A DNA stretch of 36,315 nucleotides from NCBI GenBank assembly GCA_903919045.1, contig CAIXGU010000009.1:1-36315 (forward strand), read 5' to 3'. A program made the translations under genes and the position numbers. Below, piece by piece: positions 1-36,315 of the stretch. Below the pieces are notes generated by a model. The model saw only the letters and a program-made list of their open reading frames with translations. It did no database searches and had not been told where the DNA came from. This DNA is from an uncultured Eubacteriales bacterium. Lineage in GTDB: Bacteria; Bacillota; Clostridia; Saccharofermentanales; UBA5734. Each line of letters begins with the position of its first letter. Position 1 is the first letter of the stretch.

Positions 1-531
1 CGGCGCAGGCTTCGCGGGCGCAGACGGGGCCGGGGCCTCGCCCTCCGGCTTCTTCTTCGGGATGCGCGTCGGGCGCTTCAGGAAGGAGTGCTTCGGCTCC
101 TTCGGCGGCGCCTTCGCCTCCGGTGCGGGCGCGCCCGCGGGACGGCGGCCCGTGTGGACCTCGCCCGCCTGGATGCGCCGGATCACCGGGAGCAGCCGCT
201 GCCCGAATTCCTCGTAGCAGTGCGTGCAGCCCAGCAGGCCGCGGGTCCGGAACTCCTCGAAGCTCGTGCCGCAGTAGGCGCAGCGCTCGCCCGTGAAGGC
301 CGACCCGGGGATCCCCGACATGCCGCCGGCCATCTGGAACAGGTTCAGGCCGCCGCCCCCGAAGGGCTCCGCGCCGAAGAAGCCGGACATCATGTCCCCG
401 GTCTCCCCGAGGTACCCCTGCTCCTTCGCGCACACGGGGCACAGGTCGATCCGGGTGGTCTTCCCGTTCACGTTCTGGGTGATGTGGACCGTGGCCTCCC
501 GCTTCCCGCAGGACGTGCACGCCATCGCCAT
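1..531 (-). CDS. mcsA: McsA-like protein (UvrB/UvrC-motif zinc protein), C-terminus cut by window edge
   Basis: Reverse frame from ATG at 531 reads MAMACTSCGKREATVHITQNVNGKTTRIDLCPVCAKEQG...CAYCGTSFEEFRTRGLLGCTHCYEEFGQRLLPVIRRIQ; CXXC pairs typical of McsA; directly downstream of ctsR. Confidence 0.9.
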   Translation of the reverse strand, partial: MAMACTSCGKREATVHITQNVNGKTTRIDLCPVCAKEQGYLGETGDMMSGFFGAEPFGGGGLNLFQMAGGMSGIPGSAFTGERCAYCGTSFEEFRTRGLLGCTHCYEEFGQRLLPVIRRIQAGEVHTGRRPAGAPAPEAKAPPKEPKHSFLKRPTRIPKKKPEGEAPAPSAPAKPAP

Positions 532-544
532 CGCTCTCGCCTCC

Positions 545-1006
545 TCACGCCACGTACAGGCTCGCCAGCATATGCTTCAGGATGCTCATCCGGACCCGGT
601 CGCGCAGCTCCGGGGGGACCTCCGCGAGCGCCCGGTCGGACAGGGCGGACAGGAACAGGATCCGGGTCGTCCGGTCGAGGGCGCCGTGGTCGGCGAGGTG
701 CTCGACGAGCAGCTGCGCGCCGTGCGACGACAGCCGGTCCCCCGCCGCGGACAGCACGTGCGCCGCATAGGCGTCCGGGCCGCCCTCCGTCACGCGCCGG
801 ATGCGGATCCAGCCGCCCCCGCCGCGCCGGCTCTCCACGTAGTACCCCTGGCCGCTCGAGAACCGCGTCGCGATAACGTAGGAGATCTGCGAAGGCACGC
901 AGTGCACGCGCCCGGCGAGCTCGTTCCGCGTCGTCTCGAGCCGCCCGTCGTTCTCCTCGATCATCTGCTTGATCATGCCTTCGATCAGGTCGCTCAGGCT
1001 GGGCAT
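545..1006 (-). CDS. ctsR: CtsR family transcriptional repressor of class III stress genes
   Basis: MPSLSDLIEGMIKQMIEENDGRLETTRNELAGRVHCVPSQISYVIATRFSSGQGYYVESRRGGGGWIRI is a characteristic CtsR N-terminus. Confidence 0.95.
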   Translation of the reverse strand: MPSLSDLIEGMIKQMIEENDGRLETTRNELAGRVHCVPSQISYVIATRFSSGQGYYVESRRGGGGWIRIRRVTEGGPDAYAAHVLSAAGDRLSSHGAQLLVEHLADHGALDRTTRILFLSALSDRALAEVPPELRDRVRMSILKHMLASLYVA

Positions 1007-1024
1007 GGGGGTCGTCTCCTTGTC

Positions 1025-1041
1025 TTTGTCTTTCTTTGTCC
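1025..1041 (-). promoter_or_regulatory. Candidate CtsR operator (divergent heptad direct repeat)
   Basis: Minus strand GGACAAA-GAA-AGACAAA; same 7-3-7 direct-repeat layout as the consensus RGTCAAANANRGTCAAA, with T to A at the same position in both heptads. Lies between the predicted -10 and the ctsR start. Confidence 0.6.
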
Positions 1042-1051
1042 TTCTAGGGCC

Positions 1052-1080
1052 ATCCTATCACCCCGCCGGCCGCCGCGCAA
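1052..1080 (-). promoter_or_regulatory. Predicted ctsR promoter
   Basis: Minus strand TTGCGC (1075-1080) - 17 bp - TAGGAT (1052-1057). Confidence 0.5.
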
Positions 1081-1122
1081 GGCGCGGGGAGCCGGTCGCG
1101 GCGTTCCGTCACGCAGGTGACG

Positions 1123-2553
1123 CTAGCTTTCCGACGGGGTCCCTTCGGGAATCGCGGCCGGCGCGGGGGCGTCCTCGCGGCGGTTCACGAGGTCGTGGAT
1201 CCAGCGCTTCGAGAGGAAGCGCGCGAGGCTGGTCACGAGCTTCAGGAGCTCGTCGGAGGTCGCGGCGAGGTACACGGCCCAGAGCGGCCAGTGGAGGACC
1301 AGCCCGCCGTAGAGGGCGAGCGGGATCGAGAGCACGTACATCGGCACGGTGTCGAGGAGCATCGCGACGAGCGTGTCGCCGCCGCCGCGCAGGACGCCGA
1401 CGATCGAGGCGACGGAGAACGACTTGAGGAACAGCGTCGCCGCGCCGAGGGCGACGAGCAGCATCGCGTTGTCGCGGACGGCGCCCGAGACGCCGAAGAG
1501 GACCATGGCGAGCGGACGCGCGAGGAAGACGAGCGCGCCGACGGCGAGGCCCGTGATCGGCGCGATGACCATGCTGAGGCCGCCGTAGCGGTACGCCAGG
1601 TCGCGGCGGCCCGCGCCGATCTGCTTGCCGACGAGCGCGGCGGTCGCGTTGCCGATGCCGATCGCGAAGACGAAGGCGAGGCGGTCGATCGCCGAGAAGA
1701 CGCCCAGCGCGTCGGCGACGTCGGTGCCCATGCGCGCGTAGATGGCCGGATACACTGTCGTGCCGAGCACCCAGAAGCCCTCGTTGGCCATCACGGGCAG
1801 CGACACGCGCATCGTCTCGAAGAAGAATTCCTTCTTCACGACGAAGACGTCGCGCAGCCGGACGGCGGCCGGCAGGCGGCGGCCGTACACGATCCAGAGC
1901 GTGATGCCGAGCTCGACGACGCGGGCGACGAGCGTCGCGGTCGCCGACCCGACGACGCCCATCTTCGGGAAGCCGAGGAGGCCGTGGATCAGGATGTAGT
2001 TCAGGGCCGTGTTGAGCCCGAGGGCGACCATTGTCGAGAGGAGCGGGGCGCGCGCGTGTTCGGTGCTGCGCATCGCGCCGTAGAAGAGGAAGGAGATCGC
2101 GGTGAGCGGATAGGACGGGGCGATGCGCAGCAGGAACGACGCGCCGAGATCGACGACGGTCGGGTCGTCCGTGAAGATGCGCATGAGGGCCGACGGGAAC
2201 GCGAGCGTGACGGCCATGAAGGCCAGCGACAGCCCGAGGCTGAGCAGCAGGCCGAGCCCGGCGGCGCGGCGCACGCCCTCGAGGTCCCGCTTGCCCCAGT
2301 ACTGGGCGACGAAGACCGAGACGCCGCTCGAGACGCCGAACAGGAAGATCGCGAGGACGAAGTAGGAGGAGTTCGCGAGCGAGACGGCGGCGAGCGCGCC
2401 GGGTCCGATGCCGCCGACGAAGGCCTGGTCGATCAGGTTGAGGCTCGCGCTGATCAGGGCCTGGACGGTGATCGGGGCGGCGATCGCGACCAGGGACCGG
2501 TAGTAGTCCCGGTCCCCGGAGAGGTGTCGGCGGATCCTGTTCGTCGTTTCCAT
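1123..2553 (-). CDS. MATE family efflux transporter
   Basis: METTNRIRRHLSGDRDYYRSLVAIAAPITVQALISASLNLIDQAFVGGIGPGALAAVSLAN...; multiple TM segments, MATE-type N-terminal motif. Confidence 0.9.
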   Translation of the reverse strand: METTNRIRRHLSGDRDYYRSLVAIAAPITVQALISASLNLIDQAFVGGIGPGALAAVSLANSSYFVLAIFLFGVSSGVSVFVAQYWGKRDLEGVRRAAGLGLLLSLGLSLAFMAVTLAFPSALMRIFTDDPTVVDLGASFLLRIAPSYPLTAISFLFYGAMRSTEHARAPLLSTMVALGLNTALNYILIHGLLGFPKMGVVGSATATLVARVVELGITLWIVYGRRLPAAVRLRDVFVVKKEFFFETMRVSLPVMANEGFWVLGTTVYPAIYARMGTDVADALGVFSAIDRLAFVFAIGIGNATAALVGKQIGAGRRDLAYRYGGLSMVIAPITGLAVGALVFLARPLAMVLFGVSGAVRDNAMLLVALGAATLFLKSFSVASIVGVLRGGGDTLVAMLLDTVPMYVLSIPLALYGGLVLHWPLWAVYLAATSDELLKLVTSLARFLSKRWIHDLVNRREDAPAPAAIPEGTPSES

Positions 2554-2614
2554 GGCCTGCCCATCTTACCACAAGGCCGGGCGCCTGCGCCCGGGGGCGG
2601 GGCGGCCGGTTCGG

Positions 2615-3379
2615 CTACTGCAGCGGCGCGTCGCCCTCGAGGCGGCGGATCGCGTTGGGCAGCGCGTCGCGGTGCGCGCTCGCGGGCTGGCCGGCGTTGC
2701 GGTGGTCGAACATCCGCGTGAAGCCCTCGAGGTCGTCCGCCTCGCGGTCGAGCGCTTCGCCCGTCGCGTGCGCCAGCGCCTGCGCGAAGTGCGCCGCACG
2801 CTCGGCCGACAGGTGCTTCGCCGCCCCACGCAGCAGTTCCGCGGCGTGCGGCAGGCAGAAGCCGCCGCAGGCGTGGAAGCGCGTGCGGAACTCCTTCTCC
2901 TCGAAGTACTGCCAGAGGATGACGTCGACGTACCGGTCCATGGTGAAGGCGATCCGCCCGCACATCGCGCACGAGGCGGTGCGCGCCTCGAGGCGCGCGG
3001 CGGCCTCGAGCAGGGCCTCCTTCCCGGAGCCGCCGCCCTTCGCGGCGTCCCGGACGCGCCGCAGCAGCCCGGCGGGCGCCGGGGCCTGCGCCGCCCGCGC
3101 GAGCGCCTCCTTCGCCTCGTCGAACGTCGCGACGGCGTGCGTGTGGTACATCAGGGCGAGGCCGAGCCGGTTCTCGCGGCGGTTGTAGAGCATCGCCGCA
3201 TGCTCGCGGCAGAACCCCTCGGCGTTCGTCGCCACGCGCACGTCGGGCTCCATGAGCGACGGGCCGAGGTAATAGGCCGTCAGGTCGTCGGAGAGCTTCC
3301 GGCGCATCCGGCACAGCGCGCATCCGCCCTCGTGCGCGAAGGCGTCGTTGACCGGGATCGTGTAGATGCGCTCCTTCAT
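2615..3379 (-). CDS. DUF6062-like cysteine-containing protein
   Basis: MKERIYTIPVNDAFAHEGGCALCRMRRKLSDDLTAYYLGPSLMEPDVRVATNAEGFCREHAAML; paired CxxC motifs. Confidence 0.75.
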   Translation of the reverse strand: MKERIYTIPVNDAFAHEGGCALCRMRRKLSDDLTAYYLGPSLMEPDVRVATNAEGFCREHAAMLYNRRENRLGLALMYHTHAVATFDEAKEALARAAQAPAPAGLLRRVRDAAKGGGSGKEALLEAAARLEARTASCAMCGRIAFTMDRYVDVILWQYFEEKEFRTRFHACGGFCLPHAAELLRGAAKHLSAERAAHFAQALAHATGEALDREADDLEGFTRMFDHRNAGQPASAHRDALPNAIRRLEGDAPLQ

Positions 3380-3431
3380 GCCGTCCTCCCCGCGTGTCCC
3401 GGGGCACCTATGCCGGCCGGGATCCTTCGTC

Positions 3432-3461
3432 TATTATAGGTCCCGGGGAGGCGCACGTCAT
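3432..3461. promoter_or_regulatory. Predicted divergent promoter with overlapping symmetric -10 elements
   Basis: CTATTATAG at 3431-3439 supplies TATTAT (plus) and TATAAT (minus). Minus strand also has ATGACG (3456-3461) with 17-bp spacing. Confidence 0.5.
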
Positions 3462-4479
3462 GGAGGTCCGCGGATTCCGGCTCGTCGAGCGGCCCGCCCG
3501 CACCGCGGGGGGCGCCGTCGGCCTGCCCTCCGTGACCGTGCGCGACGTCGCCGATCTCTCCCCGCGCGGCTTCGACCTCGCGGGCACGCTGACCTGCGGG
3601 CAGGCCTTCCGCTGGCGGGCGCTGCCGGACGGCCGCTTCGCCGGCGTCGTCGGCGGCCGGGCGTACGCGGCCTCCCTCGCGCGCGGCGGGCGCGACCTCG
3701 TCCTCGACGGCGCGACGGCCGAGGACTTCGCCGGCCCGCTCTTCGACCTCCTCGACCTCGGCCGCGACTACGCCCCGATCCTCGCGGCGTGCGCGACCGA
3801 CGATTACATGGAGCGGGCCATCGCCCGATGCGGCGGCATCCGCCTGCTCCGCCAGCCCTTCGCCGAGACCGTGTTCTCCTACATCCTGTCGGCGATGAAC
3901 GGCATCCCGCGGATCATGGGCCTCGTCGAGGCGCTGTCCGCCTCCTACGGCCGCCCCCTGCCCGGCTCCGCGCCGTTCGCGGGCGCCGGGCACGCGACGG
4001 CTCCCGACGGGTCGCTCTTCGCCTTCCCGACGACGGACGCCCTCGCGGACGCCGCCGCGCGGTGCCGCGGCCGGCTCGACGCCTGCCGCGCCGACGCGCT
4101 GTGCGGGAGCCCGTTCGCGGGCTACCGGTGCCCGCTGCTCCTGCGCGCGGCGCTCGCCCTGCGGGCCGGCGCGGTCCCGGACCCGACTGCGCTCGCCGGG
4201 ATGACGAAGGAGGCCGCCCGCAGGACGCTGCAGGCGCTGCCCGGCGTCGGGCCGAAGGTCGCGGACTGCACGCTCCTGTCCGCCGGACTGCGCACGGACG
4301 TCTGCCCCGTCGACCGCTGGGTCGAGCGGGTGCTCGTGACGCAGTACCTGGGAGGACCGGAGCGGATCGGGACGGTACGCGCGGACGACGTCCGACGCTT
4401 CGCGGAGGACCGCTTCGGGGCGTGGGTCGGGATCGCCCAGCTCTGGTTCTTCGCCTATGCGAGGTCCGGCGGGAGCTGA
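3460..4479 (+). CDS. 8-oxoguanine DNA glycosylase (OGG family, HhH-GPD)
   Basis: DLAGTLTCGQAFRWRALPDG; HhH motif LQALPGVGPKVADCTLLSAGLRTDVCPVDRWVERV. Confidence 0.9.
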   Translation: MEVRGFRLVERPARTAGGAVGLPSVTVRDVADLSPRGFDLAGTLTCGQAFRWRALPDGRFAGVVGGRAYAASLARGGRDLVLDGATAEDFAGPLFDLLDLGRDYAPILAACATDDYMERAIARCGGIRLLRQPFAETVFSYILSAMNGIPRIMGLVEALSASYGRPLPGSAPFAGAGHATAPDGSLFAFPTTDALADAAARCRGRLDACRADALCGSPFAGYRCPLLLRAALALRAGAVPDPTALAGMTKEAARRTLQALPGVGPKVADCTLLSAGLRTDVCPVDRWVERVLVTQYLGGPERIGTVRADDVRRFAEDRFGAWVGIAQLWFFAYARSGGS

Positions 4480-5534
4480 CCCTGCAGCGTCGGGCCCCCG
4501 ACGGGCGGCGGCTGCTGCGGCGGCCCCGGCGGCAGGTGCACGACGCGGCGGGCGCGGACGTCCACCTTCATCACGTTGATCGACGTGTACTTCTCGATGT
4601 CCTTCACGATGCGGTTCTGCGCCTCGCGCAGGACCTCCTGGGCGTTGAAGCCGTAGTACAGGGCGAGCTCGGCCTTCAGCTCGGCGCCGTACGCGTCGTT
4701 CCCCGCCTCGAAGCCGACCAGCCCGGCGACGCCCTTCACGCGGCGCAGGATCAGCTCGGCCATCGTGCGCAGCGCCTCGTCGGAGATCGTGTACTGCCCG
4801 AGGCTCGAGAAGGTCGGCCGGACGACCGTCCGTTCGGTCTCGAGGTGCGGAGGACCGGCGCCGCCGGCGGCGGCCTGCCGTTCGCGCCGACGCAGGAAGC
4901 GCGTCAGCGGTTCGGAGAAGTACCCGGAGAACTCGTGCTTGATCTCGAGGCTCGGGACCGGGATCGCATGCTTTCCTTCGCGCTGCCGCGTGCTCACGGC
5001 GGTGCGGATCTCGTCCTCGGTGCTGACGTCCTCGATGTGGATGCGCTCCGACACGGGCGGCAGCCAGAGGCTCTCGCAGATCCGGTCGACCATCCCGTCG
5101 GACGTGCCGAGGATCATGAGGCTCGCCGGCGCCTGCTCGACGAGCGAGCGGCGCATGACCGACGCGCGGCCCTCCTCGACGAAAAGCGCCTGCCGCACCG
5201 ATTCGAGGCGCGAGTCGGCGCGCTTGGCGGACAGGCCGGCGACGATGCGGCCGCCGTGGATCAGCAGGCCGTCGTCGATGATGTGGGCGATCCCCTGGGA
5301 GCGGGCGACCTTCAGGGCGCGCGTGCTCTTGCCCGTCCCGGACGACCCGATGAAGCCGACGGTCCGGATCAGGGCGAGCGCCTCGCGCATCGCCTTCTCC
5401 TCGTCGGCGGACAGGCTCAGGGCGGGTGCGCGCGCGACGCCCGCAATGCGCCCGATCGTGTCGCGGACGCCGAGGACCCGGCGCTCGCGCTCCGGTCCCT
5501 TCTCCTTCTCCCTGTCCTTGCCGGATTCCTTCAT
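4455..5534 (-). CDS. P-loop ATP-binding protein with C-terminal Asp23/Gls24-like domain
   Basis: N-terminal Walker A VGFIGSSGTGKST; C-terminal TISDEALRTMAELILRRVKGVAGLVGFEAG...ELALYYGFNAQEVLREAQNRIVKDIEKYTSINVMKVDVRARRV resembles Asp23/Gls24. Confidence 0.75.
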   Translation of the reverse strand: MKESGKDREKEKGPERERRVLGVRDTIGRIAGVARAPALSLSADEEKAMREALALIRTVGFIGSSGTGKSTRALKVARSQGIAHIIDDGLLIHGGRIVAGLSAKRADSRLESVRQALFVEEGRASVMRRSLVEQAPASLMILGTSDGMVDRICESLWLPPVSERIHIEDVSTEDEIRTAVSTRQREGKHAIPVPSLEIKHEFSGYFSEPLTRFLRRRERQAAAGGAGPPHLETERTVVRPTFSSLGQYTISDEALRTMAELILRRVKGVAGLVGFEAGNDAYGAELKAELALYYGFNAQEVLREAQNRIVKDIEKYTSINVMKVDVRARRVVHLPPGPPQQPPPVGGPTLQGQLPPDLA

Positions 5535-5565
5535 CCGAGACTCCCGCCGCCTCTATGGGCGCGCG

Positions 5566-6291
5566 TCAGGACTCCCAGTTGTGATAGACCTCCTGGACGT
5601 CGTCGTGCTCCTCGAGATGCTCGATCAGCTTCTCCAGCTTCTCGACCGTCTCGGCGTCCGTGACCTTCGTCCAGGTGACCGGGACCATCCGGACCGACCC
5701 GTCGAGGAAGGCATAGCCCTTCTTCTCGAGCGCCGCCTTGACCGCGTAGTAGTCCGCGGGCGCCGTCTCGATCGAATAGCCCTCCTCCTCCGCCGCGAAG
5801 TCCTCCGCGCCGGCATCCAGCGCGTCCGCCATCACGGCGTCCTCGTCCTCGCGTCCCTCGCGGTCGACGAGCAGCACGCCCTTCTCCTGGAAGAGGAAGG
5901 AGACGCAGCCGTTCGTCCCGAGGTTGCCGCCGTACTTGTCGAACGTGTGGCGGAGGTCGCCCGCGGTGCGGTTGCGGTTGTCAGTCGCGGTCTTCACGAC
6001 CACGGCGACGCCGCCCGGCCCGTATCCCTCGTAGGAGATCTCCTCGTAGTTCTCGCCGCCCTCGGCGCCCGCCGCCTTCTTGATGCTGCGCCAGATGTTG
6101 TCGTTGGGCATGTTGGCGGCCTTCGCCTTGGCGATCACGTCCTTGAGCTTGGTGTTCGCCTCGGGGTCGGCGCCGCCGCTCTTCACGGCGACCGCCAGCT
6201 CGCGGCCGATCTTCGTGAAGAGGCTGCCCCTCACGGCGTCCGCGGCGCCCTTGCGGCGTCGGATGTTCGCCCATTTGCTGTGTCCGGACAT
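5566..6291 (-). CDS. yebC: YebC/PmpR family transcriptional/translation-associated regulator
   Basis: MSGHSKWANIRRRKGAADAVRGSLFTKIGRELAVAVKSGGADPEANTKLKDVIAKAKAANMPNDNIWRSIKKA; SD AAGGAGGAATCG before ATG. Confidence 0.96.
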   Translation of the reverse strand: MSGHSKWANIRRRKGAADAVRGSLFTKIGRELAVAVKSGGADPEANTKLKDVIAKAKAANMPNDNIWRSIKKAAGAEGGENYEEISYEGYGPGGVAVVVKTATDNRNRTAGDLRHTFDKYGGNLGTNGCVSFLFQEKGVLLVDREGREDEDAVMADALDAGAEDFAAEEEGYSIETAPADYYAVKAALEKKGYAFLDGSVRMVPVTWTKVTDAETVEKLEKLIEHLEEHDDVQEVYHNWES

Positions 6292-6404
6292 CGATTCCTC
6301 CTTGTCGGGGGGGATTTGCCTATCCATTCTACCTTCCCGGGCCGTGCCGCCACAAGGGGCGGACGAGGTCCGCGGGGAGGCGGCCGCGGCGGACGCGGGA
6401 GCCG

Positions 6405-7097
6405 CTAGGGCCGAGCGGGCGGAACGGGCGGCGCGGGCGGCGCGAAGAGCCGGACGGGCGCGCCCGCTGCGTCGAGGACGGCCGGCGCGGCGCCGAGCGG
6501 TTCGAGCAGCGCGGCGCCTGCGGTCCAGTCCGCGAGCTGCCGTCGGAAAGCGTCCTCCGCGTCGGCGCGGACGAGCGCCGTGAACTCCGCGTCGATGCCG
6601 CAGGCGAGGTCGAGCAGGGCTGCGCCGGACCCCCGCATCCCGCGCTGCACGCGCTCGAGGTCGGCGTACGGTACGGTCGCGCGGAAGCGCGCGCACGGCG
6701 CCACGTCGATCGTCCCGGCCGCCTCGAGGACCGCGGATGCCGCCTGGCCGTAGGCGCGCACGAGCCCGCCCGTCCCGAGCGGCGTGCCGCCGTAATAGCG
6801 GACGACGACGACGCAGGCGTCCTCGAGGCCGCGATGCGTCAGGGCCTCCAGCACGGGCAGGCCCGCCGTGCCCGACGGCTCGCCGTCGTCGGAATGCTTC
6901 TGCAGGCGGCGTTCGCCGCCGAGGACGTACGCCGGGACGTGGTGGGTCGCGTCCGGGTATGCGGTCCGGACGCCCGCCAGGAACTCCGCCGCCTGGATCT
7001 CGTCGGCGACGGGGGCGCAGGCCGCGTGGAACACGGAGCGCCGCTCCTCGAGTCGGACCCGCGCCGCGCCGGCGACGGTCCGGTAGGGACCTCTCAT
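6405..7097 (-). CDS. YigZ/IMPACT family protein
   Basis: YVLGGERRLQKHSDDGEPSGTAGLPVLEALTHRGLEDACVVVVRYYGGTPLGTGGLVRAYGQAA. Confidence 0.95.
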   Translation of the reverse strand: MRGPYRTVAGAARVRLEERRSVFHAACAPVADEIQAAEFLAGVRTAYPDATHHVPAYVLGGERRLQKHSDDGEPSGTAGLPVLEALTHRGLEDACVVVVRYYGGTPLGTGGLVRAYGQAASAVLEAAGTIDVAPCARFRATVPYADLERVQRGMRGSGAALLDLACGIDAEFTALVRADAEDAFRRQLADWTAGAALLEPLGAAPAVLDAAGAPVRLFAPPAPPVPPARP

Positions 7098-7121
7098 GGG
7101 GGCGGGCGCTCCTTTACGGGA

Positions 7122-7535
7122 TCAGACGCACTCCTTGAACTTCTGGTAGGAGAGCATCAGCAGGGACTTGTCCTGGCTGTACGTGATCCGCTCGAGCGCC
7201 TCGTCGATCGTCAGGAACGCGCCCTCGACGAATTCCTGGTCGGGGTTCGGGACGACCTCCTCGGCGTCGGATTTCATGATGTACCACGTGATTTTGTTGC
7301 AGACCGGACGCTGCCGGGAGACCGAGAAGAACTCGTAGTTGGTCCGTCCGGCGGTGGCCACGATGCGGGCGCGGACGCCGGCCTCGGCGTTCACGCGGGA
7401 GACCGCCACGTCGTCCGGATAGTCCCCGTTGCGGATGACCCCCTTCGGGAACACCCATTCGCCCTTCTCGTTCTTGAGGACCAGGACCCGGTCGCCATGG
7501 AAGACGACGCCGCCGGCGCAGTTCCGAACCAGCAT
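7122..7535 (-). CDS. NUDIX hydrolase
   Basis: GGVVFHGDRVLVLKNEKGEWVFPKGVIRNGDYPDDVAVSRVNAEAGVRARIV; divergent Nudix-box layout. Confidence 0.8.
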   Translation of the reverse strand: MLVRNCAGGVVFHGDRVLVLKNEKGEWVFPKGVIRNGDYPDDVAVSRVNAEAGVRARIVATAGRTNYEFFSVSRQRPVCNKITWYIMKSDAEEVVPNPDQEFVEGAFLTIDEALERITYSQDKSLLMLSYQKFKECV

Positions 7536-7699
7536 GGAACTCCTCCTCTCGCGGGGGGCCGCCGCCCTTCCCGCCCTGTGCTTCCATTATACATGAAACC
7601 TTGGCGTCCCCTCCTCCTCCGGCGCCGCGGGAACTCCTCCGGCGCCGCGCGCGGCGCCCTCCGCGGAGCCTCCCGCGGACCCGGGCCGTCCGGCGAGGG

Positions 7700-7728
7700 T
7701 TGAGCCGGGGCGCGATTTCCGTTAGGAT
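7700..7728 (+). promoter_or_regulatory. Predicted promoter of the putative glycoside hydrolase
   Basis: TTGAGC (7700-7705) - 17 bp - TAGGAT (7723-7728). Confidence 0.45.
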
Positions 7729-7773
7729 GGCGTTGATGCGCGGAGCCGGGCCGGTTCCGCGAAGGAGGCTTCC

Positions 7774-9153
7774 ATGGATTCATCTCTGCGGCGCGCCGGA
7801 TCCCGGGGCGGTCGCCGGCGCTCCCCCTTCCTCGTGGTCCTGCTCTGCGTCGCCGTCGTCGCCGGCCTGGGAGGCTTCTCCCTCGGGTACTTCGACCTGG
7901 CCCCGACGCCCGGACCGACGGGCACGCCCGCGCCCACCGCGACGCCGACCCTCGACCCCGACCAGCCCACCCCGACGCCTAAGCCGACGGCGACCCCGAC
8001 GGTCGAGCCGACCCCGACCCCCGGCACCTACCCGACGCCGGACTTCTCGCAGAACCTCTCGGATCCGGCGGCGTTCTTCGGACCGCTGCCGACGGTCTCC
8101 GACCCGAAGCCCGCGCCGCACGTCAAGGTCCGCGCGCTCTACGTCGCCGGCGGCGTGAACATGTCGGCGAACCTCTCCCTGATCGAGAAGTCCGAGGACC
8201 TGAACACCGTCGTGGTCGACCTCAAGGAGTCCGACGGCGTCTACTTCGAGACGCAGAACGCGCTCGCGAAGGAGATCAAGGCCGTGAAGGGCGGACTGAC
8301 GCTGAAGTCGTTCGCCGCGAACTGCCACGCGCGGGGCGTCCGGGTGATCGGCCGCATCGTCGTCTTCAAGGACCCGATCCTCGCGGCGGCGCGTCCCGAC
8401 TGGTGCCTCAAGGATCAGTCCGGGAACGTGCTGAAGTTCACGAACGAGGGCGGGAACCCCTTCGTCAGCCCCTACCGCCAGGAGGTCTGGGACTACAACA
8501 TCGCCCTCGCCCAGGAGGCGATCGGCCTCGGCGTCGATGAGATCCAGTTCGACTACATCCGCTTCCCGACCGGTCCCACGAAGTCCGGCGCCGCCGTGTA
8601 CGTCGGCCCGTCGGGGATGGTCCCGACCCGCATCCAAGCGATCAACCGCTTCCTGGCGAAGGCGCGCATCCTGATCCAGGACAAGTACGGCGTGCCGTTC
8701 GGCGGGGACGTGTTCGGCATCATCCTGTCGAGCAAGACGGACAGCAAGAACCTCGGACAGGACTGGGCGACGATCGGCGTCGTGCCGGGGCTCGACAACC
8801 TCTGCCCGATGATCTACCCCTCGCACTACGCGAACAGCTCGACGACGCACTACTCCGGCAACGGGACGGGCACGTACCTGAACGGCACGCTCTACAAGAA
8901 GCCCGACCTCGAGCCGTACGGCGTCATGTACAACGCCCTGCTCCTCGGCAAGCCCGCGACGCAGCAGGCGGGCTTCTCGGCCGTGCGACCGTACCTGCAG
9001 GCCTTCACGGCGAGCTACCTGCCCTCCGGGTACTACCAGGACTACAAGGCGGAGCAGGTCGCGGCGCAGATCAAGGCGATCCGCGACGCCGGCTTCGACG
9101 AGTACATCTGCTGGAACTCGAAGGGGATCTACCCCGCCTCCGCCTTCCAATAG
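7774..9153 (+). CDS. Putative glycoside hydrolase (DUF4015-type) with N-terminal TM anchor and Pro/Thr-rich linker
   Basis: TM segment SPFLVVLLCVAVVAGLGGFSLGYF, TPTP linker, then KVRALYVAGGVNMSANLSLIEKSEDLNTVVVDLKESDGVYFETQ...GVDEIQFDYIRFPTGP. Confidence 0.85.
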   Translation: MDSSLRRAGSRGGRRRSPFLVVLLCVAVVAGLGGFSLGYFDLAPTPGPTGTPAPTATPTLDPDQPTPTPKPTATPTVEPTPTPGTYPTPDFSQNLSDPAAFFGPLPTVSDPKPAPHVKVRALYVAGGVNMSANLSLIEKSEDLNTVVVDLKESDGVYFETQNALAKEIKAVKGGLTLKSFAANCHARGVRVIGRIVVFKDPILAAARPDWCLKDQSGNVLKFTNEGGNPFVSPYRQEVWDYNIALAQEAIGLGVDEIQFDYIRFPTGPTKSGAAVYVGPSGMVPTRIQAINRFLAKARILIQDKYGVPFGGDVFGIILSSKTDSKNLGQDWATIGVVPGLDNLCPMIYPSHYANSSTTHYSGNGTGTYLNGTLYKKPDLEPYGVMYNALLLGKPATQQAGFSAVRPYLQAFTASYLPSGYYQDYKAEQVAAQIKAIRDAGFDEYICWNSKGIYPASAFQ

Positions 9154-9178
9154 GCGCCGCGTTCGCCTGGCAACGGAG

Positions 9179-9211
9179 AAGGCCCTGCGGAGGAGGATGC
9201 CGCAGGGCCTT
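9179..9211 (+). terminator. Rho-independent-like terminator
   Basis: AAGGCCCTGCGG-N9-CCGCAGGGCCTT, perfect 12-bp stem, 26 nt after the stop at 9153. Confidence 0.85.
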
Positions 9212-9275
9212 CTTGTGTCGGGGGATGGGGCGCCCCGCCCGCTGCCAGACGAGCGGGGGCCCCGGGGGTGGCTTC

Positions 9276-9581
9276 TCAGGGGGCGAGGATCCGATCCTTC
9301 ATCTTCCGGTAGGTCTCGTCGTCGACTTCGCCCTTCGCGTAGCGCTCGTTCAGGATGCGCAGGGCGCTCTCGGCGCCGGGCGGCGGGGGCGGAGGCGGGG
9401 GCGCGCCGGCCCCCTGGGGACCGGGTCCCGGCTTCCTGGGCCGGAGGGCGCGGACGATCAGGACCACGGCCAGCGCGATCAGCGCCAGGACGAACAGGAC
9501 CTCGAGTCCGAATCTCACGTACATGATCCAGCCGAGGTTCCGCACCTCGCGGATTCCGTCCAGGTATCTCAGCATGAACAT
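9276..9581 (-). CDS. Small membrane protein with C-terminal SHOCT-like domain
   Basis: MFMLRYLDGIREVRNLGWIMYVRFGLEVLFVLALIALAVVLIVRAL...ALRILNERYAKGEVDDETYRKMKDRIL. Confidence 0.8.
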   Translation of the reverse strand: MFMLRYLDGIREVRNLGWIMYVRFGLEVLFVLALIALAVVLIVRALRPRKPGPGPQGAGAPPPPPPPPGAESALRILNERYAKGEVDDETYRKMKDRILAP

Positions 9582-9693
9582 CGGAGCGACCTTCTTTCCG
9601 TGGGGTCGGGATCCTTCCCGTGTCCTCCACGACCTGAGCATACCAGCGGATGGTGTCGGAAATCCGCAGGCCCTGTGAAGAAACGGTGAACGA

Positions 9694-9726
9694 ACGGGAG
9701 GGACGCGGAAACCGCGCCCCTCCCGT
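9694..9726 (-). terminator. Terminator downstream of serS
   Basis: Minus strand ACGGGAGGGGCGCGG-TTT-CCGCGTCCCTCCCGT (near-perfect stem) followed by TCGTTCACCGTTTCTTC. Confidence 0.7.
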
Positions 9727-9750
9727 GCCGTCGTGCGTCCGCGGCGCCGC

Positions 9751-11040
9751 TCAGCGCGGGCGCAGGCGCTCCTGGCCGCCCATCCACTTCCGCAGGACCT
9801 CGGGGATGACGACGCTGCCGTCGGCCTGCTGGAACTGCTCGACGATCGCCGGGAGGATCCGGCTCGTGGCGAGGCCGGACGCGTTGAGCGTATGCAGGAA
9901 TTCGGGCTTGCCCGTCTCCCTGCGGCGGAAGCGCAGGGATCCGCGGCGCGCCTGGTAGTCGCCGGCGTTGGAGGCCGAGCTGACCTCCTTGTAGTCATCC
10001 ATAGACGGAATCCAGACCTCGATGTCGTAGGTCTTGCGCATCGCGTCGCTGCAGTCGCCGGCGGCGAGCTTGCTGACGCGGTGGTGCAGCCCGAGCCCCT
10101 GCATCAGGCGCTCGGCCTTGCCGACGAGCTCCTCGAGGGCGGCGTCGGAGTCCTCGGGGCGCGTGTACTGGAACATCTCGATCTTGTTGAACTGGTGCCC
10201 GCGGACCATCCCGCGCTCCTCGGCGCGGTAGCTCCCGGCCTCCTTGCGGTAGCAGGGCGTGTACGCGAAGTACCGGAGGGGCAGCAAAATCTCGTCGAGG
10301 ATCTCGTCGCGGTGCAGGTTCACGAGCGCGGTCTCGGCGGTCGGGAGGATGAACCGGAGCGCGCCGCCCTCGGCGTCCTCGCCGCGCAGCTGGAACACGT
10401 CGTCCTTGAACTTCGGGAACTGGCCGGCCGTGTAGCCGCAGGCCTCGGTGAGGATGTGCGGCGGCAGCAGGAACTCGTATCCGTCCTTCAGGTGCTCCTC
10501 CATGAAGTAGCTGAGGAGCGCCCACTCGATGCGGGCGCCGTCGCCCCGGTAGATCCAGAAGCCGCTGCCGCCGAGCTTGGCCCCGCGGGCGTAGTCGATG
10601 ATCCCGAGGGACTCGACGAGATCGACGTGGTGCTTCGGAGCGAACCCGAACGCGGGCTTCTCCCCCCAGCTCCGGACCACGCGGTTGTTCTCCTTGCCGC
10701 CGGCGACGACGTCGTCCGCGGGCAGGTTCGGCAGCCGGTCGAGGAAGTCCTTCTGCTCGGTGTCCATCCGCGCGACCGCGGCGTCCTTCTCGGCGATTCC
10801 GTCGGACAGGCGCTTCATCGCCGCCAGGGTCTCCGTCACGTCCTGCCCGGCCTTCTTCCGCTTCGGGATCTCCGCGGAGACGCGGTTCTTCTCCGCCTTG
10901 AGGCTCTCGACCTCGAAGATCGCCTCGCGGCGGAGGCGGTCCTTCTCGAGGAACGGGCCGAAGTCGACGGCGTGCCCCTTGCGGGCGAGCGCCTCCGTGA
11001 CATAGGCGGTCTGCGTGCGGATCAGCTGGAGGTCGAGCAT
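9751..11040 (-). CDS. serS: Seryl-tRNA synthetase
   Basis: MLDLQLIRTQTAYVTEALARKGHAVDF...; class II motifs YFAYTPCYRKEAGSYRAEERGMVRGHQFNKIEMFQYTRPE and ...LNASGLATSRILPAIVEQFQQADGSVVIPEVL. Confidence 0.97.
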   Translation of the reverse strand: MLDLQLIRTQTAYVTEALARKGHAVDFGPFLEKDRLRREAIFEVESLKAEKNRVSAEIPKRKKAGQDVTETLAAMKRLSDGIAEKDAAVARMDTEQKDFLDRLPNLPADDVVAGGKENNRVVRSWGEKPAFGFAPKHHVDLVESLGIIDYARGAKLGGSGFWIYRGDGARIEWALLSYFMEEHLKDGYEFLLPPHILTEACGYTAGQFPKFKDDVFQLRGEDAEGGALRFILPTAETALVNLHRDEILDEILLPLRYFAYTPCYRKEAGSYRAEERGMVRGHQFNKIEMFQYTRPEDSDAALEELVGKAERLMQGLGLHHRVSKLAAGDCSDAMRKTYDIEVWIPSMDDYKEVSSASNAGDYQARRGSLRFRRRETGKPEFLHTLNASGLATSRILPAIVEQFQQADGSVVIPEVLRKWMGGQERLRPR

Positions 11041-11114
11041 GCGGGTCTCCTTCCTCGTTCGAGGCGCGGCGGCGGGACGACGGTCGGGACGGGCCGGGCG
11101 GCGGTCGGGCGGGG

Positions 11115-11903
11115 TCAGCCGAGCGGCAGGGCCAGGAGCCCGGCGAACCAGCCGGCGACGGCCTGCACGACGGCCTGCAGGATCAGGACGAGGACGCCCG
11201 CGCCGGCCGTGCGTCCGTCGCGCGGGCTCTCGGAGACGGCCCGGCAGGCGAAGAGCGCGAGGAGGACCGCGGCGTAGCGGAGCGGTTCGGCGACCACGTA
11301 GCCGTAATAGTTCAGGACCATCGCGGCGGTCCCGATGGGATTCAGCAGCTGCAGGGCGACTGCGACCGGAATGTAGACCGTGAGCGCGACGGCGTAGGGA
11401 ATCGAGGCGGCGCCGTAGGCGGCGAGCGCGCGACCGGACGACGAGGGACGGCCGGAGGGGCCCTTCCGGGCGACCGCCGCGAAGACCGGCACGGCGACGA
11501 AGAAGGCGAGCAGGGTCGGCACCGGGGCGAGCGCGCCGCGGGCGAGCGCCGGCAGAATGGCCTGGATGCCCTGGTTGTCCCGGAACATCGCGGTCAGGTC
11601 GGCGAGGAACGAGGACAGGAACATCGCGAGGACGATCCACAGGAGCGCGAGCCAGGCGTAGCGCAGCTTCCGGTCGACCCAGACGTCGCGCAGCGCGGCC
11701 GCGGGATCGGACAGGAAGTCCTTCGCGAAGGACGTGCGCGGGGCGGCGGGAGCGGCAGCGGGGGCTTCGGCGGCGGTCGGGGCGGCGGCCGCAGGGGACG
11801 CGGGGGCTTCCGGCGCGGAGGGCGCCGGGGCGGCGGCCTTCGCGCAATCGTCGCAGAGGGGACCCGGATCGGCCGGCTTTCCGCAGTTCGAGCAGAACGG
11901 CAT
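11115..11903 (-). CDS. Zinc-ribbon multi-pass membrane protein (YIP1-like)
   Basis: MPFCSNCGKPADPGPLCDDCAKAA zinc ribbon, Ala/Pro linker, several TM helices. Confidence 0.7.
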   Translation of the reverse strand: MPFCSNCGKPADPGPLCDDCAKAAAPAPSAPEAPASPAAAAPTAAEAPAAAPAAPRTSFAKDFLSDPAAALRDVWVDRKLRYAWLALLWIVLAMFLSSFLADLTAMFRDNQGIQAILPALARGALAPVPTLLAFFVAVPVFAAVARKGPSGRPSSSGRALAAYGAASIPYAVALTVYIPVAVALQLLNPIGTAAMVLNYYGYVVAEPLRYAAVLLALFACRAVSESPRDGRTAGAGVLVLILQAVVQAVAGWFAGLLALPLG

Positions 11904-11970
11904 GGCGTTCGCCTCCTTCAGCGACCGAGGCGGGCGCGGAGCGGCCGTCCCGTCGGTCGAACCCAGTATA

Positions 11971-13125
11971 TCACGGCCCCTGCCGGCCCTCGGCGAGGAA
12001 GACATCGGGGTTCAGGCCGTCGAGGCCCGGCGCGACGAAGCGCCCGTCCTTCCGGATCATCCTGCCGTCGAAGAGGATCTCGCCGCCGCCGTGCTCGGGG
12101 CGCTGGATGCAGACGAGGTCCCAATGGATGCTCGAGCGGTTGCCGTTGAAGGCGCGCTCGTAGGCGGCGCCGGGCGTGAGGTGGAACGAGCCGGCGATCT
12201 TCTCGTCGAACAGCGTGCTGCCGAACGGCTCCAGGATGAGCGGGTTCGTGCCGAACGAGAACTCGCCGACGTACCGCGCGCCCTCGTCGGCGTCGAGGAT
12301 GCGGCGGAACGTCTCGGCGTCGCCGGTGCACGACGCGTCGACGATGCGGCCCTTCTCGAACCGGAACTCCACGTCGGAGAAATCGCGGCCCCAGTAGTTC
12401 GACGGCACGTTGTAGGCGACCGTGCCCTCGACGGAATCGCGCACGGGCGCGGTATAGACCTCGCCGTCCGGCAGGTTCCGCAGGCCGTGGCTGCAGACGA
12501 CGGGGATGCCCTTCACCGAGAACGACAGGTCGGTCCCGGGTCCGCGCACCTCGACGCGGTCGGCGGCCTCGAGGTAGGCGGCGAGCTTCTTCTCGGCCTC
12601 GTGGAGCCGCGCGTAGTCGATCGTGCAGACGTCCATCGCGTAATCGAAGAAGCGGTCGAAGCTCATCCCGGCCTTCTGCGCCTGGCCGCGCGTCGGCCAG
12701 TAGAAGAGCAGCCAGCGCCGCGCGTTGATGATGATGTCCTGCACCTCGCGCATCCCCGCGGCCAGCATCCGCGTCTTCGCGGGGTCGACGTCGGCGAGCT
12801 CGCGGTCGTTCTCGGGCGCCCGGATGGCCAGGTTCGCGGAGAGGTCCTCCCAGCGGCGCTTCTCCCAGGCCGCGCTCGCGGCGAGGAACGCTTCCGACTT
12901 CCCGCCGTCCTGCGGGTCGAGACGGTCGGCCGCAAGACGCCGGAGCTCCTCGTCCTCGAGCTTCACCGAGGCGAACGCCCCGATCCGAGCGGCCTCCTCG
13001 AGCAGCGCCTTCACGAGCGGCTTCGCCGCGGCCGCGGCGTCGATCTGGAAATAGGCGCCCGGCTTCACGTCGAGGGAATGGGTCAGCATCAGGCGGGCGA
13101 GGCGGTCCAGTCGTGCGTCCTTCAT
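11971..13125 (-). CDS. M29-family aminopeptidase
   Basis: MKDARLDRLARLMLTHSLDVKPGAYFQIDAAAAAKPLVKALLEEAARIGAFASVKL... GTDLSFSVKGIPVVCSHGLRNLPDGEVYTAPVRDSVEGTVAYN... GAAYERAFNGNRSSIHWDLVCIQRP; M29 signature layout. Confidence 0.92.
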   Translation of the reverse strand: MKDARLDRLARLMLTHSLDVKPGAYFQIDAAAAAKPLVKALLEEAARIGAFASVKLEDEELRRLAADRLDPQDGGKSEAFLAASAAWEKRRWEDLSANLAIRAPENDRELADVDPAKTRMLAAGMREVQDIIINARRWLLFYWPTRGQAQKAGMSFDRFFDYAMDVCTIDYARLHEAEKKLAAYLEAADRVEVRGPGTDLSFSVKGIPVVCSHGLRNLPDGEVYTAPVRDSVEGTVAYNVPSNYWGRDFSDVEFRFEKGRIVDASCTGDAETFRRILDADEGARYVGEFSFGTNPLILEPFGSTLFDEKIAGSFHLTPGAAYERAFNGNRSSIHWDLVCIQRPEHGGGEILFDGRMIRKDGRFVAPGLDGLNPDVFLAEGRQGP

Positions 13126-15590
13126 GTCGTTCCTTCCTCCTTGGCGGGGGTTCCCATGACCCAGGTCCCGGTCTCCGCGAAGCCGATGCGGCGGTAGATC
13201 GCACCGGCGGCCGGGTTGTCGTAGAACAGGCACAGGCGCTTGCGACCGCCCGAGAGCACGTCGCGGCACAGGCCCGCGACCAGGTGCGTGGCGAGGCCCT
13301 GCCGTCGGAAGGCGGGGTCGGTCGCGACGCCGACGACCATGGCGGATTCCGTGTTCTCGGCGGTGGTCGCGGCGGCGGCCACGATGCGCCCTTCGCGGCG
13401 GACGAAGCAATAGCGGCCCTTCTCCTCGGAGATCGTGCGGGCCATCGACGCGCGCTCGGCGTCGCGCCGGTTCCGCGTGCCGAACTCGTCGATGCGGCAG
13501 TACAGGTCGACGAGCTCCTCCACGTCCTCCAGCGTGGCGCGCGCCACGTCGTCGGCGACGTGCGGCCCGCCCGGGTCGCGCACCGCCTCGAGGCGCGACA
13601 GGAAGGTCTCGCGGAAGCGGAAGCCCGTCGGCAGGCCCGGCTTGAGGCGCTCGATCACCTCGCGCTTCCCCGAGACGGAGTTCTCCGGCTGCTTGCGGAT
13701 CGTCCGCAGCAGCGGCTCCGGATCGAAGTCGGCGTACCGGCTGTAGGGGATGAAGTGGTCGTTGTAGCGGAGCAGGACGGAATCGACGCGGCCGTCGCGC
13801 TCGTACGCGAAGAGGTCCTGGAACGGCCGGTCGAAGCCGTACCCCTCGAGGTCCCCGAGGAGGAAGAGATTGACGTCGGGCTCGTCCGAGAGGTAGTCCA
13901 CGAGCCAGCCGCGGTCGGCCTCCCCGAGTCGCCGCAGGTCGTGCGCGCGGAAGAAGGCCTCGGCGGCGTCGACGGCGTCGCGCACCCGGAAGAGGCGCGC
14001 GTCCGCGAGGCCGACCTTCCCGTGCGCGACCCGGTCCGTCGCGTCGAAGGCGGCGACGGCTTCCGGAAAATCGTCGCTGTCCATCTTCATCTCCGGGAAC
14101 ACCGCCCAGCGGTGGCCTCCTTCGACCTCCGGATCGAGGACCGGGCCGCCCTGTTCGGTCCAGCCGCGGCATCCGGAGCGGGTCTCGGCGTAGTGGATCT
14201 CCGTGCAGCGGTCATAGCCGACGCCGAGGAGCAGGCAACGGGCGTCCTCGTGGTAGAGGGCGGCGCAGGGCGTCCCTTCGCCGAACCCGAACGCCAGCGG
14301 CTGGTCGAAGACGAGGCGGTCCGCCCTCGGCCCGAGCGCCGCGAACGAGACGTGGGGGTGGTTGCCGCGCCGGATCCCGGGCCAGGTGCGGAAGGCCTCC
14401 GCGACGGCGCCGATCCCGCGCGTGGGCGTGACCGCGGGGTCGTAGCCCGGCATTTCGCGGCGGATCTCGTCCCACCATGCGCGCGGGACCGGCGGGTGCC
14501 GCCAGTGAGAGGGCTCGGTGGCGCCGCCGGTCTGCGAGGGCATGACGAGCGTGCCCTCCAGCCCGACGGCCGCGAGCAGCCCCTGGACGACGGCCTGGGC
14601 GCCGCCGCAGACCCAGCCCATCCGGCTCATCGCGACGTGCGCGACGACCGTGTCGCCCCGCCGGATCCCGAGCCGTGCGAGGTCGTCGGCGATCCGGCGC
14701 GCCGTGACGAGCGCACCGCGCGCGACGGCGTCGCCTTCGTTCCCGGACTTCTCCGGCGTCGTCGCGAGGCCCGGTCCCTGCAGGCCGCCCTCGGCGGGCG
14801 CGAGCGCCTTCTCGTACCAGCGCGCGAACAGGCGGTCGCGGCGGTAGCCGGCGGCGCGGTAGAGTGCGGACGCGGCGCGGTTCGCGGTCGCGACGGTCAG
14901 CGTGAGCGAGCGGGCGCCGCGGCTCCGGGCGATCCCTTCGGCGGCGGCGAGCGCCGCGCGGCCGAGGCCCTTCCCGCGGAAGTCCGGAAGGAGTCCGATC
15001 GCGTCGAGATGCGCCTCCGAACCGGGCGGAAGGACGGAGGCGGGCGGGAACGCGAGCAGGCACACGCCGGCCGTCCGGCCGCCCGTTCGAAGCAGGAAGG
15101 CCGTCCGCCCGCCTTCGCTCCGCCATTCCCGGGCCTCCTCGAGCGGCATCGCCCCGGCGTTCGGGGTCTCGGCGAAGGCGAGGTCGTGCACGCGCACGAA
15201 CTCCGCTTCGTCGGCTTCGGACAGCGGCTCCAGGACCAGCGCGGCCTCGGCGGGCGCAGCTGGGGACGCGGCGTCGCAGGGCGCTGCGCCCTCCCCTGCC
15301 TCGCCCGCTTCCGGCAGCTCCTTGCGCAGGAACTCCATGTCGTACGCGAAGCTCCAGCCGGCCGGAGTCTCCGAAGGCGGCAGGAGGTGCTCGCCGACGG
15401 CCCGGAAGCCGGCCTTGAGGACGCGGGCGCCCGCCGCTCGGGCCGCTTCCTCGCCCAGCGCGAGAAGCGCGGCGGTCTCCTCCGGCTTCCCGGAGAGCGC
15501 GGCCAGGTAGGCGATCCCGGTGCGCGCGACTTCCGCGAGGATCAGGGTCGCCGACCCGCCGGTCGGCAGCGCGAGGGTCCGTGGGTTCAT
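13122..15590 (-). CDS. Three-domain acetyltransferase fusion: GNAT - AAC(3)-type antibiotic N-acetyltransferase - GNAT (822 aa)
   Basis: One uninterrupted frame. N-terminal GNAT motif A LLPDFRGKGLGRAAL; middle AAC(3) motifs HVAMSRMGWVCGGAQAVVQGLLAAVGLEGTLVMPSQ, RGNHPHVSFAALGP, LLLGVGYDRCTEIHYAE; C-terminal GNAT VNLFLLGDLEGYGFD...VATDPAFRRQGLATHLV. Confidence 0.88.
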   Translation of the reverse strand: MNPRTLALPTGGSATLILAEVARTGIAYLAALSGKPEETAALLALGEEAARAAGARVLKAGFRAVGEHLLPPSETPAGWSFAYDMEFLRKELPEAGEAGEGAAPCDAASPAAPAEAALVLEPLSEADEAEFVRVHDLAFAETPNAGAMPLEEAREWRSEGGRTAFLLRTGGRTAGVCLLAFPPASVLPPGSEAHLDAIGLLPDFRGKGLGRAALAAAEGIARSRGARSLTLTVATANRAASALYRAAGYRRDRLFARWYEKALAPAEGGLQGPGLATTPEKSGNEGDAVARGALVTARRIADDLARLGIRRGDTVVAHVAMSRMGWVCGGAQAVVQGLLAAVGLEGTLVMPSQTGGATEPSHWRHPPVPRAWWDEIRREMPGYDPAVTPTRGIGAVAEAFRTWPGIRRGNHPHVSFAALGPRADRLVFDQPLAFGFGEGTPCAALYHEDARCLLLGVGYDRCTEIHYAETRSGCRGWTEQGGPVLDPEVEGGHRWAVFPEMKMDSDDFPEAVAAFDATDRVAHGKVGLADARLFRVRDAVDAAEAFFRAHDLRRLGEADRGWLVDYLSDEPDVNLFLLGDLEGYGFDRPFQDLFAYERDGRVDSVLLRYNDHFIPYSRYADFDPEPLLRTIRKQPENSVSGKREVIERLKPGLPTGFRFRETFLSRLEAVRDPGGPHVADDVARATLEDVEELVDLYCRIDEFGTRNRRDAERASMARTISEEKGRYCFVRREGRIVAAAATTAENTESAMVVGVATDPAFRRQGLATHLVAGLCRDVLSGGRKRLCLFYDNPAAGAIYRRIGFAETGTWVMGTPAKEEGTT

Positions 15591-16627
15591 GGGGCGGCTC
15601 CTTCCTGGAGGCCTTCCTCGAACGCGTCGAGGAAGGCCGCGGGGTGCGATTGCATCGGGAGGTGTCCCGCGCCCGCGATGCGGTGCAGCGGGACGCCGAA
15701 CGTCTCCGCCAGGGACTCTCCGCTGGAGATCGGGATCCAGGCGTCCTCCGTGCCCCAGATCAGGGCGACGCGGACTCCGGTCGCGCGGAGGCGCTCTTCG
15801 AGGTCGGGCGGGACGCCGCCCGCGCCGCTCCGCGCGATCGCGAGCAGGGCGCGCGCCGTGCCGGGCACCCGCAGCGGCGCCGCGTAGGACGCGAGCTCCT
15901 CGTCCGTGGGCGCGCGGCCCATCGCGGAAGCCAGCATCCCGCGCACGCTCCCGGGGAAGCGCAGCAGCAGGTCGAGGACGTCCGCTGCGGCGCGGCCGGC
16001 CGGCGGGAACGACAGCGCGGTACCCAAGCCGCCCTGTGCGCCGGGCTTCCCGGACTCCGCCGCGTGCACCGCGCCGTCGACGAGCACGACGCGCTCGATC
16101 CGCTCCGCCTCCTGCAGGGCCATCCGCGAGACGATCGTCCCGCCCATCGAGTGCCCGGCGAGGATCCACGGGCCGTCGAAGACCGCTTGTTGGGCCGCGA
16201 GGATCTCCGTCAGGCGCCAGAGCGTCGCCGCGTTGCGGGCGTGCGAGTAGGTCGCCGCGTCGATCCGCTTGTCGCTGTACCCGAAGCCGGGCACGTCGGC
16301 CGCCGCGACGGCGAAGCCCGCCTCCGCGAGGGCCGGGGCGACGGCGTCCCAGTTCGCGCCGGACCCGCCGAAGCCGTGCACCAGCAGGATGCGTCCGCGG
16401 AGGGCCATCGAATAAAGCGTGCCGTCCGGCCCGCGGGTCTCCGGGAGATAGGTGCGCACGTAGACCGCTGTCCCGTCGACGTCGACGAGGCGCCCCCCGT
16501 CCGCCAGCGCGCCCGCCTTCTCCGGCGTGTACGCGGAGAGCGGGTACGCGTACGGCAGGACGAGCAGCGCGGCGAGCACGCCCGCGACCCAGGCGAGGAT
16601 CCGCAGCCCCTTTCCCTTCCGCTTCAT
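15587..16627 (-). CDS. Alpha/beta hydrolase with N-terminal membrane anchor
   Basis: RILLVHGFGGSGANWDAVAPAL...WILAGHSMGGTIVSRMALQ (nucleophile elbow GHSMG) ... GAGHLPMQSHP. Confidence 0.92.
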   Translation of the reverse strand: MKRKGKGLRILAWVAGVLAALLVLPYAYPLSAYTPEKAGALADGGRLVDVDGTAVYVRTYLPETRGPDGTLYSMALRGRILLVHGFGGSGANWDAVAPALAEAGFAVAAADVPGFGYSDKRIDAATYSHARNAATLWRLTEILAAQQAVFDGPWILAGHSMGGTIVSRMALQEAERIERVVLVDGAVHAAESGKPGAQGGLGTALSFPPAGRAAADVLDLLLRFPGSVRGMLASAMGRAPTDEELASYAAPLRVPGTARALLAIARSGAGGVPPDLEERLRATGVRVALIWGTEDAWIPISSGESLAETFGVPLHRIAGAGHLPMQSHPAAFLDAFEEGLQEGAAP

Positions 16628-17325
16628 CCGGTCCTCCCTCCCCCGCGCAGCCGCGCGGCGTCCAGGATGCGGACGCTCGAGCGGTGGAACGCGATCAGCC
16701 CCTCGTCGCGCATGCGGCCGAGCTCGCGGGACATCGACGGCCGCGACACGTGCAGGTAGTCGGCGAGCGCGTCGCGGTTCATCGGCAGGTCGAACGTGGC
16801 GCGCCCGGCCCGCCGCTGGGCCTCGAGCAGGTACGCCGCGAGCTTCTCGCGCATGCCGCGGAGCAGCAGGTACTCGACCTTGCGGTTCAGGCCCAGCGCC
16901 TTCTCGGACACGATGCGCAGGAAGTTCGCGGTCATCTCCCGGTGCTGCGCGAGGCACGGCTGGGCGCAGGGCTCGACCACGAACCGCGTCGGCAGCAGGA
17001 TGACCTGCGCGTCGGACGTCGCCTCGACGGTCGCGGGCCATTCCGCCCCTCCGGCGAATGCGGACATCTCGCCGAACAGATCGCCGGGCGAAAGGACGCC
17101 GAGCACGGAGCGCGCGCCGGACGAGCTGGTCCGCACGACCTGCGCGGCGCCCTCGATCAGCACGCCGACCCCGTCCTGCGGCTCGCCCCCGACGCACAGC
17201 GTCCCGCCCCGGCGCGCAGCGAGGGTCCGCGGGCGGGCGCACGCGAGCAGCGCATCGACCGACGCGGGGGCGAGGCCCTCGAAGAGCGGGCAGCGGTAGA
17301 GGGCTTCGGGGTAGGTCCGGCGCAC
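16624..17325 (-). CDS. Crp/Fnr family transcriptional regulator (GTG start)
   Basis: cNMP-binding fold GVLSPGDLFGEMSAFAGG; C-terminal HTH NRDALADYLHVSRPSMSRELGRMRDEGLIAF; SD AGGAGGAG upstream of GTG. Confidence 0.93.
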   Translation of the reverse strand: MRRTYPEALYRCPLFEGLAPASVDALLACARPRTLAARRGGTLCVGGEPQDGVGVLIEGAAQVVRTSSSGARSVLGVLSPGDLFGEMSAFAGGAEWPATVEATSDAQVILLPTRFVVEPCAQPCLAQHREMTANFLRIVSEKALGLNRKVEYLLLRGMREKLAAYLLEAQRRAGRATFDLPMNRDALADYLHVSRPSMSRELGRMRDEGLIAFHRSSVRILDAARLRGGGRTG

Positions 17326-17354
17326 GGAAGCTCCTCCTGGCGGCAGCGGGTGTT

Positions 17355-17370
17355 CGTAGCCGGGGCTACG
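17355..17370. promoter_or_regulatory. Candidate Crp/Fnr operator palindrome
   Basis: CGTAGC-CGGG-GCTACG perfect 6-4-6 inverted repeat in the divergent crp / ferredoxin intergenic region. Confidence 0.65.
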
Positions 17371-17384
17371 TACTGGATGGCCCG

Positions 17385-17413
17385 ATTGTAGTACACTCGG
17401 CGGCGGAAGACAA
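17385..17413 (-). promoter_or_regulatory. Predicted promoter of the Crp/Fnr operon
   Basis: Minus strand TTGTCT (17408-17413) - 17 bp - TACAAT (17385-17390). Confidence 0.55.
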
Positions 17414-17423
17414 GGAGACCCCC

Positions 17424-18239
17424 ATGAAGCGCAACATCATCACCATCGACGAGGACAAGTGCAACGGCTGCGGCGTCTGCATCACGGCCTGCCATGAAGG
17501 CGCGCTCGCGCTCATCGACGGCAAGGCGCGCCTGGTCTCGGAATCCTACTGCGACGGCCTCGGCGCCTGCCTGCCGGAGTGCCCCGCGGGTGCGATCGGG
17601 ATCGTGGAGCGCGAAGCCGACGACTTCGACGAGGAGGCCGTGAAGAAGCACCTCGCGAAGGACGGCGGAGCGGACGGGAAGCCGGGCCATCCCGGTCACG
17701 GCGGCCACGGGCATCACGGCCACCACGGTCACCATGCCGACCGCGGCCTGCGCGGCGCGATCCTCGAGGACCTGCCCTGCGGCTGCCCCGGATCCCAGGC
17801 GAAGACGCTCTCCCGCGCCGCCGCGTCACCCGCCCACGCCCCCGCTGCGCCCGCGGCGGCCGCCGAAGCGCCGGTCTCGCAGCTGCAGCAGTGGCCCGTG
17901 CAGATCAAGCTCGTCCCGCCGACCGCCCCCTACCTGCGCCGCGCGCACCTGCTCATCGCCGCGGACTGCGTGGCCTACGCCCGCGCCAGCATCCACGAGG
18001 AGTTCATCAAGGGCCGCATCACCCTGATCGGCTGTCCGAAGCTCGACGAGGGCGACTACTCCGACAAGCTCGCCGCGATCCTGTCGGCGAACGACGTGAA
18101 GAGCGTCACGGTCCTGCGGATGGAGGTCCCGTGCTGCGGCGGCATCGTCCAGGCGGTGAAGTCGGCGATGCAGAAGAGCGGCACGCTGGTACCGTGGAGC
18201 GTGGTGACCGTCGGGACCGACGGGAGTATACTGGACTAG
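17424..18239 (+). CDS. 4Fe-4S ferredoxin-type protein with His-rich linker and C-terminal domain
   Basis: DEDKCNGCGVCITACHEGALALIDGKARLVSESYCDGLGACLPECPAGAI; linker KPGHPGHGGHGHHGHHGHHADRG; C-terminal ADCVAYARASIHEEFIKGRITLIGCPKLDEGDYSDKLAAIL. Confidence 0.92.
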   Translation: MKRNIITIDEDKCNGCGVCITACHEGALALIDGKARLVSESYCDGLGACLPECPAGAIGIVEREADDFDEEAVKKHLAKDGGADGKPGHPGHGGHGHHGHHGHHADRGLRGAILEDLPCGCPGSQAKTLSRAAASPAHAPAAPAAAAEAPVSQLQQWPVQIKLVPPTAPYLRRAHLLIAADCVAYARASIHEEFIKGRITLIGCPKLDEGDYSDKLAAILSANDVKSVTVLRMEVPCCGGIVQAVKSAMQKSGTLVPWSVVTVGTDGSILD

Positions 18240-18288
18240 GCCGCGAAGCGGCCGGAGAGGCCGGAGCACGGCCCGGGAGGAGATCGGC

Positions 18289-18615
18289 ATGGTCGAGCGC
18301 AACCACCCCTTCACGCGGACCGACGCGAAGACGATCGAGCGGCTGATCGAGGACGACCACGTCGGCATCAACCACATGGTCCTCGGGAAGGGCGATGCGC
18401 TCCCCGAGCACTTCGCGAACTCGAACGTCTACATGATCGTCGTGCGCGGCGCGGTGCAGCTCGTCCTCGACGACCACGAGGCGAAGTCGTATCCCGCGGG
18501 CTCGATCCTGTCCATTCCCTTCCGTACCAAGATGAACGTCTCGAACGTCGGCGACGCCGTGCTCGAGTTCTTCGTGGTCAAGGCCCCCAGCCCCCGCTCC
18601 ATGCAGGGGATGTAG
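18289..18615 (+). CDS. Small cupin-domain protein
   Basis: MVERNHPFTRTDAKTIERLIEDDHVGINHMVLGKGDALPEHFANSNVYMIVVRGAVQLVLDDHEAKSYPAGSILSIPFRTKMNV. Confidence 0.85.
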   Translation: MVERNHPFTRTDAKTIERLIEDDHVGINHMVLGKGDALPEHFANSNVYMIVVRGAVQLVLDDHEAKSYPAGSILSIPFRTKMNVSNVGDAVLEFFVVKAPSPRSMQGM

Positions 18616-18640
18616 ACCAGCGGCCTGACCCGCTGCGGCA

Positions 18641-18689
18641 CGTTCGACGCGGCTCCTGCGAGGCGGGTCCGAGCAGGAGGAGAGCGTCG
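18641..18689 (+). repeat. Left copy of 49-bp hairpin-forming inverted repeat
   Basis: CGTTCGACGCGGCTCCTGCGAGGCGGGTCCGAGCAGGAGGAGAGCGTCG; reverse complement matches 19571-19619 at 47/49 positions by eye. Internal stems CGACGC/GCGTCG and CTCCTGC/GCAGGAG. Confidence 0.9.
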
Positions 18690-18734
18690 CATGCGGCGCA
18701 ATACGCGCCGCGATGGTTCGGGACGCCCCTCGCC

Positions 18735-18771
18735 CGCAGTTCCTACGGCGCGTGCCGCTGCGGCGGACGAC
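18735..18771 (+). repeat. Left outer inverted-repeat module
   Basis: CGCAGTTCCTACGGCGCGTGCCGCTGCGGCGGACGAC is the near-identical reverse complement of 19429-19465. Confidence 0.85.
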
Positions 18772-18802
18772 CCTCCGGTCGTCCATCCATCCATCTGCGG
18801 TT

Positions 18803-18843
18803 ACGGGGTGCGGCGTGCGCGATGTTACGCCGTACCCCGTTTT
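18803..18843 (+). terminator. Rho-independent terminator between cupin and acidic-protein gene
   Basis: ACGGGGTGCGGCGT-N10-ACGCCGTACCCCGT (14-bp stem with one G-U) followed by TTTCC. Confidence 0.8.
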
Positions 18844-18917
18844 CCATGCGGTATCCTTCGGAATGTAGCCACAAGGACCCTTCCTGTCCCTGAATGCACG
18901 CTACGGAGGAATCGTCG

Positions 18918-19373
18918 ATGAAGAAGACCTTCTTTCAGATCGCCGTCCTGCTGCTGCTGATCGCCGCCGTCCCGTTCGCCTACGTCATCGCGGCGCCGAA
19001 CACCCACATGGGGCAGCTGCTCCGTTCCAATGGACTCTATCAGGGGCTCGAGGGCGGCAACGGTTCCGGCGAGGACACGCTCGAGGACCTGGCCTCCCCG
19101 ACCGACGCCGCTCCCACCGGCGACCCGGCGGCCGACGTCACCGGCGGCGCGACGCCCGAACCCACCTTCGATCCGAACGCGCCCGACGTCACCGGCGGCG
19201 CGACTTCCGAAGCCACGTTCGACCCGAACGCGCCCGACGTCACCGGCGGCGCGACCTCCGGCGGCGCCCAGGGCGAGGACGTCGACGACGACGAGGACGA
19301 GGACGAAACCTACGAGGAGCACGACGAAGACGGACCCGAGGACGAGGAGCACGAGATCGAGGACGACGACTGA
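18918..19373 (+). CDS. Secreted/anchored acidic repeat protein
   Basis: ATG with GGAGGA SD; signal/TM segment MKKTFFQIAVLLLLIAAVPFAYVIAA; 17-aa repeats PDVTGGAT.E.TFDPNA; C-terminus DDDEDEDETYEEHDEDGPEDEEHEIEDDD. Confidence 0.8.
   Translation: MKKTFFQIAVLLLLIAAVPFAYVIAAPNTHMGQLLRSNGLYQGLEGGNGSGEDTLEDLASPTDAAPTGDPAADVTGGATPEPTFDPNAPDVTGGATSEATFDPNAPDVTGGATSGGAQGEDVDDDEDEDETYEEHDEDGPEDEEHEIEDDD
19134..19262 (+). repeat. 51-bp in-frame tandem repeat (2.5 copies)
   Basis: GACGTCACCGGCGGCGCGAC recurs at 19134, 19185 and 19236. Confidence 0.9.
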
Positions 19374-19398
19374 CCGTACCTCCGACGCACGCCAACGC

Positions 19399-19428
19399 GA
19401 AGGGCTCCCGGGCGACCGGGAGCCCTTC
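19399..19428 (+). terminator. Hairpin terminator-like structure after acidic-protein gene
   Basis: GAAGGGCTCCCGG-GCGA-CCGGGAGCCCTTC, perfect 13-bp stem with GNRA-type loop; no strong T-tract. Confidence 0.65.
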
Positions 19429-19465
19429 GTCGTCCGCCGCAACGGCACGCGCCGTAGGAGCTGCA
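19429..19465 (-). repeat. Right outer inverted-repeat module
   Basis: GTCGTCCGCCGCAACGGCACGCGCCGTAGGAGCTGC; inverted copy of 18735-18771 with about 2-3 mismatches. Confidence 0.85.
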
Positions 19466-19559
19466 GGTCGCCGGGCGTCCCGCATTCCAACGGCGCGTAA
19501 CGGGAAATGCCGTAGGAGCTGCGGCTGACAGGGAGCGCCCGGATCGCCAACGTCCCGTA
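19451..19559 (-). repeat. Two diverged tandem units, 58-bp period
   Basis: GCCGTAGGAGCTGC starts at 19451 and 19509; units end CCAACGGCGCGTA and CCAACGTCCCGTA. The left arm has one unit, the right arm two. Confidence 0.75.
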
Positions 19560-19570
19560 CTGCACTACAA

Positions 19571-19619
19571 CGACGCTCCCCTCCTGCTCGGACCCACCTC
19601 GCAGGAGCCGCGTCGAACG
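19571..19619 (-). repeat. Right copy of 49-bp hairpin-forming inverted repeat
   Basis: CGACGCTCCCCTCCTGCTCGGACCCACCTCGCAGGAGCCGCGTCGAACG; 47/49 identical to the reverse complement of 18641-18689. Confidence 0.9.
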
Positions 19620-19766
19620 GGACGTAGTCGATCCGGTCGCCGGGCATCAATTTCCGCAGGAAAAACCGCACGATGCGCCCGTTTCCCTTCATCCGTTGTC
19701 CTTATAATGGAGTCCGGATGGACCCGGCCCCTGCATGGATGCGGGTCGGCTCCGCAGGAGGACGCG

Positions 19767-21041
19767 ATGGAAGGGTTCGCATGGGAAGGCAACGGGCGGC
19801 CGATGACCGACGCCGCGCTGGACGCGGCGCTGCGGCAGGCGGTCGAAGGGCGCACGCTCCGCAAGGCGCTGCTGCTCCCGCCGGACATGACGCGGCTGCA
19901 TTCGTACGCCGGCGTCATCGCATCGAAGCTCTACGCGATGCTCAAGGACCGCTGCCACGTGGACGTGATGCCCGCGCTCGGCACGCATGACGCGATGTCC
20001 CGCGAGGAATGCGCGCACTTCTTCCCCGGCATCCCCTACGAGGCGATCCTCCCCCACCGCTGGCGCACCGACATCGTGAGGATCGGCACCGTGCCCGCGG
20101 ACTTCGTGAAGGAGGTCTCCGAGGGCCTCATCGACTACGCCATCGACGTCGAGGTCAACGAGCGGATCATGGACCCGACGTACGACTGGATCGTGTCGAT
20201 CGGGCAGGTCGTGCCGCATGAAGTCGTCGGGATGGCCAACTACAGCAAGAACGTATTCGTCGGCTGCGGCGGCAAGACGATCATCAACCGGACGCACTTC
20301 CTCGGCGCCGTCTACGGCATGGAGCGCCTCATGGGCAAGGACCATTCGCCCGTGCGCAAGGTGCTCGACTAAGCCGAGCGGGCGTTCCTCTCCGACCGCC
20401 CGCTGGACTACATCCTCACCGTGACGACGGCGCCCGAGGGGGCCGCCGTCCTCGAGGGGCTGTACATCGGCCGCGAGCGCGCGCTGTTCGAGAAGGCCGT
20501 GGCCCTCAGCCAGAAGCGCAACCTGATCTTCCTCGACCGCGCCCCGAAGAAGGTCGTGGTGAACCTCGACGAGCGGGAGTTCAAGAGCACCTGGATCGGG
20601 AACAAGGCCGTGTACCGGACGCGGATGGCCATCGCCGACGGCGGCGAGCTGGTCATCCTCGCGCCCGGGGTGCGCAAGTTCGGCGAGGATCCGGCCATCG
20701 ACGCGCTCATCCGCAAGTACGGCTACGTCGGCAAGCTCGGCGTGCTCGCCGCGTACCGCGGGAACCAGGACCTGAAGGACAACCTGTCGGCCGCGGCGCA
20801 CTTGATCCACGGCTCGTCCGACGGCCGCTTCGGCATCACGTACGCGGTCGAGCACCTGACCCGGGCGGAGGTCGAAGGCGTGGGCTTCCGCTACGCCGCC
20901 CTGTCCGAGGTCCGGAAGCGCTATGACCCCGCGCGCCTCGCGGAGGGCTGGAACGTCCTCCCCGACGGCGAGGAGATCTTCTACATCGGCAACCCCGCGA
21001 TCGGCCTGTGGACCGACCGGACGAAGTTCGAGGCCACCTGA
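19767..21041 (+). pseudogene. LarA-like (DUF2088) nickel-dependent hydroxyacid racemase/epimerase homolog interrupted by one in-frame TAA (20370-20372)
   Basis: ORFs 19767-20372 and 20373-21041 are in the same frame: ...GKDHSPVRKVLD*AERAFLSDRPLDYILTV.... LarA-like motifs ALLLPPDMTRLHSYAG, ALGTHDAMS, VFVGCGGKTIINRTHFLG. Confidence 0.8.
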
Positions 21042-21055
21042 CGGAGGAGGACCCC

Positions 21056-22135
21056 ATGGACCTGACGCTGCGCGAATCGTACAAGTACGCCCTCGTCGTC
21101 CCCACCAGCATGGGCGTGCGCATCACGCCCGAGAACGGCCAGCCCGTGCACAGCAGCCGCCGCTACACGATGCAGGCGACCTCCGCCGAGTCGAACGTCG
21201 CGAGCGTCTCGTCGTTCCTGGGCCTGCCGGTGCACATCCTCACGACGTTCGTGAAGGGCAGCCCGATCGCCGCGTTCATCCAGGGCGACCTGCTGTCGCG
21301 CCGGATGACCTACGAGGGACCCGAGGTCCCGCAGGGCGGCCCGTGGGGCTACCGCCACCAGTTCAACATCGCGGACTCCGGCTACGGCGCCCGCGGACCG
21401 CGCGTCCACAACGACCGCGCCGGCGAGGTCGGCCGCACGCTCAACGTGAAGGACTTCGATCTCGAGCGGCTGTTCGGGAAGGACGGCGTGCGGGTGCTGC
21501 ACCTGTCCGGCCTCATCGCCGCCCTGTCGCCCGAGACCAGCGTCTTCTGCCTCGCGCTCGCCCGGGCCGCGAAGAAGCACGGCACGCGCATCGCGTTCGA
21601 CCTCAACTACCGCGCGACCTTCTGGGAGGGCCGCAAGGCCGAGCTGTCGGCGGTGTTCGCCGAGATCGCCTCGATCGCCGACATCCTGGTCGGCAACGAG
21701 GAGGATTTCCAGCTCTGCCTCGGCGTGAAGGGTCCGGAGGCCGGCGGCAAGGGCCTCGCCTCCAGCATCGACAGTTTCAAGGAGATGATCGCCCGCGTGA
21801 AGGCGGCGTATCCGGACGTGTCCATGTTCGCGACGACGCTGCGCGAGGTCGAGAGCGCGAACCGCCACCTGTGGGGCGCGATCCTGCTGGCCGGCGACGA
21901 CTGGTACGTGGCCGAGCCGCGCGGGATCGGCGTGCTCGACCGGATCGGCGGCGGCGACGGCTTCGTCGGCGGCCTGCTGTACGGCGTGCTGAAGGGCTGG
22001 GCGCCCGAGAAGTGCCTGCAGTTCGGCTGGGCCTCCGGCGCGCTCGCGACGACCTTCCTCGAGGACTACGCGATCCCCGTGGACGAGGACATGGTCTGGA
22101 GCGTCTGGAAGGGCAACGCGCGCGTCAAGCGCTGA
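21056..22135 (+). CDS. PfkB family sugar kinase, KDG-kinase-like
   Basis: RIAFDLNYRATFWEG, ...ADILVGNEEDFQLCLG, C-terminal GVLDRIGGGDGFVGGLLYG (PfkB signature); SD GGAGGAGG. Confidence 0.88.
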   Translation: MDLTLRESYKYALVVPTSMGVRITPENGQPVHSSRRYTMQATSAESNVASVSSFLGLPVHILTTFVKGSPIAAFIQGDLLSRRMTYEGPEVPQGGPWGYRHQFNIADSGYGARGPRVHNDRAGEVGRTLNVKDFDLERLFGKDGVRVLHLSGLIAALSPETSVFCLALARAAKKHGTRIAFDLNYRATFWEGRKAELSAVFAEIASIADILVGNEEDFQLCLGVKGPEAGGKGLASSIDSFKEMIARVKAAYPDVSMFATTLREVESANRHLWGAILLAGDDWYVAEPRGIGVLDRIGGGDGFVGGLLYGVLKGWAPEKCLQFGWASGALATTFLEDYAIPVDEDMVWSVWKGNARVKR

Positions 22136-22158
22136 CGCGGCGGTCGCCGGGATCGTCG

Positions 22159-22593
22159 TCAGCCGACGTGGAGGTCCGAGACGACCGACCGCTCGAAGGA
22201 GCGCTTCCGGCCGACGACCGCGTCCACGGCGTCCATCACGGGCGCGTAGGAATCGTCGGGCGCGGAGTGGGTGACCAGCACCCCGTGGTCGCGGATCTCC
22301 GCGGCGTGCGCCGCCAGGAACGACCGCATCGGGCTCGCGAGGCCGCCGGCCCAGACCGGCGTCGCCAGGATCACGCGGTCGTAGGACGCGAGGTCGCACG
22401 CGGGTTCGAGCGGCAGGATCGGGACGATCCGCTTCGTGGCGGATTCGAAGCCGCTCCGCATGAAGCCGAAGAAGCCGCGACGCTTCCGGGTTTCGCGGAT
22501 TTCGGCGAGTTCGGCGCCGATCTCCTCGGCGAGCGCCTCGGCGGCCTTCCGCGTGCCGCCGTTCCTCGAGTAGTAGACGATGAGCGTGCCCAT
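22159..22593 (-). CDS. Flavodoxin-family protein
   Basis: MGTLIVYYSRNGGTRKAAEALAEEIGAELAEI...YDRVILATPVWAGGLASPMRSFL. Confidence 0.9.
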   Translation of the reverse strand: MGTLIVYYSRNGGTRKAAEALAEEIGAELAEIRETRKRRGFFGFMRSGFESATKRIVPILPLEPACDLASYDRVILATPVWAGGLASPMRSFLAAHAAEIRDHGVLVTHSAPDDSYAPVMDAVDAVVGRKRSFERSVVSDLHVG

Positions 22594-22609
22594 GGTGCGC
22601 CTCCTCCGG

Positions 22610-23461
22610 TCAGGTGTGCTTCAGGAACGTGCCGTCCTCGAGCTCCTGGAACGCGCGCCGCAGTTCCTCTCGGGTGTTCATGACGATCGGGCCGCCCCAC
22701 GCGACGGGCTCGCGCAGGGGTCTCCCGGCGACGACCAGGACGCGGGCGCCGGCGGTGCCGGCCTGGATTCCCACGGCGTCCCCGTCGGCGAAGCGCACGA
22801 CGCGCGGCGCCTCGGCCTCCTCCGTACGGCCGTCCGCGAGGACGACCGACAGCGACCCCCGCACCACGACCGCGAAGCAGGTCGCCTCCGGAGCGACGGG
22901 CACATCGGCGCACGCCCCGGGCGCGAACGTCGCGTCGAGGAACGTCGGATCCACGTAGAGGTCGGTCACCGGGCCCTTCACGGCTCCGCGGGCGCCGGCG
23001 ATCACGCGGAAGCGCACGCCGGGCTCCTCGACGGTGGGAATCGCGGCGGCGGGGATATCCTGGTAGCGGGGCGCGGTCATCTTCTGCGCCGCCGGGAGGT
23101 TCACCCAGAGCTGCAGGCCGGCGAGCTCGTCGCTCCGCTGGGGCATCTCCTGGTGGACGATGCCGCTGCCGGCGGTCATCCACTGGATGTCGTCGGGTCC
23201 GATCGTCCCGGCGTGCCCGAGGCTGTCCCCGTGCGCGACGGAGCCCGACATCAGGAACGTGACGGTCTCGATGCCGCGGTGGGGGTGCCAGGGGAACCCG
23301 GCGAGGTAGTCCGCCGGGTCCTTGGACCCGAACAGGTCGAGCATCAGGAACGGGTCGAACGCGTCCACGTCCTCGTGGCCGATCATGCGGCGAAGCTTCA
23401 CGCCCGCGCCGTCGCGCGTCGGGATACCGGAAATCGACGGGACGGCGACTCTCTTCTTCAT
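22610..23461 (-). CDS. Pirin family protein
   Basis: FDPFLMLDLFGSKDPADYLAGFPWHPHRGIETVTFLMSGSVAHGDSLGHAGTIGPDDIQWMTAGSGIVHQEMPQ. Confidence 0.95.
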   Translation of the reverse strand: MKKRVAVPSISGIPTRDGAGVKLRRMIGHEDVDAFDPFLMLDLFGSKDPADYLAGFPWHPHRGIETVTFLMSGSVAHGDSLGHAGTIGPDDIQWMTAGSGIVHQEMPQRSDELAGLQLWVNLPAAQKMTAPRYQDIPAAAIPTVEEPGVRFRVIAGARGAVKGPVTDLYVDPTFLDATFAPGACADVPVAPEATCFAVVVRGSLSVVLADGRTEEAEAPRVVRFADGDAVGIQAGTAGARVLVVAGRPLREPVAWGGPIVMNTREELRRAFQELEDGTFLKHT

Positions 23462-23562
23462 CGCGGCGTCCTCCTTGCGGGCGCGGTTCGCGCGCCGCAA
23501 GGCCCATCGTAGCGCGGGGCGAGCCCCTGCGCCGTCCCTGCGGTTACGGGACGACGGCAGGT

Positions 23563-23570
23563 GCTATAAT
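23563..23570 (+). promoter_or_regulatory. Extended -10 promoter of chrA-like gene
   Basis: TGCTATAAT (TGnTATAAT) about 45 nt upstream of the ATG at 23615. Confidence 0.5.
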
Positions 23571-23614
23571 CGGTTTCGCCTGCGCGCGTCGCGGAGCTTC
23601 TCCCGGAGGTCCCC

Positions 23615-25210
23615 ATGAAGAGACCGGATATCGGCGCCCTGCTCTCCGTCTTCGCCAAGGTCGGCCTGGTCGGCTTCGGCGGCGGAAGCTCGCTGCTGCC
23701 CCTCATCGAGAAGGAGGTCGTCGTCCGGCACCGCTGGTTCGGCGACGAGGAATACGTCCGGCATTCGGTCGCCTCCAGCGTCACGCCCGGCGCCCTCGCC
23801 ATCAAGCTCGCCTCCGCCGCGGGCTTCGACGCCGCCTCCACCCTCGGAGCGGTCGCCGCTCCCTACGCCGTCGTCCTGCCGGGGCTCGCCCTCATGCTCG
23901 TCCTGCTGAGCGTCTCATCGCTCGTCGGCGGCGCCGCCGTCACGGCGATCCAGCGCCTCTCCGTCGGCATCTTCCTCTTCGTCGTCCTCGTGTTCTGGCT
24001 CTACATCGAGCGGGTCATCCGCCGTCACCGGCGTCCGTGGAAGGCCGCCGCGTTCGCGGCCGGCACCCTGCTCCTCACCATCGGCCCCGCCCTCCGCCGC
24101 ATCGTCGCGGCCGTCTCCGGGCTCTCCGCGGACGACCTGCCGCCGGTCGTCCTCGGGCTCGGCGCTGCCGATGCGATGGCCGCCGCGTTCTTCCTCGTCC
24201 TCTTCCTGGGCGAGCGCAGCGGCCCGGTCCGCCGCACCATCGGCGCCGCGGCCGCGCTCGCGTACGTCGCGCTCTGCGCGCAGGGGCTCCCGTTCGGCGC
24301 AGCGCCCTGGACGAAGGCCGTCGGCCTCGCCGTCCTGCTGGCGCTCGTCCTCGCCTCGGTCGCGTTCGACGCCGCCGCGCGGCGACGGGCGGCGCGGGAC
24401 GCGGGCACCGGCGGCGCGGAGGTTCCGGAGGCCTTCCCCGCCGTCGTCGCGCTGCCCGATCTGCCGGCCTTCCGTCCGATCACGCCGCGCACCTTCCTGC
24501 CGGTCGCCGGAATCCTGCTCGGCATCCCCGCCGTCCTGTTCGCCGCCGCCGCGCTGCTCTTCCCCGCCTTCCTCGTGCCGTACGGCGACGCCGGCGCGAC
24601 GCTCCCCGGCTACGTCTGGGCCTGCGTCGGCGCGACCGTCTCGACGTTCGGCGGCGGTTCCTCGTTCCTCCCGATCGCGGAAGGGTTCTTCGTCGGCGGC
24701 GGCTTCGTGCCCCACGACGCGTTCTACCAGGTCCTGGCCTCGCTGGCCAACGCCCTTCCGGGCCCGATCATCTCCGAGCTCGCGCCGGGCGCCGGATTCG
24801 ACTACGCCTTGGCCGTGACGGGCGGGAACATCGCGGCGGCCTGGCTCGCGGCGCTGCTCGGCGGCGCGCTGACGGTCGCCGTCTCCGTGCTGCCCATGCT
24901 CGCCTTCCTGGGCTTCTACGACCGCCTGCGCGCCTCGCCGCGCGTGCATGCCCTGCAGGAGGTCGTGATGCCGGTCGTGTGCGGCCTGCTCGTCCCGACG
25001 GCGCTCACGCTGCTCGCATCGGCGGTCGGGGTCCTCCACGGGCAAGGCGGGGTCGCGCCCTGGCTCGCGGCGCTGCTCGCCGCCGCAGGCGTCGCGGCGC
25101 TCGTCGTCCTGACCAAATGGACGAAGCCGGCCGATGTCGTGCTGCTGGCCGGCGTCTCGGGGACCTTCTTCGTGCTGGTGACCGGGCTCGCCGCGCTCCG
25201 CGGCGGCTGA
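23615..25210 (+). CDS. Chromate-transporter (CHR) family protein, two-domain
   Basis: Internal duplication: VGFGGGSSLLPLIEKEVVVRHRWFGDEEYV...TPGALAIKLASAAGF and STFGGGSSFLPIAEGFFV...ALPGPIISELAPGAGF. Confidence 0.88.
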   Translation: MKRPDIGALLSVFAKVGLVGFGGGSSLLPLIEKEVVVRHRWFGDEEYVRHSVASSVTPGALAIKLASAAGFDAASTLGAVAAPYAVVLPGLALMLVLLSVSSLVGGAAVTAIQRLSVGIFLFVVLVFWLYIERVIRRHRRPWKAAAFAAGTLLLTIGPALRRIVAAVSGLSADDLPPVVLGLGAADAMAAAFFLVLFLGERSGPVRRTIGAAAALAYVALCAQGLPFGAAPWTKAVGLAVLLALVLASVAFDAAARRRAARDAGTGGAEVPEAFPAVVALPDLPAFRPITPRTFLPVAGILLGIPAVLFAAAALLFPAFLVPYGDAGATLPGYVWACVGATVSTFGGGSSFLPIAEGFFVGGGFVPHDAFYQVLASLANALPGPIISELAPGAGFDYALAVTGGNIAAAWLAALLGGALTVAVSVLPMLAFLGFYDRLRASPRVHALQEVVMPVVCGLLVPTALTLLASAVGVLHGQGGVAPWLAALLAAAGVAALVVLTKWTKPADVVLLAGVSGTFFVLVTGLAALRGG

Positions 25211-25217
25211 GCCGTCC

Positions 25218-25898
25218 TCAGGGGGCCGCGGGAGCGCCGGCCGCCGGCGTCGCGCCGGAAGGCGCACCGGGCGGCGGGACCGTCACGATGCGATAGCGGA
25301 AGGCGTTGAGGATCGTGGTGCTCCCGTAGCGGATCGTCGCCGACTGCAGGCTCCCGTAGTTGAGATGCTGGTGGCCGTGGAAGAAGTACATCGGGTGGTA
25401 GCGGTCCAGCAGCTTCCGGAAGGCGGAGAACCCCTGGTGGCAGGGGTCCTTGGCGTCCCCGAGCCCCTCGGCGGGCGCATGCGTGACCAGGATGTCGAAG
25501 CCGCGGCTGCGGAAGAGCTGGAAGCGGAGCCTGGCGACGCGCCGGTCCATCTCCTGCTGCGAGTACTGGTAGTTCCCGAGATTGTAGCGGTGGCTGCCGC
25601 CGAATCCGAGGATGCGCAGGCCCTTCACGACGACCAGGCGGCCGTCGATGTCCTCGCAGCCCTCCGGCGGGTCGACCGCGTAGCGGCTGTCGTGGTTTCC
25701 CGGCACGTAGAGCAGCGGGGCGTGGATGCAGGTCACGAGGAACTCGAGGAAAGCCGCCTTCAGGTCCCCGCAGGCGATCACGAGGTCGATGTCCCGGAAT
25801 CGGTCCGCGTCGAAATGCTCCCAGAGGTACGGGTCCTCGACGTCCGACACCAGGAGGATGCGGACGGGCTTCCGCTCGGCGGCGGGCGCCTTCTTCAT
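25218..25898 (-). CDS. Calcineurin-like metallophosphoesterase
   Basis: RILLVSDVEDPYLWEHFD...DLVIACGDLKAAFLEFL...LLYVPGNHDSRY...DILVTHAPAEG...YFFHGHQHLNYG. Confidence 0.93.
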   Translation of the reverse strand: MKKAPAAERKPVRILLVSDVEDPYLWEHFDADRFRDIDLVIACGDLKAAFLEFLVTCIHAPLLYVPGNHDSRYAVDPPEGCEDIDGRLVVVKGLRILGFGGSHRYNLGNYQYSQQEMDRRVARLRFQLFRSRGFDILVTHAPAEGLGDAKDPCHQGFSAFRKLLDRYHPMYFFHGHQHLNYGSLQSATIRYGSTTILNAFRYRIVTVPPPGAPSGATPAAGAPAAP

Positions 25899-27826
25899 CG
25901 CACCATGTCCTCCGCCTGGTCCTGCTCCATCGTCGGCGCCACGGTCCGGATGCCCTCGACGAACCAATCCATGGACGAGATGCCGTCGAAGCCCAGCGTC
26001 TGGCCTTCGTGCACGCGCAGGTCCCCTCGGCTGTCCCGCAGGGGGCCGGCGAACGGATGCAGCCGCCCTTCGACGAGCAGCGTGCGCATCGCCTCGACGA
26101 GCCTCCGGGTCGCCGGAGGGACCGCGTCCTCGTCGATGTCGAGATCGACGAGGCCGGAGCCCATCCCCCACCAGAACGCGGTCGCGGCGGACCGCACGAC
26201 GAACCGGTCGAGCGGGGTCGCCGGGGTATCCGTCAGCAGCTGCCGGAAGATCCGCTCGTAGAAGACGGCCCAGTGCCAGCGCGGGACGGCGACGCTCCGC
26301 AGGCTCGCGTCCATGGAGTCGGACCAGTCCGCCCCGGTCGCGAGGACGAGGCCGCGGCCGCGCAGCGTGCTCTGCCGCGATACGAGATCGGCGCCGGCCG
26401 CGAGGAGGGAACGCTCTTCCTCGAGCATCGACACGTGGGCGTTCGATTCCCAGTCGGTGGTCCATTGCACGAGGACCTCGGCTCGCGGATTCACCATCCG
26501 GGCGCCGATCGCGAACGCGTTGAGGCCGCTCACGACGTCCGGGACCGGCCAGGTCGCGACGGCGCCGAGACGACCGGTCCGCGACAGGCTGCCCGCGAGC
26601 ATCCCGACGAGGAAGCGCGGCTCGTACATCCGCCCGAAATAGGTCTCCACGTGGGCGTACGGGTGCGCCTCGGAGCAGCAGAAGAACCGGACCGACGGGC
26701 ACTCGATCGCGGCGTGGAGCGTGGCGGCGAGCATCGCGGGCGTGGTCGCGAAGATCGCGTCGAAGCCGCGGGCGGCGAACTCGCGGATCATCGGCGCGGC
26801 CTCGAGCCCCTCGGGGACGTCGTTCAGGCAGACGGTCTCGACGCGGTTCCCGACCGCGGCGGCGGCGGCGAGACGGCCTTCCTCGTGGGCCATCGTCCAC
26901 AGCGAGGCGGCCGGCGTCCGCGCGTACAGGAATCCGATGCGGAGCGGCCGCGGCGGACCCAGCAGGATGCCCAGGAAGCCGCCCGTCGCGGGGGCGGCCG
27001 GCGCCTCGGGCTCCTCGACGATGCGCTCGGCGTCCGCTGCCCGCCGGGTCTTGAGCTCCTCGCCGAGCTGCTTCAGGCGTTCGGCGACCTGTTCCTCGTC
27101 GTCGAGGTCCGGCATCCCGAACAGCCGGAGATAGGAGAGCAGGATGTCGCCCGACGAGTAGCGCGGGTCGATGCCGGCCGACGCGTGCAGGATCCTTCGG
27201 AACGCCTCGAAGTCCGCCGCCTCGAACCGGCGGAAGGCCTCCGCGGAGCAGTCCGGCAGGGCGGCGCAGAGGCGCTGGTGCAGCTCCTCGTACTTTCCGG
27301 GCGACGTGAGCTGGACCGCGTACATGCCGGTGCGGCGGTGGAACTCGAGGAATTCGTAGTAGAGGCGGATCTCCGGATCCGCGGCGTCGTATTCCGGCGT
27401 CCAGCGGACGATCTCGGCCCGCACGGTGTTGACGCGGAAGTACTTGAGGACGCTGACCCGCTTGTTCCCCTCCTCGGCGTAGAAGTCGCCGAGGTACTCG
27501 ACGAGCTTCACGGGGGTGTGGAACCCCTCCGCCATGTGCGCATCGCACAGCGCGCGCCACTTGGAGGCGAATTCGGACCGGTCGGGCATGACGGGCAGGA
27601 ACGACGGGGAGAACCCGACGGCCCGGGCCTCGGAGACGGTCCCGACGACCAGGCGCGAAGGCACGTCCCGGACGAAGAGGCTCTGGCGGGAGACGATCGT
27701 CCGGCCGCCGAGCCGCGTCTCGAGCGTCGGGAGCCGGCCGGTCCCGCCCTTGGCGCGGTCCGCGTCCCGGTCCTTGCGTCCCTTGCGGGAGGCATCCCTG
27801 TATTGGCCTTCCGTCTCCGTTCCCAT
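25895..27826 (-). CDS. BMP (PnrA-like) substrate-binding family protein with N-terminal ParB/Srx-like region, no evident signal peptide
   Basis: N-terminus ...LVEYLGDFYAEEGNKRVSVLKYFRVNTVRAEIVRW; C-terminal LRIGFLYARTPAASLWTMAHEEGR...FAARGFDAIFATTPAM...GRMYEPRFLVGMLAGSLSRTGRLGAVATWPVPDVVSGLNAFAIGARMVNP. Confidence 0.75.
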   Translation of the reverse strand: MGTETEGQYRDASRKGRKDRDADRAKGGTGRLPTLETRLGGRTIVSRQSLFVRDVPSRLVVGTVSEARAVGFSPSFLPVMPDRSEFASKWRALCDAHMAEGFHTPVKLVEYLGDFYAEEGNKRVSVLKYFRVNTVRAEIVRWTPEYDAADPEIRLYYEFLEFHRRTGMYAVQLTSPGKYEELHQRLCAALPDCSAEAFRRFEAADFEAFRRILHASAGIDPRYSSGDILLSYLRLFGMPDLDDEEQVAERLKQLGEELKTRRAADAERIVEEPEAPAAPATGGFLGILLGPPRPLRIGFLYARTPAASLWTMAHEEGRLAAAAAVGNRVETVCLNDVPEGLEAAPMIREFAARGFDAIFATTPAMLAATLHAAIECPSVRFFCCSEAHPYAHVETYFGRMYEPRFLVGMLAGSLSRTGRLGAVATWPVPDVVSGLNAFAIGARMVNPRAEVLVQWTTDWESNAHVSMLEEERSLLAAGADLVSRQSTLRGRGLVLATGADWSDSMDASLRSVAVPRWHWAVFYERIFRQLLTDTPATPLDRFVVRSAATAFWWGMGSGLVDLDIDEDAVPPATRRLVEAMRTLLVEGRLHPFAGPLRDSRGDLRVHEGQTLGFDGISSMDWFVEGIRTVAPTMEQDQAEDMVR

Positions 27827-27869
27827 GCTCGGATTGTCGCACAGAACGGGGGCGCGTGGCGATACCCTC

Positions 27870-27898
27870 GTGACGGGCGGCAGGCGCAGCCGTAGAAT
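27870..27898 (+). promoter_or_regulatory. Predicted promoter of nitroreductase
   Basis: GTGACG (27870-27875) - 17 bp - TAGAAT (27893-27898). Confidence 0.45.
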
Positions 27899-27929
27899 GG
27901 AGGCATCCGTCCGCGTCAGGAGGTCCGCC

Positions 27930-28538
27930 ATGGCCAACCTCTTCGAGGAGCGCCGCTCCGTCGGCGACATCGACCCCGCCTGGCCCGTGCCCGACGGCAC
28001 GCTCCGGGAGATCGTGCGCCTAGCCTCCTTCGCCCCTTCCGCCAGCAACCTGCAGCCCTGGCGTCTCATCGCCGTCCGCTCCGACGAAGCGAAGCGGCGG
28101 CTGCACGAGGCCGCCCGGCGCCAGCCGCGCATCCTCGCGGCGCCGGTCACGCTGATCGTCGTCGGCGACGGCGAAGGGTACCGTGCGTCGAATCCCAGCT
28201 GGGCCGAGCTCATCGAGCGGGGCGCCGATCCCGAGCGCGTCGCGCGTTCCGTCGCGCGCGCCGCCGAGACCTACGGTGCGACGCCCGAGACGCGCACGCG
28301 CTTCGCGCACAAGAACGCCGCGCTGTTCGCGATGTCCCTGATGCTGGCCGCGAAGCACCTCGGCGTGGATTCGCACCCGATGGACGGATTCGACATCGAC
28401 GGCGTGTCGCAGGCGTTCGGGCTCCGCCCCGGCGAGCAGCCGGTCGTGCTGATCTCGCTCGGCCGCCACGACGACGCGAAGCCGCTCGCACCCCGGCGCC
28501 GGCGGAGGACCTACGAGGAACTGGTCGAGGAGGCCTGA
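27930..28538 (+). CDS. Nitroreductase family protein
   Basis: MANLFEERRSVGDID...LREIVRLASFAPSASNLQPWRLIAVRSDEAKRRL...NAALFAMSLMLAAKHLGVDSHPMDGFD. Confidence 0.93.
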   Translation: MANLFEERRSVGDIDPAWPVPDGTLREIVRLASFAPSASNLQPWRLIAVRSDEAKRRLHEAARRQPRILAAPVTLIVVGDGEGYRASNPSWAELIERGADPERVARSVARAAETYGATPETRTRFAHKNAALFAMSLMLAAKHLGVDSHPMDGFDIDGVSQAFGLRPGEQPVVLISLGRHDDAKPLAPRRRRRTYEELVEEA

Positions 28539-28595
28539 CGGACGCGTCCGCCGCACGCGGCTTCCTTGCCGGATCGTCCGCCGCTGCGCGGCGCC

Positions 28596-30734
28596 TCAGC
28601 CGACGGTGACCTTGTACCCGGTCGCCACGTACCCCTGGTGCATCGCGCCCTTCGCCGCGTCGCTCCCCTCGCGCACCGCGCCGAGCACCGAGACCGCGTA
28701 GGTCCCGGCCGGCAGCGCCGTCGCGTCGATGCTGGCGAAGAACCGTCCGTTGAGGGCGCTCGTCGTCGGGAAGACATAGGCTCCGCGCGGGCTCCGGAGC
28801 ACGAGGTAGGTCCGGCCGAGGAGGTAGGCCCGGCCGTCGTACCGGATCGCGCCGTCGACGACCAGCCGGCCATGCTCGTCCACGAAGCGGGCGAAGCTCG
28901 CCTCGATCTTCCCGAAGTAGACGGGCGGCGCCTTCACGTCGGTCGTCGACGCAACCGTCGCCGCTTCGCCGAGCCGCACGCCGCGCACCGTGCCGAGCGG
29001 CGCCGGCGCCGCGAGCACCGCGGGGACCGCGACGCGTTCGGCCTGGTAGGTCTCGGCCGACTTCGAGAGGGCCGTCCCGCGGGCGGTTACCTCGAAGACG
29101 ACCGTCCCGTCCTCCGCGACCTCCACGACCCGCGACCACGTCTCGACGTCGCCCGTCACGCCCTGCAGGATGTCGTCGACAGGGACCCCGGCCACGCGCA
29201 GCTGCCCGCCGAAGTCGAGCAGGCGGTTCCCCGTCTCCGGGAGCCAGTCGGCGTCGCCGAGGAACGTCGCGTAGCAGTCCGAGCCCCGGGCCTCGCCGTA
29301 GGACCAGATCTGTCGCACGGTGCGGTCGGACAGGCGGATGCGGTACTGGACGCCGCGGGAGCGGTTCTCCGCCGCAGGCACGGCCTCGGCTTCCGTGAAG
29401 CCGCGCACCGGGCCGTTGTCGAGCAGCAGCAGGTCGATCGTATCGGGGTCGCCGTCGAGGTCGGGCAGCAGCTTGACGCCGTGCTGGCCCCAGGACCAGT
29501 CGAACTCCGCGCCGACCGGCTCGAGGAGCTTGTCCGCGAGTTCCGCCGACGCGCCGCCGTATCCTTCGTGCGGCCCGAGGATCCACTGGACGGCCCCGGT
29601 CTCCGCATCGATCGAGACGACCTGGCTCTGGATCGGGGAGGACACGATCAGGGCGCCGTGCTCCGGGTCGGCCGCGACGGCGTTCATGTGCATCCAGTCG
29701 ACGTTCGGGGCGTTCGCGATGCCGGGATCGAAATGGTCGTACGGATCGCGCGTCTCGTCGAGGATCGTCCGGAAATCGTAGGACCGCAGGATCCCCCCGG
29801 TCGCGGGGTCGAGGACCAGGGCGACGTCCTCGCGCGTGCCCGCCGCGGCCATGTCCCGCGGGTTGGAGGCGGCGAGCCAGGTGCCGTCCGGCGCCTCCGC
29901 GAGGCTGTGGTGCACGCCGTTCGGGACCTCGATCTCCCGGAGGACCTTCCCGAGTCCGTCGAATTCCCAGAGCGACGTCATGTTGTAGGGGATCTGCCGG
30001 TACTCGTCGCCCGTCGACAGCCAGTGCCCGTTCGCCAGCGGGACGACCGTCGTCCCGTGGGCCATCCGCGTCCGCGAGAGGTACCCGCGCACCTGTGCGT
30101 GCGCATCGATCCAGCACGTGTAGGAGTCCTCGAAGCAGGCGACCATCAGCGTCAGGCCCGGCTCCATCCGGTCGGGCATCGACACGATGCTCCCGTAGAC
30201 CTGGAAATCCGCCGGGAGCGGCTCGGTCGCGACGGTCAGCGCCACGGATCCGCCGTTCCCGTCCGAGAGGACGACCCGGTTCTCTCTGCCGGCGTAGAGG
30301 TAGAGCAGCTGGATCTCGTGGTGGGTGCGCGCGCCCTCGATGGAATAGGCGATCGTCGAGGCCGGATCGTCCCCTGGGACGGTGACGGAGATCGTCGTCG
30401 GCGCGTCGGTCTCGAAGATCGCGAGCGCGGTGCAGGGATTCATGCCGTAGGGGTCGACCACGACGTACGGGTCGTCGAACGCGCGCGGCGCGGCGCGGTA
30501 GTCGGCGAGGATCTCCTGCTCGACCGCCGCCTGCTCGTCGAGGAAGTCATCGGAAGGCACCTCGCGCAGCGCGGCGAGGGCGCTTGCCGTCGGACGCACG
30601 AGCGCGCCCGAGGCGAGGATCGCCGCGGCGGCGAGGACGAGGGCGAGCGGGAGGCCGACGGCGAGGAGGGTCATGCGCCGGCGCCCCGTTCCGGCCGTCC
30701 GCGAACGCCCTCCGGATCCGCCCGGCGCCATCAT
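28596..30734 (-). CDS. Arylsulfotransferase (ASST)-like protein, paralog 1
   Basis: N-terminal TM; VPNGVHHSLAEAPDGTWLAAS, VDWMHMNAVAADPEHGALIVSSPIQSQVVSID, WGQHGVKLLPDLDGDPDTIDLLLLDNG. Confidence 0.85.
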   Translation of the reverse strand: MMAPGGSGGRSRTAGTGRRRMTLLAVGLPLALVLAAAAILASGALVRPTASALAALREVPSDDFLDEQAAVEQEILADYRAAPRAFDDPYVVVDPYGMNPCTALAIFETDAPTTISVTVPGDDPASTIAYSIEGARTHHEIQLLYLYAGRENRVVLSDGNGGSVALTVATEPLPADFQVYGSIVSMPDRMEPGLTLMVACFEDSYTCWIDAHAQVRGYLSRTRMAHGTTVVPLANGHWLSTGDEYRQIPYNMTSLWEFDGLGKVLREIEVPNGVHHSLAEAPDGTWLAASNPRDMAAAGTREDVALVLDPATGGILRSYDFRTILDETRDPYDHFDPGIANAPNVDWMHMNAVAADPEHGALIVSSPIQSQVVSIDAETGAVQWILGPHEGYGGASAELADKLLEPVGAEFDWSWGQHGVKLLPDLDGDPDTIDLLLLDNGPVRGFTEAEAVPAAENRSRGVQYRIRLSDRTVRQIWSYGEARGSDCYATFLGDADWLPETGNRLLDFGGQLRVAGVPVDDILQGVTGDVETWSRVVEVAEDGTVVFEVTARGTALSKSAETYQAERVAVPAVLAAPAPLGTVRGVRLGEAATVASTTDVKAPPVYFGKIEASFARFVDEHGRLVVDGAIRYDGRAYLLGRTYLVLRSPRGAYVFPTTSALNGRFFASIDATALPAGTYAVSVLGAVREGSDAAKGAMHQGYVATGYKVTVG

Positions 30735-31306
30735 CCCGCCCCCAGCCGCAGCCAGAGCCGCGTGCGGCCGTCCGAGCCCTCGTGCACCAGGTGCAGCGCG
30801 CCCTTCGCGGCGGACTCGGGGATCTCGAAGCAGACGAAGCCTTCGTTCCGTCCGAAGGTCAGGTCCGTCGACTTGACGCGCGGGAACCCGAAGCTCTCGA
30901 GGAACGTGTCATTGGCCATCCGGCTCCACGAGCCGCCCGCGCCGTCCTCGACGCGGACATCCTTCCAGGAGAAGGCGGGTGCGCCGGCCTGCTTCTTCTC
31001 GACGACGAGCTCGAGGAGCAGGAAGGTGCTGCCGGAGGCCGGCTTCTGCTCGATCGGGGTCTCGCTCGTGGTTCCGTCGTACTGGGTGTAGGCCCGCGTT
31101 CCCTTCAGGTCGGCCGCCGCTTCGGCGGACACCACCGCCAGGTTCCAGGCGGTCTCGGTGCGGACGTCGTCCGCACCGGACGGCGCGGCCGTCGGCGGAG
31201 GGCCGTCCCACGCGGTCGGCGTGGCGGTCGGGGCGGCGCACCCGCCGAGCAGCAGCGCGGCGGCGAGCGCGAGGATCGGGGCGGTCGGGGTCCTACGAGA
31301 TTCCAT
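30731..31306 (-). CDS. Predicted lipoprotein
   Basis: Lipobox LALAAALLLGGC; globular domain FLLLELVVEKKQAGAPAFSWKDVRVEDG. Confidence 0.8.
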   Translation of the reverse strand: MESRRTPTAPILALAAALLLGGCAAPTATPTAWDGPPPTAAPSGADDVRTETAWNLAVVSAEAAADLKGTRAYTQYDGTTSETPIEQKPASGSTFLLLELVVEKKQAGAPAFSWKDVRVEDGAGGSWSRMANDTFLESFGFPRVKSTDLTFGRNEGFVCFEIPESAAKGALHLVHEGSDGRTRLWLRLGAG

Positions 31307-33029
31307 GGGATGCCTTCACCTCCGCTGGGATCAGATCGAGCGCGGGCGTGCCGATGCCGAGGTCGTTCGACTCCGGGCCGTAGATGGGCAGCCGCTGCAC
31401 GCGATAGGTGTACACGTCGCCGTTCCTGCGTATGGAAAAGGCCGATGTCTGCCAGACGAGGCTTCCGTCCGGAGCCGTCTCGATCGCCGTCGGAGAGAAG
31501 AAGCCCGCGGCGTTGGGTACGAATCCGCCCAGGAGGTTCCCATTCGGCAGGAGGTCCGCGGACCCCCACTGCTCCGTATACAGGGTCCGCCCGTACTGCT
31601 TTCCGTACTGGCGGATCTGCCGGACCGTCCTCTTCCGCTCGTCGATCCGGTACTGGACGACGCGGGAATAGGCCTCGGCTCCGTTCAGGGGTCTCTGGTT
31701 GCCGTTGTCGAACAGCAGGAGGTCCAGCGTCGCCGGGTCCCCGTCCTGATCCGGCAGGATCTTCGGGTCGTGCTGGTTGTAGAACCATTCGAAGCCGTCG
31801 CCGACGGGCCGGAGCAGCAGGGATTCGTCCATCGGCTGCCACCCGTCGGGATTCGCCAGGATCCAGCGGACGTCGCCTGCGGGCCAGGAGAGGCAGACGA
31901 CGGCCGACTGGCTGCGGCCGGAGACGAGGATGTCCGACCGGCCCGGTACGAGCGAGATGGCGTTCAGGTGGAACCAGTCGACGGCCGACGCGTCCATCAA
32001 GCCGCGGCGGGCGCGGGTCAGGACGCGCTTCAGGTCCAGCGTCCGGACGACCTGTCCGGTCGCGGCGTCCATCTGGTAGACCAGGTCCGCCAGCGTCTCG
32101 CCCTGAGAGCCGGTCGCGAGCCAGGTGCCGTCCCCGAGGTCGGTCAGGTCGTGGTGGAGACCGTACGGCGCATAGAGGACCCGGAAGACGCGCCCGATGA
32201 GATCCGTCTCGTAGATCACCGCGTCGCCGGCGCTTTGGGCGGCCGCCATCAGGATCCGTCCGTTCGGGAGATACTCCGTCGAGGCCCCGTATTCGCCCTC
32301 GGTGTACCAGCGGATCACCCCGTGCGCATCCAGGGCGACCTTTCGGGAGCCCAGCAGGCAGTAGAACGTGAATCCCGGACGATAGGCCGCGGGCTGCGCG
32401 AGGCGGGTCCGGAGGACGATGTCCGCGAGATCGGGCGGAAGCGGTTCGGACTCGACCGTCAGCTCCTTCGTGGAGGTCCGGCCTTCCTGGTCGCGGGCGG
32501 TGAGCCGAACCGCCGTTCCCCTGCCCGCGAAGAGCCCGTGGACCGGCAGGAGGAAATCGGTCCGGTAGCCGTCGAAGGCGAAGTCGACGGATGCGAGCGG
32601 ATCCGCACCCTCCACCCGGATCGAGACCTGGAGGGGCACCGCGGACCGGAAGACGACGAGAGCCGTGAGCGGCGAGTACCCATAGGGATCCACGACGACG
32701 AGCGGGTCCTCGAACGCGTAGCGTCCGCTGTCCAGTTCCTGCAGGAGGCCTGCGTCGACCGACGCCTGATTGCGGAGGCGATCCACGGCCTGCGCGACGT
32801 AGCGCGGCGTCGGCGTGACCTCGGGCGCTTGGGTCGGCGCTTGGGTCGGCGCTTGCGTCGGCGTTACGGAGGCCTCCGCCGACGGCGTCGCGCTCGGGGA
32901 GACCGTCGGACCGAAGGCGCTCCCCGGCACGGAGAGTCCCCGGACGAACGAGACGACGAGCACCGCGGCCATGAGGGCCGTCGCGGCGACGCCGACGGCC
33001 GTCGTCCTCGCGATCGCGGCCCTAGCCAC
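31293..33029 (-). CDS. Arylsulfotransferase (ASST)-like protein, paralog 2
   Basis: GLHHDLTDLGDGTWLATGSQG, VDWFHLNAISLVPGRSDILVSGRSQSAVVCLS, NQHDPKILPDQDGDPATLDLLLFDNGN. Start ambiguous: GTG at 33029 or TTG at 33062. Confidence 0.85.
   Translation of the reverse strand: MARAAIARTTAVGVAATALMAAVLVVSFVRGLSVPGSAFGPTVSPSATPSAEASVTPTQAPTQAPTQAPEVTPTPRYVAQAVDRLRNQASVDAGLLQELDSGRYAFEDPLVVVDPYGYSPLTALVVFRSAVPLQVSIRVEGADPLASVDFAFDGYRTDFLLPVHGLFAGRGTAVRLTARDQEGRTSTKELTVESEPLPPDLADIVLRTRLAQPAAYRPGFTFYCLLGSRKVALDAHGVIRWYTEGEYGASTEYLPNGRILMAAAQSAGDAVIYETDLIGRVFRVLYAPYGLHHDLTDLGDGTWLATGSQGETLADLVYQMDAATGQVVRTLDLKRVLTRARRGLMDASAVDWFHLNAISLVPGRSDILVSGRSQSAVVCLSWPAGDVRWILANPDGWQPMDESLLLRPVGDGFEWFYNQHDPKILPDQDGDPATLDLLLFDNGNQRPLNGAEAYSRVVQYRIDERKRTVRQIRQYGKQYGRTLYTEQWGSADLLPNGNLLGGFVPNAAGFFSPTAIETAPDGSLVWQTSAFSIRRNGDVYTYRVQRLPIYGPESNDLGIGTPALDLIPAEVKASHGIS
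32825..32864 (-). repeat. 12-bp in-frame tandem repeat (TQAP)n in ASST paralog 2 linker
   Basis: GGCGCTTGGGTC-type unit repeated about three times; encodes TQAPTQAPTQAP. Confidence 0.85.
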
Positions 33030-33330
33030 GGCGGAGCGCCTTGCGGAGCAGCGTCTCAGCAAGGATCAAGACGTAGGGGAATGCGAGCGCGCAGAGGGAT
33101 GCGAGCGCCGCGAACTTCGCGACCGCGTTCACTGTGGCGAAGAGCTCGGGGATCGCCGCGGCCCCGTGCCCCCGCAGGAAGGAAACAAGGACGACGAACG
33201 CGTCGATCGCGAAGGCGAAACCGAGGGTGCGGACGAGGAAGGCGACGGAGACCAGCGGCGTCCCCTTCTCGCGTCCGTACAGGATCGCGGCCAGCATGCC
33301 GGGAACGAAGACCAGGAGCGACTGGAGCAT
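33022..33330 (-). CDS. Small multi-pass membrane protein
   Basis: MLQSLLVFVPGMLAAILYGREKGTPLVSVAFLVRTLGFAFAIDAFVVLVSFLRGHG...; first gene of the ASST operon. Confidence 0.75.
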   Translation of the reverse strand: MLQSLLVFVPGMLAAILYGREKGTPLVSVAFLVRTLGFAFAIDAFVVLVSFLRGHGAAAIPELFATVNAVAKFAALASLCALAFPYVLILAETLLRKALRRG

Positions 33331-33361
33331 CCTCCACCTCCGTGTTCGGCCGAATGGCACC

Positions 33362-33370
33362 AGTATACCA
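33362..33370 (-). promoter_or_regulatory. Extended -10 promoter of ASST operon
   Basis: Minus strand TGGTATACT just upstream of the gene starting at 33330. Confidence 0.45.
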
Positions 33371-33416
33371 TCCCGCCCGCGCGCGGCATCCCCGCAACGC
33401 ACCCGGGAGAAAGGAA

Positions 33417-33452
33417 GGGACCGGTCCCGCCGTGTTCGGCGGAACCGGTCCC
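33417..33452 (-). terminator. Terminator downstream of the lipoprotein gene
   Basis: Minus strand GGGACCGGTTCCGCCG-AACA-CGGCGGGACCGGTCCC (15/16 stem) followed by TTCCTTTCTCC. A second hairpin CCGGACC-N4-GGTCCGG lies at 33460-33477. Confidence 0.75.
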
Positions 33453-33495
33453 CTCGTCGCCGGACCGCGGGGTCCGGCCCTGCTCGGCGGGTTCC

Positions 33496-34035
33496 TTACT
33501 TCGCGTTCGCGATCGCCTCCTGGGCGACGACGAGGAAGTCGGAGATGCCGATCGTGACCTTGCCGTTCAGGTCGGCTTCGTCGGAAACGAGGCCTTCGGT
33601 CTCGGAGGTCTTGGTCTTCATGCCCTTGATCTGGTCGGAGGTCTTGCCGACCATCCACTTCTCCAGGTCCGCGACCTGCTTGTACCACTCCTGGACGGCG
33701 TTGCCGTACTTGACCATGCCGTACTCGTCGCCGAGCTCGACCTTCGTCTTGCCTTCCGCGGTCAGGTCGGTGACGATCTTGCCAGCCGCGTCGAAGGAGG
33801 CGGTGATCTGCGCGTCGTCGATGCGGATGCCGACGACCTTGCCGTTGGCGTCCACGGCGGCGGCCGCGAACAGGGCGTCGGAGATGATCGTGCCGGCCTT
33901 GTCGGCCGTCGCGTCCGCGGAGCGGTCCGCGAAGGTGACCTTGTGGCCCAGGCCGAGCTTGGTGGCCCCGCCGGTCGCGGCGCAGCCCGCGAGGAGAAGG
34001 ACGACGAGGGTGACGATGAGGATCTTCTTGAACAT
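33496..34035 (-). CDS. Predicted lipoprotein next to an EetA/EetB-like pair
   Basis: MFKKILIVTLVVLLLAGCAATGG lipobox; KAGTIISDALFAAAAVDANGKVVGIRIDDAQITASFDAAGKIVTDL. Confidence 0.8.
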   Translation of the reverse strand: MFKKILIVTLVVLLLAGCAATGGATKLGLGHKVTFADRSADATADKAGTIISDALFAAAAVDANGKVVGIRIDDAQITASFDAAGKIVTDLTAEGKTKVELGDEYGMVKYGNAVQEWYKQVADLEKWMVGKTSDQIKGMKTKTSETEGLVSDEADLNGKVTIGISDFLVVAQEAIANAK

Positions 34036-34097
34036 GATTCCCTCCTGTGTGCCTTGATTCGTTCGTCGCCTCTGGCAAAGGGCGACGCCAATGGATG

Positions 34098-34114
34098 CGA
34101 TTATATCATAATCG
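34098..34114. promoter_or_regulatory. Palindromic operator candidate overlapping extended -10 of lipoprotein gene
   Basis: CGATTAT-ATC-ATAATCG perfect 7-3-7 palindrome; minus strand contains TGATATAAT (TGnTATAAT). Confidence 0.6.
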
Positions 34115-34173
34115 TAACTAGCGGTACCAGTATCGCGCTTGGCACTTTCTTGCCGATTTCCGGCACGATTCGG

Positions 34174-34746
34174 CTAGATGCGCTTCAGGCGGCGCAGGAC
34201 GGGAACGACGGCGGCGGCCGTCGGGATGCCGGTGAGAAGTCCCACGAGCAGCAGCATCGGAAGGTAGGTGGTCGCGAGCGACAGGTCCCGCAGGACGAGG
34301 CAGGCCGCGGCGACCTGCCCTACGTTGTGCGCGGCCGCGCCGCCCATGCTGACGCCGTACGGCGAGAACAGACGGTCGCCGCCGAGCCGGAGCAGGGCCA
34401 TCGCCAGCAGCGCGAGCGCCCCGCCGGACAGGGAGAACAGCAGCGACGACGGCCCGAGGAACAGCGCCGTGAGCAGGCATCGGACGAGCAGGACCGCGGA
34501 GGCGTCGAAGAAGGAGAGCCGGTAGAGCGCGAACAGGGTGACGACGTTCGCGAGTCCCAGCTTGACGCCGGGGACGGGGATCAGCAGCTCGATCGGGATC
34601 CAGCGCTCGACGATCGACAGGACCACGGCGAGCGACACCAGCACGCCGTCCACGGCCAGGCGCCGGACGTAGGCCGACACCGCGTGGGGGTGTTCCATCG
34701 CGGTCGAGCCGCGCTCGCGTCCGGCGGTCTTCCCGTCGCGGCTCAT
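34174..34746 (-). CDS. Gx-transporter / heptaprenyl-diphosphate-synthase-component-I family membrane protein (EetB-like)
   Basis: LIPVPGVKLGLANVVTLFALYRLSFFDASAVLLVRCLLTALFLGPSSLLFSLSGGALALLAMALL...GVSMGGAAAHNVGQVAAA. Confidence 0.9.
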   Translation of the reverse strand: MSRDGKTAGRERGSTAMEHPHAVSAYVRRLAVDGVLVSLAVVLSIVERWIPIELLIPVPGVKLGLANVVTLFALYRLSFFDASAVLLVRCLLTALFLGPSSLLFSLSGGALALLAMALLRLGGDRLFSPYGVSMGGAAAHNVGQVAAACLVLRDLSLATTYLPMLLLVGLLTGIPTAAAVVPVLRRLKRI

Positions 34747-35177
34747 CGGTTCACCACGTCCACGTCGCCGGCGTCCCCGAGGACGCGGAGCAGCAGGTGG
34801 CCCGGCACGCAGGCGGCGACCTGCGGGGCGTGCGAGATCCAGCCCGTGCGCACGCAGACCTTGTCGGGGCAGTCGGCCGCCTCGAAGCGGATCGCGCCGC
34901 CGCCGGTCCGGACCGTGTAGTGGTACCCTTCGGATTCGAACGCATACGTCGCGTCCTTCGCGAGGTCGGCGGCCGTGAACGTCCGCAGGACCGTCCCGTC
35001 GCGCACGACGGCGGCGCCGCCCGCGCGCACGGACGAGAGGGAGGACGCCGTCCAGAGGGCGACCGCCAGCGCGACGGCGGCCAGCACGACGAGCAGGTCG
35101 CCGGGCCGGACCTCCTTGCGGAGCCGTCCCGGTTCCCTGCGGACGCGCTCGGGGTCCCTGCGGGCGCGGGCGTTCAA
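34743..35177 (-). CDS. NusG domain II-containing protein (EetA-like), TTG start
   Basis: TM segment then LRTFTAADLAKDATYAFESEGYHYTVRTGGGAIRFEAADCPDKVCVRTGWISHAPQVAACVPGHLLLRVLG. Confidence 0.9.
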   Translation of the reverse strand: MNARARRDPERVRREPGRLRKEVRPGDLLVVLAAVALAVALWTASSLSSVRAGGAAVVRDGTVLRTFTAADLAKDATYAFESEGYHYTVRTGGGAIRFEAADCPDKVCVRTGWISHAPQVAACVPGHLLLRVLGDAGDVDVVNR

Positions 35178-36082
35178 GCGATGCGGTCCCCGCCGGCCAG
35201 GACCGCGCCGAGGAGCTTGCGCTCCAGGAGCGCGAGTATCGGGCCTTCCGTCGGCTGCGCCGGCATCTCGATGTGGAGGGCGAAGCTCGCGGTGAGACTC
35301 TCCCGCGTGCCGTCCTTCTCCGCGACGAGCGCGGCGACGCGCTCCCGCAGCCGCTCGGCCACGGTCCTCAGCCCGGCGTGCCCCGTATTGCGCATCACGA
35401 CGAGGAAGGTCTCCTCCGCGGCCCGCGCGACCCAGTCCTGCTCGGAGCGCATGCTCGTCCGCAGCGACGCGCCCACGACCCGGGCGGCTTCGGTCGCGAA
35501 GGCCTCGCCGTGCCGGGCCTTGAGCCGGGCGTAGCCGTCGATCGCGACGAGCACGAGGGAGAGCGGATAACGGGTGGAGCGCGCCCGCGCGAGTTCGCGC
35601 GGCAGCCGCACGTCGATCGACTTCCGGTCGAGCAGGCCCGTCGCGGGGTCCAGCGTGGAACCCATCTCCACCTGGTCGAGCAGCGCCTGCAGCTCCGTGG
35701 CGTCGATGCGCGCGCCGCCCTGCGCCACGAGCGTCCCGGTCAGGTCGCGCATCGCCTCGACGACGACGCCCTTCCCGCCCGTCTGGAGCGGGATCGCGCT
35801 CGTGAGCCAGATCCGGCCCCTATGGAACTCGAACCGGTCGAGCCGGACGTTGTCCCGGAAGGCCTGCGCCGCGAGGCAGTTCCGGCAGGCCTCCTCGCCG
35901 CTCCAGAAGCCGCGGCACGCGGACGGAGGGGACGTCGCGCCCTCGGCGACCCGTTCGGTCACGCGACGCGCGACGGGGTCGACCACGCGGAGGACGTCGT
36001 AGAGCTCCCCCTTCTTCTCCAGGAGATCGACGATGCGGTCGATGGTGCCGTTCTCCTCGGGCTCGAACGACTGCGCTGTCAT
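35174..36082 (-). CDS. PAS-like Cys-motif sensor protein with degenerate GGDEF domain
   Basis: CRGFWSGEEACRNCLAAQAF cysteine motif; LDPATGLLDRKSIDVRLPRELARARSTRYPLSLVLVAIDGYARLKARHG...WVARAAEETFLVVM (AAEET in place of GGDEF). Confidence 0.85.
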   Translation of the reverse strand: MTAQSFEPEENGTIDRIVDLLEKKGELYDVLRVVDPVARRVTERVAEGATSPPSACRGFWSGEEACRNCLAAQAFRDNVRLDRFEFHRGRIWLTSAIPLQTGGKGVVVEAMRDLTGTLVAQGGARIDATELQALLDQVEMGSTLDPATGLLDRKSIDVRLPRELARARSTRYPLSLVLVAIDGYARLKARHGEAFATEAARVVGASLRTSMRSEQDWVARAAEETFLVVMRNTGHAGLRTVAERLRERVAALVAEKDGTRESLTASFALHIEMPAQPTEGPILALLERKLLGAVLAGGDRIA

Positions 36083-36152
36083 GGTCGGCGCTCCTCTCCA
36101 TGCTCGGGCGTCCGCGGCGGGCGGCGCCCCATCGTGCCACAGGCCGGCTGCG

Positions 36153-36315
36153 CTAGGATCCGAGGACCGCGAGGAACTCCTTCGGATCGAGGATGCGGAT
36201 GCGGCGCCCTTCCCGGTTCAGGGCCTCGGCCTTCTCCCGGCGGGACGTCCGCGAGGCGCCGGCGGCGCCCCTGGCGGCGCGTCCGCCCGGCTTCGCGTGC
36301 GCGTGCCCCGCGCCG
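36153..36315 (-). CDS. C-terminal fragment of a protein, possibly BRCT-like tail
   Basis: Minus-strand open frame ending ...SRREKAEALNREGRRIRILDPKEFLAVLGS*; resembles the C-terminal end of BRCT domains but is too short to be sure. Confidence 0.35.
   Translation of the reverse strand, partial: GAGHAHAKPGGRAARGAAGASRTSRREKAEALNREGRRIRILDPKEFLAVLGS

Follow-up and report, generated by a model that had tools for sequence, protein, structure and literature searches.

A single palindrome in a bacterium without hcp from which an HcpR-type regulator probably activates a ferredoxin operon and damps its own gene

Results and Discussion

In an uncultured Eubacteriales bacterium that lacks hcp, an HcpR-type regulator probably turns on a ferredoxin operon and turns down its own gene. 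The stretch of DNA that we analyzed (36,315 nucleotides, contig CAIXGU010000009.1, hereafter the window) carries a palindrome, CGTAGC-CGGG-GCTACG, at positions 17355 to 17370 between two divergent genes. We propose that a dimer of the Crp/Fnr-family protein encoded on the minus strand at 16624 to 17325 binds this palindrome as the single operator of an HcpR2-type locus. From −41.5 the dimer would contact RNA polymerase as a class II activator and switch on the frdX-cupin operon, and the same bound dimer, sitting at +9 to +24 of the regulator's strong promoter (TTG-17-TAnnnT), would damp transcription of its own gene. The likeliest signal is nitric oxide (NO) or nitrosative stress, probably sensed by a metal or Fe-S centre on Cys29, Cys120, Cys124 and His128 and not by a heme pocket of the P. 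gingivalis type. Taken as a whole, with activation, autorepression, NO signal and metal or Fe-S centre included, we consider this switch probable.

One palindrome between two opposed promoters

The intergenic gap is 98 bp long and extends from the GTG of the regulator gene (minus strand, 17325) to the ATG of the ferredoxin gene (plus strand, 17424). A first-pass annotation had described a palindrome in this gap centred at 17362.5, and when the coordinates were recomputed both sequence and centre were right. On the plus strand, the −10 element TACACT (17392 to 17397) predicts a +1 for frdX at 17404, which places the centre of the palindrome at −41.5. Recomputed spacing and hexamers agreed with this and with the earlier remark that a good −35 is missing, as the hexamers 15 to 19 bp 5' of TACACT are TACTGG, GTACTG, CGTACT, ACGTAC and TACGTA, none of them usable. 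On the minus strand, the predicted regulator promoter consists of a −35, TTGTCT (17408 to 17413), and a −10, TACAAT (17385 to 17390), separated by exactly 17 bp as had been claimed, and with +1 at 17378 the palindrome spans +9 to +24 of the predicted transcript. Neither Rfam models nor a tRNA scan gave a match in the window.

Class II promoters that depend on FNR or CRP have a site centred at −41.5 and a −10 but no −35. The frdX promoter has the same centre and a −10 and, judged from its sequence, no functional −35. It is unlike class II promoters in general in that its DNA is shared with an opposed canonical promoter, that of the activator gene. It is this geometry that points to autorepression.

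The site and its spacing are conserved in related Firmicutes

The statistics of the palindrome are suggestive, not decisive. A perfect palindrome with 6-bp arms around N4, whatever its sequence, has a 6% chance of occurring in 98 bp, and the palindrome alone is only moderately improbable. By chance the exact GTAGC-N4-GCTAC is expected about 8.5e-5 times in the 98 bp between the two genes and about 2.3 times in the 2.64-Mb genome, where one copy was found. Since a single genomic copy is at chance level, it is conservation that provides the evidence. The looser GTWRC-N4-GYWAC gave seven copies in the genome scan; among the others, only the copy upstream of nifS has a clear functional context, the one on contig C161 lies just beyond the end of an FtsX gene, and the neighbours of the copy on C261 and of the remaining ones are uninformative. 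The first-pass annotation had named the absence of other genomic sites as a result that would refute its proposal, and taken literally this is what we found, as there is no second exact site. We judge the test itself to be wrong, because the regulator is local and its conserved target is the divergent operon.

Orthologous regulators came from contigs in GTDB, from genomes related to that of the window, and from a sample of the phylum in which the ferredoxin's C-terminal domain served as query. After removal of near-copies, 51 regulators with an HcpR2-type helix were left, and the alignment, centred on the site, comprised 48 loci; the other three had no site at the threshold used, one being a locus (L002) whose regulator has moved away. 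In the 48 non-redundant loci the site adjoins the same regulator, which is mostly divergent from the same ferredoxin gene (frdX) or from hcp, and G1, T2 and C5 of the half-site are invariant or nearly so in both halves. A G-T-n-n-C filter had been used to select the sites, and conservation within the site is thus partly built in, but this does not apply to the spacing or to the promoter elements beyond the site. On the frdX strand, TAnnnT starts exactly 22 bp past the 14-mer, giving a centre at −41.5, in 42 of the 47 loci besides the window, and among these 47 loci no other site-to-TAnnnT gap has a count above 21. In 41 of the 47 the TAnnnT of the regulator strand has the same fixed position. 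A CAA (TTG on the regulator strand) occupies +48.5 to +50.5 relative to the centre of the site, with each base present in 35 to 42 of the 48 loci, and this position gives a 17-bp spacer to the regulator −10. The frdX promoters across the loci have no conserved −35. Consequently, two earlier claims gain comparative support: the class II activator position, by the 22-bp gap kept across the 48 loci, and the overlap with the start of the regulator transcript, by the opposed −10 and its 17-bp-spaced −35. Judged from this conservation, the palindrome is a real and deeply conserved switch site.

Two natural displacements were found. In G001, a genome of the same genus, a site GTAGC-CCCG-GCTAC remains with frdX though the regulator is displaced, and the opposed regulator promoter is unrecognisable on the frdX side. 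In G003 (L232, G003:C284), frdX carries the identical 14-mer, the divergent gene is, as judged by eye, of GNAT type, and the genome yielded no HcpR orthologue. That the site stays with frdX in both cases argues that it belongs to frdX first. The gene that uncouples the regulator gene from the site in G001, between hcpR and the frdX operator, is uracil-permease-like (L142, 1717 to 3102).

A regulator of the HcpR2 branch

The regulator is a protein of 233 amino acids with Pfam matches to HTH_Crp_2 and cNMP_binding, as expected of the Crp/Fnr family, and its AlphaFold2 model (pLDDT 89) matches CRP-family structures; HcpR of P. gingivalis (PDB 9day) comes at Foldseek rank 20 with 21% identity. In its recognition helix, HVSRPSMSREL, the segment SRPSMSRE carries the Arg180/Pro181 pair that marks HcpR2 (Rodionov et al. 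2005, PMC1274295), and within the clade Arg180 is present in 49 of 49 and Pro181 in 47 of 49. The gene is linked to frdX, from which it diverges in the window as it does in most orthologues, and the orthologous regulator faces hcp itself in one locus (L004) and an frdX-hcp operon in members of the family. The kinship with clostridial HcpR that had been suggested earlier is borne out by this helix signature and by these orthologues, which place the regulator in the HcpR2 branch.

With that branch as described (PMC1274295) the window shares the Crp/Fnr family, R180/P181, the link to frdX, a 5-N4-5 palindrome and, in relatives, the link to hcp. It differs in its GTAGC half-site and in having Met for Leu in the recognition helix, and also in the deletion of hcp, an extra Cys3-His set and a cupin gene in the operon. 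The published HcpR2 motif, GTAACnnnnGTTAC, is not found here, where the site reads GTAGC-N4-GCTAC; in sister loci GTAAC accompanies a Leu in the helix, and we read the GTAGC site as a variant within the HcpR2 branch. A separate group of frdX-associated regulators (L018, L097, L158, L173, L193 and L225) has a [DE]RSAM helix, and the two inspected by eye (L018 and L097) have GTTG[TG]-N4-[AC]CAAC-like palindromes.

The frdX operon has lost hcp

The first gene of the operon (17424 to 18239, plus strand) encodes an frdX-type ferredoxin of 271 amino acids with an N-terminal 4Fe-4S domain and a conserved, Cys-containing C-terminal domain. The second (18289 to 18615, plus strand) encodes a small cupin-fold protein of 108 amino acids (Cupin_2, E 7e-4, below the curated cut-off), whose orthologue holds the same position in G001 (L002). 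In G001 the gene order is frdX-cupin-hcp-larA, and hcp is likewise linked or present in other family members. The two sequences align up to position 18618 of the window and resume from 19669, hence the place of hcp between cupin and larA has been cleanly taken by a segment of about 1.05 kb (18619 to 19668 of the window versus 4385 to 6163 of L142) with nested inverted-repeat arms of 73, 39 and 34 nt around an acidic repeat ORF (18894 to 19373) that has no Pfam match. No hcp remnant was detectable in the window, and a profile search of its genome, which is 94% complete and has the locus itself intact, gave no PF03063 match. The replacing segment was also considered as a known mobile element and rejected, with no full-length copy elsewhere in the genome. 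About 10 of the 172 frdX-bearing genomes of the phylum sample are without any prismane-family gene (lists compared by eye), and frdX without hcp is therefore a rare state. The window's genome has two ODP-domain (flavodiiron-type) matches, and these proteins could act as NO reducers in this hcp-less genome. The larA-like gene (Lar_N, 19707 to 21041) has an in-frame TAA at 20370 to 20372 with the same frame open beyond it, which is either a pseudogene or a sequence error.

In C. difficile, inactivation of hcpR abolishes the NO induction of frdX and hcp (PMC12915319), and the loss of induction in the mutant supports an activator at −41.5. The role of HcpR there, activation of the frdX-hcp pair under NO, is predicted to be shared by the regulator in the window, although the C. 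difficile protein has Ser at 181 and a different motif (per Rodionov et al., PMC1274295) and hcp is present, whereas the window has Pro181 and hcp is absent.

Half-site preference and a second site at nifS

The fourth base of the half-site appears to follow the recognition helix. All 22 regulators with Met at residue 198 (window numbering) go with G, as GTAGC or GTTGC, and all 22 loci with A as fourth base have Leu in the helix; four Leu regulators go with GTAGC. This coupling of Met/Leu to G/A is a correlation, not proof. Phylogenetic proof was sought and given up, as with only two to four independent changes on the tree a sign test is powerless. The base is followed a little more closely by another column (window residue 158) than by the helix residue, and shared ancestry could thus still lie behind the coupling.

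In the window's genome (G000), the nifS gene (match TIGR03402) is preceded by GTAAC-N4-GTTAC (L114 / L282, G000:C272:30397-30410) and, 22 bp after this site, by a TAnnnT. Site and TAnnnT at gap 22 are kept in the orthologues of G001, G002, G004, G005 (one mismatch), G007 and G008 (L251-L256), that is, in seven genomes of the family with G000 included. G008 has no match to HcpR, hcp or frdX, yet the nifS site is present; its Crp paralogue has the helix RPSF, and the G000 counterpart (C220) has RPSL. In the window's genome there are at least three more Crp-family relatives. These data suggest that a paralogue of the Leu/Phe type uses GTAAC for Fe-S assembly (nifS), which would explain the use of GTAGC by HcpR in this family. 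Another Crp paralogue in G000 (L281, G000:C159:11813-12472) has an NRSAL helix and a GTTGG-N4-CCAAC just upstream of its own start.

A putative metal or Fe-S sensor

Of 49 regulators, 48 have Cys29, 47 Cys120, 49 Cys124 and 46 His128, and the Cys/His set is lost together in L202, L228 and L229. For the HcpR2 branch, where an Fe-S-type cysteine motif is expected to be absent, the picture is mixed: the regulator does not have the N-terminal cysteine motif of E. coli FNR, but it does have this conserved set. HcpR of P. gingivalis senses NO with heme via Met68 (PMC12750200), and the window regulator shares its fold (PDB 9day) and, by prediction, its role in the NO response. However, in a hand alignment through the 9day profile Met68 falls opposite Lys/Arg (Arg65 in the window), and the Cys-x3-Cys-x3-His loop is absent in 9day. 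In its simplest reading the Cys29/Cys120-x3-Cys124-x3-His128 set suggests an Fe-S or metal sensor. This is in line with the model for D. desulfuricans HcpR2, a proposed Fe-S-containing NO sensor that controls hcp and is damaged by NO (PMC5701242); that protein was modelled as a repressor released by NO, while the window regulator is read as an activator.

A wider scheme, which we offer tentatively and would not be surprised to see fail, is that one clade of HcpR proteins in Firmicutes senses NO by a cluster on C29 and C120-x3-C124-x3-H128, unlike both the four-cysteine FNR and the heme of P. gingivalis, that in this family half-site codes set by the recognition helix separate the Crp-type relatives (Met with GTAGC at frdX, Leu with GTAAC at nifS, RSAL with GTTGG), and that frdX-cupin serves nitrosative defence without Hcp here.

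Alternative explanations

Two observations speak against the proposed switch as such, namely that the single exact site is about the number given by chance and that the signature target hcp is absent, and the D. desulfuricans model speaks against activation in particular. If that model applied here, the regulator would be a repressor of both promoters: at −41.5 it would occlude RNA polymerase on frdX, where the site overlaps the place of a −35, it would block its own gene, and NO damage to the Fe-S centre would free both. But frdX promoters without a conserved −35 should be weak without an activator, occlusion does not need the exact −41.5 spacing that is conserved, and C. difficile hcpR mutants lose induction with no gain of expression (PMC12915319), so we regard dual repression as improbable. 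About as improbable, perhaps a little less so, is that the geometry is right and the HcpR label and NO signal are wrong, with a different Crp/Fnr member or another signal (redox, CO or sulfide) at work. The missing hcp, a half-site GTAGC versus the published GTAAC and the further Crp-family relatives in the genome would all fit this, whereas the orthology of the divergent regulator to those facing hcp or frdX-hcp, and a helix Met/Leu that tracks the half-site G/A, would not; the RPSL paralogue is a better fit to the separate GTAAC sites at nifS.

A role for the palindrome as a hairpin in the leader RNA of the regulator, and not as a protein site, is very unlikely. The palindrome could form a 6-bp stem with a 4-nt loop at +9 to +24, but it remains with frdX where the regulator is displaced (G001, G003), several loci have GTTGC/GCTAC sites with a T-T mismatch, and the phasing to the frdX −10 is fixed. 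A chance palindrome in a G+C-rich genome would agree with one exact site per genome, and is already refuted by the conservation of sequence and spacing across the 48 loci.

Conclusions

The HcpR2-type switch with frdX activation is thus our preferred reading, and the locus is to all appearances a variant form of the HcpR2 system already described: it has lost hcp, which is unusual, its half-site is altered and its sensor may be distinct. The ferredoxin family concerned is important for NO tolerance and little understood, and the locus offers a one-site promoter for it. We also propose a further specificity position for HcpR-type regulators (Met/Leu to G/A), together with a specific residue set as the NO-sensing centre of the Firmicute HcpR branch. 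As a naturally hcp-less case, the locus lets one ask what frdX does without Hcp.
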